In this document: positions 1 to 64,000 of the stretch, in pieces | Position numbering within the stretch: position 1 is the first letter of the stretch | Layout of the letters: each line of letters begins with the position of its first letter | Source of the DNA: Sphingomonadales bacterium | GTDB taxonomy: Bacteria > Pseudomonadota > Alphaproteobacteria > Sphingomonadales > Sphingomonadaceae | NCBI GenBank assembly: GCA_017302615.1 | Contig: JAFLDB010000014.1 | Location: 1-64,000 of the forward strand | Direction: 5' to 3' | Length of the DNA stretch: 64,000 nt | Translations under genes and position numbers: made by a program | Notes under the pieces: model-generated | What the model saw: the letters and a program-made list of their open reading frames with translations, nothing else | Told to the model about the DNA's origin: nothing | Database searches by the model: none

Positions 1-87
1 CAACAGTGGCCCGATCACCTCCCACTCTTCGTCCGTAACGCCGATCCGCTCGCCCAAGGCTGCCTCCAAAAGCCAGCCTTGAATCAA
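1..87 (-). CDS. Start of an IS5-like transposase, cut by the window edge
   Basis: Reading the minus strand from a TTG at 87 gives 29 codons that run off the left edge; an in-frame stop lies at 103-105. The peptide ends in VTDEEWEVIGPLL, which resembles the N-terminal (T/S)D-x-(E/Q)-W-x-x-I-x-P-L-L box of IS5-family (DUF4096-type) transposases. Only the N-terminus is visible, so I cannot tell whether the element is intact. No terminal inverted repeat was identified. The flanking 1 kb is lower in GC than the rest of the window, which fits acquired DNA. Confidence 0.4.
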   Translation of the reverse strand, partial: MIQGWLLEAALGERIGVTDEEWEVIGPLL

Positions 88-109
88 GCTCCGAGTCCAC
101 AGTCAAGCT

Positions 110-466
110 TTGTCCACGAAACCTAGAGGCACGAACGAATTGGCTTTTGCTGGAGCGGACGATGTGAAGCGCGCGATTATCGGGTTTCGCAATCAGATGA
201 CAGCTGAAGGCGTCGCTGGAACACGCCCCGTTCTGGAGCGCGCGGCCTTGGTAGGGAGCGAACAGCAAGGTCGAATGAACAAGATCGAACTCTTTTTCGC
301 CGAAACAAAACGGGTTGATAGTTCCTGCGGACCTATCCGCAGTGAGCAGGCGGTTGATCTCTTCTATCGGGCTGGAGTCCACGAAACAGGCGAAGACTGG
401 GTGAAGTGGTCAATCGAACGCATTGCCTTGATCCCACACCTTGAACTGGAAAAGTTCACCGCCTAA
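110..466 (+). CDS. Hypothetical protein, lower-GC left flank
   Basis: A 118-codon frame starting at a TTG codon, with no clear Shine-Dalgarno sequence. I do not recognise the protein. It is mixed alpha/beta in composition, has no signal peptide or membrane segment, and two cysteines at most. It sits directly beside the transposase fragment on the left edge and has weaker third-position GC than neighbouring genes, so it could be a passenger of the insertion or a spurious frame. No frame on the other strand is better supported here. Confidence 0.33.
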   Translation: MSTKPRGTNELAFAGADDVKRAIIGFRNQMTAEGVAGTRPVLERAALVGSEQQGRMNKIELFFAETKRVDSSCGPIRSEQAVDLFYRAGVHETGEDWVKWSIERIALIPHLELEKFTA

Positions 467-591
467 CCACGCCCCGGCCCGCCCGAGCCGCGAGCGCAAC
501 AATCGTCCGCTTCCCCCAACTTTGCGGCCATAGGCGACTGTCCGGACACGACAACGTTGCGGACCTTCCGTGTCTAGTGCATCCAGTATGG

Positions 592-1035
592 ATGCAGCGC
601 ATAACACCAAAGAAAATAGCTTTTTTGTTCTCCGCTGGCGCTGCGGCGCTACTGGTCGGCCTAGTGCTATTTCAACAGCGTGTCCGCACCATCGAGGGGA
701 CATGGCTTTGGCAGTTCGAGGGTTCCGACTTCTTTGAGAAGCGATCACCGAGCAGGGAGTGCGCGCTCTATCTCGATGAACCAAGTTGGCTCAACTATAA
801 CCCGGAACAGGTCTACTCAAACTATACTTACAAGATAGAATGGCCAAGTTCCGGAATATACGACAGCCAACTTTATGGCCAATTCCGGATTGAGGCATTT
901 GAAGTGAAATTCCGCGGCCGAAAGCGATTTTCACTTTTGGGAACGGGCCACTTGGGAGGCTGGAATTCGGAATATGAGGTCGAGGAAATTCTTTCGTTGA
1001 AGCCAATTTCAAAACTGCACTGTCATGTCCGATAA
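592..1035 (+). CDS. Hypothetical protein with N-terminal membrane anchor
   Basis: 147 residues from the ATG at 592; a GTG at 577 in the same frame would add five residues. Residues about 8-27 form a hydrophobic helix preceded by K-K, so the protein is probably an inner-membrane-anchored or secreted protein with about 115 residues in the periplasm. The periplasmic part is rich in W, Y and F and looks beta-rich, with one Cys near the middle and one near the end. I recognise no family. It lies alone between the left-edge ORF and the convergent membrane gene at 1107-1652. Codon usage is less GC-biased than glpK, suggesting an acquired or poorly expressed gene. Confidence 0.5.
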   Translation: MQRITPKKIAFLFSAGAAALLVGLVLFQQRVRTIEGTWLWQFEGSDFFEKRSPSRECALYLDEPSWLNYNPEQVYSNYTYKIEWPSSGIYDSQLYGQFRIEAFEVKFRGRKRFSLLGTGHLGGWNSEYEVEEILSLKPISKLHCHVR

Positions 1036-1106
1036 CCCCAACATTCTACCATCGCCCCTGCAAATCTGCATCATCGAAAGCAGAACTTCCGCCGGGCTCG
1101 CAGGCC

Positions 1107-1652
1107 CTACTCCCCACGCTTCAGCCCCGCCAGGTCGCGCGCCATCCACGATTGCCGGAAGCCCTTGCCCGCCAGCATCCGCCTGAAATCGGCCTTGTTG
1201 TCAAAGTGCTGGAGCTGGCGGTGGTAGTAGTTGACGTATTCCAGCACGGCCAGCACCGCGCTGGCGGTGGCGGACCAGCGATCGGCAGTGCCGCGGGCCA
1301 GATCGGGCATCAGCCAGCCCGCCGCTGCGGCAGCGCAGCCGAGCAGGGTCAGGATCAATACCGGCACTTGCAGGCGGGCGATCAGGCGCAGCAGGCCGGG
1401 CCAGTCCTGCGCTTCGCCTTTCAACTGGCGGACCTTGCCGCGCCAGTACAGCGCGCCGATCACCAGCATGGCCACCATCGCCGCCATCGGCACCAGGCTG
1501 ACCCAGCCAACCTGGCCGCCGCTGAGCAACAGCATGACCAGCGGCAGGACCACCACGTTGCCGGCCTCCATTTTCCAGTAAGGCTCCAGCCGCGCCAGCA
1601 CGTCGGCGCGGGTGCGATTGTCCGCCATCATGTCGAACTTGCGCTGGGCCAT
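1107..1652 (-). CDS. Four-helix inner-membrane protein downstream of glpK
   Basis: About 181 residues from the ATG at 1652, which starts five bases after the glpK stop codon; the longer frame into glpK is unlikely to be used. Four hydrophobic segments are visible, roughly residues 30-50, 52-72, 95-115 and 118-138 of the short form, followed by a polar basic C-terminal tail containing the stretch YVNYYHRQLQHFDNKADFRRML. The near-zero spacing predicts co-transcription with glpK. I do not recognise a named family; the glycerol-kinase linkage does not by itself make it a glycerol facilitator, since no NPA motif is present. Confidence 0.6.
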   Translation of the reverse strand: MAQRKFDMMADNRTRADVLARLEPYWKMEAGNVVVLPLVMLLLSGGQVGWVSLVPMAAMVAMLVIGALYWRGKVRQLKGEAQDWPGLLRLIARLQVPVLILTLLGCAAAAAGWLMPDLARGTADRWSATASAVLAVLEYVNYYHRQLQHFDNKADFRRMLAGKGFRQSWMARDLAGLKRGE

Positions 1653-1657
1653 CCGCC

Positions 1658-3154
1658 CTATTCTACCCAATCCCGGCTGCGCGCGACGGCCTTGTTCCAT
1701 TTGCCGTAGAGCATCTGCCGCCGGTCGTCGGCCATGGCCGGCGTCCAGCGCTTGTCCTGGCCCCAGTTGGCGGCGATATCATCGGTCGATTGCCAGTACC
1801 CGACCGCCAGGCCCGCGGCATAGGCTGCGCCCAGCGCCGTGGTTTCAATCACCTTGGGGCGGACCACCGGCACACCGAGGATGTCGGACTGGAACTGCAT
1901 CAGCAGCTCGTTCACCACCATGCCGCCGTCGGTGCGCAGCTCGGTAATGGCAACGCCCGAATCCGCGCTCATCGCGTCGAGCACTTCGCGGGTCTGGAAG
2001 GCGACCGCTTCCAGCACGGCGCGGGCGAGGTGGCCCTTGCCGGCAAAGCGCGTCAGCCCGGCGATCACCCCGCGCGCGCTGGCATCCCAGTGCGGGGCGT
2101 AAAGCCCGGAGAAAGCGGGCACGAAATAGACATCGCCGTTGTCCTCCACGCTGGCGGCCAGCGCCTCGATCTCGGCCGCGTTGGCGATCAGGCCCAGATT
2201 GTCGCGCAGCCACTGGACCAGCGCCCCGGCGATCGAGATCGAACCTTCCAGCGCATAGACCGCCGGGGCATCGCCCAGCTTGTAGCCCAGCGTGGTCAGC
2301 AGGCCCCGGCCCGAGGGGAACGGCCGCTCGCCGGTGTTCATCAGCATGAAGCAGCCGGTGCCATAGGTGTTCTTGGCCTCACCGGGGGACAGGCAGGCCT
2401 GGCCGAACAGGGCGGCCTGCTGATCGCCCAGGATGCCCGCCAGCGGCACGCCATCGAGCACGCCGGTGCAAGTGCCATAGACCTCGCTCGACGAGCGGAT
2501 CTGCGGCAGGCAGGCGCGCGGGATATCCAGCAGGGTCAGGATGTCCTCGTCCCAGTCCAGCGTTTCGAGGTTCATCAGCTGGGTGCGCGAGGCATTGGTG
2601 ACATCGGTGATGTGGAGGCCGCCATGGGGTCCGCCGGTCAGGTGCCAGGCCAGCCAGGTATCGATATTGCCGAACAGCAGTTCACCCGCCTCGGCCCGCG
2701 CCTTGGCCCCCGGCACATGATCGAGCAGCCAGCGCAGCTTGAGACCGGAGAAATAGGTCGCTAGCGGCAGGCCGGTCTTGCCGCGCAGCCGGTCCTGCCC
2801 GCCTTCGGCTTCCAGTTCGGCCACCAGCCGCTCGGTCCGCGCGTCCATCCAGACCAGCGCGTTGTGGACCGGGTGGCCGGTCGCCTTGTCCCACAGCACG
2901 GTCGTCTCGCGCTGGTTGGTGATGCCGACAGCGGCCAGGTCTGCCGGGGTCAGTTCGGCCCTGGCCAGGGCCGCGCCGATCACTTCGCGGGTGTTGCTCC
3001 AGATCTCGTCCGCGTCATGCTCGACCCAGCCCGGCTGGGGCATGATCTGGGCGTGTTCCTTCTGCGCGACCGAAATGATGGTGCCGGCCCGGTCGAACAC
3101 GATGAACCGCGTGCTGGTGGTGCCCTGGTCGATCGCCCCTACATAGCCTGTCAT
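1658..3154 (-). CDS. glpK: Glycerol kinase
   Basis: 498 residues, the normal length for GlpK. It phosphorylates glycerol to sn-glycerol 3-phosphate with ATP in the cytosol. The FGGY-kinase phosphate-1 loop DQGTTSTR is at residues 9-16, the glycerol-binding G-W-V-E-H-D stretch is near 42-47, the Q-R-E-T segment follows at about 81-84, and the G-D-Q-Q catalytic region and Y-G-T-G-C-F segment are present in the C-terminal half. The start is the ATG at 3154. It is followed after five bases by the small membrane gene. No glpF, glpD or glpR is present beside it. Confidence 0.97.
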
Positions 3155-3303
3155 GTGCTCTCCCGGTTTGGCCTTGGCCTGCTTTGCCGCCCGCTATGCC
3201 ATCGCCCGCGTGCGGTTCCAACCGTGAAGCGCAGGACCGGTGGGTAACGCGCTGGCGCAAGGGGGCTTTCGCCGCGGCGGATTGCGCGGCATAGTCCGCA
3301 CCG

Positions 3304-4659
3304 ATGCCTGCCAGACTGCCCGCTTTCGCCCTCCTGCCGCTTGGCGCCCTTGTCCTGGCAGGCAGCCTTGCCGCCCAGCCAGCCAGCCAGAACCGCGAGG
3401 CGAGCCGCGCGCCGGCAGCCGGGACGGTGACGGGCGTTGCAACCCCTGCTCCGGCTCCTGCTCCGAAGGCCCCTCCGGCCATGACCGAGCGCAAGCAGGA
3501 ACTGCGGGTCACCCTCTCGGCCGATGGCAAGACGGTCTATGTCGTCGGCATGATCCTGGAAGGATCGTTCCACAAATTCGACGCGGTCTTGCGCAATGCC
3601 CCCGATGTGCGGGTTGTCCACCTCTCGTCTGCCGGTGGTTACACCATCGAGGCACGCTTGATGGCCGCTCTGGTACGCAAGCGGAAGCTTGATACCTACG
3701 TCGAATTCTATTGCGCTTCGGCCTGCACCCAGATTTTCGTGGCCGGCCGCCAGCGCGTGATCGGACCACTGGGCGAGATCGGATTCCACCAGGCCGTCCA
3801 GGTGGGCGAGCGCGGAATGGCCGGAAAAGTGCGCCCCCGGACCGACCGCAAGCTGACCTCGACGACCGTTTTCGGCATCAACGGCAACGATACCCTGCGG
3901 CTGGCCTACGAACTCGCCGGCGTCGACCCCGCCTTTATCGACAAGGCGCTGACATATGGCCACGAAAACATGTGGTTACCCCCGGCCGACGAGCTGCTGG
4001 CAGCCCGCGTGATCACCCGCCAGGCCCAGAAATCGGAGCTTCCCGACCCGCCGGGCGGTGCCGGACCCCGCGATGCGGTCCGGGCCAGACTGCTGGAATC
4101 GCCCCTGTGGCAAGCCGCCATGGCCCGGATGCCGGAGATTGCCGAAGACGCCGTTTCCGATGTCTGGCGCAGCGCCAACAGCGGCCTGACCCTGCGCGAG
4201 GCAACCGAAGCCGGGCGCACCCGCCTGATCGTGGCCGTAACCCGGGGCTTCGCCCGCGCGCCCGATCCCCTGCTGGAACGGTCACTGACCCTCTATGCCA
4301 ACGCCGCCCGCAGCCAGCGCGAGCGCGGCTATCCGGCCTGCATGGTCAAGCTCGGCACGATCAGCCTGGCGAACAGCCCCGAAGATCTGGCGTTCCAGCG
4401 CGACGAGGATATCCTCGCCGGCGATTTCCTGCTGTCGGACGAGCGCGTCGCGCCGATGGACCAGACCGAGGCAACGCGGCTCTTCGGCAGGGAAGTGGTC
4501 CCCAGACTGGTCGATGCCTATCGCGGCAGCAATACCACCAGCGGCAAATGCCGCCTGGGCTACCGGACCTTCGAAGCGATCGACGGATTGCCCAAGAAGA
4601 CCAGGCTCAAGGCTTACCGCGCTTTGCTTTCCCTGCCCGGGCTGGCTGCTTCCGAATAG
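3304..4659 (+). CDS. Periplasmic ClpP-fold protein (COG3904-like)
   Basis: 451 residues. An N-terminal signal peptide ends near residue 21 (L-A-A-Q-P), followed by an Ala/Pro-rich linker to about residue 60. Residues about 75-190 show the pattern of COG3904 predicted periplasmic proteins, a relative of the ClpP/SppA crotonase-like fold: V-x-L-S-S-A-G-G-Y-x-x-E-A, then C-A-S-A-C-T-Q-I-F-V-A-G, then G-x-I-G-F-H-Q. The C-terminal 230 residues are helical and unrecognised. Function is unknown for the family; peptidase activity is not established. It is transcribed divergently from glpK, and its 3' end overlaps the convergent gene at 4607-5305 by 53 bases. Confidence 0.72.
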   Translation: MPARLPAFALLPLGALVLAGSLAAQPASQNREASRAPAAGTVTGVATPAPAPAPKAPPAMTERKQELRVTLSADGKTVYVVGMILEGSFHKFDAVLRNAPDVRVVHLSSAGGYTIEARLMAALVRKRKLDTYVEFYCASACTQIFVAGRQRVIGPLGEIGFHQAVQVGERGMAGKVRPRTDRKLTSTTVFGINGNDTLRLAYELAGVDPAFIDKALTYGHENMWLPPADELLAARVITRQAQKSELPDPPGGAGPRDAVRARLLESPLWQAAMARMPEIAEDAVSDVWRSANSGLTLREATEAGRTRLIVAVTRGFARAPDPLLERSLTLYANAARSQRERGYPACMVKLGTISLANSPEDLAFQRDEDILAGDFLLSDERVAPMDQTEATRLFGREVVPRLVDAYRGSNTTSGKCRLGYRTFEAIDGLPKKTRLKAYRALLSLPGLAASE

Positions 4660-5305
4660 GCTTGCGGGCCGGGCCGCTGTAATAGCCGAACCGGCGCCCG
4701 GCCTGATCCTGCAAGAGCCGTGTCTCCAGATAGATCCCGGCCAGGGCCAGTTCTTCCGGGCTGGCCTTTTCCCAGCCGTTCTCCTTAAGGTGGAGTGACA
4801 ACTTGTCCCGCTCCGCCGCGCCGATTGTCCCCTTCAAGATCAGTCGCGGCCGGTTCTCGGCCAGGTAGCTGTTGAGCGGCTCAATCGGATAGCCGAAGGT
4901 TTCCATGGCCTGGGACAGTGCCTCGGCCAGAACCGCAGCCAGGGCATAGCCCGTTGCCGCGTCCGACCGGGCAACCGACCAGTTGAACCGCGCGAGGCAC
5001 TTCTCGTGCGCGTCCTCGATCAGCCGGTCGACGGCCTTGACGTTGAGGGAATTCTTGCGAAAGCTTCCGCCGTCGGCGATCTCCCGCGCCAGCAGCAGCA
5101 GGGCCATTTCGCGGTCTTCAGCCGACATGTAGTCATAGACGCATTGCACATTGTTGCCCGGCAGCGGCGGAGCCGGGGCGACAACGGCCACTGCGGCCGG
5201 GGCCGGGGCCGGGGTGGACGCGTCCTGCGCCGCTGCGGGGGATCCGGCGGCCAGAACCAGTCCGGCCAGAGCGAGTCCAAGACATTGCGGAAGCGGCGCT
5301 TTCAT
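4607..5305 (-). CDS. Secreted protein of unknown function
   Basis: 232 residues from the ATG at 5305. A typical signal peptide runs to about residue 27 (S-P-A-A-A-Q-D), then an Ala/Pro-rich spacer, then a helical domain with two cysteines (N-V-Q-C-V and E-K-C-L-A). The C-terminus is strongly basic (K-R-G-K-P) and is encoded in the overlap with the convergent gene ending at 4659. It lies downstream of flagellin on the same strand but is separated from it by a strong terminator at 5367-5398, so it probably has its own promoter. I recognise no family. Confidence 0.62.
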   Translation of the reverse strand: MKAPLPQCLGLALAGLVLAAGSPAAAQDASTPAPAPAAVAVVAPAPPLPGNNVQCVYDYMSAEDREMALLLLAREIADGGSFRKNSLNVKAVDRLIEDAHEKCLARFNWSVARSDAATGYALAAVLAEALSQAMETFGYPIEPLNSYLAENRPRLILKGTIGAAERDKLSLHLKENGWEKASPEELALAGIYLETRLLQDQAGRRFGYYSGPARKPIRKQPARAGKAKRGKP

Positions 5306-5366
5306 CCACGCCTCTGTGCCGTCCCGGCGCGGCTCTGTCGAGTGGGGCCGTGCAGTCCGGCCAGCG

Positions 5367-5398
5367 AAAAGGCCCGGCGGTGGGGAAACCGCCGGGCC
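5367..5398 (-). terminator. Rho-independent terminator of the flagellin gene
   Basis: On the minus strand an 11-bp perfect stem GGCCCGGCGGT / ACCGCCGGGCC with a six-base loop is followed by TTTT. It begins 37 bases after the flagellin stop codon and separates it from the downstream secreted-protein gene. Confidence 0.75.
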
Positions 5399-5434
5399 AT
5401 GCCTGGAAGGGACAGGCAATCGGTGCTGCCGTGC

Positions 5435-6262
5435 TTAGCGCAGCAGCGACAGGACGTTCTGCTGGCTCTGGTTGGCCTGGGCGATCATCGCGGTGGAAGC
5501 CTGCGAAAGGATCTGGGCCTTGGCCATGGCGGTCGTTTCGGCCGAATAGTCGGCATCCTCGATCCGCGAACGGGCATCGCTGAGGTTGGTCGAGGTGCTG
5601 GTCAGGTTGTTGACCACCGATTCAAGGCGGTTCTGGCCGGCACCCAGCGCCGAGCGGGCCGAGTTGATGCTGTCCAGTTCGCCGTCAATCGAGGTCAGCA
5701 GGCCGTTGGCGGCCGTCGCGGTCGACACGTCATAGGAACCGGCCGCACCGCCGCTGGCCGCCAGCGTGGTCAGGTCGGCCATGGTCAGGTCGACCGTATC
5801 GGCTGCCTCGGCGCCGGTCTGGACCGTCACGGTCGCAGTCGTGCCATCGAACAGCTTGACGCCGTTGAACTCGCTGTTGGTGACGACCTGGTCGATCTGG
5901 GCGGTCAGTTCGTCCACTTCGGTCTGCATGTAGGCGCGGTCGGTGGCATCCTGATAGGTGCCCGAGGCCGACTGGACAGCCAGTTCGCGCACGCGCTGCA
6001 GCATGTTGGTGACTTCGTTCAGCGCGCCTTCGGCGGTCTGGGCCAGCGCAATGCCGTCGTTGGAATTGCGGATCGCCTGGTTCATGCCGCGCACCTGGGC
6101 GGTCATGCTGGTGGCGATCGCCATGCCGGCGGCATCGTCCTTGGCGCTGTTGATGCGCTTGCCGGTGGACAGGCGCTCCATCGCCGAGCCCAGCATCTTG
6201 TTGGCCGAATTCGAAGCATTGGCCGCCTTGATCGCGCTGATATTGGTGTTGATCACTGCCAT
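5435..6262 (-). CDS. fliC: Flagellin
   Basis: 275 residues from the ATG at 6262; the upstream in-frame extension is rejected because flagellins begin M-A-x-I-N-T-N and this start gives exactly that. The N-terminal D0/D1 coiled-coil region ([12 protein letters not shown], about residues 50-61) and the C-terminal D1/D0 region ([17 protein letters not shown], then QAN at the end of the helix) are both conserved. The central region is only about 100 residues, so this is a short alphaproteobacterial flagellin with a minimal outer domain. It is exported by the type III apparatus encoded opposite and polymerises under the FliD cap. It diverges from the fli operon, and the 240-base gap must hold its promoter. 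Confidence 0.95.
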
Positions 6263-6501
6263 TGTGGTTACTCCCGAGGATAGTCCCGTATCGCAAGCCG
6301 CCGTCGGACCATCCGGCGCGGCTGCCACAGCAAAGAGCGACCGGGGCGCGGGAAAGTTAAGGGCGGGACAGTGGCGGCAAGGAAGGCACGGCCCCTGGAT
6401 CCTAAGGATTTGCCCTAGGCCTTAAATTACCGAAGCCTTTGACGTTACACGCGCAAGAACAGCCTCACGAAGCATGGTTAATGCATGAAGGGGCATTCAC
6501 G

Positions 6502-7767
6502 ATGAACGGACTGGCAGCAAGCGAGGCAGTGGCCCGGGCGCACGCACCGCTGGTGCATCGCGCCGCGGCAATTCTTGGGTCGGGGGTCGGCCATTCCACC
6601 GCCAGCCTGCGCGGCAAGGGCGAGGCGGCGGCGCCCGGCCCCGGCCCCAGCGTGATGATCGAACGCGGCAGCATCAACCGGCTGGAGCGCGAAGGCCAGC
6701 GCGGCCGCATGGCCCTGACCTATCGCGATCCGGCTGGCGATGCGCCGCTTGCCGCCCTGATCGCCGCCCTCTCCCCGGCCGGACTGCCAATCGCCGCCGA
6801 TCCCGAAACCCTGTCGGTCCTGGCTCTGGCCGACCGGCTGGCGGCCAGCGAAATCCCGGTCCTGATCAACGGCCCGACCGGCACCGGCAAGGAAGTGCTG
6901 AGCCGCTTCATCCACATCCGCAGCCCGCGCAAGGACAGGCCGTTCGTGGCGGTCAACTGTGCGGCCATGCCCGAAGCGATGCTGGAAGCCCTGCTGTTCG
7001 GCCACAAGAAAGGCGCTTTCACCGGCGCAAGCGAGGCCAACGAGGGCTTCTTCCGCGCGGCCGATGGCGGCACGCTGCTGCTCGACGAGATTGCCGAAAT
7101 GCCGCTCTCGCTCCAGGCCAAGCTGCTGCGCGCGCTTCAGGAGGGCGAGGTCGTGCCGATCGGCTCGACCCAGCCGGTCAAGGTTGACGTGCGGGTGATC
7201 GCCTGCGCCAACCGCGACCTGCCGACCGAAGTGGCCGAAGGGCGGTTCCGCGCCGATCTCTTTTACCGTCTCAATGTGTTTCCCCTGGCCCTGAAGCCGC
7301 TGCGCGAACGGCAGGAAGATATCCCCCCGCTGGCCTTTGCCCTGGTCCTGCGTCACGCTGCACCGGGTCGCCCGCTGCCGTGGATCTCGGACGCGGCGCT
7401 GGCCATGTTGAAGCTGCACGGCTGGCCCGGCAACGTCCGCGAGCTGGAGAATGTCATCCGCCGCGCCCTGCTGCTGGCCGATGGCGCTGCCGAGATCGGA
7501 CCGGCCCACATCGTGTTCGACCAGCCCGCCCGGCTGGTGCCCGAAGCAGGCACGGCCCTGCCCGAGCCTGCCGGACAGCGCCTTTCGAACATCGTCCAGT
7601 TGAGCGAGGCCAAGGCGATCATGCAGACGCTGGATGCCTGCGGCGGCAACCGGATCGAGGCCGCCCGGCAGCTCGGGATTTCCGAGCGGACCCTGCGCTA
7701 CCGGCTCGCCGCGTTCCGCGAAGCCGGGATAGCGGTTGACCGCGCCGTGGCCGGAGGCCGGCGATGA
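6502..7767 (+). CDS. Sigma-54-dependent flagellar transcription activator (FleQ/FlbD-like)
   Basis: 421 residues from the ATG at 6502, chosen for the AAGGGG eight bases upstream; in-frame starts at 6481 (ATG) and 6439 (TTG) are possible. Residues 1-105 are a poorly conserved N-terminal region without a recognisable response-regulator receiver. The AAA+ domain has Walker A G-P-T-G-T-G-K-E at about 124-131, the sigma-54-contacting loop G-A-F-T-G-A at about 171-176 and a Walker B L-L-L-D-E-I. A Fis-type helix-turn-helix lies at about 389-414. It opens the basal-body operon and overlaps fliE by four bases, so it is probably a flagellar class-II master activator acting on sigma-54 promoters. Confidence 0.9.
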   Translation: MNGLAASEAVARAHAPLVHRAAAILGSGVGHSTASLRGKGEAAAPGPGPSVMIERGSINRLEREGQRGRMALTYRDPAGDAPLAALIAALSPAGLPIAADPETLSVLALADRLAASEIPVLINGPTGTGKEVLSRFIHIRSPRKDRPFVAVNCAAMPEAMLEALLFGHKKGAFTGASEANEGFFRAADGGTLLLDEIAEMPLSLQAKLLRALQEGEVVPIGSTQPVKVDVRVIACANRDLPTEVAEGRFRADLFYRLNVFPLALKPLRERQEDIPPLAFALVLRHAAPGRPLPWISDAALAMLKLHGWPGNVRELENVIRRALLLADGAAEIGPAHIVFDQPARLVPEAGTALPEPAGQRLSNIVQLSEAKAIMQTLDACGGNRIEAARQLGISERTLRYRLAAFREAGIAVDRAVAGGRR

Positions 7768-8132
7768 ACGGCCCCGGAGGAATTGGCAGCGCCGCCGGGA
7801 TCCAGCAGATCCTCGCCCTGCGCCAGCAGATGCTGGATCGCAGCGCCCTGCTGCAGGAAGTCCGCGGCGCGGCGCAGGCTCCGGCGGCCGATCCGGCCCG
7901 GTCCGGTCCAGCCGGGGGGTTTGGCGATGCGCTCAAGTCGGCGCTGGACGGGGTCACCGCCACCCAGCGCACGGCCGAAAGCCTGTCCGCCGCTTACGAA
8001 CGCGGGGAAGAGACCGACATCGCCAAGGTGATGCTGGCCCGCCAGGAAGCCGGGATTGCCTTTGAAGCGACCCTGCAGGTCCGCAACCGGCTGCTGTCCG
8101 CCTATCAGGACATCATGCGGATGGGGGTGTGA
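7764..8132 (+). CDS. fliE: Flagellar hook-basal body protein FliE
   Basis: 122 residues, near the usual ~105-120. FliE joins the MS ring to the proximal rod. The C-terminal half carries the family pattern: F-x-D-A-L-K-S-A-L near 53, and the D-I-A-K-V-M-L-A-R-Q-E-A-G-I-A-F-E-A stretch near 85-102, followed by L-Q-V-R-N-R-L-L-S-A-Y-Q-D-I-M-R-M. The start overlaps the preceding activator gene by ATGA, showing translational coupling, and fliF follows after three bases. Confidence 0.93.
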   Translation: MNGPGGIGSAAGIQQILALRQQMLDRSALLQEVRGAAQAPAADPARSGPAGGFGDALKSALDGVTATQRTAESLSAAYERGEETDIAKVMLARQEAGIAFEATLQVRNRLLSAYQDIMRMGV

Positions 8133-8135
8133 TGA

Positions 8136-9734
8136 ATGGCTGACCTGACCCCCGCCCCGGCCGGCGCGCCGCCTGCGCCGCTGACCCCGGGCAATCCGCT
8201 CGAACGGCTTGGCAGTCTGACCGCCCAGCCGCTGGTCCGCCGCGCCCTGCCCTGGTTCCTCGGGATTGCAGCGCTGGGCGGCGTGGCGGTCGTCTATGCT
8301 CTCGTGTCCGCCCCGCCCCAGCGCGTGCTGTACGCCGAGCTTGGCGATGCCGACCGCGCCGGCGTTGTCGCCAGCCTCGACAAGGCCGGCATCGGCTATC
8401 GGATCGACCCGGCCACCGGCGCGCTGACCGTCGGCGCGGACGATCTTTACCGGGCGCGAATGCTGGTCGCCTCGGACGGAGCCCTGGCCGCGCCCGATCC
8501 GGCAGCGGACCTGAACAACCTGCCGCTGGGTGCCAGCCGCACGCTGGAGGGCGAGCGCCTGCGCAGCGCGCGCGAGCACGAGCTGACCCTGACGATCCAG
8601 CAGATCGACGGGGTGGAATCGGTCCGCGTCCATCTCGCCGAAGGCAATCGCTCGGTCTTCGTGCGGGACGAGGCTCCGCCCTCCGCCTCGGTCATGGTGC
8701 GCATGGCCAAGGGGCGCAAGCTGGGCGACTCGCAAGTGGCGGCGATCATCAACCTGGTGGCCGGATCGGTCCCGGGCCTGTCACCCGATGCGGTTCGGGT
8801 GGTCGATCAGAACGGTCGCCTGCTGTCCGATCCCAGCGCCAAGGGGACCGACCGGCTGGAACTGCAGGCGCGGCTGGAAGACAAGCTGCGCGCGCAGCTC
8901 GATCAACTGCTCACGCCGATGCTGGGAGCAGGCAATTTCACCAGCGAGATTCAGGTCGAACTGGACATGGACGAGGTGACCTCGGCGCGGGAGAGCTACG
9001 ACAAGACCGGGGTGGTCCGGGCCGAAACCTCCCAGCAATCCCAATCGACCGGGACGGCGCCGGTTCCCGCAGCCGGTGTTCCGGGCGCCTTGTCCAACAC
9101 GCCGCCGCCCGCGACCCAGGCCGTGCCCGGAACGCCCCAGCCGACCACCGTGCCGGGTGCGGCGGGCACGATTCCGGTAACCGGTGAAAGCTCTGCCTCA
9201 CGCACCTATGAACTCGGCCGCGAAGTCTCGGTCGCCAATGCCGCACCCGGCAAGGTCAAGCGCCTGTCGGTGGCCGTGGCGATCAGCCAGGAGGCAATGA
9301 AGAAAGCCAAGCCCGGCGATCTCGAGCAGATCAAGGCGCTGGTTTCCGCTGCTACCGGAGCCGATACGGCGCGCGGCGATCAGGTGCAGGTGCTGGTTCG
9401 CCCCTTCGAACCGGTGGCCACCGAGCCCCCGCCGTTCTGGGAAGCGCCATGGTTTGCCATGGTCCTGCGCAGCGCAGTCGCCTTGCTGGCGGTCTTGCTG
9501 GTCCTGCTGCTGGGCGTGCGTCCGCTGGTTCGCGCCCTGAAGCGTGAACCGCAGGGGCCGGCGGCGGAAGGGCCCGGACCCGAGCCGGCGGCTCCGCCGC
9601 CAAGCGGCGCCGATCCGGCGGTTCTGGGTCAGCAGGTGAACCTTGCCCAGCGGATCGTTCAGGAAAAGCCCGATGACGCGCTGATCGCGCTCAGGGCCAT
9701 GCTTGGCCAGCCCAAGGCGGAGACCGCGCCATGA
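8136..9734 (+). CDS. fliF: Flagellar MS-ring protein FliF
   Basis: 532 residues. FliF forms the membrane-embedded MS ring that houses the export gate and holds FliG. A first transmembrane helix lies at about 40-62 and a second at about 433-456. The YscJ-like ring-building motifs between them are conserved (L-Y-A-E-L-G-D-A-D, then V-A-S-D-G, then R-V-H-L-A-E). A Pro/Thr/Ala-rich insertion occupies about residues 300-340. The cytoplasmic tail after the second helix ends in the FliG-binding segment (L-A-Q-R-I-V-Q-E-K-P-D-D-A). It overlaps fliG by four bases. Confidence 0.96.
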   Translation: MADLTPAPAGAPPAPLTPGNPLERLGSLTAQPLVRRALPWFLGIAALGGVAVVYALVSAPPQRVLYAELGDADRAGVVASLDKAGIGYRIDPATGALTVGADDLYRARMLVASDGALAAPDPAADLNNLPLGASRTLEGERLRSAREHELTLTIQQIDGVESVRVHLAEGNRSVFVRDEAPPSASVMVRMAKGRKLGDSQVAAIINLVAGSVPGLSPDAVRVVDQNGRLLSDPSAKGTDRLELQARLEDKLRAQLDQLLTPMLGAGNFTSEIQVELDMDEVTSARESYDKTGVVRAETSQQSQSTGTAPVPAAGVPGALSNTPPPATQAVPGTPQPTTVPGAAGTIPVTGESSASRTYELGREVSVANAAPGKVKRLSVAVAISQEAMKKAKPGDLEQIKALVSAATGADTARGDQVQVLVRPFEPVATEPPPFWEAPWFAMVLRSAVALLAVLLVLLLGVRPLVRALKREPQGPAAEGPGPEPAAPPPSGADPAVLGQQVNLAQRIVQEKPDDALIALRAMLGQPKAETAP

Positions 9735-10756
9735 GTGCGAGCCTGGCCTTGCCCGGACTTGGCGATGCGGAACGTGCGGCCGTGATGATCATGCTGCTCG
9801 AAGAGGAGCAGGCCGCCGAGATCCTTGCCCGGCTGGCGCCCGAAGAACTGCAGGTGCTCGGTGAAAAGATGTGTGCGCTGGGCGATATCGGTCCCGAGCA
9901 GATTACCGATGCGATCTCCGGCTTTGTCGACAGCACCAGCCAGGCCGTCATCAGCGCGCGCGGGCGCAACGAGAAAGTCCGCACGCTGATGACCCGCGCG
10001 GTCGGTGAAGTGAAGGCGGAAAACCTGATGGAGCGGATCCTGCCTCTAGGCGACAGCTCAGGTCCGGCTATCGAACTGGCCCGCTGGCTGACGCCCAAGG
10101 CATTGATCCCGCTCATCCGTGGCGAGCATCCGCAGGCGATTGCCCTGTTGCTGGTCCAGCTGGACCCCGATGTTGCCGCCGAAGTGCTCCACGCCCTGCC
10201 GATCGAACAGCAACCGCAGGTCATGCACCGCATTGCGACACTCGGCCCGGTATCGGCCGAGGCGGTGCGGATGCTTGAGGACCTGCTGGAGCGCAGGATT
10301 GGCGAGTGCCATGGCCGGGCCATGCTGAGCCTGGGCGGCACCCGCCAGGCGGCCGATATCATCAACAATGCCGGCAAGGCGGCCGAGAAGCGGATCATGC
10401 CCGAACTTGGCCGGATCGACCGGGCATTGGCCCGCGCGATCGAGGCCGAGATGTTCAAGTTCGAGCATCTCTTCGCACTCGACGGCAAGGCCATGGGCGC
10501 CCTGCTGCGCGAAGTCGAAAGCGACATTCTGATCAATGCCTTGAAAGGCATTCCCGAGGAGCAGCGCGAAGTCTTCTTTGCCGCCATGTCGAGCCGGGCC
10601 GCCGATGGCCTGCGCGACGAGATCGCCGGTCGCGGTCGCCTCAAGCTGGCAGAGGTGGTCGAGGCGCAGAAGGCGATCGTTGCCATCGCCCGCCGCCTGG
10701 CCGCCGATGGCACAATCCAGTTCGGGGTCGGCGGCGGAGATGACGAATATGTCTGA
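9731..10756 (+). CDS. fliG: Flagellar motor switch protein FliG
   Basis: 341 residues, a normal FliG. FliG sits on the cytoplasmic face of the MS ring, transmits torque from the stator and sets the direction of rotation together with FliM and FliN. The E-R-A-A-V-M-I-M-L-L-E-E-E start of the N-terminal domain is present. The middle-domain E-H-P-Q-A-I-A-L-L-L-V-Q-L-D-P motif, which binds FliM, is near 130-147. The C-terminal torque helix region contains the charged F-E-H-L-F-A-L-D and L-L-R-E-V-E-S-D stretches. The start overlaps the fliF stop and the stop overlaps fliH. Confidence 0.96.
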   Translation: MSASLALPGLGDAERAAVMIMLLEEEQAAEILARLAPEELQVLGEKMCALGDIGPEQITDAISGFVDSTSQAVISARGRNEKVRTLMTRAVGEVKAENLMERILPLGDSSGPAIELARWLTPKALIPLIRGEHPQAIALLLVQLDPDVAAEVLHALPIEQQPQVMHRIATLGPVSAEAVRMLEDLLERRIGECHGRAMLSLGGTRQAADIINNAGKAAEKRIMPELGRIDRALARAIEAEMFKFEHLFALDGKAMGALLREVESDILINALKGIPEEQREVFFAAMSSRAADGLRDEIAGRGRLKLAEVVEAQKAIVAIARRLAADGTIQFGVGGGDDEYV

Positions 10757-11312
10757 CCTGGCCCTGCTGGCCCTGAGTGAAGCGGCCGGCTTTCGCAGCG
10801 ATCCCCGCTTTGCTCCGCTGCCGGTGCATGAGGCGGACAGCACCGACCCGCTTGCCCGGGCATGGTCCGAAGGGCACGCCGCCGGCCTCGCCGAAGCCCG
10901 CGCCGAGGCGGCTGCCAGGGCCGAAGCCGATGCCGCAGCGCGCGGCCGGATCGAACTGGCCCTCGCCCGGCTCGATGCCGAACAGACCGAAGCCATGCGC
11001 CAGCGCCTGCTTACCGTGGTCGAGATGCTGTGCGAGGCAGCCATTGCGCCGCTTGCACTGGACCGCGAAGCCCTGGCTGCGCGTGTGGTCCGCGCCGCGG
11101 CGATGCTGGCCCGCGCGGATGATGACAAGGTGCTCCGGCTCCACCCCGAAGACCTCGCGCTGGTTGCCAGCAATTTGCCGGAAGGCCTTGAAACGCAGGC
11201 CGATCCTGGCCTCGAGCGCGGCGCTCTCCGGCTAGAGACGGCCAGTGGCGGGGTGGAGGACGGTCCGGCCCACTGGCGCCGCGCGATTGCCGAGGCACTG
11301 AACCCGTGCTGA
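10749..11312 (+). CDS. fliH: Flagellar export ATPase stator FliH
   Basis: 187 residues from the ATG at 10749, which has GGAG nine bases upstream; an ATG three codons earlier at 10740 is also possible. FliH binds the export ATPase FliI and docks it at the C ring. The sequence shows the Ala/Glu-rich coiled-coil centre (E-G-H-A-A-G-L-A-E-A-R-A-E-A) and the C-terminal FliH/HrpE-like domain with conserved hydrophobic pattern. It is nested between fliG and fliI with overlaps at both ends, so translation is coupled. Sequence identity in this family is low, so the call also leans on position. Confidence 0.85.
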   Translation: MSDLALLALSEAAGFRSDPRFAPLPVHEADSTDPLARAWSEGHAAGLAEARAEAAARAEADAAARGRIELALARLDAEQTEAMRQRLLTVVEMLCEAAIAPLALDREALAARVVRAAAMLARADDDKVLRLHPEDLALVASNLPEGLETQADPGLERGALRLETASGGVEDGPAHWRRAIAEALNPC

Positions 11313-12625
11313 CCCTGCTGGACGAACTGGCCGAGGCGCGGATTGATCTTTCGCCGGGCCGCTATGGCCTGCTCAACGCCTGTGACGGCGGCCTGCTTGA
11401 AGTCTCCGGGCTCAACGCGCCGGTCGGTGCGCTGTGCCAGGTCGCCCAGGGCCACGGGGAACCCCTGACCGCCGAAGTCATCGGATTCCGCAATGGTCGC
11501 ACGCTGATGATGCTGCTGGGTGATACGGTGATGCTGCGCCCCGGTGCGCGGGTTCGCCCGGGCGGACATCCCGGCATGCAACCGGTCGGCGAATCCTTTC
11601 TGGGCCGCGCGGTCGATGGCGAAGGCAAGCCGATCGACGGCGGTGCGCCGATCCACACCCGCACGCTCTGGCCGGTCGGCGGAGTGCGGACCGGCGCGCT
11701 CGATCGCAGCCCTGTGCGTCTGCCCTTCGATACCGGGGTTCGCGCGCTCAATGCGCTCACCACGTTCGGGGTCGGCCAGCGGGTCGGGATCATGGCCGGA
11801 TCGGGCGTCGGCAAATCGGTGCTGCTCGACATGATCGCCAGCGGGGCCGAGGCCGATGTCGTGGTGGTCGGCCTGATCGGCGAGCGCGCCCGCGAAGTTT
11901 CCGATTTCGTCGAGCGGCACATGGGCCGCGACAAGCGCGAACGAACCGTCGTCGTGGCCGTTCCCGCCGATCACGCCCCCAATCTGCGCCTGCGCGGGGC
12001 CATGCTGGCCACAGGTCTGGCCGAACACTTCCGCAGCCAGGGCCGACGGGTGCTGCTGATCATGGACAGCCTGACCCGTGTGGCCCATGCCGCGCGCGAG
12101 ATTGCCCTGCTGCTGGGAGAGCCGGGCGCGGCGCGCGGATATCCGCCGTCGGCCCTGGCGACGATCACCAAGCTGGTCGAGCGCGCCGGCAATTCGGCCC
12201 AAAGCGGCGGCGCGATTACCGGGATCTATACGGTGCTGGCCGATGGCGACAACCAGGATGACCCGGTGGTCGATACGGCCCGTTCGATCCTTGACGGGCA
12301 TATCGTGCTGAGCCGGGACCTGGCCCAGCGCGGGCAATACCCGGCGATCGACATCGCCGCCTCGCTAAGCCGGGTCATGGCCGACATCGTCCCTGCCGGG
12401 CATCAGGCCCTGGCGCGGGAATTCCGCGCCCTGATCGCCAGCTACGAGGCAAACCGCGATCTGGTGCTGATGGGCGCCTATCGCGCCGGGGCCGATCCCG
12501 TGCTCGACCGCGCGATTGCCATGCATGAAGCGCTGAGCGGTTTCCTCAGCCAGCCGGCCCGCAGCACGATCGATCTCCCGGCCAGCCTGGCCGCGCTGCA
12601 GGACCTGCTGGGCGATGCTTCCTGA
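11306..12625 (+). CDS. fliI: Flagellum-specific ATPase FliI
   Basis: 439 residues, GTG start overlapping the fliH stop. It is an F1-beta-like hexameric ATPase that supports type III export of rod, hook and filament proteins. Walker A A-G-S-G-V-G-K-S is at 164-171, followed by the E-R-x-R-E-V segment and Walker B L-L-I-M-D-S-L-T-R. The signature P-S-A-L-A-T-I-T-K-L-V-E-R-A-G is present in the second half, typical of type III secretion ATPases. It overlaps fliJ by 11 bases. Confidence 0.97.
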   Translation: MLTLLDELAEARIDLSPGRYGLLNACDGGLLEVSGLNAPVGALCQVAQGHGEPLTAEVIGFRNGRTLMMLLGDTVMLRPGARVRPGGHPGMQPVGESFLGRAVDGEGKPIDGGAPIHTRTLWPVGGVRTGALDRSPVRLPFDTGVRALNALTTFGVGQRVGIMAGSGVGKSVLLDMIASGAEADVVVVGLIGERAREVSDFVERHMGRDKRERTVVVAVPADHAPNLRLRGAMLATGLAEHFRSQGRRVLLIMDSLTRVAHAAREIALLLGEPGAARGYPPSALATITKLVERAGNSAQSGGAITGIYTVLADGDNQDDPVVDTARSILDGHIVLSRDLAQRGQYPAIDIAASLSRVMADIVPAGHQALAREFRALIASYEANRDLVLMGAYRAGADPVLDRAIAMHEALSGFLSQPARSTIDLPASLAALQDLLGDAS

Positions 12626-13040
12626 AGCCGCGCGCCTGCGCCGTCTGCTGCGGCTGGAGAAGGTTCGCGCCATTGCCAAACGGAACGCAGCGACCGAAGC
12701 CGCCGAAGCCGAAGGCACGCTGGCCCAGCTTGAGGCGCTGGTCAGCCGCACCAGTGCGCTGGCCAGCGGATACCGTCCTGGCCCGGCCCTCCCCGATGGC
12801 ATGGCGCTGCGCCATCTGGGCGCATTCGTCGGCGGGCTCGACCGGGTTGTCGCGGCCACGCGCGGCGATGCCGAGCAGGCCCGCCGGATTGCCGATCGCA
12901 AGCAGCAGGAACTGGCCCGCGCCGAACGCAGCCGCGTCGCAGTCGAAGATCGCGCCGAGGCCAGCCGACGCGCGCTGGAACAAGGCCGCCAGCAACCCGT
13001 TCTGGGTGCGCGCCGCGCGGTTGGCACGGACCTTGAATAG
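12615..13040 (+). CDS. fliJ: Flagellar export chaperone-like protein FliJ
   Basis: 141 residues, about the expected 140-150, rich in Ala, Arg and Glu and predicted to be almost entirely a two-helix coiled coil. FliJ inserts into the FliI hexamer and activates the export gate through FlhA. Sequence conservation in this family is weak, but the length, the L-R-R-L-L-R-L-E-K-V-R start and the position directly after fliI make the assignment secure. Confidence 0.85.
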   Translation: MLPEAARLRRLLRLEKVRAIAKRNAATEAAEAEGTLAQLEALVSRTSALASGYRPGPALPDGMALRHLGAFVGGLDRVVAATRGDAEQARRIADRKQQELARAERSRVAVEDRAEASRRALEQGRQQPVLGARRAVGTDLE

Positions 13041-13073
13041 ATCAGAGCGACATCGTCCCTGCGGAGTTCGCCA

Positions 13074-14279
13074 ATGATCCAGCCTCTACCAGCCAGCCCG
13101 ATGCCCGCGCATGTCAGCCCGGCCCTGCCCGGCGAAGCGGCTGTGGCGATGGGCGACGAAATGGCTGAAAAGCCCGATTTTTCCGCGCTCCTCGCGCTCG
13201 AAACCGAGGCCGGGGAAACAGCCGTACCCGCCGCCGCAGCCATGGCCGCGCCCGCGCTGACAGGGCAGACGCTGGCTACCGAAGCGGCAAGAACCGGCAA
13301 GATCTTGCCGGCCGGCTTGCCGGACGCGGCGACCGCCCGGCACCAGGCCGAGGACGACAGGCCCGAAACCGATCCGCTTGCGGAACAGGCGGCTCTCTTC
13401 AGCATTCCCGTCGCGGTGGCGCCCGCCCCTCTGCCCCCGGGCGGTGTGCAGTCTGAACCGCCCGCAGAAGCTGCGCCGGCACCGCGTCAAGTGCCGGCCA
13501 TGGCCGCCCATGTGGCAGTTGCCGGCATGATGCAGCAGACCGGCACCGCGCAACCGCCGCGGATCACAACGGACAATCTGCCGCAGGTTGCCGAGGAACT
13601 TCCCGAAGCCGCCGCTTCCGCCCTGCCCGCCCCGGCGGCAGCGGGCGCACGCAAGACCACTGCGATGCCGGTTCCGGCCGAGGAAGTTCAGTTGGACCTT
13701 TCCCGCCTGGGTCCCGTCCAGCCGCACGGCGAGCCGCGCCCGCCGGGCGAAGGCGCGCCAACCGCCGCCAGTTCGGCCGAAGCAGCAATTCCGACTGTCC
13801 AGGCTTCGTCCGCCAGCAGCGGGATGCCCGGTATCCAGCCGTTGCCGGCGGCAGTCCGACCGCAGGACTTTTCCGCACTGATCGACCGGCTGGCCGCTGC
13901 GCGCGAGGCGATGGTGCCGCAAAGTGTCGCGGTCAGCGTGGCCCATCAGGATTTCGGCCAGATCCGGCTGCGCTTCCGCAGCGAGGACAACGTCCTCTCG
14001 GTGGCCATGACCAGCGCCGATCCCGGCTTCGCGCGCGCCGCTGCGGCAGCGCCGCTGCCGGTCATGCCCGGTTCTGCCAGCGACCAGGCGGGCTTTACCC
14101 CGCAGCGCGGTGACAGCGGGCAGGCCCAGACGAGCAGCTCGGGCAACTCGGGCAGCTCGGGCAGTTCCGGAGGCGGTGCAACGCCCGATCCCGGGGATCG
14201 GCAGCCCCAGCCTGGCCATCACTCCGCCGGCGAGCGCACGGCCGAGCGCGCTGATGCGCGCCGCGGCATCTTTGTCTGA
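13074..14279 (+). CDS. fliK: Flagellar hook-length control protein FliK
   Basis: 401 residues. The first 270 residues are an Ala/Pro-rich, low-complexity ruler-like region. The conserved Flg_hook (type III substrate-specificity switch) domain is near 275-330, with V-A-V-S-V-A-H-Q-D-F-G-Q-I-R-L-R-F and L-S-V-A-M-T-S-A-D-P matching the family pattern. The C-terminal tail contains a Ser/Gly tandem repeat at about 14130-14175. FliK sets hook length and switches export from hook to filament substrates by acting on FlhB. The start follows fliJ by 33 bases. Confidence 0.85.
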   Translation: MIQPLPASPMPAHVSPALPGEAAVAMGDEMAEKPDFSALLALETEAGETAVPAAAAMAAPALTGQTLATEAARTGKILPAGLPDAATARHQAEDDRPETDPLAEQAALFSIPVAVAPAPLPPGGVQSEPPAEAAPAPRQVPAMAAHVAVAGMMQQTGTAQPPRITTDNLPQVAEELPEAAASALPAPAAAGARKTTAMPVPAEEVQLDLSRLGPVQPHGEPRPPGEGAPTAASSAEAAIPTVQASSASSGMPGIQPLPAAVRPQDFSALIDRLAAAREAMVPQSVAVSVAHQDFGQIRLRFRSEDNVLSVAMTSADPGFARAAAAAPLPVMPGSASDQAGFTPQRGDSGQAQTSSSGNSGSSGSSGGGATPDPGDRQPQPGHHSAGERTAERADARRGIFV

Positions 14280-14308
14280 ACTCAAGCGATCGAAGGGACC
14301 CCGAGACA

Positions 14309-14905
14309 ATGCACGACAAGGCCGAAGGCGATAGCGCTCCGAAGAAGAAGGGCAAGGGACTGCTGGTGAAGCTGCTGATCGGGCTGGTCCTGGTCGGCGC
14401 GGGTGGCGGCGGGACGTTCATGGCTGTGCAAGCCGGAATGCTTGGCGGCCAGGCCGGTCCGGCCAAGCCCGCCGAGAAGGACGAACCCAGGCTGGTCCGT
14501 AAGGGCGAGGACGACCCCTATGCCCCGAAAAGCGAGACCAAGGGTGGCGAGCCTGCGCTGGAAATCGAAGGCGAAGGCGGAAGCGAGTTCAAGACCAGCT
14601 ACTTCAACTTTACCGAGGACTTCACGTCCAACCTGCGCAACTCGACCGCGCTGGTGCAGATCAGTCTTGCCTGCTCGACCCGCCGCGATGGCCGGGTGCT
14701 GATCTGGCTGAAGAAGCACGAACTGGCAATCCGCAGTGCGGTCTTGGTCGTACTGGCCGACACGCCGGAAGAGGAAGTGCTGACTCCCGAGGGCAAGCAG
14801 CGCCTGGCCCAGCGGCTGACCGAGACGATCAACAAGGTCCTGACCGATACCGAAGGGTTCGGCGGGGTCGACCGGGTCTATTTCAAGAGCTTCCTGGTCC
14901 AGTGA
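14309..14905 (+). CDS. fliL: Flagellar basal body-associated protein FliL
   Basis: 198 residues. A short basic cytoplasmic N-terminus (P-K-K-K-G-K-G) is followed by one transmembrane helix at about 17-40 and a periplasmic domain. The C-terminal FliL domain has the usual V-x-I-S-L-A-C-S and L-x-x-R-S-A-V-L-V-V-L-A-D pattern and ends in V-D-R-V-Y-F-K-S-F-L-V-Q, the classic FliL terminus. FliL forms rings around the stator and stabilises it. The stop overlaps the GTG start of fliM. Confidence 0.93.
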   Translation: MHDKAEGDSAPKKKGKGLLVKLLIGLVLVGAGGGGTFMAVQAGMLGGQAGPAKPAEKDEPRLVRKGEDDPYAPKSETKGGEPALEIEGEGGSEFKTSYFNFTEDFTSNLRNSTALVQISLACSTRRDGRVLIWLKKHELAIRSAVLVVLADTPEEEVLTPEGKQRLAQRLTETINKVLTDTEGFGGVDRVYFKSFLVQ

Positions 14906-15801
14906 ACACGCACCATTCCTTTGTGGCCGAACGCCGCGCCGCCCAGCATTGCGCCGAGCTGCTGAACCGCTTGCCCGACCCTGCCCTCCTGATGCCCGCG
15001 CTGGAACGGGCAGGCGAACGGCTGGCCCGCCTGCTGGCACCGGCCTTTGCCGCTCTCCTGGGGGGTGACGATCCGGACGTGACGGTCGCCGCCCCGGCCG
15101 AAACCGACCTGACCGGGCTTGCCGACATGGTTGGCCCGCTTGCCGCCAGCAGCCTGGTGAGCGCAGGCAGGCCCGGCCTCAATCTGCTCGCCTCGGTCGA
15201 TGGCGAGGCGATGCTGCGTCTTGTCGACCGCGCCTTTGGCGGGCGCGGAGAGGCCGGCGGTCCGCTGCCCCGCAGCTTTCCGCTGTCGGCCGAACTGATG
15301 ATCCAGCGGGTCGAGACGCTTCTCGCCGCAAGCCTGGCCGAGGCACTGGGGCAGGCCGAACTGGGTCCCGTGCGCCGCGCCAGCAGCCTGACCGACCTTG
15401 CGCCGTTCGCTCCGGATGCGCGTCTCTGCGTGCTGCAATTCGCCCTGCGCGAGGGCAATCAGGCACCGCTGAAACTGCTGATTGCGCTTGAGCGCCAGCG
15501 CCTGCCCGACCTGCTGGGTCAGGGCGAACCGGCCCCGCGCCGCGCTGTCGCTCCGGCCGATCCGGCTACTGCCCCGTTTGCCGATCTGCCCCTGCCGCTG
15601 ACAGCGACACTGGTCGACTTGCGCCTGCCGCTGGCCACTCTGGCAACTCTGGAGCCGGGCATGGTGCTGCCGGTCGCCGTGGCCCGGGCTGTGCCGCTTG
15701 CCATCGGCTCCACCGTCGTCGCGCGCGGCACGCTTGGCGCGCAGGATGACCGGATCGCCATCAAACTGACCCAGCTTGCTGAAGGGAACGCCCGCCAATG
15801 A
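14902..15801 (+). CDS. fliM: Flagellar motor switch protein FliM (N-terminus divergent)
   Basis: 299 residues, GTG start overlapping fliL. The middle domain (about 45-190) includes the F-G-G-R-G-E element that corresponds to the conserved FliM G-G-x-G loop. A C-terminal SpoA domain occupies about 225-295 (L-P-L-T-A-T-L-V-D-L-R-L-P-L). The protein is 30-40 residues shorter than typical FliM and lacks the N-terminal E-I-D-A-L-L box that binds phospho-CheY. It therefore may not respond to CheY in the usual way. Position between fliL and fliN supports the assignment. Confidence 0.85.
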   Translation: MNTHHSFVAERRAAQHCAELLNRLPDPALLMPALERAGERLARLLAPAFAALLGGDDPDVTVAAPAETDLTGLADMVGPLAASSLVSAGRPGLNLLASVDGEAMLRLVDRAFGGRGEAGGPLPRSFPLSAELMIQRVETLLAASLAEALGQAELGPVRRASSLTDLAPFAPDARLCVLQFALREGNQAPLKLLIALERQRLPDLLGQGEPAPRRAVAPADPATAPFADLPLPLTATLVDLRLPLATLATLEPGMVLPVAVARAVPLAIGSTVVARGTLGAQDDRIAIKLTQLAEGNARQ

Positions 15802-16070
15802 CCATCCACACCCGCGGATTCGACTTGCTGAAAGAGGTGGATGTCCGCCTTTCGGTCGAACTTGGCCGCGCCGATCTGAAGCTCAAGGACGTGCTCGCGC
15901 TGGGCGAGGACAGCGTGGTCATGCTCGACCGGCTGACCGACGAACTGCTCGACGTCATGGTCAACGGCAAGCTGATCGCGCGTGGCGAGATCGTCGCGCA
16001 GGGCAACCGCTTCGGCCTGCGCATCGTCGAAATGGCCGGTCGCCCGGCTCCCGATCAAGGAGCTGTCTGA
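15798..16070 (+). CDS. fliN: Flagellar motor switch protein FliN
   Basis: 90 residues, essentially one SpoA domain, the core of FliN. Characteristic stretches are L-L-K-E-V-D-V-R-L-S-V-E-L-G-R near the start, V-V-M-L-D-R-L-T-D-E-L-L-D in the middle and I-A-R-G-E-I-V-A-Q-G-N-R-F-G-L-R-I-V-E at the end. FliN completes the C ring with FliM and docks FliH-FliI. It overlaps fliM by four bases and fliO by one base. Confidence 0.94.
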   Translation: MTIHTRGFDLLKEVDVRLSVELGRADLKLKDVLALGEDSVVMLDRLTDELLDVMVNGKLIARGEIVAQGNRFGLRIVEMAGRPAPDQGAV

Positions 16071-16339
16071 TGCTTCTTTACATTCTCAAGCTGCTGATTG
16101 TGATTCCGCTGATCGGCGCGCTCGCCTGGGGTACGCTCAGGCTGGCGCAGAAACTGCAAGGGAAGCTGGGCGCCACTCCGTCCGGCAGCAAGGCGGTGCG
16201 GATCGTCGAGACGACCATGCTGTCCCCCACGCTCAAGCTGGCGGTGATCGAGTTTCATGGGCGCGAAATTCTCGTTTCGGCCTCGCGCCAGGGTCTGACC
16301 CGGCTGGCCGAAGCCCCGGCGCGGGAGCCGGCGGAATGA
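16070..16339 (+). CDS. fliO: Flagellar biosynthesis protein FliO
   Basis: 89 residues; the ATG shares its A with the fliN stop codon. A single transmembrane helix at about 3-22 is followed by a short cytoplasmic domain with I-V-E-T-T-x-L-S-P-x-L-K-L-A-V-I-E-F-x-G-R-E, the FliO/FliZ family pattern. FliO is a scaffold that helps assemble the FliP pentamer of the export gate. The stop overlaps the fliP start by ATGA. Its small size and frame shift relative to longer overlapping frames make it easy to miss. Confidence 0.88.
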   Translation: MLLYILKLLIVIPLIGALAWGTLRLAQKLQGKLGATPSGSKAVRIVETTMLSPTLKLAVIEFHGREILVSASRQGLTRLAEAPAREPAE

Positions 16340-17082
16340 AGCGCATGATCCTCGCCCTGCCCGGATTGCTGCTGCCAGCCGTCGCCCAGGCTCAGACGGC
16401 CATTCCCGGCGCGCTCGACCGGGCCTTTGGCGCCACCGGCGGCACCGGGGGCCAGGGCATGACCCTGTCGCTCCAGTTGCTCGTGATCATGGGCCTGCTG
16501 ACGCTGCTGCCCGGCCTGCTGCTGATGATGACCAGTTTCACCCGGATCCTGATCGTCCTGTCGATCTTGCGCCAGGCCCTGGGTCTGCAACAAAGCCCGC
16601 CCAACCAGGTGCTGATCGGGCTATCGCTGTTCCTCTCGCTGTTCGTCATGGCCCCGACGCTGGAGCAGGTGAATGCCAGGGCGATTGCCCCCTATGCCGC
16701 CGGCACGATCAACGCCGAGCAGGCGATCAGCGAGGGCGGCAAGCAGTTCCACGCGTTCATGGTCCGGCAGACCCGCAAGAGCGATCTTGCCATGTTTGCC
16801 GAGATGGCCAAGGCGCCAAAGTTCCAGCGCTCCGAAGACATCCCGTTTTCGATCCTGCTGCCGGCCTTCGTCACCAGCGAGCTGAAGACCGCATTCCAGA
16901 TCGGCTTCATGCTGTTCCTGCCGTTTCTGGTGATCGACCTGGTGGTGGCCTCGGTCCTGATGAGCCTGGGCATGATGATGATGAGCCCGACCATCGTCTC
17001 CTTGCCCTTCAAGCTGCTGCTGTTCATGCTGGTCGATGGCTGGGCCCTGCTGATGGGCAGCCTGGTGGCGAGCTTCGGGTAG
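16336..17082 (+). CDS. fliP: Flagellar export gate protein FliP
   Basis: 248 residues, with a cleavable signal peptide (about 1-20) as in enterobacterial FliP, then four transmembrane helices. Family signatures visible are M-M-T-S-F-T-R-I-L-I-V-L-S-I-L-R near 70-85, the P-P-N-Q-V-L-I-G-L motif, and the C-terminal P-F-L-V-I-D-L-V-V-A-S-V-L-M-S-L-G-M-M-M region. FliP forms the FliP5-Q4-R1 export gate. It begins inside the fliO stop codon and fliQ follows after four bases. Confidence 0.97.
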   Translation: MKRMILALPGLLLPAVAQAQTAIPGALDRAFGATGGTGGQGMTLSLQLLVIMGLLTLLPGLLLMMTSFTRILIVLSILRQALGLQQSPPNQVLIGLSLFLSLFVMAPTLEQVNARAIAPYAAGTINAEQAISEGGKQFHAFMVRQTRKSDLAMFAEMAKAPKFQRSEDIPFSILLPAFVTSELKTAFQIGFMLFLPFLVIDLVVASVLMSLGMMMMSPTIVSLPFKLLLFMLVDGWALLMGSLVASFG

Positions 17083-17086
17083 CCTC

Positions 17087-17359
17087 ATGGACGAAACCGC
17101 CGCCCTGCTTTCGCTGATCGACCGGATGCTGTGGGTGACCGCGCTGGTCGCTGCTCCGGTGCTGCTGGCCTGCCTTGCGGTCGGGCTGGTCGTGGGGATC
17201 ATCCAGGCCGCCACATCGGTCAACGAACAGACCCTCACCTTTGTCCCCAAGCTGGCCTTCGTGGCGCTGGTGCTGGTCGTGCTGGGGGCGTCGATGTTCG
17301 CGCTGGTGGCCGATTTCACGCGGGAGATCTTTGCCCAGATTGCCGGACTGGCGCGATGA
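17087..17359 (+). CDS. fliQ: Flagellar export gate protein FliQ
   Basis: 90 residues, the standard size, with two transmembrane helices (about 15-40 and 52-75). The loop contains the highly conserved I-I-Q-A-A-T-S-V-N-E-Q-T-L-T-F-V-P-K segment of FliQ. FliQ subunits wind around FliP and FliR in the gate. The stop overlaps the fliR start. Confidence 0.96.
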   Translation: MDETAALLSLIDRMLWVTALVAAPVLLACLAVGLVVGIIQAATSVNEQTLTFVPKLAFVALVLVVLGASMFALVADFTREIFAQIAGLAR

Positions 17360-18138
17360 TCGCGCTCGATTTCGGGTTTGGCGCGGTCGAGGCCGAACTG
17401 TGGAAGCTGGTTTTCCTGATGACCCGGATCGGCGCCGCGCTGCTGGCCGCGCCGTTCTTTGGCGCTGCCGCTGTGCCGGTACAGCTCCGCGTGGCGATCA
17501 CCGCCGCCATGGCCGTGCTGGTCTCGACCTGGGTGCCGGTAGCAGTGCCGCCGGCGCTGCTTTCGCTGGCGGGGATGCTGACGCTGGCCGGTGAAGTGCT
17601 GGTCGGCCTCGCGCTGGGCTTTGTGCTGCAACTGTCGTTCGCCGCGCCGATCCTGGCGGCCGAGCAGATCGGCGGGGCCATGGGCATGACCATCGCTTCC
17701 ACCGCCGATCCGGTCAGCGGCGCGCAATCGCCAGCACTGGGGCAATACTTCACTGTCATGCTGACCGTCATCTTCCTTGGCCTCGGCGCGCATCTCACCT
17801 GGCTGCGGCTGGTGGTGGAGAGCTATCAGGCCTTTCCGCCCGGCGGCAACTGGTTCGGGCCGGACCGGATCGGGCAAGTGCTGGGCTTCGGCAGCGACAT
17901 GTTCATTGCTGCGGTGGCAATCGCCCTGCCGGTGACGCTGGTTCTGCTGCTGGTCCAGCTTGCCGCCGGAGTGCTCAGCCGCTCGGCCCCGGCGCTCAAC
18001 CTGTTCGCACTGGGCCTGCCGGCGGGGATTCTCGCCGGTCTGGCCGCACTGATCGTGGTCGCCCCGCTCTATGTCGACCAGTTTACGATGCTGAGCGAGG
18101 ACGCGATCCGCCACACCGCGGAACTTCTGGCGCGATGA
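17356..18138 (+). CDS. fliR: Flagellar export gate protein FliR
   Basis: 260 residues with about six to seven hydrophobic segments. Signatures include M-T-R-I-G-A-A-L-L-A-A-P-F-F-G near residue 20 and the long G-F-V-L-Q-L-S-F-A-A-P-I-L-A-A-E-Q-I-G region, followed by a P-A-L-N-L-F-A-L-G-L-P pattern near the C-terminus. One FliR completes the FliPQR gate. The start overlaps fliQ by four bases and the stop overlaps flhB by four. Confidence 0.96.
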   Translation: MIALDFGFGAVEAELWKLVFLMTRIGAALLAAPFFGAAAVPVQLRVAITAAMAVLVSTWVPVAVPPALLSLAGMLTLAGEVLVGLALGFVLQLSFAAPILAAEQIGGAMGMTIASTADPVSGAQSPALGQYFTVMLTVIFLGLGAHLTWLRLVVESYQAFPPGGNWFGPDRIGQVLGFGSDMFIAAVAIALPVTLVLLLVQLAAGVLSRSAPALNLFALGLPAGILAGLAALIVVAPLYVDQFTMLSEDAIRHTAELLAR

Positions 18139-19262
18139 GCGAAGAGAAGACCTTTGCCCCCAGCGCCAAGCGGCGGCGGGACGCGGCGCAGAAGGGCGAC
18201 GTGCTGCGCAGCCGCGAAGTGGCGAGCGCGATTGCGGTGCTGATCGGCGCGGCCTGGCTGAAGCTTGCGGGTCCCTGGCTTTACGATCGGCTGGCATTGG
18301 CGGTTCGGCAAGGACTCAGCTGGGACCGCAGCGCTCTTGAGGATTTCACCCCCGGCGCAGCCCTGCTCGGCCTGCTCCGGGCCATGGCGCTGCCACTGCT
18401 GACCCTGGCGCTGGCCATTCTGGTGGCAACCGTTGCCTTGCAGATGGCCCACGGCGATGGTCGCTGGGTAGCAGCCAACCTGGCACCCAAGGGCTCGCGC
18501 CTCGATCCGCTCGCGGGCCTCAAGCGGATGTTCGGTGCGCAGGGCTGGATCGAGGTGGGCAAGGGCATTCTCAAGGTGACCTTGCTCGGCGCGATTGCCT
18601 GGGCCTGGGCGGGTAGTAGCCTGACCGGCCTGCTCGGCCTCGGCCGGGCCGCATCGCTGGGCGAGGCCCTGGCGCTGGCCTGGCAGGCGTTGGTCAACCT
18701 GCTGTTCGCCTTGTCGGCCGGGCTGGTGGTGATCGCGCTGATCGATTGGCCCGTGCAATGGCTGCGCCGCCAGATGCGCCTCAGGATGAGCCATCAGGAA
18801 ATGCGCGACGAGCACAAGGAAAGCGAAGGCTCGCCCGAACGCAAGGCGGCGCAGCGCCAGCGGCAGATGCAATATGCCAGCGGCGCAGTGGCGAAAGCCA
18901 TGCGCGAGGCACAGTTTGTCCTGACCAATCCCAGCCATTTCTCGGTCGCCATGGCCTATGATCCGCTCAAGGCCGGCGCGCCCGTGGTGCTGGCCAAGGG
19001 CCGGGGCGAAAAGGCATTGGCGATGCGCGAGCTGGCGCGGGAACTGGCGGTGCCGGTGGTCGAAGTGCCGGCGCTGGCCCGCTCGGTCTATTTCACCACG
19101 CGCGAGAACCAGATGATCCGCGAGGAGCTTTATGCCGCAGTGGCGGCCGTGCTGGCCTATGTCTTCTCGCTCCGCCGCGGGGAAAAGCGGCCGTTGCCGC
19201 CAATCGAAGTGCCCTCCGCGCTGCGCTTCGATGCCGAAGGGCGGGTGGAGAACAGGCCTTAA
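18135..19262 (+). CDS. flhB: Flagellar export switch protein FlhB
   Basis: 375 residues with four transmembrane helices in the N-terminal 210 residues and a cytoplasmic C-terminal domain. The autocleavage motif is N265-P266-S267-H268, a conservative variant of the usual NPTH; cleavage occurs between Asn and Pro. The preceding linker (M-R-D-E-H-K-E-S-E-G-S-P) is conserved. FlhB controls the switch from rod/hook to filament export in concert with FliK, encoded in the same operon. The C-terminal tail after the helicoidal domain is short. Confidence 0.96.
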   Translation: MSEEKTFAPSAKRRRDAAQKGDVLRSREVASAIAVLIGAAWLKLAGPWLYDRLALAVRQGLSWDRSALEDFTPGAALLGLLRAMALPLLTLALAILVATVALQMAHGDGRWVAANLAPKGSRLDPLAGLKRMFGAQGWIEVGKGILKVTLLGAIAWAWAGSSLTGLLGLGRAASLGEALALAWQALVNLLFALSAGLVVIALIDWPVQWLRRQMRLRMSHQEMRDEHKESEGSPERKAAQRQRQMQYASGAVAKAMREAQFVLTNPSHFSVAMAYDPLKAGAPVVLAKGRGEKALAMRELARELAVPVVEVPALARSVYFTTRENQMIREELYAAVAAVLAYVFSLRRGEKRPLPPIEVPSALRFDAEGRVENRP

Positions 19263-19292
19263 GCGCGCGGGTTTTCTGCCGTTCTCGGGTCC

Positions 19293-20717
19293 ATGACCAG
19301 CACTTCGGCCACATCATCGATCATCGGCGCGCTCGGCGGCGGCAGCGGGATCGACATGGCCGCCCTGGCGCAAAGCCTGGCAACAGCTTCCTTCGCGGCG
19401 AAGATCGATCGCAATTCGGTCCGGGCGGAGACGGTGGAACGGCAGATTTCCGCGGCTTCGGCGCTTCGCAGTTCGCTCCTTCAGCTCTCGAGCTCGATCG
19501 GGGAGCGGGTCCGGACCGGGGATCTGGCGCGGATGCCGACCATCGGCAATGGGGCTGTGGCGGCGGTCTCGCGAGGCACCGGCACCGCCCGGACCAGTTA
19601 CAGCCTGGAAGTCAACCATCTGGCAGAAACGCAAATTCTGTCCGGCCCAAGCTTTGCTGCGGGCACGGCTCCGACCGGATCGGGCAGCCTGACCTTCCGG
19701 TTTGGAACGCTGTCCGGCGGCACTTTCAATGAGGACACCAGCCGCCCCCCGGCCACCGTCACGATCCCCAGCGGGGCAACTCTGGCCGATGTCGCGGGTG
19801 CCATCAACGCTGCCAAGATAGGGGTTGAAGCCTATCTTGCGAGTGGGACCAATGGCACACAACTGGTACTCAAAGGCACCGAGGGCGCGGTCAACGGCTT
19901 CACCATCGAGGCCAGCGAGACTCCGGGCGAGGAAGGGCTGGCCGCGCTGGCCTGGACCCCCGCGGCGGGGGATCCGGCCCGGCTACTTGCCGAGGCCCGC
20001 GATGCCGAGTTCAAGCTGGACGGCCTGAGCCTGACCAACGCGTCCAACACGTTCACCAACGTCGCCCCGGGACTGAGCCTGGCGCTGACCGGCACCAACC
20101 CCGGCGCGCCGACCACGATCCGCTTCAGCGATCCGGCGGCGGCGGCCAGCACCTTCATGAACGACCTGGTCGGCGCGCTCAACGAGCTGGCCGGGGAGCT
20201 CAGGACCCAGACCGATCCGCTAAGCGGAGACCTGGCCCGCGACAGCGGCGCGCGGGCGCTGCGCCGGGCGCTGAGCCAGCTGGCCGGCAGCACGGTGATG
20301 CCCGGTGCCGCCCCGGGCGAGCCGAAGACCCTGGCCGACCTCGGCCTTGCCACCAACCGCGACGGCACCTTCCGGCTCGATTCCGCGCGCCTCTCCGCAA
20401 CGCTGGCGGCATCGCCCGAGGGCGCGGCGGCGATGTTCACCACCGGCCTGTTCGGGGTCTTCGCCACTTTCGACAAGCTCAGCCGCCGCCTGACCGCGCC
20501 CGGCGATCCCGGCACCCTGGCCGGTTCGCTCAGCCGTCTGAGCAAGCAGCAGCGCAGCCTGGGAGACGAAGCCAGCAAGCTGGCCGAAGCGCAGGAAAAG
20601 CTGCGTTCACGCCTGACCACCCAGTTCGCCGGGGTCGATAGCCGGGTCGCCGCGTCGAAATCGACGCTGTCGTTCCTGCAGAACCAGATCGACGCCTGGA
20701 ATGCCGGAGACCGCTGA
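19293..20717 (+). CDS. fliD: Flagellar filament cap protein FliD
   Basis: 474 residues. FliD forms the pentameric cap that folds flagellin at the filament tip. The N-terminal region contains G-S-G-I-D-M-A-A-L-A-Q-S-L, the FliD_N signature, and the C-terminal coiled coil contains L-S-R-L-S-K-Q-Q-R-S-L-G-D-E and F-L-Q-N-Q-I-D-A-W-N. The middle domains are variable and Thr/Ser/Gly-rich. It follows flhB after 30 bases and its stop lies one base before the preferred fliS start. Confidence 0.93.
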   Translation: MTSTSATSSIIGALGGGSGIDMAALAQSLATASFAAKIDRNSVRAETVERQISAASALRSSLLQLSSSIGERVRTGDLARMPTIGNGAVAAVSRGTGTARTSYSLEVNHLAETQILSGPSFAAGTAPTGSGSLTFRFGTLSGGTFNEDTSRPPATVTIPSGATLADVAGAINAAKIGVEAYLASGTNGTQLVLKGTEGAVNGFTIEASETPGEEGLAALAWTPAAGDPARLLAEARDAEFKLDGLSLTNASNTFTNVAPGLSLALTGTNPGAPTTIRFSDPAAAASTFMNDLVGALNELAGELRTQTDPLSGDLARDSGARALRRALSQLAGSTVMPGAAPGEPKTLADLGLATNRDGTFRLDSARLSATLAASPEGAAAMFTTGLFGVFATFDKLSRRLTAPGDPGTLAGSLSRLSKQQRSLGDEASKLAEAQEKLRSRLTTQFAGVDSRVAASKSTLSFLQNQIDAWNAGDR

Positions 20718-20718
20718 G

Positions 20719-21096
20719 ATGTACGCGCTGAAAAGCCCTGCCGAAGCCTATCGCCGGGTCGATTTCGACGCCCGCATCAGCGGGGCCGATCCGCGCCAGC
20801 TGGTGATTGTCTGCTACGAACAGCTGGCCGCCGCGCTGGGCGCCGCGCTGCTGGCAGCCGGGCGCGGCGACAATGCCCGCAAGAGCGAAGCCCTGACCCG
20901 GGCGCTTGCCGCGCTGACCGCGTTGCAGATGGGACTCGATCCCGGCCAGCCAATCACGGCGGCGCTGGCCACCTTTCTGGAAAGCGGCCGCAAGGCGGTG
21001 CTGGGCAGCGTGGTCCAGTTCGAACCCCGCGCGATTGAGCGGCTGCGCGAGGATGTTGCCGACCTGCTGGAGGCCTTTCGCCATGCCCCGGATTGA
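20719..21096 (+). CDS. fliS: Flagellin export chaperone FliS
   Basis: 125 residues from the ATG at 20719, which is preceded by GGAG nine bases upstream; an ATG at 20701 inside fliD is less likely. The Y-x-R-V-D-F-D-A-R-I and P-R-Q-L-V-I-V-C-Y-E-Q-L patterns correspond to the FliS four-helix bundle that binds the C-terminal helices of flagellin. It prevents premature polymerisation in the cytosol. It is the last recognised structural gene of the operon; 170 bases of non-coding DNA follow. Confidence 0.9.
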   Translation: MYALKSPAEAYRRVDFDARISGADPRQLVIVCYEQLAAALGAALLAAGRGDNARKSEALTRALAALTALQMGLDPGQPITAALATFLESGRKAVLGSVVQFEPRAIERLREDVADLLEAFRHAPD

Positions 21097-21234
21097 GCCG
21101 GATTGCTCCGAAACGGCCCAATGCCATGTCGCTGATAACATGGTTAAATCTGCGTTTAGCTATGTATCCACCCCTATCCCAAGGGTCAGGTCCGGAACCA
21201 TTGGCATGACACCGCGCCGCGACATCGGCCTAAT

Positions 21235-21258
21235 TCCCTAGGCGGAAATCACTAGGGA
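21235..21258. promoter_or_regulatory. Inverted repeat upstream of the LuxR-type regulator
   Basis: TCCCTAG at 21235-21241 and its exact reverse complement CTAGGGA at 21252-21258 are separated by ten bases and end nine bases before the regulator start. The second arm overlaps the ribosome-binding region. A related CCCTAGG lies at 6413-6419 in the flagellin/activator intergenic region. This could be an autoregulatory operator for a dimeric HTH protein; binding is inference. Confidence 0.45.
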
Positions 21259-21266
21259 GCACTCCG

Positions 21267-21872
21267 ATGGATCGACGCCGCAATCTTGCCCTGATCGATG
21301 GAAACTTTCGCCGCCGGGCCGCGATTTCGCACGCGCTGGCCGGCTGCAATGTCCATGTCGAACCGTTCGAGGACATTGCCGAAATCACCTATCGCTGGCC
21401 CCGATCAGGCGCGATCCTGGTGGCCGACGATGACCACGGGATCGAGGACCTGATCGAGCACATGACCGACCACGGCCAATGGCTGCCGGTTATCGGCTTC
21501 AGCGAAGGCCCCGATACCGGTCGGGTGGTGAAGGCGGTGCTGGCCGGCGCGCTCGATTACCTGGAATGGCCCTGCGATACGGCCAAGATCATGACCGCAA
21601 TCGGACTGGCGGAAAGCGCGGCCGGCAGCATCGGCAGCCTGCGCCTGCGCGAAGCCCGCGCCCGCAGCCGGGTGCAGAAGCTGACCCGCCGTGAACGCGA
21701 AGTACTGGAAGGGGTGGCCGATGGCCTGTCCAACCGCCTGATCGGCGAAAGGCTGCGGATCAGCCCGCGCACGGTCGAGATTCACCGCGCCAACATGCTC
21801 AACAAGATGGGGGCCAGCCACACCAGCGAGGCGATCCGCATCGCGATCGAGGCATCGCTCGGCGGATCCTGA
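21267..21872 (+). CDS. LuxR/FixJ-type regulator with degenerate receiver
   Basis: 201 residues. The C-terminal 60 residues are a clear LuxR/FixJ helix-turn-helix (L-T-R-R-E-R-E-V-L-E, then N-R-L-I-G-E-R-L-x-I-S-P-R-T-V-E-I-H-R). The N-terminal ~120 residues have the length and alternating pattern of a receiver domain, but the acidic pair reads I-D-G-N and the conserved K-P near the end reads W-P-C-D, so normal phosphorylation is doubtful. Its position after the fli operon suggests a role in flagellar or motility control. An inverted repeat overlaps its translation start, suggesting autoregulation. A strong terminator follows the stop. Confidence 0.8.
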   Translation: MDRRRNLALIDGNFRRRAAISHALAGCNVHVEPFEDIAEITYRWPRSGAILVADDDHGIEDLIEHMTDHGQWLPVIGFSEGPDTGRVVKAVLAGALDYLEWPCDTAKIMTAIGLAESAAGSIGSLRLREARARSRVQKLTRREREVLEGVADGLSNRLIGERLRISPRTVEIHRANMLNKMGASHTSEAIRIAIEASLGGS

Positions 21873-21898
21873 CCCCGCCTCCTACGCAGTTCCCCCGG

Positions 21899-21933
21899 GC
21901 CGCTTGAACACCCACCGTTCAAGCGGCCTTTCT
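21899..21933 (+). terminator. Rho-independent terminator after the LuxR-type regulator
   Basis: GCCGCTTGAAC and GTTCAAGCGGC form a perfect 11-bp stem with a seven-base loop, followed by CTTTCTAT. The stem works on both strands, but the T-rich tail favours plus-strand termination. The remaining ~175 bases before the terminator of the TonB gene hold no frame I can support. Confidence 0.8.
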
Positions 21934-22110
21934 ATATCCGGTTCTGCGCCCGATGGCGCAATCAGTACCTGGAAGGACAACCCGCAGACCCACTCGTGCC
22001 CAACCTGCTGCCCCGGTCCGTCTGCCGCCCCGCAGGCATGGCCGGGGCAGTTCTTTGTGCATGGATCGCAGCGCGACACCCCCGATCCCGCACCGGGCCA
22101 GCCTCACAGC

Positions 22111-22143
22111 AAAGGGGCCCCGGGTCGAAACCCGGAGCCCCCG
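22111..22143 (-). terminator. Terminator of the TonB receptor gene
   Basis: On the minus strand GGGCTCCGGGT and ACCCGGGGCCC pair around a TTCG loop and are followed by CCTTTGC. It lies about 30 bases after the receptor stop codon at 22175. Confidence 0.65.
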
Positions 22144-22174
22144 CTAAAGCATCCCTCCCAGGAGTGCCTTGAAC

Positions 22175-25100
22175 TTAGAACTTGATACCCGCGGTCAGGC
22201 CGTAACGGCGCGGCTCGAGGGTGAAGATGTTGGTGTAGTTACCCGAGGACTGGTCGGTCACGTAAAGACCGGTGATCGAGTCCTTGTCGAACAGGTTCTG
22301 CACCCACACGCGGGCAAACCACTTCTTGTCCGGCCCGTCGATCTGGAGCTGAGCGTTCACCTGGGTGTAGCTCGGGATCTCGTTGATCGCGCCGTTGAAG
22401 ATGTTGCCATAGGACTTGCCGGTGTAGATGAAGTCCGCACGCGGGGTCACGGTCAGGTCACCAACGGGCACTTCGTACTGGATGCCGGCGGAGAACTTGT
22501 AGTCCGGTGCGCCGGGCAGCTTGTTGCCCTTGATATTGGTCGGAATACCCGAGGTGTAGACCGTCACGCCGCCGAGCGCCGCCGGGTCGAGACCCGCCGG
22601 GATGAAGGCACCGGCCGCACCCGCCGCCAGAGCTGCGCAAACGCTGAAGGCACCGGTCGAGTTGATCCCCGAACCCGACGGGAAGGCAGTGGTCGGCTGA
22701 AGGCCGGCCCCGGCATTGCCGGTCACCACACCCGCGTTGATCAGGTTGTTCACCCCGTTGACGAAGGCGTTGACCCCCGCAACGTTGCCGGTGTTGGATG
22801 CCACGGCACAGTTTGAAGAATTGGTGATGTCCTTGATGATCACCGCATCGGCCCGGCCCGCGCCAAAGTCACGCGGATTGGAAAGCAGCTTGTCCTGCGA
22901 AACTTCGGTGTGCAGGTAGCTGGCCCCGAAGTTCAGCGTCAGGCCATCGGCCGGACGCAGGATGGCTTCGGCTTCCAGGCCGTAGATCTCGGCGCCCACG
23001 TTGTCGTTGACCGAGGTACGGGCAACGATGCGCGAGAGCTGCAGATCCTTGTAATCATAGTAGAACGCAGTGACGTTCAGGATAATCTTGCCGTTGGCAA
23101 AGCTGTTCTTCGAACCAATTTCGAAGGCATTGACGAATTCCGGAGAAAACGTCGAAGGAACGTTGAATATCGAAGGAATGGGCGGGTTGATCCCGCCGGA
23201 TTTATAACCCCGGGAATAGCTGAAGTAGAGAAGGTTATCGGGCGTGACATTCCAGTCGACGACGAACCTGCCAGTCATCTCGTTGAAAGTCACATTGCTT
23301 GAGGCAAACAGCTCGCAACCGGTGGAGTTGGCAGCGGTCAAAGTGCCCGATGCTGTCGTACCGGTAATGGTGCAGTTCGTCGAACTATCTGCGTCAAAAG
23401 GCTGCAGATAAGAAGATGTTGGCGCCCCAGTGACTGCAAAGCCGTAGATATACGGCGAATTAAACATGTCCGTCGAACCAAATGGCACAAGCGAATTAGC
23501 AAATGTGTTTCGCGCGGAGAACGCCTTCTTGTCATGATTGTAACGCAGCCCCGCCGTGATTTTAAGCGTATCGGTGAGTTTATAGTTCAGCTCACCGAAC
23601 AAGCCGTAAGATTCGAGCCGGAAATCATCACTGTGATTACGGTAGAACGGCGAACCCAGGAAGCCGGGCGGTGGCGGTGTCGCGCCAATTCCGGCAAGCG
23701 GAGCCCGACCCAACGCATTGAAGGCACCGAGTATGCCGGCGGCATAGTCAAGACCGAAGGCATTTACGTAGTAGCTGCTTTCTTCCAAGTGGGCCTTGCC
23801 GTAAATGCCGCCCAGCAGGAAATTGAAAGGGCCATCCCACTTGGAAGAAATGATGGCCTCAGCCGTCCAGCTACTTTGATAGGCATTCGACCGGTCGAAA
23901 TCCTGGGGGGTCATCGAACAGATGCGGTGCCCGCCATATGCCCCGGTATTCGTTTCCTCGGACAAGGACGTGCAAATGACGTTGCCCGGTCCATTGGGGA
24001 TCAGAGCGTTCCGGACAGGCGCAAAATAGGAAACGGGCAGTCCAGGAATACCGGTGGTGCCTGCCGTGTTGAGCGCAGTCAGGCCAGGCAGATAATTTGC
24101 CCGATTCTGCACCGACAGGTTATAGTCCTGCCCCGCATCGACCGAGGTATCCTGCCAATTTCCCTGGACCCTGAGGCTCAACCCGCCACCAAGATCCTGT
24201 TCGATCGCTCCCTGAACGATCCATTCTTCTGCTAAATAATAGGGGGGGTAGTCGGTATTGACCGTTCTGGAATCGGCGGGATTGGCCGCGCCAGGCCACG
24301 AATAGACGTCGGCGCCATAGAGGCTGCCCAGCGCGAAGGCGGTCGGGATGCCCTGCATGGCAAAAAATTCACGCGAAGTGAGCACCGAAGCCAATGTCGT
24401 GTTCGCATTGGTCACCTGGAACTGATTTTTTCCGTTCAGGCAACCCAGCACACCGGTCGGGTCGCGTTGGCACATCTGCTTCTGGATGCGCAGGCGACTA
24501 TCCTTTTCGTGGAAGTACTGGACGACGAGGTCGACCGTCGTGCCCGAACCCGGCTCAAGCCGGATCGAGCCGCGCATGCCCCACATATCGCGATCGTCAA
24601 TCTGTGAATTGTCGAAGATGTTCTTGGTATAACCGTCGCGATTAAGATAGAATCCCGCCACGCGCACGGCTGCAATGTCACCGAGCGGCAGGTTAACCAT
24701 GCCCTTGGCCTTGACGTGGTTGTAGTTGCCGTATTCCAGCTCGGCATTGGCGGAAACGCCGGTCAGGTTGGGACGGGCCGAACGGATGTTGATAACGCCC
24801 GAGGTCGCGTTGCGGCCGAACAGAGTGCCCTGCGGTCCGCGCAGAACTTCGATCTGCGCCAGATCATAGAACTCGCCTTCGAACAGGCGAGTGGCGAACA
24901 GCGGCGCGTCGTTCATGTGGATGGCGGTGGCCTGGTCGCAGGTCACGCCCACGCACAGGTCACCGATCCCGCGGATGGTGAAGCTGGAGCCGGTGAAGTT
25001 CGTCTTGGTGAACGTCACGTTGGGCAGGGACAGCTGAAGGTCAGACGTGTTCTTGATCTGCTGCTTTTCGAGCGCTTCGGTGTTGAAGGCGCTGACCGCG

Positions 25101-25249
25101 ATCGGAACGTCCTGCAGGCGCTGGTTGTTGCGCTGGGCGGTAACGATGATTTCGGTGCTGGCGGTATCTTCTTCAGCGTCCTGCGCATAGGCCGGAACCG
25201 CGAATGCACTGGCGCAGACGCCAGCAAGCAGGGTCAATTTACCCCTCAT
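22175..25249 (-). CDS. TonB-dependent outer-membrane receptor
   Basis: 1024 residues. The signal peptide ends near residue 22 (V-P-A-Y-A-Q-D). A TonB box-like E-I-I-V-T-A-Q-R follows near 34-41, then the plug domain (D-V-P-I-A-V-S-A-F, then I-R-G-I-G and V-L-R-G-P-Q-G-T-L-F-G-R-N-A-T-S-G-V-I-N), then a 22-strand barrel. It ends in a terminal aromatic (Y-G-L-T-A-G-I-K-F), the outer-membrane insertion signal. This is the large receptor type common in sphingomonads; the substrate cannot be told from sequence. An AGGAG ribosome site precedes the start. It diverges from the TIR operon and ends at a hairpin terminator. Confidence 0.95.
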   Translation of the reverse strand: MRGKLTLLAGVCASAFAVPAYAQDAEEDTASTEIIVTAQRNNQRLQDVPIAVSAFNTEALEKQQIKNTSDLQLSLPNVTFTKTNFTGSSFTIRGIGDLCVGVTCDQATAIHMNDAPLFATRLFEGEFYDLAQIEVLRGPQGTLFGRNATSGVINIRSARPNLTGVSANAELEYGNYNHVKAKGMVNLPLGDIAAVRVAGFYLNRDGYTKNIFDNSQIDDRDMWGMRGSIRLEPGSGTTVDLVVQYFHEKDSRLRIQKQMCQRDPTGVLGCLNGKNQFQVTNANTTLASVLTSREFFAMQGIPTAFALGSLYGADVYSWPGAANPADSRTVNTDYPPYYLAEEWIVQGAIEQDLGGGLSLRVQGNWQDTSVDAGQDYNLSVQNRANYLPGLTALNTAGTTGIPGLPVSYFAPVRNALIPNGPGNVICTSLSEETNTGAYGGHRICSMTPQDFDRSNAYQSSWTAEAIISSKWDGPFNFLLGGIYGKAHLEESSYYVNAFGLDYAAGILGAFNALGRAPLAGIGATPPPPGFLGSPFYRNHSDDFRLESYGLFGELNYKLTDTLKITAGLRYNHDKKAFSARNTFANSLVPFGSTDMFNSPYIYGFAVTGAPTSSYLQPFDADSSTNCTITGTTASGTLTAANSTGCELFASSNVTFNEMTGRFVVDWNVTPDNLLYFSYSRGYKSGGINPPIPSIFNVPSTFSPEFVNAFEIGSKNSFANGKIILNVTAFYYDYKDLQLSRIVARTSVNDNVGAEIYGLEAEAILRPADGLTLNFGASYLHTEVSQDKLLSNPRDFGAGRADAVIIKDITNSSNCAVASNTGNVAGVNAFVNGVNNLINAGVVTGNAGAGLQPTTAFPSGSGINSTGAFSVCAALAAGAAGAFIPAGLDPAALGGVTVYTSGIPTNIKGNKLPGAPDYKFSAGIQYEVPVGDLTVTPRADFIYTGKSYGNIFNGAINEIPSYTQVNAQLQIDGPDKKWFARVWVQNLFDKDSITGLYVTDQSSGNYTNIFTLEPRRYGLTAGIKF

Positions 25250-25323
25250 ATGCCCTCTCTCCTTAAAATGCCCGTCCCTTTACCGGGCGGTTGCGCATAC
25301 GAATAGAACACCGTCCGCGCCGC

Positions 25324-25354
25324 TTGACAACCGGTTTTAATCGAAAGGTTAGAA
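25324..25354. promoter_or_regulatory. Possible divergent promoter between the TonB receptor and TIR genes
   Basis: TTGACAA at 25324-25330 reads TTGACA on the plus strand and TTGTCA on the minus strand. A TTAG-containing hexamer about 17-19 bases downstream on the plus strand, and TCTATT 17 bases downstream on the minus strand, could be -10 boxes. This is a pattern match only. Confidence 0.3.
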
Positions 25355-25468
25355 GCGCGCCAAACCGTAGCGTATCTGCCACACCTGCCCGCCCTGCCGG
25401 CCGCAGGAAGGCCGTTGCCAAGGCAGGCGTCGGCAGGCAGTCTTGCGCGGAACAGGTGGGGACTTGTC

Positions 25469-27058
25469 ATGGACGATGATTCGACACGGGACACCGTGCC
25501 GCCCTACCGGGCGTTCATCAGCTACAGCCATGCCGACAGCCGGCTTGCCGCGCGGCTCCATAGCGCGCTTGAACGCAGCCGCGACGCCAGCGGAGCAAGG
25601 CTCGCCCCGATCTTCATCGACCGGGCCGAACTGGCCGCCGGGCCGGACCTGTCGGCCCAGGTCCGCCAGGCCTTGGCCCGGTCCGGCGCGCTGATCGTCA
25701 TCGCCAGCCCCGCCGCGCGCGCCAGCCGCTGGGTCGGTCAGGAAATCGCGCTGTTCCGCCAGCTCAATCCCGACCGTCCGGTGCTGGCCGCGCTGGTCGA
25801 TGGAGAGCCCGGGACGGCCTTTCCCGATGGGCTGGTGCGGCTGGGCGATGCGCCGGTCGAACCGCTGGCGGCCGATTTCCGCAAGGGCCGCGACGGCTGG
25901 CGCCTGGGCCTGCTCAAGCTGGTCGCCGGGCTGACCGGGCAGCCGCTCGACCGACTGGTCCAGCGCGATGCCCAGGCCCGGCAGCGCCGCGTGATGGCCG
26001 TCACGGCGGGGGCAGTCCTGCTCAGTCTAGTCCTCGCCGCGCTGCTGGTGGCCGCGATCCGCGCCCGCAACGAGGCCGAACGCCAGCGCGCCGAAGCGGA
26101 AGGACTGGTGGAATTCATGCTGACCGACCTGCGCGACAGACTGAAAGGCGTCGGCCGGCTGGACGTGATGGACGCGGTCAACCGGCGGGTAATGCAGCGC
26201 TATGCCGGTCAGGCCGACCTTTCCGCCCTGCCCAAGGCGGAACTGCTCAGCCGGGCCAAGCTGCTGCAAGCCATGGCGGAAGACGCCCTGTCGTTTCAGG
26301 GTCGCAAGGAGCAGGGTCGCAACGAAGCGCGCGAAGCCTACCGGATCACGGCCTATCTGATCGGCGCCCATCCCGACGACGGCGACGTGATCGCCGCCCA
26401 TGCCCGCAGCGAATACTGGCTGGGCTACGGCCTGTTCATCGACGAAACGCTGCCGGCCGCCGCGCGGCGCGATCGGGTTTCAGCGCACTGGAACCGCAAC
26501 CGCGCCCTCACGGCAAGGCTGGCGCAGATCGATCCGGCCCGCACCGAATGGCGGCTTGAAGCGAGTTATGCCGAAGGCAACCTATGCGCGCTCGAACTGT
26601 CCGAGCCGGCCCGGCCCGGGCTGGCGCTGCCGCACTGTCTGCGGGCCTCCCAGCTTTTGCAGGAGGTCTGGAACAAGCAGCCGGGCGATCTTGAAACCGG
26701 GCTGAACCTGGCCACCAGCCTGGCCTGGCAGGCCGATGCCCGGGCTGCGAGTGACGACCTGCCCGGAGCCCTGGCGCTGCGCCGCCGGCAACTGGCCCTT
26801 GCCGAGGACCTGACCCGCCGCAATCCCGCCGACAAGCGCGTGGCCGAGGCCCGGTTCCTCGCCGGATTTGGCCTCGCCAAGCAGCTCCGTGCAGCCGGAC
26901 GCGAGAGCGAGGCCCGGCGCGAAATGACCGCGGCCCGCACCATCATGGCCGACCTGCGCCGCCGCGATCCGCAGAATGGCGACTGGTCGTCATGGCTCGA
27001 CCAGGCCGACACGTTTCTTGCTTCCGGCAAACAGGCTTCACCATCAGAGAGGAATTGA
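25469..27058 (+). CDS. TIR domain protein with membrane helix and C-terminal helical repeats
   Basis: 529 residues from the ATG at 25469; the longer frame upstream lacks family similarity. Residues about 12-125 are a TIR domain starting A-F-I-S-Y-S-H-A-D, with I-F-I-D-R-A-E-L and the alpha-C segment R-W-V-G-Q-E, where Glu92 occupies the place of the catalytic glutamate of NAD-cleaving TIRs. One transmembrane helix lies at about 175-197, followed by a charged linker (L-V-E-F-M-L-T-D-L-R-D-R-L) and TPR-like helical repeats to the end. TIR would be cytosolic and the repeats on the other side or membrane-proximal. It leads a three-gene unit with the next gene two bases away. Confidence 0.85.
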   Translation: MDDDSTRDTVPPYRAFISYSHADSRLAARLHSALERSRDASGARLAPIFIDRAELAAGPDLSAQVRQALARSGALIVIASPAARASRWVGQEIALFRQLNPDRPVLAALVDGEPGTAFPDGLVRLGDAPVEPLAADFRKGRDGWRLGLLKLVAGLTGQPLDRLVQRDAQARQRRVMAVTAGAVLLSLVLAALLVAAIRARNEAERQRAEAEGLVEFMLTDLRDRLKGVGRLDVMDAVNRRVMQRYAGQADLSALPKAELLSRAKLLQAMAEDALSFQGRKEQGRNEAREAYRITAYLIGAHPDDGDVIAAHARSEYWLGYGLFIDETLPAAARRDRVSAHWNRNRALTARLAQIDPARTEWRLEASYAEGNLCALELSEPARPGLALPHCLRASQLLQEVWNKQPGDLETGLNLATSLAWQADARAASDDLPGALALRRRQLALAEDLTRRNPADKRVAEARFLAGFGLAKQLRAAGRESEARREMTAARTIMADLRRRDPQNGDWSSWLDQADTFLASGKQASPSERN

Positions 27059-27060
27059 CC

Positions 27061-27630
27061 ATGGTTTCGATCACGCATGCGCCCAAACCGAAAAATGACC
27101 GGGCCCAGCCCCGCCGCCCTGCCAGCCTTCCCGCCGCCGACCTTCGCGGCAAGGTCGAATTCGACATGGTTCTCAGCGGCGAGGGCGCGAACCGCAAGCT
27201 GACCTTCGTGCTGACTGCGCTGGACAATCCCGAGCTGGTGGGTCCACAGAAGGGCAAGGGTGCCTATCTGCGCGTCCCCGAAGGCAAAACGGTCGAGATC
27301 GAACTGCTCCTGAGCGAGGCGTGGGATTGGGAATATTCCGACACGGACGACGATTTCACCCTGGCGGCCGCCGGCCATTCCGGTCGCTATCACGTGAAAC
27401 GCGGCAGCAATGACAAGCGCAGCCGGATTGTGGTCATCGAGCCATCGGGCGGAGCGCCGGAAACGGAAATCACCAGCGTCAAGCACGACGAGAAGTTCAA
27501 CCTCGGCGTCCGGCTCGCGCAGGACAATGGCGGCGCACCGGTGGGAATCGAGATCGATCCGATCGTCAAGAACCCGCCGCCGGTCGGCGGCCTGATCGGG
27601 ACCCAGAACCAGTCCTCGCCGCTGCTCTGA
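27061..27630 (+). CDS. Small unknown protein of the TIR module
   Basis: 189 residues, ATG two bases after the TIR gene stop, with AGAGAGGAA just upstream. No signal peptide or membrane helix. The sequence is beta-rich with a charged centre (W-D-W-E-Y-S-D-T-D-D-D) and a Pro/Gly-rich tail. I recognise no family. The tight spacing on both sides (4 bases before the next gene) indicates that the three products act together, possibly as adaptor or substrate-binding component; that role is inference. Confidence 0.75.
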   Translation: MVSITHAPKPKNDRAQPRRPASLPAADLRGKVEFDMVLSGEGANRKLTFVLTALDNPELVGPQKGKGAYLRVPEGKTVEIELLLSEAWDWEYSDTDDDFTLAAAGHSGRYHVKRGSNDKRSRIVVIEPSGGAPETEITSVKHDEKFNLGVRLAQDNGGAPVGIEIDPIVKNPPPVGGLIGTQNQSSPLL

Positions 27631-27634
27631 CCGG

Positions 27635-29239
27635 ATGACCGCCCCCACTCTCCCCATGATCGCTGCGCTGGTCCGGGCCGGCGCGGTCGATCGGGCGGCC
27701 GAGCTGTTTGCCGCCACCGGATATGACCGCGCCAGCGGCAATCCGGCGGCGCTGGCCCTGGCCGGACGGATTGCCAAGGCGCAGGCGCGGCTGGCTTCGG
27801 GAGCAGCGCGAGCCGCGCGCTTCGCCGAAGCCGCGGCCGCCTACAGCGCCGCGCACGGGCTGGCCCCGGCACCCTATCTGGCCATCAATGCCGCAACCCT
27901 GAACCTGCTGGCGGGCGATGATGCCGCCGCCGCAGCGGGCGGGCGCGACGTGCTGGCACTGCTGGATAGCCCGGATCAGCCTGCCGACACACCTTATTAT
28001 CTGGCCGCAACCCGGGCCGAGGCCCTGCTGCTGCTGGGCGACCAGGCCGGGGCCGCAGCGGCCATGCGCGAAGCCGTGCGCCACGATCCCGATGGCTGGG
28101 ACGACCGTGCCATCACGCTGGCCCAGCTGCGCGAGATCCTGGCCGCCCGGGGCGAGAACAGCACCTGGCTGGAATCCTTCGCCCCGCCCGCCAGCCTGCA
28201 CTTTGCCGGGCACATGGGCATCCGGGCCGGCGGCAGCAGCGAAGCGGTCCTGGCGCAAGCGCTGGATCGCTGGCTGGCCGGGCAGCAGATCGGCTTTGCC
28301 TGGGGCGCGCTGGCGGCCGGAGCCGACGTGGTCATTGCCGAGCGCCTGTTGGCGGCCGGCTGCGCGCTGCACGTGGTCCTGCCCTGCCCGCCCGAGCGGT
28401 TCGAGGCGCAATCGGTCGCCCCGGCCGGGGCGGCGTGGACGGACCGTTACCGCGCCGTCATGGCCCAGGCCGCCTCGGTCCGCTGCGCCGGAACCATGTC
28501 CGTTTCGGTCCATGATCCGCTGGCCACGGCCTTTGCCGGGGAACTGGCAATCGGCGCGGCCATGCTGAACGCCGCCCGTCTGGGCAGCGCGGCACGGCAG
28601 CTGATCGTGCTGGACGAGGCCGGCGGCGGCCCCAACACCGCCCGGCAGGCCGAATTGTGGCACGGCGCGGCAGACAGCCGCCAGGTCCTGAACGTGCCGC
28701 GCGATGCCGCAGTGGAAGCGCTGTTTCCGCCCGAAGCACCGGACCTGGCCCGTCACCTGCTGTTCCATGCCGCGATTGCCTTTCCGGGCGATCCCGCCAG
28801 CCTGTCTTCGGCCAAACTGGGCGACCGGGCTGCCCTGGTTGGCATGGCCCTGGCCAGCTTGCCGCAAGGTTCGGTCCGGGCCGGACCGCACGGGTGGGAC
28901 GTGGCGACGCCCGATGTCGGTGCGGGCCTTTTCGCGACCCTTGCCGTCATGGACATGTGCCGCGCTGCCGGAATGGAACCGCCCGCAGCGGGCACCGATC
29001 TGGCGCTGGGCCTGCTGGTTCCCGATCTCGCCAGCGGCAGCCTGGTGGCGCACGGACCGGGCAGCGAACTGGCGCAGCGGCTGGCGGCCCATGCGCCGCC
29101 GGGACTGGTGCTGGCCAGCGATCCGCTGTCGGTCGCGCTGGCGGTCAGACAGCCAGGCCAGCTGCGGACCGAGCCATGGCTGCCGGACGAACCGGACCTT
29201 GGCGGCGCGGTTCACGCCGTCTTCGCGCAGGGTCAGTAA
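27635..29239 (+). CDS. TPR-SLOG-like protein with inactive class III cyclase-like domain
   Basis: 534 residues. Residues 1-180 are Ala-rich helical repeats resembling TRAFs-binding/TPR regions. Residues about 187-325 look like a SLOG/Rossmann nucleotide-sensor domain: H-F-A-G-H-M, then G-F-A-W-G-A-L-A-A-G-A-D-V-V-I-A-E, then A-L-H-V-V-L-P-C-P. Residues about 373-530 follow the class III nucleotide-cyclase layout, but the metal aspartates are lost: F-H-A-A-I-A-F replaces F-A-D-I-x-G-F, P-H-G replaces G-D-G, and E-L-A-Q-R replaces N-x-A-A-R. The C-terminal L-V-L-A-S-D-P matches the cyclase V-L-V-S. It is the last gene of the TIR unit and its stop overlaps that of the Crp/Fnr gene. Confidence 0.75.
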   Translation: MTAPTLPMIAALVRAGAVDRAAELFAATGYDRASGNPAALALAGRIAKAQARLASGAARAARFAEAAAAYSAAHGLAPAPYLAINAATLNLLAGDDAAAAAGGRDVLALLDSPDQPADTPYYLAATRAEALLLLGDQAGAAAAMREAVRHDPDGWDDRAITLAQLREILAARGENSTWLESFAPPASLHFAGHMGIRAGGSSEAVLAQALDRWLAGQQIGFAWGALAAGADVVIAERLLAAGCALHVVLPCPPERFEAQSVAPAGAAWTDRYRAVMAQAASVRCAGTMSVSVHDPLATAFAGELAIGAAMLNAARLGSAARQLIVLDEAGGGPNTARQAELWHGAADSRQVLNVPRDAAVEALFPPEAPDLARHLLFHAAIAFPGDPASLSSAKLGDRAALVGMALASLPQGSVRAGPHGWDVATPDVGAGLFATLAVMDMCRAAGMEPPAAGTDLALGLLVPDLASGSLVAHGPGSELAQRLAAHAPPGLVLASDPLSVALAVRQPGQLRTEPWLPDEPDLGGAVHAVFAQGQ

Positions 29240-29901
29240 ACCAGCTCTTCCAGCCGGTGCGGTGCGACCACTTCCAGCCCGCCGTCGACGCGCTTGACCA
29301 GACCGCGCTTTTCCCACCCGGAAATGGTCCGCGATACGGTCTCGCGAGTCGATTGCACGGTCATGGCCAGTTCGGCAAAGACCGGCATCGGCCGGATCAC
29401 CCGGTCCGGCCCGGCGCGCGAGCGGCGCAGCAGTTCCGCCGCGATCCGCCCGGTGGCGGACAGCATCGCCGCTTCGACCATGCGCTGGCGCATCGCGGCC
29501 AGCCGCCCGGCCAGGTGCCGGGTGATCGCCACGCCAACGCAGCTATAGCTTTCCATCAACCGGATCACCGCGGCGCCGGAAAAGTGCGCCGCCGCGCCCT
29601 CGCTCAGGGACTCGACCCGCGCCGCATCGGCATCGGGGGCCACCAGCGCCCCATAGAAATCGCCCGGTGCGATTGGCAGCAGCACCAGCATCGCCCCGTC
29701 GCGGCCATAGGCCACTTCCTGCGCGGCTCCGGCGGTCAGCAGCGAGGTCTCGTCGCGGTCGGGCAGCGGCCACAGCAGCGCGCCGCGCTCGTGCGCCGAT
29801 CCGCGCGCCATCGCGGCGATGGTGCCGGCCAGGGCCTGGCCACAGCCAAAGGCGGCGCGGATCGCAGCCAGATCGGTATCGTGGCTTGGAGGTTCGCCCA
29901 T
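29233..29901 (-). CDS. Crp/Fnr-family transcription regulator
   Basis: 222 residues. The C-terminal helix-turn-helix is a standard Crp type (A-E-L-A-M-T-V-Q-S-T-R-E-T-V-S-R-T-I), preceded by the dimerisation helix (R-Q-R-M-V-E-A-A-M-L-S-A-T-G-R-I-A). The N-terminal sensor domain has the beta-roll length, but I see neither the cAMP-contact P-G-E-x-x-x-R-x-A motif nor an FNR-type cysteine cluster, so the ligand is unknown. It is convergent with the TIR/cyclase-like unit and overlaps its last gene by seven bases, a physical linkage that may be functional. Confidence 0.85.
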   Translation of the reverse strand: MGEPPSHDTDLAAIRAAFGCGQALAGTIAAMARGSAHERGALLWPLPDRDETSLLTAGAAQEVAYGRDGAMLVLLPIAPGDFYGALVAPDADAARVESLSEGAAAHFSGAAVIRLMESYSCVGVAITRHLAGRLAAMRQRMVEAAMLSATGRIAAELLRRSRAGPDRVIRPMPVFAELAMTVQSTRETVSRTISGWEKRGLVKRVDGGLEVVAPHRLEELVY

Positions 29902-29942
29902 GGCGGCAGGCTAACACCGCCCGCCGCAGGGCGAAAGAGCGA

Positions 29943-30800
29943 TCAGCTGCCCGGCTTCCAGCCGAATTCGGCAACGGTCCCGGCCGGCGGGACCGGCACC
30001 ATCACCTGGTTCACCTGCACGCTTTCACCGGGCGCGAGCACGCGCTTGGACGGCACGATCTCTGCCGTGTAGACAACCCGCTTGCGGCCATCGCGCAGCA
30101 CCAGCATGACCGGCGGCACCGAGCGCGAGGCTTGCGAGATATTGGTGATCGTGCCGTTCGCCTCGAAAAACCAGGTCTGGTCCGGAAGCTGCCGGCGGCC
30201 TTGCTGCTTGGCCGGGAAATCCAGTTTCAGGCCCGGCTGGTCCTCGGCGAACATCGGCTGGGCAAAGGGCAGCCAGCTGGGAAGACCGTACCACGCCGTG
30301 GCCGCCACAGCGCCCAGCGCCACGACTGCAAACAGCGCCGCGGCAATGGTCCACATCCGGGCCGGATTGCGGCGCGGGCGGAACGGCGGTTCGTAATCGA
30401 ACTGCGAAGGACCATCGTCCGGTGCGGGTGGCGGCACCCTGAGCGCGGCAGTCGGCGGGGGCAGGACATCCTCGGCAAAGCCAAGCGGCGGCGGGACGAT
30501 ATCCTCGGGTTCCTGCTCTGCCGGGGTCGGGACTGGCGGTTCCGCCCGGTCCGGTTCCGGCAGATCGGGTTCACGCGCAATCGGCTCCGGCTCCGCCACA
30601 GGCATTGGCGCTGCGGGCGGCGGAGGAGGTGGTGGTGGCGCAGGGCGTGGCGGGGGTGGCGGCGCCACCGCTTCGGGCGCCGGCCCATCCTGGAACCACG
30701 AGTGGCGGCATTTGGCGCAGCGCACCGTGCGGCCTTCCACGCCGATCGCGCTGTCGGGAACGGCATAGCGCGTGTTGCAGGCGGGGCAGGCGATAATCAT
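29943..30800 (-). CDS. MJ0042-type zinc-ribbon membrane protein
   Basis: 285 residues from the ATG at 30800, which gives the typical start M-I-I-A-C-P-A-C-N-T-R-Y-A-V-P. Two C-x-x-C knuckles (C-P-A-C near 5-8 and C-A-K-C near 28-31) form the MJ0042 zinc ribbon, followed by W-F. A 100-residue Pro/Glu-rich linker leads to one transmembrane helix near 157-178 and a C-terminal periplasmic-type beta domain with a DUF3426-like pattern (E-A-N-G-T-I-T-N, then V-P-P-V-M-L-V-L-R-D-G). It is divergent from ftsE, a widespread alphaproteobacterial arrangement; the function is not established. Confidence 0.85.
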   Translation of the reverse strand: MIIACPACNTRYAVPDSAIGVEGRTVRCAKCRHSWFQDGPAPEAVAPPPPPRPAPPPPPPPPAAPMPVAEPEPIAREPDLPEPDRAEPPVPTPAEQEPEDIVPPPLGFAEDVLPPPTAALRVPPPAPDDGPSQFDYEPPFRPRRNPARMWTIAAALFAVVALGAVAATAWYGLPSWLPFAQPMFAEDQPGLKLDFPAKQQGRRQLPDQTWFFEANGTITNISQASRSVPPVMLVLRDGRKRVVYTAEIVPSKRVLAPGESVQVNQVMVPVPPAGTVAEFGWKPGS

Positions 30801-30944
30801 GACACTTGCGTTAAGCATGGCTTGCGCCCATGCGGCAAGCATTGTCCGGGGGTTCATTCCCCCCAAGCCCCTTTTTTCCACATGGATCGGCGGTTATAGG
30901 CCGATCCGCAGCCCCGCCACCCAACCGGACCGTCCCAGACCGCA

Positions 30945-31682
30945 ATGACCGACCCTTCCGCCGGTGAAATCGTCCAGTTCGACAATGTCGGGCTGCGCTA
31001 TGGCACCGATCGCGAGGTGCTGAGCGACGTTTCCTTCACCCTGTTTCCTGGCAGCTTCTATTTCCTGACCGGCGCCAGCGGCGCGGGCAAGACCTCGCTG
31101 CTCAAGCTGCTCTACCTGGCCCAGCGTCCGTCGCGCGGCATGATCCGGATGTTTGGCACCGATGCGATCACCATGCCGCGCGAACGGCTGCCCCTCCTGC
31201 GCCGGCGGCTGGGCGTGGTGTTCCAGGATTTCCGGCTGGTTCCGCACCTTTCCGCGTTCGACAATGTCGCCCTGCCGCTGCGGGTGGCCGGCGTGGCCGA
31301 GCGCGATCTGGAAAAGCCGGTGGCCGACATGCTCGAATGGGTGCGGCTGGGCGAGCGGATGCATGCCCTGCCCGCCCAGCTTTCCGGCGGAGAGCAGCAG
31401 CGCGTGGCCATCGCCCGGGCCGTGATCGGCCGCCCCGAAATGCTGATCGCGGACGAGCCGACCGGCAACGTCGATCCCGACATGGCGATCAAGCTGCTGC
31501 GCCTGTTCGAAGCGCTGAACCGGATGGGGACGACCGTGGTGGTCGCCACCCACGACGTTCACCTGCTCAAGAAGGTCCCGGATTCGCTGATCATGCGGCT
31601 CGACAAGGGGCGCCTGTCCGATCCGACCGGCGCGCTGCGCTATCCGCCCCGCCCGCACGGCGGCTTTGGTTCGCGGGGCTGA
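30945..31682 (+). CDS. ftsE: Cell division ATP-binding protein FtsE
   Basis: 245 residues. ABC ATPase with Walker A G-A-S-G-A-G-K-T, the Q-loop V-V-F-Q-D-F, signature L-S-G-G-E-Q-Q-R and Walker B L-I-A-D-E-P followed by T-G-N-V-D-P and the H-loop T-H-D. The F-Q-D-F-R-L segment is typical of FtsE. With FtsX it controls septal peptidoglycan hydrolases through the divisome. ftsX follows after three bases. The C-terminal tail is slightly extended with Pro/Gly. Confidence 0.96.
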
Positions 31683-31685
31683 GCC

Positions 31686-32591
31686 ATGGCACTGAAGCTT
31701 CCCTCGTTCGGCAGCGCCGGGTCCGCCCCGGAACTGATGCCGCAGGGCCGGCTGGCCGGGCCGATGCCTTGGGTAATCGCGATCATGGTGGCGCTGACGG
31801 TGATTGCCGCCGCCGCCGGTCTGGCGCTCAGCAACACCGCCCGCAATGCCGCCGATGCCCTGTCTGGCGGGGTGACGGTCCAGGTGGTCGAAGCAAATCC
31901 CGTTGAGCGCAACCGCCAGGCCGAGGCCGCCGCGAAGGCCCTGCGCGCAACCCCCGGCGTGACCACGGCGGAAATCGTGCCGCAGGAAGAGGTCGAACGC
32001 CTGATCGAGCCGTGGCTCGGCGCGCGGGTCGGCGACGGGCAGATCCCGGTTCCCGCGCTGGTCGACGTGCGGATGCGCGAGGCGGTGACCGGCGAGACTC
32101 TGGGCGCGCTGCGCCGGCAGGTGCGGCAGGTTGCCCCGGCGGCGCGGGTCGATGCGCAGTCCAGCTGGCTGAAGCCCGTGTTCGGCGCGATCGATTCGCT
32201 GCAATGGCTGGCCCTCGCGCTGGTTGCGCTGCTGGGCATGGCGCTGGCCGCGGCTGTGCTGCTGGCCGTGCGCACCTCGCTGGGCACCAACCGCGAGACG
32301 ATCGAAATCGTCCACTTGCTGGGCGGCACCGATGCCCAGATCGCCCGGGTGTTCCAGCGCGCGGTCGGGTTCGATGCGGCCGGCGGCGGCGCGGTCGGGC
32401 TGGCGCTGGGGCTGGTCGTCGTGCTGTTCCTGGGCCAGCGGTTCGGCGGGCTGGAGGCCGGGCTGGTCCAGTCCGGCGCGTTGGGCTGGATCGACTGGGT
32501 GCTGCTCGCCCTGGTGCCGATTGCCGGGCTGGTGCTGGCCATGCTGACCGCGCGGATTACTGTGCTGCGCGCGCTGCGCAAGATGCTCTGA
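31686..32591 (+). CDS. ftsX: Cell division protein FtsX
   Basis: 301 residues. Four transmembrane helices: about 29-50, then after a ~100-residue periplasmic loop three helices in the C-terminal 140 residues. The loop contains E-R-N-R-Q-A-E-A-A-A-K-A-L-R, and the C-terminal part has the conserved I-E-I-V-H-L-L-G-G-T-D-A-Q-I-A-R-V-F segment of FtsX. It is the permease-like partner of FtsE. The next gene starts one base after its stop codon. Confidence 0.95.
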   Translation: MALKLPSFGSAGSAPELMPQGRLAGPMPWVIAIMVALTVIAAAAGLALSNTARNAADALSGGVTVQVVEANPVERNRQAEAAAKALRATPGVTTAEIVPQEEVERLIEPWLGARVGDGQIPVPALVDVRMREAVTGETLGALRRQVRQVAPAARVDAQSSWLKPVFGAIDSLQWLALALVALLGMALAAAVLLAVRTSLGTNRETIEIVHLLGGTDAQIARVFQRAVGFDAAGGGAVGLALGLVVVLFLGQRFGGLEAGLVQSGALGWIDWVLLALVPIAGLVLAMLTARITVLRALRKML

Positions 32592-32592
32592 C

Positions 32593-33126
32593 ATGGTTAT
32601 CCGCCGCATCCTTTCCGCGATTCTGCTGGCCTGGGCGCTGGGTTTCGTCTGGTTTGCCGTCGCCCTGCCGCAGCCGGCCGGAGAAGAGCGCGCCGACGGC
32701 GTGGTGGTGCTGACCGGCGGGGCCGGACGGATCGCGCGCGGGCTGGAAACGCTGCGCAGCGGCTGGGCACCCAAGCTGTTTGTTTCGGGCGTGGACCGCA
32801 ATGTGAAACCGCATGAATTCGCGGTCGAATACGGGATCGGCAGCCGCCAGATGGCCTGCTGCGTCACGCTGGGCTTTGCCGCCACCAACACCGCCAGCAA
32901 TGCGCAGGAAACGATCGACTGGATCAAGGGGCAGAACCTGCGTTCGGTCCGGCTGGTGACCAGCGACTGGCATATGCGCCGCGCCGTGCTGGAACTGCGC
33001 AGCCGGGTGCCCGAAGGCGTCACCGTGATCCCAGATGCAGTGCCGACCCAGCCGAGCCTGAAGATGCTGTTCCTGGAATACCACAAGCTGCTGGCCCGCA
33101 GCGTCATGCGTGCGGTAGAGGTCTGA
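32593..33126 (+). CDS. YdcF family (DUF218) membrane protein
   Basis: 177 residues. An N-terminal hydrophobic helix (about 5-24) is followed by a DUF218 domain: D-G-V-V-V-L-T-G-G-A-G-R near 36-47, A-x-N-T-A-S-N-A-Q-E-T near 98-108, and V-T-S-D-W-H-M-R-R-A near 121-130. Members of this family (YdcF, SanA, ElyC) act on the cell envelope, and the exact reaction is not established. It is embedded between ftsX and plsC with one- and two-base gaps, so it belongs to an envelope-biogenesis operon. Confidence 0.88.
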   Translation: MVIRRILSAILLAWALGFVWFAVALPQPAGEERADGVVVLTGGAGRIARGLETLRSGWAPKLFVSGVDRNVKPHEFAVEYGIGSRQMACCVTLGFAATNTASNAQETIDWIKGQNLRSVRLVTSDWHMRRAVLELRSRVPEGVTVIPDAVPTQPSLKMLFLEYHKLLARSVMRAVEV

Positions 33127-33128
33127 TC

Positions 33129-33827
33129 ATGGCCTGGTTGATTGCCCTGATCCGCTCGATCCTGTTTTACATCGCCTTCTACGGCGGTTCGGTGTTCATC
33201 GTCATCGCCAGCGCCCTCGCCCTGCTGGGCAGCCGGGCGACGTTCCGCCGCGCGGTCGATTCCTGGTCGCTGTGGCACCGCTTCTGCATGCGCTACCTGC
33301 TGGGCCAGACCGTGGTGGTCGAAGGCGAAGTGCCGGAGGGCCGGATCTTCGTGGCAATCAAGCATGAAAGCTTTTTCGAAGCGATCGATATTCCCCAGCT
33401 CCTCCCCTACCCCGGCGTCTTCGCCAAGGCGGAGCTGATGCGGATTCCGCTGTGGGGCCTGGTCGGCGATCGCTATGGCCTGGTCGAAGTGCAGCGCGAT
33501 CAGGGTGCCAAGGCGCTGCGCCACATGATGGCGGCGGCCAAGCAGATCAGCCAGGCCGAGGGCCGGCCGCTGGCGATCTTTCCCGAAGGCACCCGTGTGC
33601 CGGTAGGCACCGCGCCGCCGCTGCAATCGGGCTTTGCCGGCATCTACAAGCTGCTGGGCCTACCGGTGGTGGCAGTCGCGGTCGATGCCGGGCGGCTCTA
33701 TCACCGCTGGGTCAAGCTGCCGGGGGTGATCACTTACCGGATCGTCGACGTTGTCCCACCAGGCCTGCCGCGCGACGAGGCCGAGGCCCGGGTCCACGCC
33801 GCGATCAACGCGCTTAACCCGCAGTGA
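33129..33827 (+). CDS. plsC: 1-acyl-sn-glycerol-3-phosphate acyltransferase (PlsC family)
   Basis: 232 residues with one N-terminal transmembrane helix (about 5-30). The acyltransferase core has K-H-E-S-F-F-E-A-I-D in place of the classical N-H-x-S-x-x-D (so HX4E rather than HX4D) and the second block F-P-E-G-T-R at about 155-160. It transfers an acyl chain to lysophosphatidic acid at the inner membrane. The variant acid residue is common among alphaproteobacterial paralogues, so the acyl acceptor should be treated as tentative. The stop overlaps the following transporter gene by four bases. Confidence 0.85.
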   Translation: MAWLIALIRSILFYIAFYGGSVFIVIASALALLGSRATFRRAVDSWSLWHRFCMRYLLGQTVVVEGEVPEGRIFVAIKHESFFEAIDIPQLLPYPGVFAKAELMRIPLWGLVGDRYGLVEVQRDQGAKALRHMMAAAKQISQAEGRPLAIFPEGTRVPVGTAPPLQSGFAGIYKLLGLPVVAVAVDAGRLYHRWVKLPGVITYRIVDVVPPGLPRDEAEARVHAAINALNPQ

Positions 33828-35080
33828 CCGCCAAGCAGCGCAAGCGCTCGCCGCTGGAGGTGCTGGGGCCGGGCCTCGTTACCGGCGCGGCGGATGACGA
33901 TCCCTCCGGCGTCGGCACTTACAGCCAGGTCGGTGCGCAGTTCGGCTATTCGATGGCCTGGACCATGATCTACGGCTTCCCGCTGCTCGCCTCGATCCAG
34001 GCGATCTGCGCGCGGATCGGCGCAACCACCGGCAAGGGCATCGCCCAGAACCTGCGCCAGCACTATCCGGTCTGGCTGCTGCGCACCGTGGTGCTGTTGC
34101 TGCTGGTTGCCAACGTGATCAACCTGGGGGCAGACCTTGGCGCGATGGGCGCGGTGCTGGCGCTGGTCATCCCCGGCCCGGTGCTGGCCTATACTGCTGG
34201 TTTCGCGCTGATCAGCGTGCTGCTGGAAGTATTCCTCAGCTATTCGGCCTATGCCCGGATCCTCAAGTGGGCAACGCTGTCGCTGTTCGCTTACGTGGGC
34301 GTGGTACTGGTGGTCGAAGTACCGGTTGGGGAGGCCATTCGCGGCGCGCTGGTGCCGCAGTTCACCTTCGATCGCGAACATGCCATGGCGCTGGTCGCGA
34401 TCTTCGGCACGACGATCAGTCCCTACCTGTTCTTCTGGCAGGCCGGACAGGAAGTGGAGGAACAGCACCGCCGCCATGTAAAGCCGCTGCACCTGTCGCA
34501 CCGCACCGCCGGAGCGGAACTTCGGCGGATCCGCACCGATACGCTGGTCGGCATGGGCTTTTCGCATCTGGTCGCGCTGTTCATCGTCATCGCCACCGCC
34601 GCGACGCTCCATGCCAGCGGGGTCCGCGACATTGAAAGCGCCGCCCAAGCCGCCGAGGCGCTGCGCCCGATTGCCGGGGAATTCGCCTTTGCCCTGTTCG
34701 CGCTGGGGATCATCGGAACCGGCTTGCTGGCCGTGCCGATCCTGGCCGGCAGCGCCGCCTATGCGGTCAGCGAGGCCTTTGGCTGGACCGAAGGGCTGGA
34801 CCGCAAACCGCGCGAGGCCAAGGCGTTCTATGGCGCGATCGTGGTCGCCGTGCTGGGTGGGCTGGCGCTGAACTTCGCCACGATCGATCCGATGAAGGCG
34901 CTCTACTGGGCTGCCGTGGTCAACGGCCTGCTCGCCCCGCCGCTGATGGTGGTGACGATGCTGATCGCCCGCAACCGGCGGGTTATGGGCAACCTGGCAA
35001 TTTCGGGCTGGTTGGAAGCGGGCGGCTGGCTGGCAACGGCAGTGATGTTCACCGTCGCGGGGATCTTCCTGTTCGCCTGA
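33824..35080 (+). CDS. NRAMP-related divalent metal transporter
   Basis: 418 residues, GTG start overlapping plsC. About eleven transmembrane helices. The TM1 motif reads D-D-D-P-S-G-V rather than the canonical D-P-G-N, and the TM6 region reads T-T-I-S-P-Y-L-F-F-W-Q rather than M-P-H-N. These changes remove the Asn and Met metal ligands of classical Mn/Fe transporters and resemble the divergent NRAMP-related branch, some of which carry Mg2+. The substrate is therefore not certain. The charged loop with E-V-E-E-Q-H-R-R-H is also unusual. Confidence 0.8.
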   Translation: MTAKQRKRSPLEVLGPGLVTGAADDDPSGVGTYSQVGAQFGYSMAWTMIYGFPLLASIQAICARIGATTGKGIAQNLRQHYPVWLLRTVVLLLLVANVINLGADLGAMGAVLALVIPGPVLAYTAGFALISVLLEVFLSYSAYARILKWATLSLFAYVGVVLVVEVPVGEAIRGALVPQFTFDREHAMALVAIFGTTISPYLFFWQAGQEVEEQHRRHVKPLHLSHRTAGAELRRIRTDTLVGMGFSHLVALFIVIATAATLHASGVRDIESAAQAAEALRPIAGEFAFALFALGIIGTGLLAVPILAGSAAYAVSEAFGWTEGLDRKPREAKAFYGAIVVAVLGGLALNFATIDPMKALYWAAVVNGLLAPPLMVVTMLIARNRRVMGNLAISGWLEAGGWLATAVMFTVAGIFLFA

Positions 35081-35089
35081 CCGCCGCGC

Positions 35090-36001
35090 TCAATCGCCGT
35101 GGTCGCTGCGGCCGAAGTCGGGCCGGTCATCGTCCTGGCCCAGTTCGATGATCGACCGGCGGATCGCGCGGGTGCGGGTAAAGTGGTCGAACAACTGCTC
35201 CCCGTCACCCACCCGGATAGCCTTCTGCAGGGCCGTCAGGTCCTCGGTGAAGCGTTGCAGCATGTCGAGCACCGCGTCCTTGTTGGACAGGAACACGTCG
35301 CGCCACATGGTCGGATCGGAAGCGGCGATGCGGGTGAAATCGCGGAAACCACCGGCGGAATACTTGATGACTTCGCTCTCGGTCACCCCTTCCAGATCGC
35401 TGGCCGTACCGACGATGGTATAGGCAATAAGGTGCGGCAGGTGGCTGGTGACAGCCAGCACCATGTCATGGTGCCGCGCGTCCATGATCTCCACTTTCGC
35501 GCCAAGGGCCTGCCACAGGGCGGACAGCGCCTCGACCTGCGCCGGATCGGCGTCACTCGGAGGGGTGATGATGCACCAGCGGTTGCGGAACAGGCTGGCA
35601 AAGCCCGCGTCCGGACCGGACCGTTCGGTCCCGGCGACCGGGTGGGCGGGAATCACCGCCACGCCGGGCAGCGCTTCGGCCAGAGCCCTGGCAACGAATT
35701 CCTTCGACGAGCCGACATCGCTGACCACCACGCCGGGCGCAAGATGCGCCGCGATGTCCCGCGCGGCCGCCCCCATGGCGCCGACCGGAACGCACAGGAT
35801 CACCAGATCGGCACTCCGCACCGCATCGGCTGCGCTGGCGCAGACCGTGCCGACCAGTTCCCGCTCTGCCGCGCGGGCGCGGGTTTCGGGATCGGCATCG
35901 AACCCGGTGGTCACGGCGCCGGGCAGATGCTCTTTCAGGGCCAGCCCGATCGAGCCGCCCAGCAGGCCAAGGCCGATGATCGCGATCCGTTCAAAGCTCA
36001 T
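35090..36001 (-). CDS. tyrC: Prephenate/arogenate dehydrogenase
   Basis: 303 residues from the ATG at 36001, which overlaps the hisC stop by ATGA. The N-terminal Rossmann fold has [14 protein letters not shown] at about 7-20. The catalytic-histidine segment is [12 protein letters not shown] near 112-123, and further conserved segments are S-H-L-P-H-L-I-A and [11 protein letters not shown]. It oxidatively decarboxylates prephenate or arogenate towards tyrosine. Its translational coupling to hisC fits the common alphaproteobacterial hisC2-tyrC pair. Confidence 0.93.
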
Positions 36002-37098
36002 TGTGCCGCCTCCGCCAGTTGGCGCAGCACTGCGGCAATCGCCGCCATCTGCTCGTCCGTGCCGATCGTGATACGCAGGCCGTGGCCCAGGCCCTGGCTG
36101 GGCAGCCACCGCACGATGTAACCCGCCTCGCCCAGTCCGGCATAGGCCGCCTCGGCGCTAAGCGCGCCTTCGAACAGGACCATGACGAAATTCGCCTCGC
36201 TCGGCACCACCGAAATCCCGTGGTTGCCCAGCTGGCTCAGCGCGGCGACGAAATCGGCCCGGACCCGCGCGTTGTGCTGGCGGGAATGTTCGACAAAGGC
36301 CTGATCCGCCAATGCCGCCAGCGCACCCGCCTGCGCGGTGTTGCAGACGTTGAAGGCCCCGCGAATCCGGTTGAGCACGCCGATCACTTCGGCCGAACCC
36401 GTACCCCAGCCGACCCGGTCACCGGCGAGGCCATAGGCCTTGGAGAAGGTCCGCGTGACCAGCACATTGGGCTGGCTGGCGGCCAGATCCAACGAGCCAT
36501 CATCGTCCTGCGGCGCGACATATTCGGCATAGGCCTGATCGAGCACCAGCAGCACATCCCCCGGCAGCCCGGCATGGAGCCGCGCGATCTCGGCGCGGGG
36601 CAGATAGGTGCCGGTGGGATTGTTGGGATTGGCCACGATCACCACCCGGGTGTGCTCGGTAACCGCCGCCAGCATGGCATCGACATCGGTGCCATAGTCT
36701 TTCGCGGGAGCCTCGACCGGATCGGCGCCGCAACGCCGCGCGACAATATCGTAAAGCGAGAACGAGTACTGCGAGAACAGCACCTCGTCCCCCGGCCCGG
36801 CATAACCGCTGGCGGCGAGGTACAGCAGTTCGCCCGAGCCCGAGCCCATGATGATCCGCGCCGGATCGATCCCGTGGAGCTTGCCCACAGCTTGGCGCAG
36901 TGCCGTGCTGTCGCCATCCGGGTAGAGCGAAGGATGCACCGCCGCTTCGCGCGCGGCCAGCGCCTGCGGGCTGCAGCCCAGCGGGTTCTCGTTGGCGGAA
37001 AGCTTGACCAGCGGACGGCCATCGGCCCCGGCGCTCTTGCCCGGGACATAGGCGTGGATCGCTGCGATCCATGGCTTGGGTTGCGGCACGGTGTTCAT
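35998..37098 (-). CDS. hisC: Histidinol-phosphate / aromatic aminotransferase
   Basis: 366 residues, a class I/II PLP aminotransferase. Visible motifs: L-S-A-N-E-N-P-L-G near the N-terminus, N-P-N-N-P-T-G-T in the middle, D-Q-A-Y-A-E-Y, and the PLP-lysine segment [17 protein letters not shown]. Coupled to tyrC rather than to other his genes, it may serve aromatic amino acid synthesis as well as, or instead of, histidine synthesis. It diverges from metX over about 110 bases. Confidence 0.92.
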
Positions 37099-37209
37099 GG
37101 CGGCTGGCCCTTAGCAGGCCTGTGCGCAAATGACAGCCCGTAACGCCCCGTCCGCAACACCCCGGCGGGCATGTTGACAGGCGGGGCTGGCTCGCCCAAT
37201 CGGTCGGGC

Positions 37210-38319
37210 ATGGTCGATCCCGCGCTCAACCTTGCCGGCGGCAGCCTGATCCTGCCCCAGCCCCTGCCGCTTGACGGCGGGCAAAGCCTTGAGCGCGTCG
37301 AGGTGGCCTATGAAACCTATGGCAAGCTAAACGCCGAAAAATCGAACGCGGTGCTGATCTGCCACGCGCTGACCGGCGATCATCATGTCGCCAGCCCCCA
37401 TCCGATCACCGGCAAGGCCGGCTGGTGGGTCCGCACGGTTGGCCCGGGCAAGCCGATCGATACCGACCGCTACTTCGTGATCTGCGCCAACGTGCTGGGA
37501 TCATGCCTGGGGACCACCGGCCCGGCCAGCCCGGCCGGCGATGGCCAGCCCTGGGCGATGCGCTTTCCGGTGATTACCATCCGCGACATGGTCCGCACCC
37601 TGGTTGCCCTGCTCGACAGCCTGGGGATCGACCAGCTTCATGCCGTGATCGGCGGTTCGATGGGCGGGATGCAGGCGCTGTCGTTCGCCGCCAACTGGCC
37701 GGAACGGACCCGCGCCGTGCTGGTGATTGCCAGCACCGCGCGCCATTCCGCCCAGAACATCGCCTTTCACGAGGTTGGGCGGCAGGCGATCATGGCCGAT
37801 CCCAAGTGGGAAGGCGGCAATTACTACGCCAAAGGCAAGGGCCCGGAAAGCGGCCTGGCCGTTGCCCGCATGGCCGCGCACATCACTTACCTGTCTGAAG
37901 CGGGACTGACCGAGAAGTTCGGGCGGCGGCTGCAGGACCGCACCGAAAAGACCTTCGGCTTCGACGCCGATTTCCAGGTGGAAAGCTATCTGCGCCACCA
38001 GGGCCTCAGCTTCACCGACCGGTTTGATGCCAATTCCTACCTCTATATCACCCGGGCGATGGACTATTTCGACCTGGCCGAAGAACATGGCGGGCGGCTG
38101 GCCGAGGCCTTTGCCGGGGTGAAGGCGCGGTTCTGTCTGGTCAGCTTCGATACCGACTGGCTTTACCCCACCGCCGAAAGCCGGGTCATTGCCCACGCGC
38201 TCAATGCCGCCGGCGCGCCGGTCAGCTTTGTCGAACTGTCCGCGCCGTTCGGGCATGACAGCTTCCTGCTGGACGTTCCGGCGCAGGACCGGGTCATCGC
38301 GGGGTTCCTGAACCAATGA
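37210..38319 (+). CDS. metX: Homoserine O-acyltransferase MetX
   Basis: 369 residues from the ATG at 37210; the ORF extends 13 codons further but lacks a ribosome site. Alpha/beta-hydrolase fold with nucleophile Ser150 in G-G-S-M-G-G-M-Q, the Asp in S-F-D-T-D-W-L-Y-P and His in F-G-H-D-S-F-L. The C-H-A-L-T-G-D-H-H and G-S-C-L-G-T-T-G-P segments are typical of MetX. It acylates homoserine for methionine synthesis; whether acetyl or succinyl is used cannot be decided by eye. metW overlaps its end. Confidence 0.94.
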
Positions 38320-38906
38320 CCGCGCTGCGCCCGGACCTTGCGATCATCGCCGCCAATGTCGCGCCGGGCAGCCGGGTGCTCGATATCGGCTGCGGCGACG
38401 GCGCGCTGCTGGCGGCGCTGCGCAATGACAAGCAGGTCGATGCCCGCGGCATGGAACTGGATCCGCATGGCGTGGCCGAATGCGTCGCCAAGGGGCTCTC
38501 GGTGATGCAGGGCGATGCCGATACCGACCTGTCGGACTATCCCGACGCGGCGTTCGATTACGCGATCCTCAGTCAGACCCTGCAAACCACCAAGCGGCCG
38601 GACATGGTGCTGGACGAGCTGCTGCGGGTGGGGCGCAAGGGCTTTGTCTCGTTCCCCAATTTCGCCCACTGGAAAGTGCGGGCCAGCCTGCTGTGGAACG
38701 GGCGGATGCCGGTGACCCGCCTGCTGCCGATTGCCTGGTATGAAACGCCCAACATCCACCACGTAACGATCCGCGATTTCCGCGAACTGGTGGCGGCCAA
38801 GGGCTATCGGATCGAGGGGGAATGGTTCCTCAGCGGTGACCGTCAGATCGGTCCGCTCGCTGCCAACTGGCGCGCCGAGCACGCCGTGTTTCAATTGTCG
38901 CGCTGA
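38316..38906 (+). CDS. metW: Methionine biosynthesis protein MetW
   Basis: 196 residues. SAM-methyltransferase-like fold starting V-L-D-I-G-C-G-D-G near 22-30 and containing the MetW-specific T-L-Q-T-T-K-R-P and F-P-N-F-A-H-W segments. MetW partners MetX in many alpha- and betaproteobacteria. The start overlaps the metX stop by ATGA, so the two are translationally coupled. A GC-rich hairpin follows the gene at 38908-38935. Confidence 0.93.
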
Positions 38907-38907
38907 G

Positions 38908-38935
38908 CGGCGCCCCGGCCGCAGCCGGGACGCCG
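38908..38935. terminator. Convergent hairpin between metW and the VOC gene
   Basis: CGGCGCCCCGGC and GCCGGGACGCCG pair with one mismatch around a four-base loop. There is no T tract on either side, so it may be a weak or factor-dependent terminator serving both convergent genes. Confidence 0.4.
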
Positions 38936-38942
38936 GATCAGG

Positions 38943-39323
38943 TCAGCCCATGCGGTGCAGCGCGCACAGCTTGTTGCCGTCGGGATCGCGCAGATAGGCC
39001 AGATAGAGGTTGCCGAAGCCGCCTTCGCGCACGCCCGGCGGATCTTCGATCGAGGTGCCGCCAGCAGCGACGCCGGCATCGTGCCAGGCCTGGGCCTGTT
39101 CCGGCCCGTCCACGGCAAAGCCGATGGTGCAGCCATTGCCGGCCGTGGCCGGCTGGCCGTCGATCGGGGCGGTGACCAGGAACAGCCCGCCATTGTGCAT
39201 GTAGATCAGGCGGCCCTTGTCATCGACAATCGCCTCGTTCCCGCCCATGGCCTTGAACAGGGCGTCATAGAAAGTCTTGGACCGGGCCAGATCGTTCGAT
39301 CCGACCATGTTGTGGCTGTACAC
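38943..39323 (-). CDS. VOC (glyoxalase/bleomycin-resistance) family protein
   Basis: 126 residues, one VOC domain with the paired beta-alpha-beta-beta-beta modules. It starts M-Y-S-H-N-M-V-G-S-N-D-L-A-R-S-K-T-F-Y-D, the standard VOC opening with a metal-ligand His, and ends R-D-P-D-G-N-K-L-C-A-L. The acid ligand of the second module is not obvious to me, so catalytic activity is uncertain. It lies alone and convergent with metW. Confidence 0.88.
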   Translation of the reverse strand: MYSHNMVGSNDLARSKTFYDALFKAMGGNEAIVDDKGRLIYMHNGGLFLVTAPIDGQPATAGNGCTIGFAVDGPEQAQAWHDAGVAAGGTSIEDPPGVREGGFGNLYLAYLRDPDGNKLCALHRMG

Positions 39324-39432
39324 AGGCGCACTCCTCTCTCAGTTCAGTTTCGGTTCGCCACTTGTATCGCGGCTTCGGGCGCGGTCAATCGCGACAGTTG
39401 CGGTTCAGGCGGGAAAGATTAGGCATGAAGCC

Positions 39433-39843
39433 ATGACCCGCACGATCATTGCCGCCCTGCTGCTGGCCCTGCCTGCCTCCGCACCTGCCGTCGCCGCACC
39501 AGCCCCCGCTGCACCCAACCTGGACCTGCAGGTGCGCTGCGCCGCCCTGTTCGCGCTGGTTGCGGGGGAGCAGGACCGCAAGGTGCCCGGCGCCGACCGC
39601 TTTCCCCCGCTGAACGAACGCGGCAAGGCCTTCTTCGTTGCCACCGGTGTGCGCCTGATCGACGAACGCGGTCTGACCCGCGAGGCGATTGCCCCGCTGT
39701 TCCGCCAGGAAATCGGCACGCTCCAGACCGAATTCGCCGCCGCACCCGATCCGGCGGCCCATGCCGATGCACAGATGGCGTTGTGCCTGCCGTTGCTGCC
39801 GCCCCATTCACCGACCGTTCTTCCCCCACCGCGCAAGGGTTAG
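39433..39843 (+). CDS. Small secreted protein, function unknown
   Basis: 136 residues from the ATG at 39433. A signal peptide of about 24 residues (ends A-P-A-V-A-A-P) is followed by an Ala/Pro spacer and a helical domain with two cysteines (V-R-C-A-A-L-F-A-L-V-A-G near the start and M-A-L-C-L-P-L-L near the end) that could form a disulfide. The pattern of two paired cysteines around a helical core recurs in small sphingomonad periplasmic proteins, but I know no function. The Pro-rich C-terminus precedes ppx by 39 bases. Confidence 0.65.
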   Translation: MTRTIIAALLLALPASAPAVAAPAPAAPNLDLQVRCAALFALVAGEQDRKVPGADRFPPLNERGKAFFVATGVRLIDERGLTREAIAPLFRQEIGTLQTEFAAAPDPAAHADAQMALCLPLLPPHSPTVLPPPRKG

Positions 39844-39882
39844 GACTGGCGCCACGACGCATGTGGCCCTATCGCGGCCGGT

Positions 39883-40761
39883 GTGAAACAGCCCCCGCGC
39901 CGCGCCATCATCGATATCGGATCGAACTCGATCCGGCTGGTCGTGTTCGGCGGCAGCCGCCGCCATCCCGAAGTGCTTTACGATGACAAGCTGATGGCCG
40001 GCCTTGGCCGCGGGGTGGTCGCGCGCGGGCAGCTTGACCGCCGCAGCATGGCCGAGGCCCTGCAGGCCTTGTCGCGCTTTGCCGCGCTGATCCGGCTGAT
40101 CGAGCCGGACAGCCTGCAAGTGGTGGCCACGGCTGCCGTCCGCGATGCCGCCAATGGCGCGGCCTTCCTCGAAAAGGTCCGCGCCCTGGGCCTGCCGGTG
40201 CGACTGCTGTCGGGCGAGGACGAGGCACGCACCTCGGCCTGGGGCGTGATTGCCTCGCACCCCCAGGCCAGCGGTCTAGTGGCCGATCTGGGCGGAGGTA
40301 GCCTGGAACTGGCCCGGATCGCCGATGACAAGGTTCACGAATGCGCCTCCTTCCGCCTAGGGATCATGCCGGTCGGCGCGATCCGCGCGGGCGGGCGCGG
40401 GCTGCTGCGCCGCGCGCTCAAGGGGCTGCTCGAAGCGCACCCGTGGACGCGGATGGAGGGCCGCGCCCAGCTGCTGCTGGTCGGCGGAGCCTGGCGCGCG
40501 CTCGACAAGGTCCGGGTCCACAGTCTGGGCGGCAACCGGGGCGAGCCGTTTCCGGCTGTACTGGCCAAGCCGCTCAAGCTGCTGATCCGCGATGCCGGAC
40601 CGCGCAGGCTGGCGGCTATTCCCGGTGTAAGCTCAGCCCGCGCAGCGCAGCTTGGCGATGCCTCGGCCCTGCTTGCGGCCCTGGTGGCGGAAACCCAGCC
40701 GGCCGAAGTGGTGGTTTCAGGAGCGGGCCTTCGCGAAGGGCTGCTGTTCAAGGGCCACTGA
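39883..40761 (+). CDS. ppx: Ppx/GppA phosphatase family protein (short form)
   Basis: 292 residues from a GTG start. ASKHA-fold exopolyphosphatase/guanosine pentaphosphatase domain with I-I-D-I-G-S-N-S-I-R-L near 9-19 and the second phosphate loop V-A-D-L-G-G-G-S-L-E-L near 130-140. The L-S-G-E-D-E-A segment is present. It lacks the C-terminal HD-like domain of E. coli Ppx and is therefore the short type. No ppk gene is adjacent, so the physiological substrate (polyP or pppGpp) is not set by context. Confidence 0.88.
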   Translation: MKQPPRRAIIDIGSNSIRLVVFGGSRRHPEVLYDDKLMAGLGRGVVARGQLDRRSMAEALQALSRFAALIRLIEPDSLQVVATAAVRDAANGAAFLEKVRALGLPVRLLSGEDEARTSAWGVIASHPQASGLVADLGGGSLELARIADDKVHECASFRLGIMPVGAIRAGGRGLLRRALKGLLEAHPWTRMEGRAQLLLVGGAWRALDKVRVHSLGGNRGEPFPAVLAKPLKLLIRDAGPRRLAAIPGVSSARAAQLGDASALLAALVAETQPAEVVVSGAGLREGLLFKGH

Positions 40762-40842
40762 GAAGTTTTCCACCCCTATTGTTACCCGCCCTGCCCCGTC
40801 ACGGGTTGAAGCGCGATTCGCGCTTCGCCATTGAGGACGGCC

Positions 40843-41514
40843 ATGTGGCAACTCTATCAATTTCCCCTGTGCCCCTTCAGCCGCAAGGTCCGCCTGCTGA
40901 TGAGCGAGAAGGGCATCGGCTATGAATTGTGGCGCGAGAACCCGTGGGAAGGCCGCGACGATTTCCTCGCCCTCAACCCGGCCGGGCGCACCCCGGTGCT
41001 GCATGAGAGCGAAAAGGGCCTGACTCTGGTCGATAGCCGGGCGATCTGCGAATATTTCGAGGAAACGGTCGACAAGAACCCGATGATCAACGGCACCGCC
41101 GCCAACCGCGCGGAAATCCGCCGGCTGGTGGCCCTGTTCGACGAGAACTTCTTCGGCGATGTCACCGCACCCTTGCTGCACGAACGAATGAAGAAGCGGC
41201 TGGTCTATCGCCAGTCGCCGGACTCCCGCGTGCTGCGCGAGGCGATGAAGCTGGCGCACGAGCACCTGTATTACATCGACCACCTGATCGATCACCGCCC
41301 CTGGCTGGCCGGCGCCACCATGAGCCTGGCGGACCTGGCCGCCGCCGCGCAAATCTCGGTCGCAGACTATCTTGGCGGGCTGGACTGGGCCGGCCACGAT
41401 CAGGCAGCCGGCTGGTATTCGGTGTTCAAGAGCCGGCCCAGCTTCCGCCCCTTGCTGGCCGAGCGGATGGAAGTGATCCAGCCACCCAGCCATTACGCCG
41501 ACGTCAACGCCTGA
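40843..41514 (+). CDS. Glutathione S-transferase family protein
   Basis: 223 residues from the ATG at 40843. The thioredoxin-fold N-terminal domain begins M-W-Q-L-Y-Q-F-P-L-C-P-F-S-R-K-V-R, with Ser or Cys in the catalytic turn (C-P-F-S). N-P-A-G-R-T-P-V-L near 45-53 and D-S-R-A-I-C-E-Y near 65-72 provide the glutathione gamma-glutamyl site. The C-terminal helical domain has P-W-L-A-G-A-T-M-S-L-A-D-L-A-A-A, the GST N-capping box. The substrate is unknown. Confidence 0.9.
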   Translation: MWQLYQFPLCPFSRKVRLLMSEKGIGYELWRENPWEGRDDFLALNPAGRTPVLHESEKGLTLVDSRAICEYFEETVDKNPMINGTAANRAEIRRLVALFDENFFGDVTAPLLHERMKKRLVYRQSPDSRVLREAMKLAHEHLYYIDHLIDHRPWLAGATMSLADLAAAAQISVADYLGGLDWAGHDQAAGWYSVFKSRPSFRPLLAERMEVIQPPSHYADVNA

Positions 41515-41549
41515 TTGCCTGATCGCGTCGGCGCGCTATGCTGCACGGC

Positions 41550-41915
41550 ATGGCAGAGCTCATCCTCTTTGTCGTGATCGCGCTGGCGCTGGTGATCGGC
41601 ATGATCGTGTGGCGCGGCCGCCAGTTCGGCGCGCTGGCCCGCGACGGGGTTGAAGTGACCGCCACCGTCGTCAGCAAGTTCCGCACCAATCCCGGCGGCC
41701 CGGGATCGCGTGGTCACCGCATTGCCTTCACCTATCGCGGGCCGGACGGGCAGGAATACCGCCGCGCCGCCAGCATCACCCGCTCGCAGTGGCTGGCACT
41801 CGAAGAAGGCCATCCGCTGCCGGTGATCCTGTTGCCATCAAAGCCGGGCATCAGCGCGCCCGCCTGGCTGGTCGAGGAGGCCCGCGCCGCGCTGCGCAAG
41901 GCCGGGCGGCTCTGA
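41550..41915 (+). CDS. DUF3592-type membrane protein
   Basis: 121 residues from the ATG at 41550. One N-terminal transmembrane helix (about 3-22) is followed by a small beta domain with A-T-V-V-S-K-F-R-T-N, Y-R-G-P-D-G-Q-E-Y and V-I-L-L-P-S-K-P patterns typical of DUF3592 proteins. Function is unknown for the family. It lies 35 bases after the GST gene on the same strand. Confidence 0.7.
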   Translation: MAELILFVVIALALVIGMIVWRGRQFGALARDGVEVTATVVSKFRTNPGGPGSRGHRIAFTYRGPDGQEYRRAASITRSQWLALEEGHPLPVILLPSKPGISAPAWLVEEARAALRKAGRL

Positions 41916-41918
41916 CCG

Positions 41919-42134
41919 CTATTCGAATTCCACCCGTGCGCGCCCACTGTCGCTGCGGCGGACCTGCCGGTAAACCTCGCCGGGCCCGGCGACGGGAGCG
42001 GCGGTGGCGCTGCGCAGGATGGTGGCACTGGCGCGGACCACCGGACGCGATTCCAGCGGCTGGGCCGACGTATCGAGCTGCCACTCTGCCCCGGGGGCAC
42101 CGGCTGTCAGGAACAGGGCGAGCGCGCTGAGCAT
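41919..42134 (-). CDS. Small exported protein, function unknown
   Basis: 71 residues from the ATG at 42134. A short signal peptide (L-S-A-L-A-L-F-L-T-A-G-A-P-G-A) precedes a 50-residue polar domain with no cysteine. The frame is convergent with the DUF3592 gene and ends three bases from its stop. The signal peptide and codon bias make it credible; I recognise no family. Confidence 0.5.
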   Translation of the reverse strand: MLSALALFLTAGAPGAEWQLDTSAQPLESRPVVRASATILRSATAAPVAGPGEVYRQVRRSDSGRARVEFE

Positions 42135-42311
42135 GGCGCAATGGTGAACGCCCAATTCACCAAGCCCGCAACTGTCCCGTCGGCCCCGTCCACAACCGGG
42201 ACATCCGCAGCCTTGCCCCTTTCGGCGCTTTCCGCGCTTGCAGCCCTCTGCCCCCTTTGCTAAGGGCGCGCTCCTACCCCCCCGGGCGGCACTTTTGCCC
42301 CCGATGATTTA

Positions 42312-42398
42312 GCGGTCGTGGCGGAATTGGTAGACGCGCAACGTTGAGGTCGTTGTGGGCGAAAGCCCGTGGAAGTTCGAGTCTTCTCGACCGCACCA
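42312..42398 (+). tRNA. tRNA-Leu (anticodon GAG)
   Basis: A full cloverleaf: acceptor stem GCGGTCG / CGACCGC, an anticodon stem CAACG / CGTTG with loop TTGAGGT giving anticodon GAG, a long variable arm (GGGCGAAAGCCCGT), a T arm with GTTCGAGTC, and an encoded CCA at 42396-42398. The long variable arm confirms the class II leucine type. It borders the recombinase-bearing low-GC element, and tRNA genes are common integration sites; I could not find a second copy of its 3' end at the far border. Confidence 0.95.
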
Positions 42399-42599
42399 AA
42401 CAGTCCCACAAGGTAACCGATTTTCGCCTCCCGGCGTCCTGCGCCTGCGGATTGGCGCAGTTCCGCGGGGTTTGGCGGCGCATCAAAATGCAGGTGAAGC
42501 CAAAGACTCTCTAGCCGGCGGTGGCAGGAGCCAAAAATATGCCGGATTCTCTGTGCGCGAGAACCCGGCTTCACCTCACTTTGCTGGTAGATAGGCCGC
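42399..42599. other. Non-coding junction between tRNA-Leu and the integrated element
   Basis: About 200 bases without a supported gene. AGGTGAAGCC at 42492-42501 and its exact reverse complement GGCTTCACCT at 42567-42576 form a 10-bp inverted repeat with a 65-base interval, close to the end of the recombinase gene. It could be a terminator-like structure or part of an attachment region. Confidence 0.4.
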
Positions 42600-44237
42600 T
42601 CAGGCAGCGAAGCCGAGCTGCCGCTCCTGCTCGGCCCAGTCGATCGGCATGTCGCAGACCAGGAGGGCGCGACGGGTCAGCCCCTTGGGCTGGGTGCCAG
42701 TTGCGATCGCTTCGATGATCCTGGGGCTCATCCATGACAGGCGCAGCAGTCTTGCGATCTGAGTGCGGCAACGCCCTTCGCGCTTGGCCAGTTGGGCCAG
42801 GCTGAGTTCGGGCGAGGCCAGCACGAGACGCTGGGCCGCCATGGCCTCGGCGACGAGAGCCAAGAGGTCATTCGAGACACTGCCGGTAACGGCATCAGCA
42901 TCGATCCGCAGCCGGGCTTCACGGAACGGCCTCCGGGCGGGGAGGGGCATTGTCCAGTGCCAGTCTGCTGCCGCTTCGATACCGAGGGCGGCGGGCTTCA
43001 GGATGATGTCCATGCCGTCCGCGCGGATGGCGATGGCTACCAGGATGGAACGCAGAGCGCCCTCGACCTTGCCGATCTCCCGCAGCTGCAAGGCGAGAAG
43101 ATGAGCGGTCGCGAACATGGTCCTAAGGGTTGCGGCCTCGTCGATACCCGACAGGCGGCGCAGGGCATGCTCGTCGTCCAGCAGTTGCCCGAGGTGGCTA
43201 ACGAGATGCTGCTCGAGATAGCCGCGCTGGAACCGGATGGCCGGCGGATCACCGGGCCGGGCCAGGTCCTTGCGGGTCTCGTAATAGGCGTAGCGTTTGA
43301 CCTTGCTCGAGCCATAGGTCGGCACCATCGGCCGGCCGCAGGGATCGGTGATCAACCCGCGCAACATGGCCTGCTGGGGTTCGTTGGTTGAACGCCTGCG
43401 CGGCGGCGCCTTCTCCTTGAGCTGGGCCTGCACGGCGTTCCACAGCTCCTCATCTACAATGGCCTCGTGCTCGCCATCATAGACCTTGCCCCGGTGGACG
43501 ATCTTGCCGCAATATACCGGGTTCTTGAGCAGGTAAAACAGGCTGCCCCGTCGGAAGGGGATCCCGCCGCGATGCGGACCACTCGTTCGATTCTGGACTT
43601 TCGTAAGCACACCCTCGGCTCGCAAAAGTTCGAGAAGAGCGGGCGCACGTTTCACCTCGAGATAGCGCCTCATAATTGTGCGCACCCGCTCCGCTTCCTC
43701 AGGAACTGGAACGAGCTTCCTCTCGACAACCTCGTAGCCGAGCGGCACCGGCCCACCCATCCAAAGGCCCTTCTTCTTCGAAGCTGCGATCTTGTCACGG
43801 ATCCGCTCGCCGGTGACCTCGCGCTCGAACTGGGCGAAGGAGAGCAGCACGTTGAGCGTGAGCCGGCCCATGCTGGTAGTGGTGTTGAACGCCTGCGTTA
43901 CCGATACGAAGCTGGCTTCCCTCGCATCGAGCCGTTCCACGATCTTGGAGAAGTCGGCCAAGCTTCGGGTGAGCCGGTCTACCTTGTAGACCACGATGAC
44001 ATCGACCAGGCCACCATCTACATCCGCTAGCAGCGCCTTGAGCCCGGGACGCTCCATGTTGCCGCCCGAGAACCCGCCATCGTCGTACCTCATGGGCACG
44101 AGGGTCCAGCCCTCGTGCCGCTGGCTGAGGATGTATGCCTCGCAGGCCTCGCGCTGGGCATCGAGGCTGTTGAACTCCTGCTCCAGCCCGTCCTCGGTCG
44201 ACTTGCGGGTATAGACCGCACAGCGCAGCGCCTTCAC
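42600..44237 (-). CDS. Large serine recombinase (resolvase/invertase family)
   Basis: 545 residues from a GTG at 44237 that overlaps the upstream DUF2924 stop. The catalytic resolvase domain begins C-A-V-Y-T-R-K-S-T-E-D-G-L-E-Q-E, with the nucleophile Ser in R-K-S, followed by Y-D-D-G-G-F-S-G-G and V-Y-K-V-D-R-L-T-R-S. A recombinase domain (G-Y-E-V-V and the P-P-R-R-R region) follows, and then a coiled-coil C-terminus without a clear zinc-ribbon cysteine set. It would catalyse integration or excision of the element. Its three-gene arrangement with DUF2924 and DUF3489 is a widespread mobile module in alphaproteobacteria. Confidence 0.93.
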   Translation of the reverse strand: MKALRCAVYTRKSTEDGLEQEFNSLDAQREACEAYILSQRHEGWTLVPMRYDDGGFSGGNMERPGLKALLADVDGGLVDVIVVYKVDRLTRSLADFSKIVERLDAREASFVSVTQAFNTTTSMGRLTLNVLLSFAQFEREVTGERIRDKIAASKKKGLWMGGPVPLGYEVVERKLVPVPEEAERVRTIMRRYLEVKRAPALLELLRAEGVLTKVQNRTSGPHRGGIPFRRGSLFYLLKNPVYCGKIVHRGKVYDGEHEAIVDEELWNAVQAQLKEKAPPRRRSTNEPQQAMLRGLITDPCGRPMVPTYGSSKVKRYAYYETRKDLARPGDPPAIRFQRGYLEQHLVSHLGQLLDDEHALRRLSGIDEAATLRTMFATAHLLALQLREIGKVEGALRSILVAIAIRADGMDIILKPAALGIEAAADWHWTMPLPARRPFREARLRIDADAVTGSVSNDLLALVAEAMAAQRLVLASPELSLAQLAKREGRCRTQIARLLRLSWMSPRIIEAIATGTQPKGLTRRALLVCDMPIDWAEQERQLGFAA

Positions 44238-44671
44238 AGCTTCGTCTTCCGTGCGGTCAAGCCGAAGAACAGTGGGCCGTTCCAGTGCGCTCCGGTGATC
44301 GCGCGGGCGACCGCGGTCAGGGTCTTCCAGTGCTGGCCCTGGTACTCGAAACCATCCTCGAGCACGGTGACGGTGTGACCCACGGCGCGCCAGTCCCGCA
44401 CCAGCCGGGTTCCGGGGGTGAGCTTGCGTGGCAGCGGCTTGCCCTTGTCCCCCTTCCCTGCCGGCGCCGCGACCTGTCGCAGCAGCGTGCGCGTGCCCCT
44501 GCTGATCCCTCCCAGCTTTGCTTCCTGCAGCTTGTAGCCGATGCCCAGCCGCAGCAACTCGGGTGACAAGGCCGGTGCGGGCGCGCCATAGCGGCGCGCC
44601 CATTCTCGCCTCAGCTCTTCGGGCGCCAGCTTAGTAAGCTTCCCGAGGGTCAGGTAAGGCTGCCGGCCCAT
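44234..44671 (-). CDS. DUF2924 family protein (recombinase partner)
   Basis: 145 residues from the ATG at 44671, which overlaps the DUF3489 gene by ATGA. It shows the DUF2924 pattern: L-x-x-L-R-x-E-W-A-R-R-Y-G near the start, P-E-L-L-R-L-G-I-G-Y-K-L-Q-E in the middle, then P-G-T-R-L-V-R-D-W, V-L-E-D-G-F-E-Y-Q-G and S/T-L-T-A-V-A-R-A-I-T-G-x-H-W-N-G-P. The last block resembles a RepA/RRXRR-like DNA-binding element. It is nearly always found directly upstream of serine recombinases. Role in recombination is inferred from linkage. Confidence 0.88.
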   Translation of the reverse strand: MGRQPYLTLGKLTKLAPEELRREWARRYGAPAPALSPELLRLGIGYKLQEAKLGGISRGTRTLLRQVAAPAGKGDKGKPLPRKLTPGTRLVRDWRAVGHTVTVLEDGFEYQGQHWKTLTAVARAITGAHWNGPLFFGLTARKTKL

Positions 44672-44964
44672 CAGGCAGCCACCGCGTGGTAGACGCGAGC
44701 GCCGCCCTCTTCCTTGGCGCTGCTTACCTTGTGGCCTTTCTTCTTGAGCCCGGTCAGCGCGGCCCTCGCCGAGTGGGGAAGCCACCCGGTCGCTGCCACC
44801 AGCTGCTCGAGCGTGGCACCCTCGGGTCGGCGCAACAGGTCAAGCACCTGGTCGGTCTTGGTCTGGCGCTTAGGGAGAGCCAGGTCGGCGACCTCCGTCT
44901 TGGGCTCACGGGCCATCTTGCGCGTGCGCTTGGTGGCGGGCTGGATCTCGGTATCAATGCTCAT
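44671..44964 (-). CDS. DUF3489 family protein (recombinase module)
   Basis: 97 residues from the ATG at 44964 (M-S-I-D-T). The basic N-terminus is followed by the DUF3489 winged-helix-like region: K-T-D-Q-V-L-D-L-L-R-R-P-E-G-A-T, then L-V-A-A-T-G-W-L-P-H-S-A-R-A-A-L-T-G-L-K-K-K-G-H. It is probably a small DNA-binding accessory of the recombinase. First gene of the three-gene overlapping operon. Confidence 0.85.
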   Translation of the reverse strand: MSIDTEIQPATKRTRKMAREPKTEVADLALPKRQTKTDQVLDLLRRPEGATLEQLVAATGWLPHSARAALTGLKKKGHKVSSAKEEGGARVYHAVAA

Positions 44965-45317
44965 GGGTGGTTCTCCGTGCAGAGCAGCGACCATCGTTGC
45001 TCCCACCACCCAAGGCCCTGCCGATCGCGCCGGTCAGGGCTGCGGCCGCCTAACCGGGCCGCGGTTCACGAGCAGCACCAATGCTTGTAACGCGCCCGAA
45101 GTCCAGTGGAATGTCAGCTTCTTGGGACGCACCGGAACGGCGGGTCACGAAATGCCACGGGCATGAACCTGCCGTTTCAGCGGCTACGCGCAAAAGGCAG
45201 CTCCCGACCAGAATGCATCGTTCGCTGTTCGACCTTAGAACGGCAGCTTCCGCCAGAACCGGCCATTCGCTCAGCGCGGAATCGTCTGGCAGCTTGCGCC
45301 CCATGTCGGTCAACATA
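44965..45317. other. Non-coding stretch between the recombinase operon and the KAP gene
   Basis: About 350 bases. A minus-strand frame at 45050-45331 exists, but nothing about it looks like a known protein, so I do not call it. The stretch contains a 24-bp sequence at 45238-45261 that recurs inverted at 49056-49080 beyond the KAP gene. The promoter of the recombinase operon should lie near 44965-45060. Confidence 0.5.
45238..45261 (+). repeat. Left copy of an inverted repeat flanking the KAP NTPase gene
   Basis: Begins GAACGGCAGCTTCCGCCA and ends GAACCG. The reverse complement of 49056-49080 reads GAACGGCAGCTTCTGCCA then A then GAACCG. The copies differ by one substitution and one inserted base. 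They are in opposite orientation about 3.8 kb apart. Confidence 0.6.
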
Positions 45318-48300
45318 CTACTCCGGACCAAGCACCTGCTTCAGCCTTTCAAAACCATCAGTGTCTCGATCTTCGCCTGGAAACGCCGCCTCTAAAGCTT
45401 CCAGCAAGGCTTCCTTGGTCTCAGGTTCGCACTCCGAACATATCGACGCGAAGAAGCTGCCTTTCGAAAGCAGCACCTGATGGCCTGCATCATCGATCAA
45501 GAGCGGCAAAGCGATATGACGCGCTGTTTTGTCCGCCTCTTCGGTGAATTTGCCCATTGTCAGGAGGTCATCACCACCTGCATCGAGCAAATCAGGAAGG
45601 TCGGTAACCTCATTGCCCGCCAAAAGGATGTCGCGAATGTTCTTCATCATGGTGGTGCGTGAACCTCTCGAGACAAAATTGGTCAGCAAGAACCAACGCC
45701 TGCGCATTGCTTGATCGGCAGCCAAGAGGTCTGAAGACGCTTCGAGCAATGCTCGCTTCAGGCTATCCCCTTCCAAGGGTTTCCGTGCAAATTCCGCTGC
45801 GTGAGACTGGGCAACGTCGAACAGCTTGGTGCCGCCTGACACTGCCTCAGCCCATGCGGCTTGGTTAGCGGCTTGGAGCCTTTCACGTATTTCGGCGAGC
45901 AACAGCTTCTTGTCGATGCCGTCGACCACCGCCAAGCGGTTCACGGCAAACAGATAGGCCGCATCGGAAGAAATCTTGCGTAGGCAATCCCAAAAATCAT
46001 TCCGCGCCTGGATATCCATGATGAGCTTATCCAGAAGTTCGTCGCCCACGATCGACGAAAGACTGGTGAGGCTCGAAAGCGCATAGCTGGTAGTGATGAA
46101 CTTGGATCCGGCCTTACTGATCTCGAGCTTGGCAAGTGCATCGATAACAGGAGCAAATGAGGGGACCTTGGCTCTCGCCTTGAGGGCGACCATTATGCGC
46201 TCATTTGGCCGATACCAGCTAAGGTTGGTGTCGAACCTATCTAGGATATCTTTGTGTTCCTCGAGAACTGCGCTCCAAGTTTTACCGTTTGGTGCCGCAA
46301 AATCAGAGCCGTGCAAAAGCATCAACGTCGCAATGTCTCCGATCAATCCAGTCTTGCCAGTCCGGTCTGCCTCATTGAGAAATGCGGTGAGGCGCCCTTG
46401 ATCGAAAAGCAGCTTCACCAACTCCGCAGCTCGTTCATTCAGGGCGTGCAAGATCCCGAGGGTATCTACAGCTGTCATAAAGGCGTGATGGGCTAGCGCC
46501 TGATTTTGCAAAATCTCTCCAGCCGAGTTCGCAACAGCATTCCAGTCGATTTTACCTTTGTCTTTCAGAGTGATCGTCGAATCAGAGGTCAGGGCACGCA
46601 TTGCCCCGGGGATAGCGTCCGCGACACTTTGATCAGCGAAGCCATTGACGATTGCCGATGTGATTTCCGCCGCCGTCTTGTCGGTTCTGATGTGCCGGAG
46701 CTGGCCACTCGGCATCTCACCCAAGAACCCAAATAGTGCTTCCGAAGAAAGCCCCAGTTGCAAGGCGGGAAGCCTGCTCCCACGGTTTGTCGCGATGCTA
46801 GAGAGCGATCTGATCGCCTTCGAACAAACGGCCTCGGCCTTGCCATCGAGGGTGGCGCCGTTCACCGCAACCCCTAGCTTCCTCATACTTTCAGACAGGA
46901 AGCCGTCAGTAAGATCGCCGGTCAGTTCCGTAGCCAGGCATCCGATTACATCGGGCAAGTCCGATCGCAGTCCGCCAAGTTCATCGGCTTCGATCCAGAT
47001 ACGGCTTAACTTTGCCATTGCCCGCTTAGCCGCAATTTCTCCGGAGATGGCGGCCGGACAGATTAGAAGCGCAGCGTTGGCAACAAAGCGTGACTCTGGC
47101 TTTCCTCCCTTGGCTCCAAACGGGGGGCGGGCGACAATTTCTTCTAGAATTGGCCACGCGCCCTCTACTTGCATCAAACGGTTGAATTCCTCCTTGTCGA
47201 ATTCCGTTATCGCCGAGCGTAAGGGTTCGTGCAGCAGAACTTGGAAGGCCTTTTCCGGCTGAACACCGAAATGAAGCGCAACCAGCTGCTTCTTCCATTC
47301 GTCGACAACCGTTCCGATGTCATGCTCAGCTTGAAGGAATTCGACGATGTCCACGCTCACCTCGGATCTGCGGAGACAATAGAATGCCACGGTAACGAAA
47401 TTGATCGTGTCACCCCACTGAGATAGCAAGGCGGCCATAGCATTCACGAGCTTGACCAGCTTGCGAGGAGTGATCTTCTCGCGTTCTCCCCGCCTATTGA
47501 AGCGCTCCTCGATGAACCTCGTTGTCCAGTAGACAGCCTCTTGGGATAAGTCCCCACCGAACGCTTCGACCAGCTTGTTCTCGAGGAAATTGCGCCAGTC
47601 TGACATGACCGGATCGTTCACGTGAAAAGCAACGTCAAAGGTCTTGTCGATGAAGGCAGCTGCAAGCTCCCCAGCATCCTCCACATGATCGGCCGCAAAC
47701 ATCCGTTGAATGGCGCTTTCATCGATCGGCAAGATGATCGCTGGAGGACGCATCCCGGTGTCGCTTGCCTGCTGCTCATCGCGACCCAGGAACAGGCTCC
47801 GGATCGTCCCCCAAAGCTGCATTGCATCCGCCTCCGCGAGACGGTCCAGGTTGTCAATTACGATCACAAGGCGCGTCTGTTTTTGGGCTAAAGACGCAAG
47901 GATATCCCTAAACACAGATCGGAATTCGATTGCGGTGGGCTCCGGACTGATCCTTGTTTTGTTCTCCGCAGTCTCGATCGATTGATTGGTAAGGAGCGCC
48001 AGTATCGACTCGCCCTTGTGAGCCTCATCATGCTCCAGCCAGAACTGCTTTGATCTTATCTCCGTTAACAGGCCAGAGCCACCACGAGCTTCCGCCCATG
48101 GCCTCCACCAAAGGTAAAAACCGGAAATCACGAGGAACGGTGCTGCGGTGAGCGCCAGGCCCAAAACGAAAACGTTGATATGCCAATCGTTCGTCGGCCC
48201 ACCGAACACCTTTTCGAGTAGGTCGAAATCTAGGAACCCGAGCCCGATCGGAACCAGGGCAAGAGAAAGGAAGATCCATTTGCCCGTTGTTGATAGCTGA

Positions 48301-48656
48301 CGCGTCGTGGTGGTCTTCGTCTCTTCCGAACGGCCCGTCAGGTCAGCTAATCGTGGATCCCACTCCGCCCGTTTGACGAGAGAGTGCATTGTAAGATCGC
48401 CGATTAGGGCTTCAAGAAAGGCCCTGCGAGGCGGGTCATTTTGATGAAGCCACGCGTCATACGTAAAAAGATGTGTCTTAGTGGGGCCGGAGACAGGCTT
48501 GAGGGACTTTCCGACCTGCCGGACGACGGTGCTTTTACCGCTTCCCCAGCTGCCAAGGAGTCCCACGATATTGACACTGTCGGCGTTACGGATGACGTCT
48601 GCGATTGCTTCGGCGACCCGGCTGTGGGACCCGAAGAAGTCGTCTTCCGCGGGCAC
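45318..48656 (-). CDS. KAP-family P-loop NTPase with two membrane helices
   Basis: 1112 residues from a GTG at 48656. Walker A G-S-W-G-S-G-K-S-T is at 35-43 and Walker B L-V-I-V-I-D-N-L-D at 263-271. Between them two transmembrane helices (about 126-143 and 160-183) are inserted, the hallmark of KAP NTPases. About 700 C-terminal residues are helical and unrecognised. Base composition is clearly lower in GC than the flanks. The conserved pre-Walker box continues in frame upstream of the GTG (F-L-T-D-V-P-A-E-D-D), with no ATG, GTG or TTG before the next stop near 48.8 kb. KAP NTPases often occur in defence islands; its role here is inference. Confidence 0.85.
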   Translation of the reverse strand: MPAEDDFFGSHSRVAEAIADVIRNADSVNIVGLLGSWGSGKSTVVRQVGKSLKPVSGPTKTHLFTYDAWLHQNDPPRRAFLEALIGDLTMHSLVKRAEWDPRLADLTGRSEETKTTTTRQLSTTGKWIFLSLALVPIGLGFLDFDLLEKVFGGPTNDWHINVFVLGLALTAAPFLVISGFYLWWRPWAEARGGSGLLTEIRSKQFWLEHDEAHKGESILALLTNQSIETAENKTRISPEPTAIEFRSVFRDILASLAQKQTRLVIVIDNLDRLAEADAMQLWGTIRSLFLGRDEQQASDTGMRPPAIILPIDESAIQRMFAADHVEDAGELAAAFIDKTFDVAFHVNDPVMSDWRNFLENKLVEAFGGDLSQEAVYWTTRFIEERFNRRGEREKITPRKLVKLVNAMAALLSQWGDTINFVTVAFYCLRRSEVSVDIVEFLQAEHDIGTVVDEWKKQLVALHFGVQPEKAFQVLLHEPLRSAITEFDKEEFNRLMQVEGAWPILEEIVARPPFGAKGGKPESRFVANAALLICPAAISGEIAAKRAMAKLSRIWIEADELGGLRSDLPDVIGCLATELTGDLTDGFLSESMRKLGVAVNGATLDGKAEAVCSKAIRSLSSIATNRGSRLPALQLGLSSEALFGFLGEMPSGQLRHIRTDKTAAEITSAIVNGFADQSVADAIPGAMRALTSDSTITLKDKGKIDWNAVANSAGEILQNQALAHHAFMTAVDTLGILHALNERAAELVKLLFDQGRLTAFLNEADRTGKTGLIGDIATLMLLHGSDFAAPNGKTWSAVLEEHKDILDRFDTNLSWYRPNERIMVALKARAKVPSFAPVIDALAKLEISKAGSKFITTSYALSSLTSLSSIVGDELLDKLIMDIQARNDFWDCLRKISSDAAYLFAVNRLAVVDGIDKKLLLAEIRERLQAANQAAWAEAVSGGTKLFDVAQSHAAEFARKPLEGDSLKRALLEASSDLLAADQAMRRRWFLLTNFVSRGSRTTMMKNIRDILLAGNEVTDLPDLLDAGGDDLLTMGKFTEEADKTARHIALPLLIDDAGHQVLLSKGSFFASICSECEPETKEALLEALEAAFPGEDRDTDGFERLKQVLGPE

Positions 48657-49225
48657 ATCGGTTAAGAATGCTGGAGCTCTCGGCTCAGTTGAACTGCCGC
48701 TTTGGATCCCACCTCTCCCCCTGCTTGCATCGCTCGGCTTGCGGAATGGCTCCCAGCTTAAGCCAAAACGAATAAAAGGAAAATGGGGTGTTGAGGAGTC
48801 AACTCATCAAAATTTTCCGTCTCGGGGGTGAGGTACCGTCTCTCCGGCTGTCACATCGACCCGACGTTGGGATTGGCCACCAAAAGGAAGCATGGCCCAA
48901 CTTGCCAGCGTTATTTTCTACGCGACCTCTGGCTGCACGCAGCTCCCCGAAAGTGGCCTAAAGGGGAGCGAGCCGACTGCATGCATTCTGACGGACATGC
49001 AGCTGGCAAACTCGTTCGGATCTAAAGGAGCGGGATGCGTCTGAGCACAGATCGTCGGTTCTTGGCAGAAGCTGCCGTTCAGCACGTCACGAGCGAATGA
49101 CCGAAAAGTCCCAGATCGGGTCATTCGAGCACGTCATCCCACGTGATGAATGAACGACGGGTTTCAGTAAGCCGATTTGGCTTTCTCTACGACCGCTGTG
49201 TCAGCGGCTCCTGACAATATGGCAA
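48657..49225. other. Right junction of the integrated element, no supported gene
   Basis: About 570 bases. The first ~130 bases are open in frame with the KAP gene (upstream codons read W-E-P-F-R-K-P-S-D-A-S) but lack a canonical start codon. From about 48840 onward all frames are broken. The right copy of the inverted repeat is at 49056-49080. GC rises sharply after about 49200, which I take as the return to core chromosome. Confidence 0.5.
49056..49080 (-). repeat. Right copy of the inverted repeat flanking the KAP NTPase gene
   Basis: The minus strand here matches the plus strand at 45238-45261 over 24-25 bases with one substitution and one single-base insertion. The surrounding bases are not similar beyond a few positions. 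Confidence 0.6.
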
Positions 49226-49255
49226 CCCCGGCCCGGCGTTATGCCGTGACCGGGG
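49226..49255 (-). terminator. Possible terminator of the repeat-protein gene
   Basis: CCCCGG at 49226-49231 pairs with CCGGGG at 49250-49255 and an inner CGGC/GCCG pair extends the stem. On the minus strand it is followed by TTGCC, so only a weak T tail is present. It lies about 75 bases after the stop codon of the repeat-protein gene. Confidence 0.35.
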
Positions 49256-49328
49256 CTGCGCTGCGACCCTCGGGGGGCTTCGTGGCGACCGCGGGGACGG
49301 CCTTTGGGTCCCCGAAGGCCGACTGTGG

Positions 49329-49649
49329 TCAGGTGTGGTTCGGGCCGTCGTCATTGCCCTTGCCGCCACGACCGCGGTCGTCGCCGGCCGGGTCATCCGT
49401 ACCCCGGCCACGGCGCTTATCGCCTGCCGCATCGTCGGCACCGCGACCGCGACTGGTCTCGCCAGCGGCGTCGTCGGCACCCCGGCCCTGGCGAACGTGC
49501 CCGGCAGGATCGTCGCAACCGCGGCATTGCCGGACGTGACCAGCGGGATCATCGGCGCCCCGGCCCTGGCGGGCCTGGACTGCGGCGGGAACCGCCAGGG
49601 CAGCGACCAGAGCGGCGCCAAAAAGCGAAATGTTGGAAATCTTCGACAT
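49329..49649 (-). CDS. Secreted protein made of 13-residue repeats
   Basis: 106 residues from the ATG at 49649. The signal peptide M-S-K-I-S-N-I-S-L-F-G to A-V-Q-A ends at about residue 26. Residues 27-91 are five consecutive 13-residue units of the form R-x-x-R-G-x-D-D-x-A-G-x-x, followed by a partial sixth and a polar tail. The second unit contains a C-x-x-C (R-Q-C-R-G-C-D-D). The mature part is highly charged, with no hydrophobic core, so it is probably disordered, metal-binding or a multi-peptide precursor. Its promoter (49698-49722) has the same GGAAT-N16-CGTT layout as the sigma-factor operon. I recognise no family. Confidence 0.7.
   Translation of the reverse strand: MSKISNISLFGAALVAALAVPAAVQARQGRGADDPAGHVRQCRGCDDPAGHVRQGRGADDAAGETSRGRGADDAAGDKRRGRGTDDPAGDDRGRGGKGNDDGPNHT
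49377..49571 (-). repeat. Five tandem 39-bp coding repeats
   Basis: Five 39-bp units encode R-x-x-R-G-x-D-D-x-A-G-x-x. The DNA units differ at many third positions while the peptide is conserved, which points to selection on the protein rather than recent slippage. Confidence 0.75.
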
Positions 49650-49697
49650 GGAGTGTCTCCCATCTTGGTATCGGTCCGGGGGTTCGGACAAATGGGA

Positions 49698-49722
49698 AAC
49701 GGCAGCCCTGCGCAATTATTCC
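49698..49722 (-). promoter_or_regulatory. ECF-type promoter of the repeat-protein gene
   Basis: On the minus strand GGAAT (49722-49718) and CGTT (49701-49698) are separated by exactly 16 bases, about 50 bases upstream of the start codon. The same architecture recurs at 49763-49787, 52117-52141 and 52193-52217. Confidence 0.75.
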
Positions 49723-49762
49723 CGGGCTGAAGAAAAAAAGTTGCACCCTTATGTTTCAGCGC

Positions 49763-49787
49763 GGAATATTCGGTAACGGCGGGCGTT
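49763..49787 (+). promoter_or_regulatory. ECF-type promoter of the outer-membrane barrel gene
   Basis: GGAAT at 49763-49767 and CGTT at 49784-49787 are 16 bases apart, about 90 bases upstream of the ATG at 49877. It points away from the promoter at 49698-49722, so the two genes are divergently controlled by the same sigma factor. Confidence 0.75.
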
Positions 49788-49876
49788 TAACCGGCAGCAG
49801 CGGAATGGCTTTGGGCCGCTGCCAGTTGAACAGCCGGACTGCCCAATAGCGGCGTCCGGATCAGAGGGGAAAGATC

Positions 49877-50827
49877 ATGACCAAGAAATTCATGCTGCTG
49901 GCAGCGACCGCCATGCTGTTCGCGCCATCGTTCGCGCACGCTCAAGATGCCGCACCGGCAGCGTCACCCTCCTCATCGTCAGGTGATCCTGATCCCGGGG
50001 TGTTACGCCTTGGCATCGGGGTAAACTATTCCGAAGGCGACTATGGGGACATTGAGGATACCAGGGTGATCGCGGCTCCGGTCTCGCTGAAGTACAGCAA
50101 GGGCGGTTTCTCGGTTCGGGTGTCAGTACCTTTTATCCAGGCCGACGGTCCCGGTAGCCTGATCGACACGCCCGGCACCGCCGATGGCAGTGGCGGTGGC
50201 AGCGATGACAGCGGCGGGGATGACAGCGGCTCGAACAGCGGATCCGGCTCCTCTGGTTCGAATTCCGGATCGTCGGGTTCCGGATCATCGGGCGGCAGTC
50301 CGAACAGCGGCAGCGTTGTCACTGTTCCGGGTGGCACCAGCAACAAGCGAAGCGGAATGGGTGATGTTTCGGTCACGCTGGGATACTCGTTCGGACTGAG
50401 CGACAGAACCTTCCTTGATCTGACAGGCCGGGTAAAGCTGCCGACAGCTTCACAAGCCAAGCGCCTTGGCACCGGCGAAGTTGACTTCAGTGCCGGGGCA
50501 GACCTGGTGCAGGAATTTGGCCCCGCAACGTTTTACATCGGCGGCGCCCATAAGTTTCGCGGCAAACCAGCCGGCTCCACTCTGCGCGATACCTGGAGCT
50601 TTGCCGGAGGGCTGAGCTACCGCCTGCCGGGGCGAACCATGATCGGGGTCGACTACGACTGGCAGGAAGCATCTTTCCTGGGCAATGGCCCGTCAAGCGA
50701 GGTTACTGGCTGGGTCAACTTTGGCCTCACCCGCCGGGTGCGGATGCAGCTGTTCGCTTCAACCGGCACCAACGTTGACAGTACCGATTTTGCCGCAGGC
50801 CTTTCGCTAAGCGTGCGTCTGAACTGA
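49877..50827 (+). CDS. Outer-membrane beta-barrel protein with Ser/Gly/Asp-rich insert
   Basis: 316 residues. A signal peptide ends near residue 22 (S-F-A-H-A-Q-D). The rest shows alternating beta-strand patterns typical of a small transporter-like barrel (L-R-L-G-I-G-V-N-Y, V-S-L-K-Y-S-K-G-G-F-S-V-R, then L-D-L-T-G-R-V-K-L-P), ending L-S-L-S-V-R-L-N. Residues about 103-148 are a low-complexity Ser/Gly/Asp insert, presumably a surface or periplasmic loop. GAGGGGA lies before the start. It is expressed from an ECF promoter shared in type with the sigma operon and the subtilase, so barrel and protease probably act together at the cell surface. Confidence 0.8.
   Translation: MTKKFMLLAATAMLFAPSFAHAQDAAPAASPSSSSGDPDPGVLRLGIGVNYSEGDYGDIEDTRVIAAPVSLKYSKGGFSVRVSVPFIQADGPGSLIDTPGTADGSGGGSDDSGGDDSGSNSGSGSSGSNSGSSGSGSSGGSPNSGSVVTVPGGTSNKRSGMGDVSVTLGYSFGLSDRTFLDLTGRVKLPTASQAKRLGTGEVDFSAGADLVQEFGPATFYIGGAHKFRGKPAGSTLRDTWSFAGGLSYRLPGRTMIGVDYDWQEASFLGNGPSSEVTGWVNFGLTRRVRMQLFASTGTNVDSTDFAAGLSLSVRLN
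50183..50320 (+). repeat. Ser/Gly/Asp low-complexity coding stretch
   Basis: About 138 bases of short-period sequence (GGCAGC, GATGACAGCGG, GGATCCGGC type units) encode a Ser/Gly/Asp-rich loop inside the barrel protein. It is likely length-variable between strains through slippage. Confidence 0.6.
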
Positions 50828-50847
50828 TTGCCAGGACGGCCGGCAAG

Positions 50848-50880
50848 AATGGGGCGGTCGCCTTAGCGGTCGCCCCATTT
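50848..50880. terminator. Bidirectional terminator; anti-sigma stop codon lies in its loop
   Basis: AATGGGGCG (50848-50856) and CGCCCCATT (50871-50879) form a nine-bp stem, extended inside by CGC/GCG. It ends the plus-strand barrel gene, followed by T. The minus-strand anti-sigma gene's TAA (50863-50865) sits inside the loop, so the last codons of that gene form part of the hairpin. Confidence 0.65.
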
Positions 50881-51582
50881 GCTCGCGATTAGCGCCGCTT
50901 CGTCAGCCGCTCCCAATGGATCGGCCGTGCCGAGGCGGGCATTGGCAGCAGCGATCCCAGTGTTGTCGGTGCCGCCAGCCAACTGGATCTCGTCGGGCTT
51001 TGTCGCTGGTGCCGCCTCAACCTCAGCCTCTACCTTCCAGCCTTGCGGTTCGCGGCAAGCAAGACCGGCGACGTCACCGATCCGGTATTCGCGGCACCAG
51101 CGCCCATCAGCGGCCCGCGCGGTCAGCACCGGCTCGATCATCCGGCCATCGTCGAGCTGTGCTTGCTGCAAAGCGGGCGTGCTATCGAGCGCAAGTGACA
51201 AACCGCCATCCTGCGGGTCTTCCGGCGGACGCCCGACAACCAGCAGAACCAACGCGAGGCCGGCTGCCAGTGCACCGCCAACCGGCACCCAGCGCTTTTG
51301 CCACCAGGCGGGATTGTCATTGGCTGCTGGCGGCATGGCTGGCGCAACAGCAGTGCTCTCGGCAAGGCCCATCTGGGCTAGCCATTCCGGATCGATCGGC
51401 TCAGTAGCCAGTGGCGCCAGAGCGTCAGCAATTTGTCGATCATTGGCCCGCCAGGCCGCTGCTTGCTCGGCCAGGGCCGGGTTGCCAGCCATCTCTGCTT
51501 CGAAGGCGGCAGCATCGGCGGGGTTCATTGCCCCATCAAGCCAGGCGGCCAGCCGTTCATCTGTGCCTCTGCGGTCAGTCAT
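50863..51582 (-). CDS. Membrane-bound anti-sigma factor
   Basis: 239 residues from the ATG at 51582, overlapping the sigma gene by eight bases. The N-terminal cytoplasmic domain (about 1-60) has the anti-sigma opening L-A-A-W-L-D-G-A-M-N-P-A-D-A-A-A-F-E-A and the FecR/RskA-like helical pattern. I see no zinc-binding H-x3-C-x2-C. One transmembrane helix lies at about 99-117, followed by a periplasmic domain with two cysteines (R-W-C-R-E-Y and L-A-C-R-E-P) that may form a disulfide. Such a layout suggests signal sensing in the periplasm and release of the sigma factor by proteolysis or conformational change. Confidence 0.85.
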   Translation of the reverse strand: MTDRRGTDERLAAWLDGAMNPADAAAFEAEMAGNPALAEQAAAWRANDRQIADALAPLATEPIDPEWLAQMGLAESTAVAPAMPPAANDNPAWWQKRWVPVGGALAAGLALVLLVVGRPPEDPQDGGLSLALDSTPALQQAQLDDGRMIEPVLTARAADGRWCREYRIGDVAGLACREPQGWKVEAEVEAAPATKPDEIQLAGGTDNTGIAAANARLGTADPLGAADEAALIASKWGDR

Positions 51583-52102
51583 TGCCTGTCCCCTGGCTTC
51601 GGCCGACAACCGCATCGATGCGCGCGCGGGCGCGGGCTAGCCGGCTCATAATCGTTCCAACCGGAACTTCTAGCACCTCCGCTGCCTCGCGGTAGCTCAG
51701 CCCCTCGACCACCACCAGCAAGAAGGCACTGCGCTGTTCTTCCGGCAGAGCCTGCAAGGCGCGCTGCGCAGCGGCCAAGTCCGACCGGTTCTCCACCGTT
51801 TCGCGCCCATCCTCGCCACGTGTTTCGGCAATTTCGTCAATGTCCACTTGCGTTCCACGCCGGCCAACAGACCGGATGGCGTCGATGTGCAGATTGCGCG
51901 CGATCCGGAACATCCAAGCGTCGACCCGGGTCCCCGCCTCAAACAGTTCGGCGCGGCCAAGGGCACGTTCCACTGTGGACTGCATCAAGTCGTCTCCATT
52001 TTCGGCATGACCGGTCAGACCCCGACAAAACCGGCGTAGTCGAGGCAACACGGCGATGATCTCTTCCCGCATTGCCTGGCTGTCCGGACCGGGATCGGCC
52101 AT
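51575..52102 (-). CDS. ECF-family RNA polymerase sigma factor
   Basis: 175 residues from the ATG at 52102, preceded by GGAGATGG. Region 2 shows the A-E-N-G-D-D-L-M-Q-S-T-V-E-R-A segment for core binding and -10 recognition. Region 4 shows L-P-E-E-Q-R-S-A-F-L-L-V-V-V-E-G-L-S-Y-R-E-A-A, then V-P-V-G-T-I-M-S-R-L-A-R-A-R for -35 recognition. Only regions 2 and 4 are present, the ECF hallmark. Its own promoter (52117-52141) has the same GGAAT-N16-CGTT layout as its neighbours, so it is very probably autoregulated. Overlap with the anti-sigma gene keeps the two in balance. Confidence 0.93.
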   Translation of the reverse strand: MADPGPDSQAMREEIIAVLPRLRRFCRGLTGHAENGDDLMQSTVERALGRAELFEAGTRVDAWMFRIARNLHIDAIRSVGRRGTQVDIDEIAETRGEDGRETVENRSDLAAAQRALQALPEEQRSAFLLVVVEGLSYREAAEVLEVPVGTIMSRLARARARIDAVVGRSQGTGND

Positions 52103-52116
52103 TCCATCTCCTGTCA

Positions 52117-52141
52117 AACGACCTGCACGGCACAAAATTCC
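52117..52141 (-). promoter_or_regulatory. ECF-type autoregulatory promoter of the sigma/anti-sigma operon
   Basis: On the minus strand GGAAT (52141-52137) and CGTT (52120-52117) are separated by 16 bases, 15 bases upstream of the sigma start codon. Confidence 0.78.
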
Positions 52142-52192
52142 CGCCGATGAGAGCGATTTTTTGCCGTGCTCAAGCGCATTTGCAAGTATGGT

Positions 52193-52217
52193 GGAATAAG
52201 TTTGCGTACATTGCGTT
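52193..52217 (+). promoter_or_regulatory. ECF-type promoter of the subtilase gene
   Basis: GGAAT (52193-52197) and CGTT (52214-52217) are separated by 16 bases, 48 bases upstream of the ATG at 52266. It is divergent from the sigma promoter at 52117-52141. Confidence 0.78.
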
Positions 52218-52265
52218 TCATCAACACGCCGGCCGCGTGTGAGCGGGCGCAACGGAGGCTTGGCC

Positions 52266-53702
52266 ATGAACCTCAAGACCGGAACTTCGCTGACGGCATT
52301 TGTGACCGCAGCTTTGCTGGTTGGTCTGCATGCGGCCGCCCCAGCGCACGAACGCGATCCCGATGTTTCCTCCCGGGCCGAGGAACGACTCGACAAGGCC
52401 AATCGCGACATCGCCGACCGTGCGGCCAAGCGCGATAGGGAGTATTCACAAGAGCGAGCCCGGATCGAAGCCGATACGCTGAAGGATCCCCGAAAAGCCG
52501 ATGAACTGCAAAAGCTTGATGCGGATTATGCCGAAGAAACCCGCAAGCTGAACGAGGACGCGGACAAGGCGCAGGAGGATTTCCTAGAAGAAAGCGCCAA
52601 AGAAGCCGAGGAGTTGGCCGAGAAGGGTGAAGACAATTCTGGTGATGGCAGCAGCAAGCACATGCGCGACCTCGGCCAGAGCGAGGGCGCCGAGTACGAC
52701 GACAAGGGATATCCGGTCCGCCGCGGTGAAGTAGTCGGGATCGACCTTTCCCCGGCAACCCTTGCCAAGGCAGAGGCAAAAGGCTTCAAGATCCTTGGCC
52801 GGGAACGCCTTCAAACTCTTGATCGGGAAGTGATCCGCCTGGCCGCGCCGCCGGGAATGGATGCCCGCACCGCTTTGCGCGAACTGCGTGTGATCGATCC
52901 GACGGCTGTCATCGACCTTGTTCACTATTACGGCCTCAACCTAACAGCGGGCGGCAAAGGTCAGCCGGTTCGTGCGAATGGGATGCCGCGCTTCTCGTCT
53001 CGAAAGGTGATGGTGGGTGTGATCGACACGGCAATTGTTCCTCATGCCGGTCTCAACGGCGCACAGATCACCGTTTGGCCAGCCGGAAATCTGACCGGCG
53101 CCCCGGTCGCACATGGCACCGCAGTCGCTTCGCTGCTGGCAGCTGAAGGGCAGGCGCAGATCTTTTCCGCCAACATCTTTCGGGGCAGCGCCGGGCGACC
53201 CTTTACCTCGGCCGACGTCATCGCCGACGCGTTGGAATGGATGGTTCGGATGGACGTGCCAACCATCAACATGAGCCTGGCCGGGCCGCGCAATGCTATT
53301 CTCGATCAATTGCTACGCGACGCGATTGCGCATGGGCGGACGATTGTGGCGGCCGCCGGAAACGGGGGCCCAGCGGCACCGCCGGCTTACCCGGCCGCAG
53401 TACCGGGGGTTGTGGCGGTGACTGCCGTCGACAAGGATCTGCGGATCTACCGTTATGCCAATCGCGGTCGATATATCACTGTTGCCGCAAGAGGGGTCGA
53501 CGTGATGGCCGCCCGGGCTCCCGGAGGGTTTGCACGGTTCAGCGGCACCTCGTTTGCCACTCCCCACGTTACCGGCTGGATCGCGCGCTGCCGCAGTGCT
53601 GGCAAAACAGCCCGAGGTTGTGAAGCGGCCCTGATTAGATCGGCCCGAGATCTCGGTGCTCCAGGGCGCGACAACATTTTTGGGCTTGGCTTCGTGGAGT
53701 AA
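52266..53702 (+). CDS. Secreted subtilisin-like serine protease (S8 family) with coiled-coil prodomain
   Basis: 478 residues from the ATG at 52266. A signal peptide ends near residue 27 (A-A-A-P-A-H-E). Residues about 30-125 are highly charged and heptad-patterned, a likely coiled coil, followed by a linker and the S8 domain. The catalytic triad is Asp254 in G-V-I-D-T-A, His283 in V-A-H-G-T-A-V-A-S-L, and Ser429 in S-G-T-S-F-A-T-P-H; Asn366 in A-A-A-G-N-G-G stabilises the oxyanion. The protein ends with N-I-F-G-L-G-F-V-E and has no barrel, so it is released or periplasmic. The ECF promoter at 52193-52217 places it in the sigma regulon with the repeat protein and the barrel. Confidence 0.93.
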   Translation: MNLKTGTSLTAFVTAALLVGLHAAAPAHERDPDVSSRAEERLDKANRDIADRAAKRDREYSQERARIEADTLKDPRKADELQKLDADYAEETRKLNEDADKAQEDFLEESAKEAEELAEKGEDNSGDGSSKHMRDLGQSEGAEYDDKGYPVRRGEVVGIDLSPATLAKAEAKGFKILGRERLQTLDREVIRLAAPPGMDARTALRELRVIDPTAVIDLVHYYGLNLTAGGKGQPVRANGMPRFSSRKVMVGVIDTAIVPHAGLNGAQITVWPAGNLTGAPVAHGTAVASLLAAEGQAQIFSANIFRGSAGRPFTSADVIADALEWMVRMDVPTINMSLAGPRNAILDQLLRDAIAHGRTIVAAAGNGGPAAPPAYPAAVPGVVAVTAVDKDLRIYRYANRGRYITVAARGVDVMAARAPGGFARFSGTSFATPHVTGWIARCRSAGKTARGCEAALIRSARDLGAPGRDNIFGLGFVE

Positions 53703-53871
53703 ATGAACCTCGAGCGCGTGCCTTGTGACACAAGCAAGCGATTGGACGCCAGAAACCAGAGTCATCCACCTGAATGATCGGCCGCTACCAAGCCGATGGT
53801 ACGGCTGAGTCGATGGCGGCTTTCTCAGCGGACCTGGCCGTTGCACTATCGCGAGCGACCACCACCTCACA

Positions 53872-54129
53872 TCACTGCAATGTTCCCTTGCGGCGCGGCT
53901 TCGACTGATACCAATCATGCCTGCCGGTATCCTCGATTGCCAAAACCCAGGCCGTGTCGAAAGCCGCCTTCGAGACATTGCCCAGTTCGGCAATCGCCAT
54001 CTGGCGGTACTCTTCTTTTGTGAATGCCTTCGGCTTACCGTGAGCCATGTGCAGCAATAGCCAAGCGCGGCATTGCACGCGTTCCGCCGTCGCATTGTCG
54101 ATCAACGCTTGCCGTGCCGATTTGGTCAT
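53872..54129 (-). CDS. Small hypothetical protein
   Basis: 85 residues from the ATG at 54129. It has a helical, charged sequence without signal peptide or membrane segment (A-R-Q-A-L-I-D-N-A-T-A-E-R-V, then H-G-K-P-K-A-F-T-K-E-E-Y-R-Q-M-A-I-A-E-L-G, then A-W-V-L-A-I-E-D-T-G-R). The F-T-K-E-E-Y-R block followed by V-S-K-A-A-F-D-T-A-W resembles a small helix-turn-helix, but no family is recognised. It stands alone between the subtilase and the catabolic cluster. Confidence 0.55.
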   Translation of the reverse strand: MTKSARQALIDNATAERVQCRAWLLLHMAHGKPKAFTKEEYRQMAIAELGNVSKAAFDTAWVLAIEDTGRHDWYQSKPRRKGTLQ

Positions 54130-54639
54130 ATGAAGATTGGATAATGACAGCACATCGCAGTTTCCATCTGAAAGCTAACCTTTCGGACATGGCACGTTGC
54201 GGACTGGCTGCCTGTTTGGCAGTGTTCGAGCGTGAACCGCAGGATGACTATTCCACTAGTGATTGCACTAAGTGGCTCGGCAACTGTCCTTATGCTGCCC
54301 ACCTGGGGAATGGGGCTGGCCACGTTCCTTGACTCCGAAAGGACAATCTTGACCCTGACCGGCCCCCACTGAGTGGTCCGTGTTGATTGTTAGTGCAAGT
54401 TTGCTTGAGCTTGGCCTGAGCCGGATCTGCAAATGGGCGCTCACGGTCCGGCTGGACTCAAAACATCCGGCCTTCCCGATCAGATCGCTAAGCTTGCCCT
54501 GGCCATGGGCCAGCGGATCAAAATCGGCGGTGAGCTCGGCAAGACGCTGCCTGACCCTTCCGAGCGGCACGCAACTCCATCATCATCCAACTGCGGAGCG
54601 CGGTCCGGACTAAGCTTAGAATGCATTGGTTAAGTGCGA
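54130..54639. other. Non-coding stretch, possibly a mobile-element remnant
   Basis: About 510 bases with no supported gene. The stretch near 54360-54385 contains CCCACTGAGTGG, an almost perfect short palindrome in a GC-rich context that is reminiscent of insertion-sequence ends. A broken minus-strand frame near 54380-54570 (L-A-E-L-T-A-D-F-D-P-L-A) might be a gene remnant. Confidence 0.35.
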
Positions 54640-56019
54640 TCACCCAGATCGAGCCCAATGCAGCTGGACGTTGCAGAATTCTTTGAGACCGAAATGCGAG
54701 AGCTCGCGGCCATAGCCGCTGTTCTTGATACCTCCGATCGGCACTCTTGGATCCGAGGCGGAAAAGCCATTTATGTAAACAGCGCCTGCTTCTATTCGTG
54801 TAGCCAAGTTGGCAGCACGGCTAGTGTTGCGCGTCCACAGCGCGGAAGAGAGCCCGAAGTCACTGTCATTCGCGAGCGAGACGGCGTGCTCGGCGTCTCT
54901 TGCGACCAAGATCGGAGCGACTGGTCCGAAGGTTTCTTCACGGCAAATGGGCATGTCGTTCGTCACGTCAACCAGCACCGTCGGTGGATAGAATGTGCCC
55001 CTGCCTTCGGGAATGAAACCACCGGTCAAGATCCGCGCGCCCTTGGCCACGCTGGCTTGAACCAGGTCATGAACCTCAGCTCGCAACCGTTCCCGCGCCA
55101 TCGGCCCCATTTCTGTCGCGGGATCTTCGGGGTCCCCCACTTTGATCTTAGATACCTCTGCGACAAATCGCTGAGTGAACTCGTCAGCGATTGGGCGTTC
55201 AACAATGATGCGCTTGGCGGCAATGCATACTTGTCCGCAATTCTGGAACCGTGCGGTTACGGCAGCTGAAACGGCACGATCGAGGTCTGCGTCCGCAAGG
55301 ACAATGAAGGGATCAGAACCACCCAACTCCAACAACGACTTCTTGAGATTTCTGCCTGCCTCTGCCGCCAGCGCAGCCCCCGCCGCCACTCCCGCAGTGA
55401 CGCTAACGCCGCAAATTCTGCGGTCGCTCAACAGGCCGGCAATTGCATCGCGGCTTGCGTTGACCACCGTAAATGATCCGGCTGGGAAGCCGGCAGCTGC
55501 GAAACACTCCCCAAGCGCCAATGCGCTTCCCTGGACATTGTCGGCGTGCTTCAGAACAAAGCCATTGCCGGCCGCCATGATGGGAACTGCGGCACGTAGC
55601 ACCTGCCAAATCGGAAAATTCCAAGGCATTACGCCGAGAACGACGCCTAACGGCAAGTAGCGGACCGTGGCAACGCCGTCCGTTCCAAGCTCGGATATCT
55701 CGGAGGCGAGAAGGCGCTCGAGATTGGCTGCATACCACGCGCAAAGGTTCACGCACTTGTCGACTTCACCAAGCGCGGCCGAGATCGGCTTCCCCATCTC
55801 AGCCGTCATCATGGCTCCAAGCAGATCTCGCTTCGCTTTCAGCGTCTCGCCGAGCTGGTCCAGTAGCCTCGCTCGAGTGGACACTGCGAGCGAGCGCCAG
55901 ACTTGGTATCCTGCATCAGCCTCCGCCACGGCTGCTTCCAGTTCGAACGAATCCATGGCCGGATAAGAGGCAATTTCCATTCCATTGGCCGGATTGATCG
56001 ACACTGATTGGATGCGCAT
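54640..56019 (-). CDS. NAD(P)-dependent aldehyde dehydrogenase, succinate-semialdehyde type
   Basis: 459 residues, an aldehyde dehydrogenase with P-W-N-F-P near 132-136, the G-S-D-P-F segment and the E-L-G-G-S block containing the general base Glu near 240, and catalytic Cys in F-Q-N-C-G-Q-V-C near 274-281. E-E-T-F-G-P-V and the F-G-L-S-S-A-L-W segment follow. Length and sequence resemble succinate-semialdehyde dehydrogenases of the Sad/GabD2 type. In the cluster it would oxidise succinate semialdehyde, the product of the adjacent HpaI-type aldolase, to succinate. It is the last gene of the minus-strand operon. Confidence 0.85.
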   Translation of the reverse strand: MRIQSVSINPANGMEIASYPAMDSFELEAAVAEADAGYQVWRSLAVSTRARLLDQLGETLKAKRDLLGAMMTAEMGKPISAALGEVDKCVNLCAWYAANLERLLASEISELGTDGVATVRYLPLGVVLGVMPWNFPIWQVLRAAVPIMAAGNGFVLKHADNVQGSALALGECFAAAGFPAGSFTVVNASRDAIAGLLSDRRICGVSVTAGVAAGAALAAEAGRNLKKSLLELGGSDPFIVLADADLDRAVSAAVTARFQNCGQVCIAAKRIIVERPIADEFTQRFVAEVSKIKVGDPEDPATEMGPMARERLRAEVHDLVQASVAKGARILTGGFIPEGRGTFYPPTVLVDVTNDMPICREETFGPVAPILVARDAEHAVSLANDSDFGLSSALWTRNTSRAANLATRIEAGAVYINGFSASDPRVPIGGIKNSGYGRELSHFGLKEFCNVQLHWARSG

Positions 56020-56081
56020 GAAGATATCCTGATTGGATGTGGACTAGGAATTGTCGAACGTCCCCGTTTCCACGAGGCTGA

Positions 56082-56882
56082 TCAGTAAACCGCCGCGTTC
56101 CCAGTGTTTGGCTTTGGGCTGTTCGGATCCGATTTGAATCGTGCCGCGAGGGCTTCGGCACCGCGAGCTAAGATCGTCACATCCGTTCCAACTGCAACGA
56201 ACGAAGCTCCCAGTTCAATGTAGCGCCGGGCCAGACCTTCATCGGCGATGAGGATTCCTGACGGCTTACCGCATGCCGCGATCCGTCCCAGGGCATCTTC
56301 AATCGCAACTTGCACCTCTGGGTGGCCTGGATTGCCGAGATGGCCGAGGTCGGCAGCGAGATCCGACGGACCGACAAAAATACCGTCAACGCCCTCGATC
56401 TGAGCAATCTCTTCAAGCCGATCGAGGCCAGCTTGACTTTCGATCTGAAGCAGAAGGCAAATCCCGAGGTGCGCCTCGTGGAGATAATTTGGTGTGCGGT
56501 TCCAGCGACTGGCGCGTGCTATGGCCGAACCAATTCCCCTGGATCCATGAGGGGGGTAGCGTGTTGCGCGGACCATGCTTCGGGCCGCTTCCGCCGTCTC
56601 GATCATCGGGATCAGCAAGCTCCTTGCGCCGATGTCCAGGTATTGTTTGACCAGCACGGGATCGGCAACAGGAAGGCGGACAACCGGTTCGGTGGTACTG
56701 GCGGCAACGGCCTGCAATTGCGCAAGGACAAGTGGGATATCATTGGGTCCATGCTCCGCATCGATAAGGAGCCAATCGAACCCCGCTCCGGCGCAGATCT
56801 CGGCGGTATATGGGACTGCTAGCGCCTGCCACATTCCAATTTGCGTCTTCGCCTCGGCAATGGCCTGCTTGAAGGCATTCAT
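56082..56882 (-). CDS. hpaI: HpcH/HpaI family aldolase (4-hydroxy-2-oxoheptanedioate type)
   Basis: 266 residues, a class II TIM-barrel aldolase. I-G-M-W-Q-A-L near the start, [10 protein letters not shown], the Arg in V-V-R-L-P, and the metal-binding L-L-Q-I-E-S-Q-A-G and [12 protein letters not shown] segments are all HpaI signatures. It should cleave 4-hydroxy-2-oxoheptanedioate (or a close analogue) to pyruvate and succinate semialdehyde. The flanking hydratase supplies the substrate and the aldehyde dehydrogenase removes the product. Confidence 0.9.
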
Positions 56883-56900
56883 GCCTGCTCTCCCGTCTTG

Positions 56901-57743
56901 TTATGCGAAGGATATTTCAACGCAACCGAAGGCGCCAAAGTCGCCGACAATATGACTGCCGGAGGGGGCTTCGACCGGCCGTATGAACGAGCCAGACAAG
57001 ACGATCTGCCCCTTCTCGATCGACTGGCCATATGCGCCTAACCGCTGCGCAAGCCAGGCCATCGACAGCAGCGGATCGTCGAGCACGCCAGCACCAAGAC
57101 CGGTTTCTTCAATCTCGTTGTTGCGCGAAACGATTGCGCCGATCCAACGCAGATCTTCTGGTCTGAAACTGCGCATCGGATCGCCAAGGACAATCCCGCC
57201 GTTGGCTGCATTGTCCGAAATCGTGTCGAAGACTGTCCGCATTTTGCCAGTCTGCGGGTCAGTCCGAGTGATCCGCGTATCGAGGATTTCCAGCGCAGGT
57301 GCGATGTAGTCAGTGGCCTCGGCTATCTCCTGGGGTGTCGCATCAGCGGCCACCTCTCGCTTCATCACAAACGCGATTTCAGCTTCGATTCTCGGCTGAA
57401 TAAAGCGACCCGCAGCAATTGTGCTGCCATTCGCAAATGCCATCGATTCCAGGAGTACGCCAGAATCCGGTATATCGATTTGCAGAGCCGACTGCATCGC
57501 TTTGGAAGTTAGGCCAATCTTCCAGCCGATCACGGGGTCACCGCGCTCTCGCTTCATCCGAACCCATTCGGCCTGAATCGCGTAGGCGTCATCCATCGTG
57601 ATGGTCGGGTAGTCTTCGCTGAGCAAACGGATCTGCTTGCCCGTGCGTTCTGCGCCATCGAGCGCGAGAGCGGCAGCGCGCACGGCCTCACCCGGAAGGG
57701 TGAGGCCGGTCGGACCGCTGGTTACGCGAGGAACTGCGCCCAT
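56901..57743 (-). CDS. hpaH: 2-oxo-heptenedioate hydratase (HpaH-like)
   Basis: 280 residues from the ATG at 57743, which overlaps the stop of the dioxygenase gene; the longer frame would run inside that gene. It belongs to the 2-keto-4-pentenoate/2-oxohepta-3-ene-1,7-dioate hydratase family: I-G-W-K-I-G-L-T-S-K near 74-83, R-I-E-A-E-I-A-F-V-M-K near 117-127 with the metal-binding Glu pair, P-A-L-E-I-L-D-T-R-I, and G-A-G-V-L-D-D-P near the end. It hydrates the enol form of a 2-oxo-enedioate, feeding the next aldolase. Confidence 0.88.
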   Translation of the reverse strand: MGAVPRVTSGPTGLTLPGEAVRAAALALDGAERTGKQIRLLSEDYPTITMDDAYAIQAEWVRMKRERGDPVIGWKIGLTSKAMQSALQIDIPDSGVLLESMAFANGSTIAAGRFIQPRIEAEIAFVMKREVAADATPQEIAEATDYIAPALEILDTRITRTDPQTGKMRTVFDTISDNAANGGIVLGDPMRSFRPEDLRWIGAIVSRNNEIEETGLGAGVLDDPLLSMAWLAQRLGAYGQSIEKGQIVLSGSFIRPVEAPSGSHIVGDFGAFGCVEISFA

Positions 57744-58855
57744 CAGGCTGCAGACTTGCGGTTCGTGTCGAAGCCCATCTGGGCACCGAGCAGGGCCGGC
57801 GGTTCCTTGAGGTTTTCCTGCCAAAGCAGGCATTCGGTCGCAATCGTCAGCGGCTGGTTCTGGATAGTCAGCTCGTAAACATAGTCATCGTACGAGGCGT
57901 GGTTATGCACGGCCCAGCCCGGAGCAGACAGCATCAGGTCGCCCGCCTTCCATTCGTAGACGTTGCCAGCAACAGTGCTGCGCCCGCTGCCCTTGAAGTA
58001 GTAGTTGATCGAGTCCGACACGTGACGATGCGGGCGGTCGACAATCTTCGGCGGACGAATGGTGATGGTCGCGAAGAAGTTCGGCGTCGTCCCATTGGTG
58101 CGGCCAGTGACCGGGTTGTAGAGAAGATAGAGGCGGCGCCCGACATAGTCTTGCCCGAGATCCTGCAGCTTCTTCAATTCAGCCTCGACCCGTTCCCAGG
58201 GCCAGTGCAGCGCATTGGACTCGACCGTCGGCGGATTGATCAGCTTTTCGTATGGCATCAACATCGCGCCATCGTCGCCAATCTCGAAGGTGCCATAAGG
58301 GCTGTTGCGACGTGGATTGATCGCTTCCTCGTCTTCGGGCACCGCTTCAACCAACGACGGATTAGCTTCCCAATGGTGCACCTGCATGAATTGCAGCATT
58401 CCGACGTTGGTGTAGGTAAGGAACACCTGCAGGTCGGTGCCGGTGTTCTCACGCCAATAGGGCACCCAGGCCGGGGTGTTGTAGACGTCGTACTGGCGGA
58501 ACGGGATGCGCCGGCCGCCGATGAAGGCCACACCTTCGCCGCGAATGCAAAAGTTCACTTCGGTGGCATTATGGCGGAAGGCCTGGGTTCGCTCACCGGG
58601 CTTCAGCACGTTGATCGTGACTTGCGTTGTCGGCGCGAGGCCCGGAGTGCTCAAGTCGGCGCGAGGATGCACGATCAGCGAGCTGCGACGGCCATTTTCT
58701 GGCAGTGCAATCGATGCGAGCCGTTCGATCTCCTCGTCGATCTGCTCCTTGGTAATGATCGCCGGTGCCCACGGCTCGTTCTGCCGATAGTTCTGGCCGC
58801 TTATGTCGACGAATTTTCCGACGGTATCTGCAAAATCGGTACGGAAGTCGCTCAT
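57743..58855 (-). CDS. Bicupin ring-cleavage dioxygenase (gentisate/salicylate dioxygenase family)
   Basis: 370 residues, the length and two-cupin layout of gentisate 1,2-dioxygenase and salicylate 1,2-dioxygenase. The N-terminal cupin (about 75-160) lacks the usual H-x-H: it reads Q-A-F93-R-H95-N-A-T-E, and the third His position reads P-Y-W-R-E-N. The C-terminal cupin (about 255-330) instead has R-P-H276-R-H278 and a later A-V-H317-N-H319, a plausible Fe(II) site. The metal site therefore seems moved to the second cupin. It would cleave a hydroxylated or salicylate-type aromatic acid. It is the central gene of the operon. Confidence 0.8.
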   Translation of the reverse strand: MSDFRTDFADTVGKFVDISGQNYRQNEPWAPAIITKEQIDEEIERLASIALPENGRRSSLIVHPRADLSTPGLAPTTQVTINVLKPGERTQAFRHNATEVNFCIRGEGVAFIGGRRIPFRQYDVYNTPAWVPYWRENTGTDLQVFLTYTNVGMLQFMQVHHWEANPSLVEAVPEDEEAINPRRNSPYGTFEIGDDGAMLMPYEKLINPPTVESNALHWPWERVEAELKKLQDLGQDYVGRRLYLLYNPVTGRTNGTTPNFFATITIRPPKIVDRPHRHVSDSINYYFKGSGRSTVAGNVYEWKAGDLMLSAPGWAVHNHASYDDYVYELTIQNQPLTIATECLLWQENLKEPPALLGAQMGFDTNRKSAA

Positions 58856-58877
58856 CGTTGTTCTCCTCAGGAAAGGC

Positions 58878-59870
58878 TCAATTCTTAGTCAATCGGGGTG
58901 CTTGCCGGGTGATCGCGGGAAGCGGCTTCCCAAGCCCCGTGCTGCGCGCGCGCTCCAGGATTGCTATGCCAAGCGACAGGTCGGAAATGCCCATGCCCAT
59001 CGCCTTGAACAGCGTAAGATCGGCGCCTTCCGGGCGGCGCCCCCCACCCGCCACGAGGTCCGAGAGCGGTCGGAGCTGCGCCCATGCGGCTTCGTCGTGA
59101 CCGAAGCTCTCTTGGAATTCGCGACTTAGCTTGCGCACTTGCGGTACGCTGTCAGCAGCACAAAGTGTCGCGCGTGCCAGCAAGGCTGGTTCGAATTCGG
59201 CGCGTTCGGGGGTAATTGCGCCAACTGCGTTGATGTGGACCCCGCTGGGCAAGGCATCGGCGGTCAAGAACGGGACCCGTGCCCGGGTCGCCAACGTAAC
59301 GATGTCGGCAGCATCGAGCGCCTCATCGAGGGCTTGGGTAGCGACGGCCTCGATTCCCAAGCTTGCCTCGACCTTTGCGGCCAGCGCCTCGCGATTGGCG
59401 GGCGTTGGGCTCCACACGGTCACTCTCTCAAGTTTTCTGACCGCAGCAACTGCCGCCACCTGCGTGATCGATTGCTTGCCCGCCCCGATCATGGCCATTC
59501 GGGTGGCATTCTCTCGCGACATCAGATCTGTCGCGAGCCCGCTGATCCCGCCGGTTCGCATTTGCCCAAGTGCGAACGCTTCTATGATTGCAATGACGCT
59601 GCCGTTGTTGGCGTCGATCAGGATAAGCAGCGGCATGGCGCCGCCTGCCGTATGAGCCCAGGTCTTGGTCCCGACAATTCCCAGGCCCTCGAAGACTGCG
59701 CCAATCGCATGCAAGGTCGAACCGTTAGCCCAGGTCGCATGGGTCTTGACCATATTGCTTGCACGGCCGGCAGCTTCCTCCTGGAGACCGTCGCGCAAAG
59801 CTTCGATGGCTTCGGGTAGCGACATGACCGAAACTGCTTCGGCCTCGGAGATCCAGATTCCAGTGCTCAT
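58878..59870 (-). CDS. Ornithine cyclodeaminase/mu-crystallin family protein
   Basis: 330 residues with the OCD/mu-crystallin fold: an N-terminal dimerisation and substrate domain and a Rossmann domain with M-I-G-A-G-K-Q near 126-132. The T-K-T-W-A-H segment near 87-92 contains the substrate-binding Lys region. Family members include ornithine cyclodeaminase, alanine dehydrogenase and ketimine reductases. No arginine or proline gene is nearby, so a role on an imine or amine intermediate of the aromatic pathway is more likely; the reaction is unknown. The stop lies 22 bases before the dioxygenase start and the start overlaps the next gene. Confidence 0.82.
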   Translation of the reverse strand: MSTGIWISEAEAVSVMSLPEAIEALRDGLQEEAAGRASNMVKTHATWANGSTLHAIGAVFEGLGIVGTKTWAHTAGGAMPLLILIDANNGSVIAIIEAFALGQMRTGGISGLATDLMSRENATRMAMIGAGKQSITQVAAVAAVRKLERVTVWSPTPANREALAAKVEASLGIEAVATQALDEALDAADIVTLATRARVPFLTADALPSGVHINAVGAITPERAEFEPALLARATLCAADSVPQVRKLSREFQESFGHDEAAWAQLRPLSDLVAGGGRRPEGADLTLFKAMGMGISDLSLGIAILERARSTGLGKPLPAITRQAPRLTKN

Positions 59871-60424
59871 TGACCGGCTCCCTCGAAAATCGAGGGCACC
59901 GGTGGCGCCAGGCCGAGACTGTTTACGATCAAGGCATGGGTGATGTATCGACCGACCAGGAACAAGGTAGCAATCGCTTGCTCGACACCGATCTGGTCGA
60001 TGACAGCGTCCAGTTCGGGTTCGACAGATTTTCCACGGCGCTCAATCAGGGCAACAGCCAGGCGTTGCACGGCGCGCTCCGCGTCCGACAGCGGGACGGC
60101 GTTGTCTGGATCGACCTGTTCGACTGCGGCAACCCAGTCTTCGCCAAACCCGAGCTTCTTAGAGAGCCGTTCGTGCTGGTGCAGTTCGTACTGGTTCTCC
60201 ATCATGGCCGCCACCGTGAGCGCCCCAGTTTCAGTCAGGCGGTCAGGGAGCGCCTTCTTTAGATTCTCGGTCATTTCCATGAACGGGGTGAGGACATCCG
60301 GCTGGTGCCCGGCACACCGAAAAAACTCTCCCAAATAGCCAAGCCGCTCAACCCTCGCGCGCAATACGTCCTGCACGTTCGGCGCCAGTTGTTCAAAGGA
60401 TAGCCTTGGTATCTGAGCACTCAC
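59867..60424 (-). CDS. Carboxymuconolactone decarboxylase (AhpD-like) family protein
   Basis: 185 residues, all-helical, with the CMD family pattern M-E-N-Q-Y-E-L-H-Q-H-E near 84-94 and an L-V-G-R-Y-I-T-H-A-L near the C-terminus. The redox Cys-x-x-Cys of true AhpD is absent, so it is a decarboxylase-like or isomerase-like member rather than a peroxidase partner. It is the first gene of the minus-strand operon and lies 99 bases from the divergent LysR gene, whose binding sites occupy the gap. Confidence 0.8.
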   Translation of the reverse strand: MSAQIPRLSFEQLAPNVQDVLRARVERLGYLGEFFRCAGHQPDVLTPFMEMTENLKKALPDRLTETGALTVAAMMENQYELHQHERLSKKLGFGEDWVAAVEQVDPDNAVPLSDAERAVQRLAVALIERRGKSVEPELDAVIDQIGVEQAIATLFLVGRYITHALIVNSLGLAPPVPSIFEGAGQ

Positions 60425-60472
60425 AGATCGTCGCTCCCGCTGGTTGCGATTGAGCTATCTGCTACTTTCTGT

Positions 60473-60487
60473 TGTATCGGAAATACA
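60473..60487. promoter_or_regulatory. Palindrome in the LysR-operon divergent promoter
   Basis: TGTAT-CGGAA-ATACA is a perfect five-base palindrome with a five-base centre. Its sequence also fits the LysR T-N11-A rule. It lies about 50 bases from both the operon start and the regulator start. Confidence 0.55.
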
Positions 60488-60504
60488 TTATAGGACACTC
60501 GGTC

Positions 60505-60519
60505 ATACGAGTGGAGTAT
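60505..60519. promoter_or_regulatory. CatM/BenM-type LysR binding site
   Basis: ATAC-N7-GTAT is exactly the site recognised by the CatM/BenM group of LysR regulators. It ends four bases before the regulator start codon, in the position expected for autoregulation. Confidence 0.6.
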
Positions 60520-60523
60520 AAGC

Positions 60524-61471
60524 GTGGACCTCAGGCAGATGCGTTTCGTTGTGGCTGTTGCCGAGGAGCTCAGCTTCACCAAAGCAGCTGCTCGCTGCCA
60601 CGTCTCGCAGCCTCCGCTCAGCCGCGCGATCCGCGAGCTTGAGGAGGAGTTGGGCCTGAAATTGTTCGAGCGAGACACCCATTCTGTGCGCGTGACACTC
60701 GCCGGACAGGCCTTAATCGCCGATGTCCGCGTTGCCCTCTCAGCGTTGGAGAAGGGCGTCGAAAGTGCGCGCAGGACTGCGGCCGGCCTCAAGGGCGCGC
60801 TGAAAATCGGCTTTGGTGGATCAACAGTCTATTCGCTGATGCCCTCGCTGGTCAGGCGCTTCCGGTCGAGCGCAAGCGACGTCGATTTGGAATTCTCTGC
60901 GATGCCTGTCCTTAGCCAGATCGACGCCCTGCGGTCGGGAGTTATCGACATCGGCTTGTTGCGGCTTCCGATCTTCGACGAATTGATCGAGACGCGTTTT
61001 GTGCACAGTGAACCCTTGGTCGTCGCTTTGCCGGAGGGTCATGAGCTTCTTTCGAGAAGCGGGCCCGTGGCTATGAGCAGCCTGCGAACCAGCAAGTTCA
61101 TCACCTATGAGCCGACACGAGGCTTCAATTTCCATTCCGACTTGCTCGCGCTGTGCAGGCTATCGGGCTTCAATCCCGAAATCACTCATCAAGTGCCGAC
61201 GACCGAAGCCGTTGTCGGGATCGTCGCCTGCGGCGAGGGTGTGGCCGTCCTGCCCGCTTCCGCCGAACGATTGCGGATGAAGGGAGTCTTCTTCCGCCCA
61301 CTCAATGCAAAGCGGATACCTGAGCATTTGTCCCAAGTCCGGTTTGGATTGGCCTGGTGCAAAGAAGGTGCGCCAGCGACCGCGCTTCAATTCGTCGAGC
61401 GCGTGGCGCCGCTGGAGCCTGCCTCGGCCCTAGATGGCGCTCGTGCTCAAGACGACGCAAGAGGCGGATAG
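60524..61471 (+). CDS. LysR-family transcription regulator (CatM/BenM-like)
   Basis: 315 residues from a GTG. The winged helix-turn-helix is at about 1-60 (L-R-Q-M-R-F-V-V-A-V-A-E-E-L-S-F-T-K-A-A, then S-Q-P-P-L-S-R-A-I-R-E-L-E-E-E-L-G). The effector domain follows and has I-G-F-G-G-S-T near 93-99. The protein is divergent from the ring-cleavage operon and its 3' end overlaps the convergent OYE gene by 25 bases. Sites of the ATAC-N7-GTAT type in front of it match the CatM/BenM group, which respond to cis,cis-muconate or benzoate-type effectors; here the inducer is probably the ring-cleavage substrate or product. Confidence 0.92.
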   Translation: MDLRQMRFVVAVAEELSFTKAAARCHVSQPPLSRAIRELEEELGLKLFERDTHSVRVTLAGQALIADVRVALSALEKGVESARRTAAGLKGALKIGFGGSTVYSLMPSLVRRFRSSASDVDLEFSAMPVLSQIDALRSGVIDIGLLRLPIFDELIETRFVHSEPLVVALPEGHELLSRSGPVAMSSLRTSKFITYEPTRGFNFHSDLLALCRLSGFNPEITHQVPTTEAVVGIVACGEGVAVLPASAERLRMKGVFFRPLNAKRIPEHLSQVRFGLAWCKEGAPATALQFVERVAPLEPASALDGARAQDDARGG

Positions 61472-62523
61472 TCGGTAAAGCCCTTCTCTTCGCCTTGGTA
61501 GAAAAAGGCAGGATCGAAAGAAGCCAGCTCGGCATTCGTCCGGAAGCGCGCGACCAGGTCGGGGTTGGCAATAAAGGGGGTGCCGAAGGCAACAAAGTCT
61601 GCTTCGCCGCTAACTATGGCTTGCTCGGCCGATTGTGCGGAATAGCCCCCGTTTGCAATGTATGTGCCGCCAAACTTCGCCCGCAGCGCGCCATAGTCGA
61701 AGCCTTCGTCCCCGAGTTGAATGACGTGGAGATAGGCAACACCGAGTTTGCCCAGAAGCTCTGCCGCATACCCGAACGTAGCCACGGGGTCGCTGTCAGA
61801 CATCGAGAAGGTCGCAAAGACCGGCGACAGGCGTACGCCGGTACGCCCTGCACCGAACACAGGGATCACCGCCTCGACTACTTCTTTCAGGAAGCGACAG
61901 CGATTCTCGATCGAGCCGCCGTAGCCATCGGTCCGCTGGTTCGTACCATCTCGTAAGAACTGGTCGATGATGTAGCCGTTCGCCGCGTGAATTTCGACGC
62001 CGTCAAATCCGGCTTCCTTAGCGTTGACGGCCGCCTGCCTGAAGTCGTCGACTACAGCGCAAATCTCGGTTGTTTCCAGTGCGCGCGGGGTTTCGAAGTT
62101 CTGGAGGCCAGTAGGGGTATAGATCTGCCCATCGGATGCGATTGCTGACGGTGCAACTGGGAGTTGCCCGCCGAGCTGCACAGATGAGTGCGACAGTCGC
62201 CCGACGTGCCACAACTGAAGGAAGATCCTTCCACCTTCGCTGTGCACGCGCTCGGTCACTTTCCGCCAGCCAGCGATCTGCTCTGCGCTGAAAATTCCGG
62301 GAGTCCGCGGATACCCTTTGCCCTGCGGCGAGATCTGTGAAGCCTCCGAAATGATCAACCCTGCGCTTGCTCGTTGACCATAGTACTCGGCAATCAAATC
62401 GGTAGCGACATCACCTTCACCCGCCCGGCTTCTCGTCATCGGCGCCATGACGACCCGGTTTTCGAGCGAAATGTCACCGAGTTGGGCTGGGGCAAGCAGT
62501 TTGGGGTAGAGGTTATCAGTCAT
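61447..62523 (-). CDS. Alkene reductase of the Old Yellow Enzyme family
   Basis: 358 residues, FMN-dependent TIM barrel of the NemA/OYE type. V-V-M-A-P-M-T-R-S-R near 24-33 binds FMN, E-I-H-A-A-N-G-Y-I-I-D-Q-F-L near 177-190 provides the His-Asn substrate pair, and D-G-Y-G-G-S-I-E-N-R follows. NADPH-linked reduction of an activated C=C bond is expected. Coupled to the Rieske gene by an eight-base overlap, it could reduce the conjugated dienedioate made by ring cleavage before hydration. Its 3' end overlaps the LysR gene on the other strand. Confidence 0.92.
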   Translation of the reverse strand: MTDNLYPKLLAPAQLGDISLENRVVMAPMTRSRAGEGDVATDLIAEYYGQRASAGLIISEASQISPQGKGYPRTPGIFSAEQIAGWRKVTERVHSEGGRIFLQLWHVGRLSHSSVQLGGQLPVAPSAIASDGQIYTPTGLQNFETPRALETTEICAVVDDFRQAAVNAKEAGFDGVEIHAANGYIIDQFLRDGTNQRTDGYGGSIENRCRFLKEVVEAVIPVFGAGRTGVRLSPVFATFSMSDSDPVATFGYAAELLGKLGVAYLHVIQLGDEGFDYGALRAKFGGTYIANGGYSAQSAEQAIVSGEADFVAFGTPFIANPDLVARFRTNAELASFDPAFFYQGEEKGFTDYPPLASS

Positions 62524-63580
62524 GAGTTATTCCTTTTGCGCCAGCCTCGAGGCCTTGCTCTTGCCTGATAAGCTTCGCCAATGATCGACGCGCAAGCATT
62601 GAGGCCTTGTCGCCTTTATTGATGATTGGATTCATCGCCAGGATGTCCCAGGAGTCTCCCATTCGTTCTTGAACCGCCTCGATCACTCGCTTGTCTTGTT
62701 CAAAGGCGTAAGTTTGCGCCTTCGCCCAAAAGGCGAGGACTGAACGGTCGTCCTTGCGATAAGACTGAGCCGTGCCGTAAAAGTAGTGGGTGCTAGTGGC
62801 GGTCTCAGGTGTCAGCCCGTCGAGGCTCATGATCTGCAGGCCCTCTTCGCGCTGACCGCCGACCGGCATGACGCCGACGTCCAGCATCATGTTCGAGGGC
62901 GCCTGCCAATGCATGTCCATCCAGAAGTCGACGTTTTCTTGCGCCCAGTCATCGGAGACGACCGCAGCCCAGCCCGGAACCATTGGTGAGTTTGGACTCA
63001 GCCACATGTCGACCAAACCACTCTCCGTGTGCTTGGTCTTGTGCACCATGCTCGGTGCTCGATCAGAGCTGCCCAAGACATCGCCATGAACGAAGTTCAC
63101 ATGCGAGAGGTCGAACAAGTTATCGAGCAAGAGCAGGTAATTGCCCTTGATATGCATGTACTGCAGGTCAGCATCCCAATCGGGATCATCGTACCAACGA
63201 TAGTCAGGAATTGTTTCTTCCTCGGCCAGATCGGGATCGCCCATCCAAATCCAGACCAAGTTGTGGCGTTCGACAATCGGATAACTGCGAACACAGGCGC
63301 GCGGGTTGAGTGGCTCATCAGGCTGAGTGGGATTCGCAACGCATGCGCCGCTCGGATTGAACTCCATGCCATGATAGCCACAAACCAAGCCGTTCGAGCT
63401 CATCCGTCCCATCGACAGCGGCGCAAACCGGTGGGGACAGCGATCCTCAAGCGCGGCGATAGTCCCATTGTGGGTGCGGAAGAAGACCACATCTTCGGAC
63501 AAAAGCTTGCGGGCCAGCGGCGCAAAGCGCGTAACCTCTCTGGCGAGCGCGGCGACATACCAGGCATTTTTTAGGAACAT
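62516..63580 (-). CDS. Rieske aromatic oxygenase, VanA/dicamba O-demethylase type
   Basis: 354 residues. The Rieske centre is C-P-H-R near 48-51 and C-G-Y-H-G near 67-71. The mononuclear iron site is D-N-L-F-D-L-S-H-V-N-F-V-H near 153-165. The N-terminal F-x-x-N-A-W-Y-V-A-A-L and the overall length match the single-component-type alpha3 oxygenases VanA and dicamba O-demethylase, which act with a separate ferredoxin and reductase. Such enzymes often demethylate or hydroxylate methoxylated aromatic acids. No ferredoxin gene is in the window. It is the first gene of its operon with the OYE gene. Confidence 0.9.
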   Translation of the reverse strand: MFLKNAWYVAALAREVTRFAPLARKLLSEDVVFFRTHNGTIAALEDRCPHRFAPLSMGRMSSNGLVCGYHGMEFNPSGACVANPTQPDEPLNPRACVRSYPIVERHNLVWIWMGDPDLAEEETIPDYRWYDDPDWDADLQYMHIKGNYLLLLDNLFDLSHVNFVHGDVLGSSDRAPSMVHKTKHTESGLVDMWLSPNSPMVPGWAAVVSDDWAQENVDFWMDMHWQAPSNMMLDVGVMPVGGQREEGLQIMSLDGLTPETATSTHYFYGTAQSYRKDDRSVLAFWAKAQTYAFEQDKRVIEAVQERMGDSWDILAMNPIINKGDKASMLARRSLAKLIRQEQGLEAGAKGITHD

Positions 63581-63642
63581 GCGAAGGCCTCTGTAGAACT
63601 GGTAGGGCGCACCACCACCAGGTAGCGCGCCCCCGATTTCAT

Positions 63643-64000
63643 CAGAAGTTGAAGCCCAGCCTGATACCGTAGGTTCTCGGCGCTTCTAGATAGGCCGTCG
63701 CCGGCCCCGGGATCCCTGCGTAGGCGGTCGCCGCGATGACCGGTTCGTTCGTGATGTTCTTGATCCAGGCACCGAGATTCCAGCGTCCGTTCTCAGCGAA
63801 GTAGGTCAGACTCGCATTCGCCTTGATGTAGGGCTGTTGGCGCGTACCCAGATTGTGGATGAAGTCTGCATAGAAAGCACTTTCGTACCGCGCATCGGCC
63901 TGTGCACGAAGGTAGCCGTGCGACCCGATATCGAAGTCGCGCGAGTACTCTGCCGAGACCGTCCAATCGGCCGCATAAGCCGGTGATAGACCGTTATAGT
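63643..64000 (-). CDS. TonB-dependent receptor, C-terminus (cut by the right edge)
   Basis: About 118 codons of the C-terminal barrel, read from the right edge to the TGA at 63643-63645. The reading frame shows barrel strands such as W-T-V-S-A-E-Y-S-R-D-F and A-W-I-K-N-I-T-N-E-P-V and ends R-T-Y-G-I-R-L-G-F-N-F, the C-terminal outer-membrane insertion signal. It lies upstream of the Rieske-OYE operon on the same strand and may take up the aromatic substrate; that role is inference. Confidence 0.85.

What the first reader, a model, noticed from the sequence alone, without database searches (positions are those of the whole stretch)
25469..29239. TIR-membrane protein, small unknown and TPR/SLOG/pseudo-cyclase protein in one operon
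Three genes are separated by two and four bases. The first is a TIR domain that keeps the glutamate (Glu92) of NAD-cleaving TIRs, fused to a membrane helix and helical repeats. The third combines TRAFs-binding/TPR-like helices, a Rossmann region resembling SLOG nucleotide sensors and a region with the class III cyclase layout but without the metal aspartates. TIR, SLOG and cyclase-type domains are known parts of nucleotide-based immunity (Thoeris, CBASS, Pycsar). The combination of a membrane TIR with a SLOG-plus-pseudocyclase partner is not one I recognise and could be a signalling or defence system in which the dead cyclase senses a nucleotide.
Basis: partly seen in the sequence, partly recalled or inferred. 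Interest (0 to 1): 0.75.

Follow-up and report, generated by a model that had tools for sequence, protein, structure and literature searches.

The report
Membrane TIR receptor with SLOG-pseudocyclase partner
A three-gene bacterial operon pairs a membrane-bound NAD-cutting-type TIR protein with a fast-changing small partner and a nucleotide-sensor protein carrying a dead cyclase, which looks like an immune or stress signalling relay whose parts were named before but whose small protein is probably not the nucleotide-making enzyme it is filed as.

Summary
Gene 1: TIR (Glu92 invariant in 28/28 relatives), one membrane helix, helical repeats. Gene 3: TPR-S helices, a SLOG domain (YpsA, Z 16.5), a class III cyclase fold (Rv1900c, Z 19.8) without the catalytic residues. 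Relatives outside one sphingomonad clade keep those residues; the tree needs one loss. A convergent CRP-like regulator belongs to the module: its cNMP-binding residues are kept in 6/6 loci with an intact cyclase and lost in 19/19 with a dead one, a single joint loss.

Gene 2 belongs to Pfam pNTSase1 ('predicted novel nucleotide synthetase'), a family found here only in this operon. Its model is a beta sandwich like the self-cleaving DP-EP protein SO1698. Both families have an invariant C-terminal DPxxxN, and DP-EP genes follow STAND-type proteins bearing gene 1's repeat region in 12/12 loci. Gene 1's repeats and gene 2 diversify, and were apparently swapped, as one cassette.

Best reading: a Thoeris-like relay (TIR product read by SLOG) with a diversifying sensor cassette. 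Defence is inferred; neighbours show no defence islands. TPR-S and pNTSase1 were named earlier, so this is a new variant of a known kind.

The parts
25469..27058 (+). Gene 1 (529 aa): TIR domain (residues ~12-166), one TM helix (179-197), helical repeat region (~200-520)
   Evidence: TIR_2 PF13676 E 6e-13, ThsB_TIR PF08937 E 1e-6; hydropathy; 28-member alignment
25742..25744 (+). Codon of TIR Glu92, the residue that is catalytic in NAD-cleaving TIRs
   Evidence: Invariant in 28/28 relatives; position confirmed
26066..27028 (+). Helical repeat region of gene 1; evolves and is exchanged together with gene 2; homologous to the C-terminal part of wHTH-nSTAND1-type proteins that precede DP-EP genes
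   Evidence: E 1e-46 to 1e-54 at DP-EP loci; partial Mantel r 0.72, p 0.0002
27061..27630 (+). Gene 2 (189 aa): pNTSase1 (PF20301) family protein, predicted all-beta sandwich resembling SO1698/DP-EP and PixA
   Evidence: PF20301 full-length weak hit 16.1 bits, relatives up to E 1e-65; model pLDDT 82; Z 9.4 to 3nji
27556..27573 (+). C-terminal D166-P167-x-x-x-N171 motif of gene 2, at the position of the Asp116-Pro117 pair of SO1698
   Evidence: Motif in 24/24 relatives and 13/13 DP-EP proteins; the 22 hits of the stricter form DPx[IVLMT]xN among 1325 ORFs are all gene-2 ORFs; structural end positions
27635..29239 (+). Gene 3 (534 aa): TPR-S helices, SLOG domain, catalytically degenerate class III cyclase domain
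   Evidence: PF20308 30.4 bits, 38/38 relatives; model m3422c10ff65a
28184..28699 (+). SLOG domain of gene 3 (residues 184-355) with GxD signature G229-A-D231
   Evidence: YpsA 2nx2 Z 16.5, rmsd 2.5, 152 residues; G229 invariant, D231 at least 90%; signature from PMC6459960
28742..29236 (+). Pseudo-cyclase domain of gene 3 (residues ~370-534)
   Evidence: Rv1900c 1ybu Z 19.8, rmsd 2.3, 154 residues; catalytic motifs absent here, present in relatives
29233..29901 (-). Convergent CRP/FNR-like regulator (222 aa) that accompanies the operon; cNMP-binding residues lost
   Evidence: HTH_Crp_2 E 5e-10; homologue near the operon across loci whose outer flanks differ; residue table

Best explanation
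A membrane-anchored TIR receptor relay. (1) Gene 1 is an NADase-type TIR tethered by one TM helix to a helical-repeat sensor. (2) Gene 2 is a small beta-sandwich partner matched to that sensor; its C-terminal Asp-Pro may be an autocleavage site, so it may act as gate, ligand or timer rather than as a nucleotide synthetase. (3) When the sensor pair is triggered, the TIR converts NAD+ to an ADP-ribose-type signal. (4) The SLOG domain of gene 3 binds that signal, as the SLOG of ThsA does in Thoeris. (5) In most relatives gene 3 then makes a cyclic nucleotide, which the CRP partner reads where there is one; in this sphingomonad clade both the cyclase active site and the cNMP pocket of the CRP partner are gone, so the output is probably a conformational one, through the pseudo-cyclase or protein contacts. 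Shown computationally: domains, folds, motifs, the single joint loss, and co-diversification of repeats with gene 2. Inferred: steps 2-5 as biochemistry, and a role in conflict with phages.
For: TIR Glu92 invariant. SLOG and cyclase folds at high confidence with the GxD signature. Operon conserved across families. Intact cyclase motifs in 32/54 members, lost in one clade of 22 (support 100/100, one change). CRP partner keeps E/R/S-T in every intact-cyclase locus examined (5/5, plus L065 read) and in 0/19 dead-cyclase loci. Gene 2: beta sandwich like SO1698, DPxxxN shared with DP-EP, and DP-EP genes directly follow proteins with gene 1's repeat region in 12/12 loci. Gene 2 and repeat similarity correlate after controlling for TIR, SLOG and TPR (r 0.72, p 0.0002) while other domains do not. 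Sister loci L042/L048: TIR 90%, SLOG 89%, repeats 44%, gene 2 25%. Purifying selection on gene 3, pseudo-cyclase included (dN/dS 0.15-0.30). Thoeris precedent for TIR product to SLOG: PMC10022894.
Against: No defence islands: 1 of 83 neighbouring ORFs matched PADLOC at 1e-15; no phage copy and only a partial plasmid match. The joint loss of cyclase and CRP residues is one event on the tree, so it is not replicated. The sequence link between gene 2 and DP-EP is weak (hhalign P 0.01, probability 4%) and no gene-2 relative hits PF08985. The residues mutated in SO1698 (Asp37, Lys98) vary even inside the DP-EP alignment, so cleavage by gene 2 is unproven. If the repeats lie outside the membrane, as the charge pattern mildly suggests, a cytosolic gene 2 could not meet them after insertion.
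Confidence: 0.5

Rival explanations
1. Predicted NAD-nucleotide conflict system as the Pfam names imply: gene 2 is a nucleotide synthetase that makes a messenger sensed by TPR-S, with TIR as effector.
For: Gene 2 relatives match PF20301 'predicted novel nucleotide synthetase' and the family occurs only in this operon in the genomes searched.
Against: The model of gene 2 is an all-beta sandwich with SO1698 and PixA as nearest solved folds. Its invariant residues are D, P, N at the C-terminus plus a Leu, not a set of acidic or basic catalytic residues. It varies far more than an enzyme in a conserved relay would be expected to (25% identity between loci that are about 90% identical elsewhere).
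Confidence: 0.12
2. A stress or envelope-signalling regulator rather than a phage defence: a membrane sensor drives a SLOG/cyclase/CRP circuit for physiology.
For: Chromosomal, ordinary neighbours; conserved CRP-type regulator; a homologous TonB receptor lies divergently upstream in most close relatives; the same repeat region occurs on wHTH-STAND proteins, so its output can be transcriptional.
Against: Patchy presence (17 of 41 relatives), cassette-like exchange of the repeat region with gene 2, and recurrence of the repeat region in TIR-STAND and DUF4062-like proteins fit conflict systems better.
Confidence: 0.3
3. Gene 3 has lost signalling function and the clade carries a decaying remnant.
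For: The cyclase catalytic residues and the CRP cNMP residues are gone in the clade.
Against: Full-length open frames in all 22 members, well-folded model (pLDDT about 90 in the pseudo-cyclase), dN/dS 0.15-0.30 over the pseudo-cyclase.
Confidence: 0.05

Closest known systems
Predicted TPR-S / pNTSase1 conflict systems (Burroughs and Aravind 2020, recalled, paper not held)
   Same: Gene 3 carries TPR-S over the Pfam cut-off; gene 2 belongs to pNTSase1, a family confined here to TIR / gene 2 / TPR-S operons.
   Different: Added here: YpsA-type SLOG plus class III cyclase in the same chain, a CRP partner with joint loss of cNMP residues, a beta-sandwich fold for pNTSase1, and repeat/gene-2 cassette exchange. 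I could not check how much of this the paper already states.
Thoeris (ThsB TIR signals to ThsA SLOG-SIR2)
   Same: TIR with catalytic Glu next to a SLOG protein; ThsB_TIR profile hits gene 1.
   Different: No SIR2 domain or membrane effector fused to the SLOG; the TIR is membrane-bound with a repeat sensor; the SLOG is fused to TPR-S and a (pseudo)cyclase.
Pycsar (class III pyrimidine cyclase plus cNMP-gated TIR or TM effector)
   Same: Class III cyclase fold and TIR in one operon.
   Different: The cyclase is dead here; gene 1 has no cNMP-binding domain; the cNMP-fold partner is a CRP-type regulator.
wHTH-nSTAND1 / DP-EP gene pairs (SO1698 family, PF08985)
   Same: Homologous repeat region in the upstream protein, small beta-sandwich gene directly downstream, C-terminal DPxxxN.
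   Different: The N-terminal part is wHTH-STAND, not TIR; no TPR-S gene; gene 2 does not hit the DP-EP model.

Membership tests
TPR-S (PF20308) | Match to the Pfam model over its gathering score | tested here: met
   30.4 bits, cut-off 27.6; 38/38 relatives at E up to 0.1
pNTSase1 (PF20301) | Match to the Pfam model over its gathering score | tested here: inconclusive
   Window protein 16.1 bits, cut-off 25, but full-length; 22 of 24 aligned members match at E up to 1, best 1e-65
pNTSase1 as a nucleotide synthetase | Nucleotide-forming activity | not testable with these tools
SLOG superfamily (YpsA clade) | SLOG-type Rossmann fold | tested here: met
   2nx2 YpsA Z 16.5, rmsd 2.5, 152 residues
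SLOG superfamily (YpsA clade) | GxD/E substrate-binding signature (PMC6459960) | tested here: met
   G229-A-D231; G229 invariant, D231 at least 90% in 38 members; signature described. Residue-level superposition on YpsA G53/E55 was not available
Class III nucleotidyl cyclase (active enzyme) | Two metal Asp and catalytic Arg | tested here: not met
   Absent in the window protein, present in relatives; fold itself present
NADase-type TIR | TIR domain with catalytic Glu | tested here: met
   TIR_2 over cut-off; Glu92 invariant in 28/28
NADase-type TIR | NAD+ cleavage | not testable with these tools
   Needs assay
Thoeris | ThsA partner (SIR2-SLOG, or type II/III partner) | tested here: not met
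   Neither partner gene matches a ThsA model in PADLOC or NCBIfam; the gene 1 hit to ThcB4 is 28 bits against a cut-off of 220
CBASS | CD-NTase gene in the operon | tested here: not met
   No CD-NTase hit in genes 1-3
Pycsar | Catalytic PycC cyclase and cNMP-binding effector | tested here: not met
   Cyclase residues absent; no cNMP-binding domain in gene 1
DP-EP (PF08985) | Match to the Pfam model | tested here: not met
   No PF08985 hit in 24 gene-2 family members at E up to 1
DP-EP (PF08985) | C-terminal Asp-Pro at the self-cleavage position | tested here: met
   D166-P167 invariant; VIA end positions put 166-167 within one residue of SO1698 116-117
DP-EP (PF08985) | Autocleavage | not testable with these tools
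   Needs expression and mass spectrometry

The most novel reading that the evidence does not exclude
pNTSase1 and DP-EP proteins form one class of small, C-terminally self-cleaving beta-sandwich partners, each matched to the diversifying repeat sensor of a membrane receptor. The same sensor cassette is plugged into TIR or wHTH-STAND output domains, and in the TIR version the signal passes through SLOG to a cyclase and a CRP regulator, a two-messenger relay later lost in sphingomonads.
Probability: 0.35. Interest if true: 0.8.

Novelty: new variant of a known kind. Interest (0 to 1): 0.62.

Why it matters
If right, it corrects the predicted function of a named Pfam family (pNTSase1), gives the DP-EP self-cleaving proteins a first biological context, and shows a TIR-to-SLOG logic wired to a cyclase and CRP regulator instead of a suicide NADase. 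It also offers clear bench tests: cleavage at one Asp-Pro bond, binding of the matched repeat region, and gene 3 binding of TIR products.

Tried and rejected
CBASS, Pycsar and Thoeris membership: not met. Plasmid or phage carriage: one partial plasmid hit, none in phages. Defence-island context: 1 PADLOC hit among 83 neighbouring ORFs; gene calls there were naive longest ORFs, so some are spurious. Simple identity correlation of gene 2 with the repeats was not significant (rho 0.21, p 0.16, 10 loci), probably because identities near 25-30% saturate; alignment-score matrices with a partial Mantel test on 16 loci gave r 0.72, p 0.0002. This was a second analysis after a null first one and should be weighed so. 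Searching solved structures by sequence with the gene 2 profile gave only designed Ig-like proteins. Literature: the source papers for TPR-S/pNTSase1 and for SO1698 are not held; term searches found nothing on pNTSase. The match list for gene 3 is filled mainly by the cyclase domain, so absence of other families there means nothing.
Full report
Observation. The window (own contig G000:C6; closest named relatives are Novosphingobium and other Sphingomonadaceae) holds three tightly packed genes: 25469-27058, 27061-27630, 27635-29239, with gaps of 2 and 4 bases. Gene 1 matches TIR_2 over its cut-off and ThsB_TIR. Glu92 lies at the expected place and is invariant in 28 relatives. One hydrophobic helix spans residues 179-197, with more net positive charge before it than after it, which mildly suggests the TIR side is cytoplasmic. 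Gene 3 matches TPR-S over its cut-off; 38 of 38 relatives also match, and 16 of 38 match the adenylate/guanylate cyclase model.

Structure of gene 3. The AlphaFold model is confident (pLDDT 93.2, pTM 0.91). Residues 184-355 align to YpsA, a SLOG protein (Z 16.5, rmsd 2.5 A, 152 residues; YpsA as SLOG, PMC6459960). The YpsA GxD/E signature appears as G229-A-D231. Residues 371-532 align to class III cyclases (Rv1900c, Z 19.8, rmsd 2.3 A, 154 residues).

The cyclase died once. The Asp, Gly-Asp and Arg motifs are present in 32 of 54 family members across Alphaproteobacteria and beyond, and absent in 22. On a tree of the TPR and SLOG columns only, the 22 form one side of a branch with 100/100 support, nested in the others, and one change is enough. 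The pseudo-cyclase is still under purifying selection (dN/dS 0.15-0.30).

A fourth gene. A CRP-like regulator (29233-29901, minus strand) converges on gene 3. Homologues lie near the operon in loci whose outer flanks differ, including loci from other families. Residues matching CRP Glu72, Arg82 and Ser83 are kept (Ser or Thr) in all five intact-cyclase loci and in a sixth, L065, read from the sequence printed. None of 19 dead-cyclase loci keeps them together. Because both losses fall on one branch, this is one joint event, not a replicated correlation. It fits a circuit in which the cyclase product was read by the CRP partner.

Gene 2. It matches PF20301, pNTSase1, weakly (16.1 bits) but over its full length, and relatives match strongly. 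In 298 genomes of the family PF20301 hit 17; 16 lie between a gene-1 and a gene-3 relative, and the last (L088) showed only the gene-1 relative in the stretch held. The Pfam name predicts a nucleotide synthetase. The model is instead a beta sandwich (pLDDT 82, pTM 0.78). Best solved matches are SO1698 (Z up to 9.4) and, slightly lower, PixA and MakC/MakD. Z near 9 is modest, so I looked for independent support. SO1698 is filed in the PDB as an aspartic peptidase, and PMC11655445 describes the DUF1888 protein of Shewanella oneidensis as a self-cleaving endopeptidase; from memory it cleaves Asp116-Pro117. Gene 2 has an invariant D166-P167 and N171; the DP-EP family has invariant D116, P117 and N121 with the same spacing. 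Across 1325 ORFs of 100-320 aa from the fetched loci L036-L077, 22 end with DPx[IVLMT]xN in the last 45 residues, and all 22 are the gene between gene 1 and gene 3. The profile-profile comparison is weak (P 0.01, probability 4%) but aligns the motif. No gene-2 protein hits the DP-EP model, so I do not file it as a DP-EP member.

Shared partner. DP-EP genes of a gammaproteobacterial family (14 genomes with a hit) lie directly downstream of proteins whose C-terminal part matches gene 1's repeat region at E 1e-46 to 1e-54, in 12 of 12 loci where that gene was recovered. In one locus read in full the upstream protein is wHTH-nSTAND1. The repeat region is also found in long proteins that begin like TIR and DUF4062 domains.

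Cassette exchange. Two sister loci, L042 and L048, share 90% of the TIR, 81% of the TPR part, 89% of SLOG and 83% of the pseudo-cyclase, but only 44% of the repeat region and 25% of gene 2. Identity along gene 1 drops sharply after the membrane helix. Over 16 loci, gene 2 similarity follows repeat similarity after removing the TIR, SLOG and TPR signal (partial Mantel r 0.72, p 0.0002), and no other domain shows this. A first, simpler correlation on 10 loci was not significant; I report both. The result fits a matched sensor pair that is exchanged as a unit.

Mechanism. The best reading is a receptor relay: repeat sensor plus gene 2 gate the TIR; the TIR product is read by SLOG as in Thoeris (PMC10022894); gene 3 passes the signal on, through cNMP and CRP in intact relatives and by other means here. 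The link to phage defence is by analogy only. Neighbours are ordinary genes, and there are no phage copies.

Novelty. TPR-S and pNTSase1 are earlier names, and the operon type was probably covered by the 2020 survey that I could not read. New here, as far as I can tell, are the SLOG-cyclase assignment with its single loss, the joint CRP loss, the beta-sandwich and DP motif of gene 2, and the cassette exchange.

Noticed in passing
22175-25249 (-): A TonB-dependent receptor gene diverges from the operon; close homologues occupy the same place in most Novosphingobium-type relatives.
   Followed up: partly
L147 / L157 (G1069:C35:214350-215621): Two DP-EP genes in tandem, one behind the other, downstream of a repeat-region protein.
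   Followed up: no
L040 / L047 between gene 1 and gene 3: An 838-base gap with no long same-strand ORF where gene 2 is expected; either lost, frameshifted or an assembly error.
   Followed up: no
L063:7293-7967: The middle gene lacks the DPxxxN ending and is dissimilar to other gene 2 proteins, perhaps a replacement.
   Followed up: no
L058, L060: TIR gene directly overlaps the gene 3 relative with no middle gene and an intact cyclase; L070 has a TIR-like protein with WD40 repeats nearby instead.
   Followed up: partly
L069, L127, L128: CRP gene directly upstream of and overlapping a gene 3 relative with intact cyclase, with no gene-1 relative detected in the stretch held.
   Followed up: partly

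Follow-up and report, generated by a model that had tools for sequence, protein, structure and literature searches.

Within the window (the whole stretch of DNA that was analysed, 64 kb long), five genes and four ECF-type promoter sites lie together in 4.4 kb: the genes encode an ECF sigma factor, a membrane anti-sigma factor, an S8 subtilase, an outer-membrane beta-barrel, and a repeat protein with a signal-like start. We call loci that hold all five genes "window-type loci" and know seven of them, the window included. In the list below, distances from promoters to starts are counted from the last base of CGTT up to the probable start codon.

49329..49649, minus strand: repeat protein gene, 106 aa, with a signal-like start and charged RGRGADD-type repeats.
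49698..49722, minus strand: ECF-type promoter of the repeat gene, GGAATA-N15-CGTT, 48 nt to the ATG; present in 7/7 window-type loci.
49763..49787, plus strand: ECF-type promoter of the barrel gene, GGAATA-N15-CGTT, 89 nt to the ATG; present in 4/4 loci with the barrel divergent from the repeat gene.
49877..50827, plus strand: outer-membrane beta-barrel gene, 316 aa, with 12 long strands, a FapF/COG4313 fold, and a Gly/Ser/Asp-rich insertion.
50863..51582, minus strand: membrane anti-sigma gene, 239 aa, with an anti-sigma N-terminus, one hydrophobic helix, and a periplasmic domain.
51575..52102, minus strand: ECF sigma factor gene, 175 aa, with regions 2 and 4 only.
52117..52141, minus strand: ECF-type promoter of the sigma/anti-sigma operon, GGAATT-N15-CGTT, 14 nt to the ATG; exact in 6/7 loci, with CGTA in L047.
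52193..52217, plus strand: ECF-type promoter of the S8 gene, GGAATA-N15-CGTT, 48 nt to the ATG; present in 7/7 loci.
52266..53702, plus strand: S8 subtilase gene, 478 aa, with a signal-like start, a charged N-terminal region, and catalytic D254, H283, and S429.

The sigma factor resembles PhyR sigma-like domains in Pfam, and the 3' end of its gene overlaps the start of the anti-sigma gene. Among 26 homologues of the anti-sigma factor, 22 match zf-HC2, 6 match RseA_N, and 4 match NepR (weakly); the window protein's own match lies below the cut-off, as does its NCBIfam antisigma match (E 5.8e-06). Its transmembrane helix was called by inspection. The periplasmic part, modelled as four strands and two helices, carries two cysteines, C163 and C176, that are invariant across the 26 homologues and may form a disulfide. 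A Foldseek search with this domain returned nothing significant (best E 0.35), and a likeness to the 17-kDa antigen (DUF5061) was set aside, with just two weak matches. The catalytic residues of the subtilase are all intact. The barrel model has 12 strands of at least 10 residues at moderate confidence (pLDDT 69), and its best solved structural relatives are FapF (Z 22.8) and a COG4313 channel (Z 22.6), effectively a tie. A Pfam search with the repeat protein gave no match; each of the seven window-type loci encodes the RGADD repeat protein, and none of the other loci read does.

All four sites are exact matches to GGAAT-N16-CGTT on the strands and at the positions given by the original prediction, and their measured distances of 14-89 nt to the start codons agree with its limit of about 90 bases. 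They form two back-to-back pairs, one in the intergenic region between repeat gene and barrel and one in that between sigma operon and S8 gene, and read GGAATA at three of the four sites and GGAATT at the sigma promoter. A pattern search of the 64 kb finds no exact match beyond these four, at a chance level with a mean of 0.49 and a largest count of 3 (0 of 100 shuffles reached four). The genome-wide scan that had been set as a test shows the motif to be rare and concentrated in the cluster: the genome (3.02 Mb, 99.84% complete) holds 13 exact matches to the pattern, itself defined on the same four window sites, whereas the reversed pattern has 4. If sites occurred at the density of the remaining nine, finding four in 4.4 kb would have a Poisson probability of ~1e-9, a post hoc figure for a region chosen by its motif. 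Reading of the ORFs places seven of the nine outside sites inside genes and two ahead of genes, which disfavors a wider regulon built on them. The genes that follow those two sites read as TadG-like and ParE-like.

We searched the S8 protein in 298 family genomes and read 40 regions around the matches, plus the Novosphingobium contig L044, the single close relative returned by one related-locus scan with the same protein. All five genes recur in six further loci (L044-L049). Across the seven window-type loci, a site precedes the S8 gene and the repeat gene in 7/7 each and, as an exact match, the sigma operon in 6/7 (L047 being the exception); for the barrel, the count is 4/4 in loci that have it as its own unit, divergent from the repeat gene, and 0/3 in those that have it downstream on the same strand (L047-L049). 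Because the barrel has no site of its own behind the repeat gene, the sites track transcription units. Over the two intergenic regions, the window and L044 are identical at 35/36 core bases versus 221/354 of the remainder, and the sites are kept in L045-L049, bearing out the expectation that they would be conserved in orthologous clusters and the DNA around them would not. In a comparison of 24 sites, an exact-match set in which the nine core bases cannot vary, the sixth base, outside the search pattern, is A in 22.

Further afield, the core of sigma, anti-sigma, and divergent S8 gene is widespread in Sphingomonadaceae, and S8 is the sole non-sigma gene to accompany the sigma in nearly all loci. 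The barrel and the RGADD repeat protein fall outside this core, because most relatives with the palindromic promoter described below lack the barrel and none of those read has the repeat protein; the full five-gene set is lineage-specific to window-type loci. That the core is common in the family, and hence not unique, could not be seen by the original prediction.

In most other family loci, the sigma and S8 genes are separated by a 32-bp near-perfect palindrome, GGATKAAACG-N12-CGTTTMATCC, with 10-bp arms lying 22 bp apart centre to centre. With at most one mismatch, it is present in 100 of 397 family genomes, almost all of which have a single copy, against 0 for the reversed control; among the 298 genomes, it occurs in 72 of 96 with an S8 match versus 1 of 202 without. 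That single exception, G143, has its palindrome close to the end of a contig. Outside the family, we find the palindrome in 3 genomes of the class sample. In all 22 palindrome loci checked, three non-family loci among them, the palindrome sits between the sigma and S8 genes, and the candidate starts of both genes are each near the CGTT box of their own direction; in such two-way use, the -35 of each direction would overlap the -10 region of the other. A further copy with the same spacing, one-way and nonpalindromic, stands 2-47 bp past the S8 stop in 13 of 23 palindrome loci. About 50 nt after it, in most cases where a frame was found, begins a frame of 240-330 aa with a signal-like start, rich in Gly, Ser, Ala, and Asn; two of three such proteins tested gave weak PRC-barrel matches. 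Because the one-way copies precede frames for putatively exported proteins, we argue for reading the motif as a directional promoter. As judged from sequence, a putatively exported low-complexity protein accompanies the sigma and S8 in both promoter classes. One genome, G002, carries a system of either kind, the two differing in promoter class, and L076, from the window's genus, has intermediate boxes (GGAATAAACG-N12-CGTTTCTTCC).

Promoter class goes with the phylogeny of the sigmas and with their region 4.2. The 12 sigmas whose promoters are nonpalindromic and of the GGAAT class all fall in one clade (support 97/97), apart from the sigmas with GGAT palindromes, and the class needs five label changes on the midpoint-rooted sigma tree versus 15.2 in shuffles. 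In the GT[IV]MSR motif of region 4.2, Met is found in 12/12 GGAAT-class sigmas and in no GGAT-class sigma, a match that is consistent with, rather than proof of, direct readout because it partly reflects shared descent. From this tracking of class with sigma phylogeny and region 4.2, we infer that the local sigma uses the four sites, and the comparison thereby lends good support to the proposal that it drives all four units: the local ECF sigma (51575-52102) probably controls them as an autoregulated switch.

Three other readings of the sites can be weighed against this one. That four short matches clustered by accident might be entertained for a core with just nine fixed bases, spotted after the sequence had been read, but no shuffle reaches four, all units are conserved in six further loci, and core identity exceeds that of the flanks, making accident a negligible prospect. 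The inverted pairs and the palindrome could instead be operators of a dimeric regulator and not sigma promoters: the palindrome is near-perfect and normally single in a locus, and arms of 10 bp at 22 bp are a geometry common for dimer operators. However, the one-way, nonpalindromic copies in 13/23 palindrome loci are aimed at a third gene, the window-type sites are one-way and each aimed at a gene start, and no regulator gene besides the sigma/anti-sigma pair was found to be shared across loci; disfavored above all by the one-way copies, operators are very improbable here. The four sites might also serve another sigma, chiefly an EcfG-type general stress sigma, leaving the neighbouring sigma with other targets. 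The boxes do resemble the GGAAC/CGTT of EcfG (PMC7083833, PMC6599016), there are matches between the cluster sigma and PhyR sigma-like domains and weak ones between some anti-sigma homologues and NepR, and the genome, with six sigma-70 genes over the cut-off, has three that read as ECF-like, two of them besides the local one. But EcfG promoters carry GGAAC with AAC almost invariant (PMC7083833), the S. melonis motif has GGAAC (PMC6599016), and T stands in place of that C in 24/24 sites of the exact-match set. Moreover, GGAAC-N16/17-CGTT shows no genome-wide excess (47 vs. 62 for the reversed control), and the class of a promoter agrees with the place of its neighbouring sigma in the phylogeny. 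Full-length PhyR is absent from the genome, which has separate sigma-like or receiver stretches only, none over the cut-off; NepR gave no match there either, a weak absence with a model of 35 positions that matches one control genome only. With no full PhyR and with EcfG promoters being GGAAC, a general stress sigma is an unlikely user of the four sites; we reject EcfG in that role and consider use by another sigma improbable overall.

Under control by the local sigma, the membrane anti-sigma would hold the sigma inactive until a signal, presumably of envelope nature, acts on its periplasmic cysteine-containing domain and frees the sigma. The freed sigma would then transcribe four units (its own operon and the genes for the subtilase, the presumably secreted repeat protein, and the FapF/COG4313-like barrel), and its presumed use of the GGAATT promoter of its own operon, checked by anti-sigma inhibition, would amount to positive feedback. 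Switches of this kind, responding to an envelope signal and feeding back positively, are typical of ECF pairs, and the placement of the promoters supports one here. The four outputs would form one envelope module, for which an S8 substrate and a barrel cargo can be suggested. Candidate substrates of S8 are the repeat protein once exported, misfolded proteins of the envelope, and the anti-sigma. The barrel may be the export route of the repeat protein, in analogy to FapF/FapD/FapC (PMC5557850), or be a small-molecule channel (PMC4493636). For the effector step, the picture that seems likeliest to us, though with chances below even, loosely resembles Fap: S8 would either process the repeat protein after export or remove envelope proteins that have misfolded, with the barrel as export channel.

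The same regulation could accommodate a different division of labor, in which the sigma controls the units but S8 acts chiefly upstream by cutting the anti-sigma in sensing, and the barrel is an ordinary small-molecule channel. Activation usually proceeds by proteolysis of the anti-sigma, S8 alone among the non-sigma genes accompanies the sigma in nearly all loci, and the barrel fold fits a COG4313 channel about as well as FapF (Z 22.6 vs. 22.8). However, S8 is itself a putative target and a second exported protein is also a target in many palindrome loci, a pattern that fits an output, so we consider this arrangement less likely than not, although S8 may be both output and feedback.

We find it quite conceivable, if still short of an even chance, that these loci represent an undescribed, family-wide envelope system whose ECF switch links a subtilase and a low-complexity protein, both exported, using a palindromic two-way promoter in most members and, in the window lineage, separate GGAATA promoters with other cargo and a FapF-like channel. 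A sigma with mostly adjacent putative targets and two lineage-following promoter classes allows sigma/promoter co-change to be traced, and the palindrome, present in about a quarter of family genomes and normally once per locus, provides a compact test of one site serving two directions. That S8 recurs beside a low-complexity protein that is probably exported suggests a role in the envelope for which the literature searched, in partial coverage, offered no description. Likewise, no matching description of an ECF with an S8 partner, of a two-way ECF promoter, or of the GGAAT motif was found in that partial coverage, which is weak evidence of novelty.

Among known systems, the kind to which the locus appears to belong is the autoregulated ECF/anti-sigma pair: the sigma has regions 2 and 4 only, the co-encoded anti-sigma has one transmembrane helix and a class I-type N-terminus, and the operon promoter is conserved. 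To this the window lineage would add the separate GGAATA promoters, the repeat protein, and the FapF/COG4313-like barrel. With RpoE-RseA, the cluster shares a sigma/anti-sigma operon, an RseA_N-like N-terminus (in six homologues), a single hydrophobic helix, and presumed autoregulation, but its anti-sigma has another periplasmic domain with two invariant cysteines, S8 is a dedicated partner, and no large unlinked regulon was found. With EcfG-NepR-PhyR (ECF15), it shares a PhyR-like sigma, weak NepR matches in some anti-sigma homologues, the -10 CGTT, 16-nt spacing, and presumed positive autoregulation; membership is contradicted by a -35 of GGAAT/GGATK in place of GGAAC and by the lack of PhyR, and further differences are the membrane-anchored anti-sigma with its periplasmic domain and the few, mostly local, putative targets found. 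ECF54 has subtilases in its gene context and is described as being without an anti-sigma (PMC8999054). In Fap, a barrel (FapF, the amyloid export channel) occurs with the periplasmic protease FapD and the disordered substrate FapC (PMC5557850), and the cluster likewise has a 12-stranded barrel fold, an exported protease, and a disordered repeat protein. However, its protease is S8 and not C39 as in FapD (no C39 is encoded in the cluster), its charged RGADD repeats are not the amyloid repeats of FapB/FapC, its barrel is without the long N-terminal coiled coil, and its control is probably by an ECF sigma. A FapF-fold barrel does not single out Fap, because COG4313 channels share the fold. These COG4313/Phenol_MetA_deg channels, implicated in uptake of hydrophobic molecules (PMC4493636), match the barrel at Z 22.6, but that of the cluster carries a Gly/Ser/Asp-rich insertion and stands beside a sigma, a protease, and a repeat protein.

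Beyond the five-gene cluster that encodes the repeat protein, the barrel, the anti-sigma factor, the ECF sigma factor and the S8 subtilase, we located GGAATA-N15-CGTT, the form of the GGAAT-N16-CGTT promoter with A as its sixth base, at other sites in two genomes, and a further copy of the barrel gene in a third:

C1:224947-224971 (L001:1501-1525), window's genome G000: the only GGAATA-N15-CGTT besides the window sites
C2:759861 and C2:760076 (L085:1501-1525 and L092:1501-1525), G050: tandem GGAATA-N15-CGTT pair, 215 bp apart, distant from the cluster
C1:367545-368360 (L170, L172), G269: second barrel copy, apart from the sigma cluster

The site in G000 lies a short distance upstream of a likely gene start, and by ORF inspection the product resembles a TadG-type protein of Tad pili. 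The second G050 site lies approximately 60 nt upstream of a small ORF whose product has a signal-like N terminus and which may be an unlinked member of the regulon.

The PhyR/EcfG stress response is usual in the class to which G000 belongs; full-length PhyR was not found in this genome, searched whole (99.84% complete), and the general stress response may have been lost there.

Among the loci with GGAAT-class promoters, L050, L054, L056, and L057 form a sister group, in three of whose four loci the S8 proteins bear an Asp/Gly-rich N-terminal stretch. Neighboring genes encode a MobB-like NTPase, porins, a 7TM_transglut protein, and an ATPgrasp_ST protein, and some genes in these loci are adjoined by GGAAT-N17-CGTT sites, with a spacer one base longer.

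In three relatives' loci with all five genes (L047, L048, and L049), the barrel insertion contains RGRGRGRGG runs resembling the C terminus of the repeat protein from the same locus, and these runs hint that the barrel loop and its putative repeat-protein cargo may be related.
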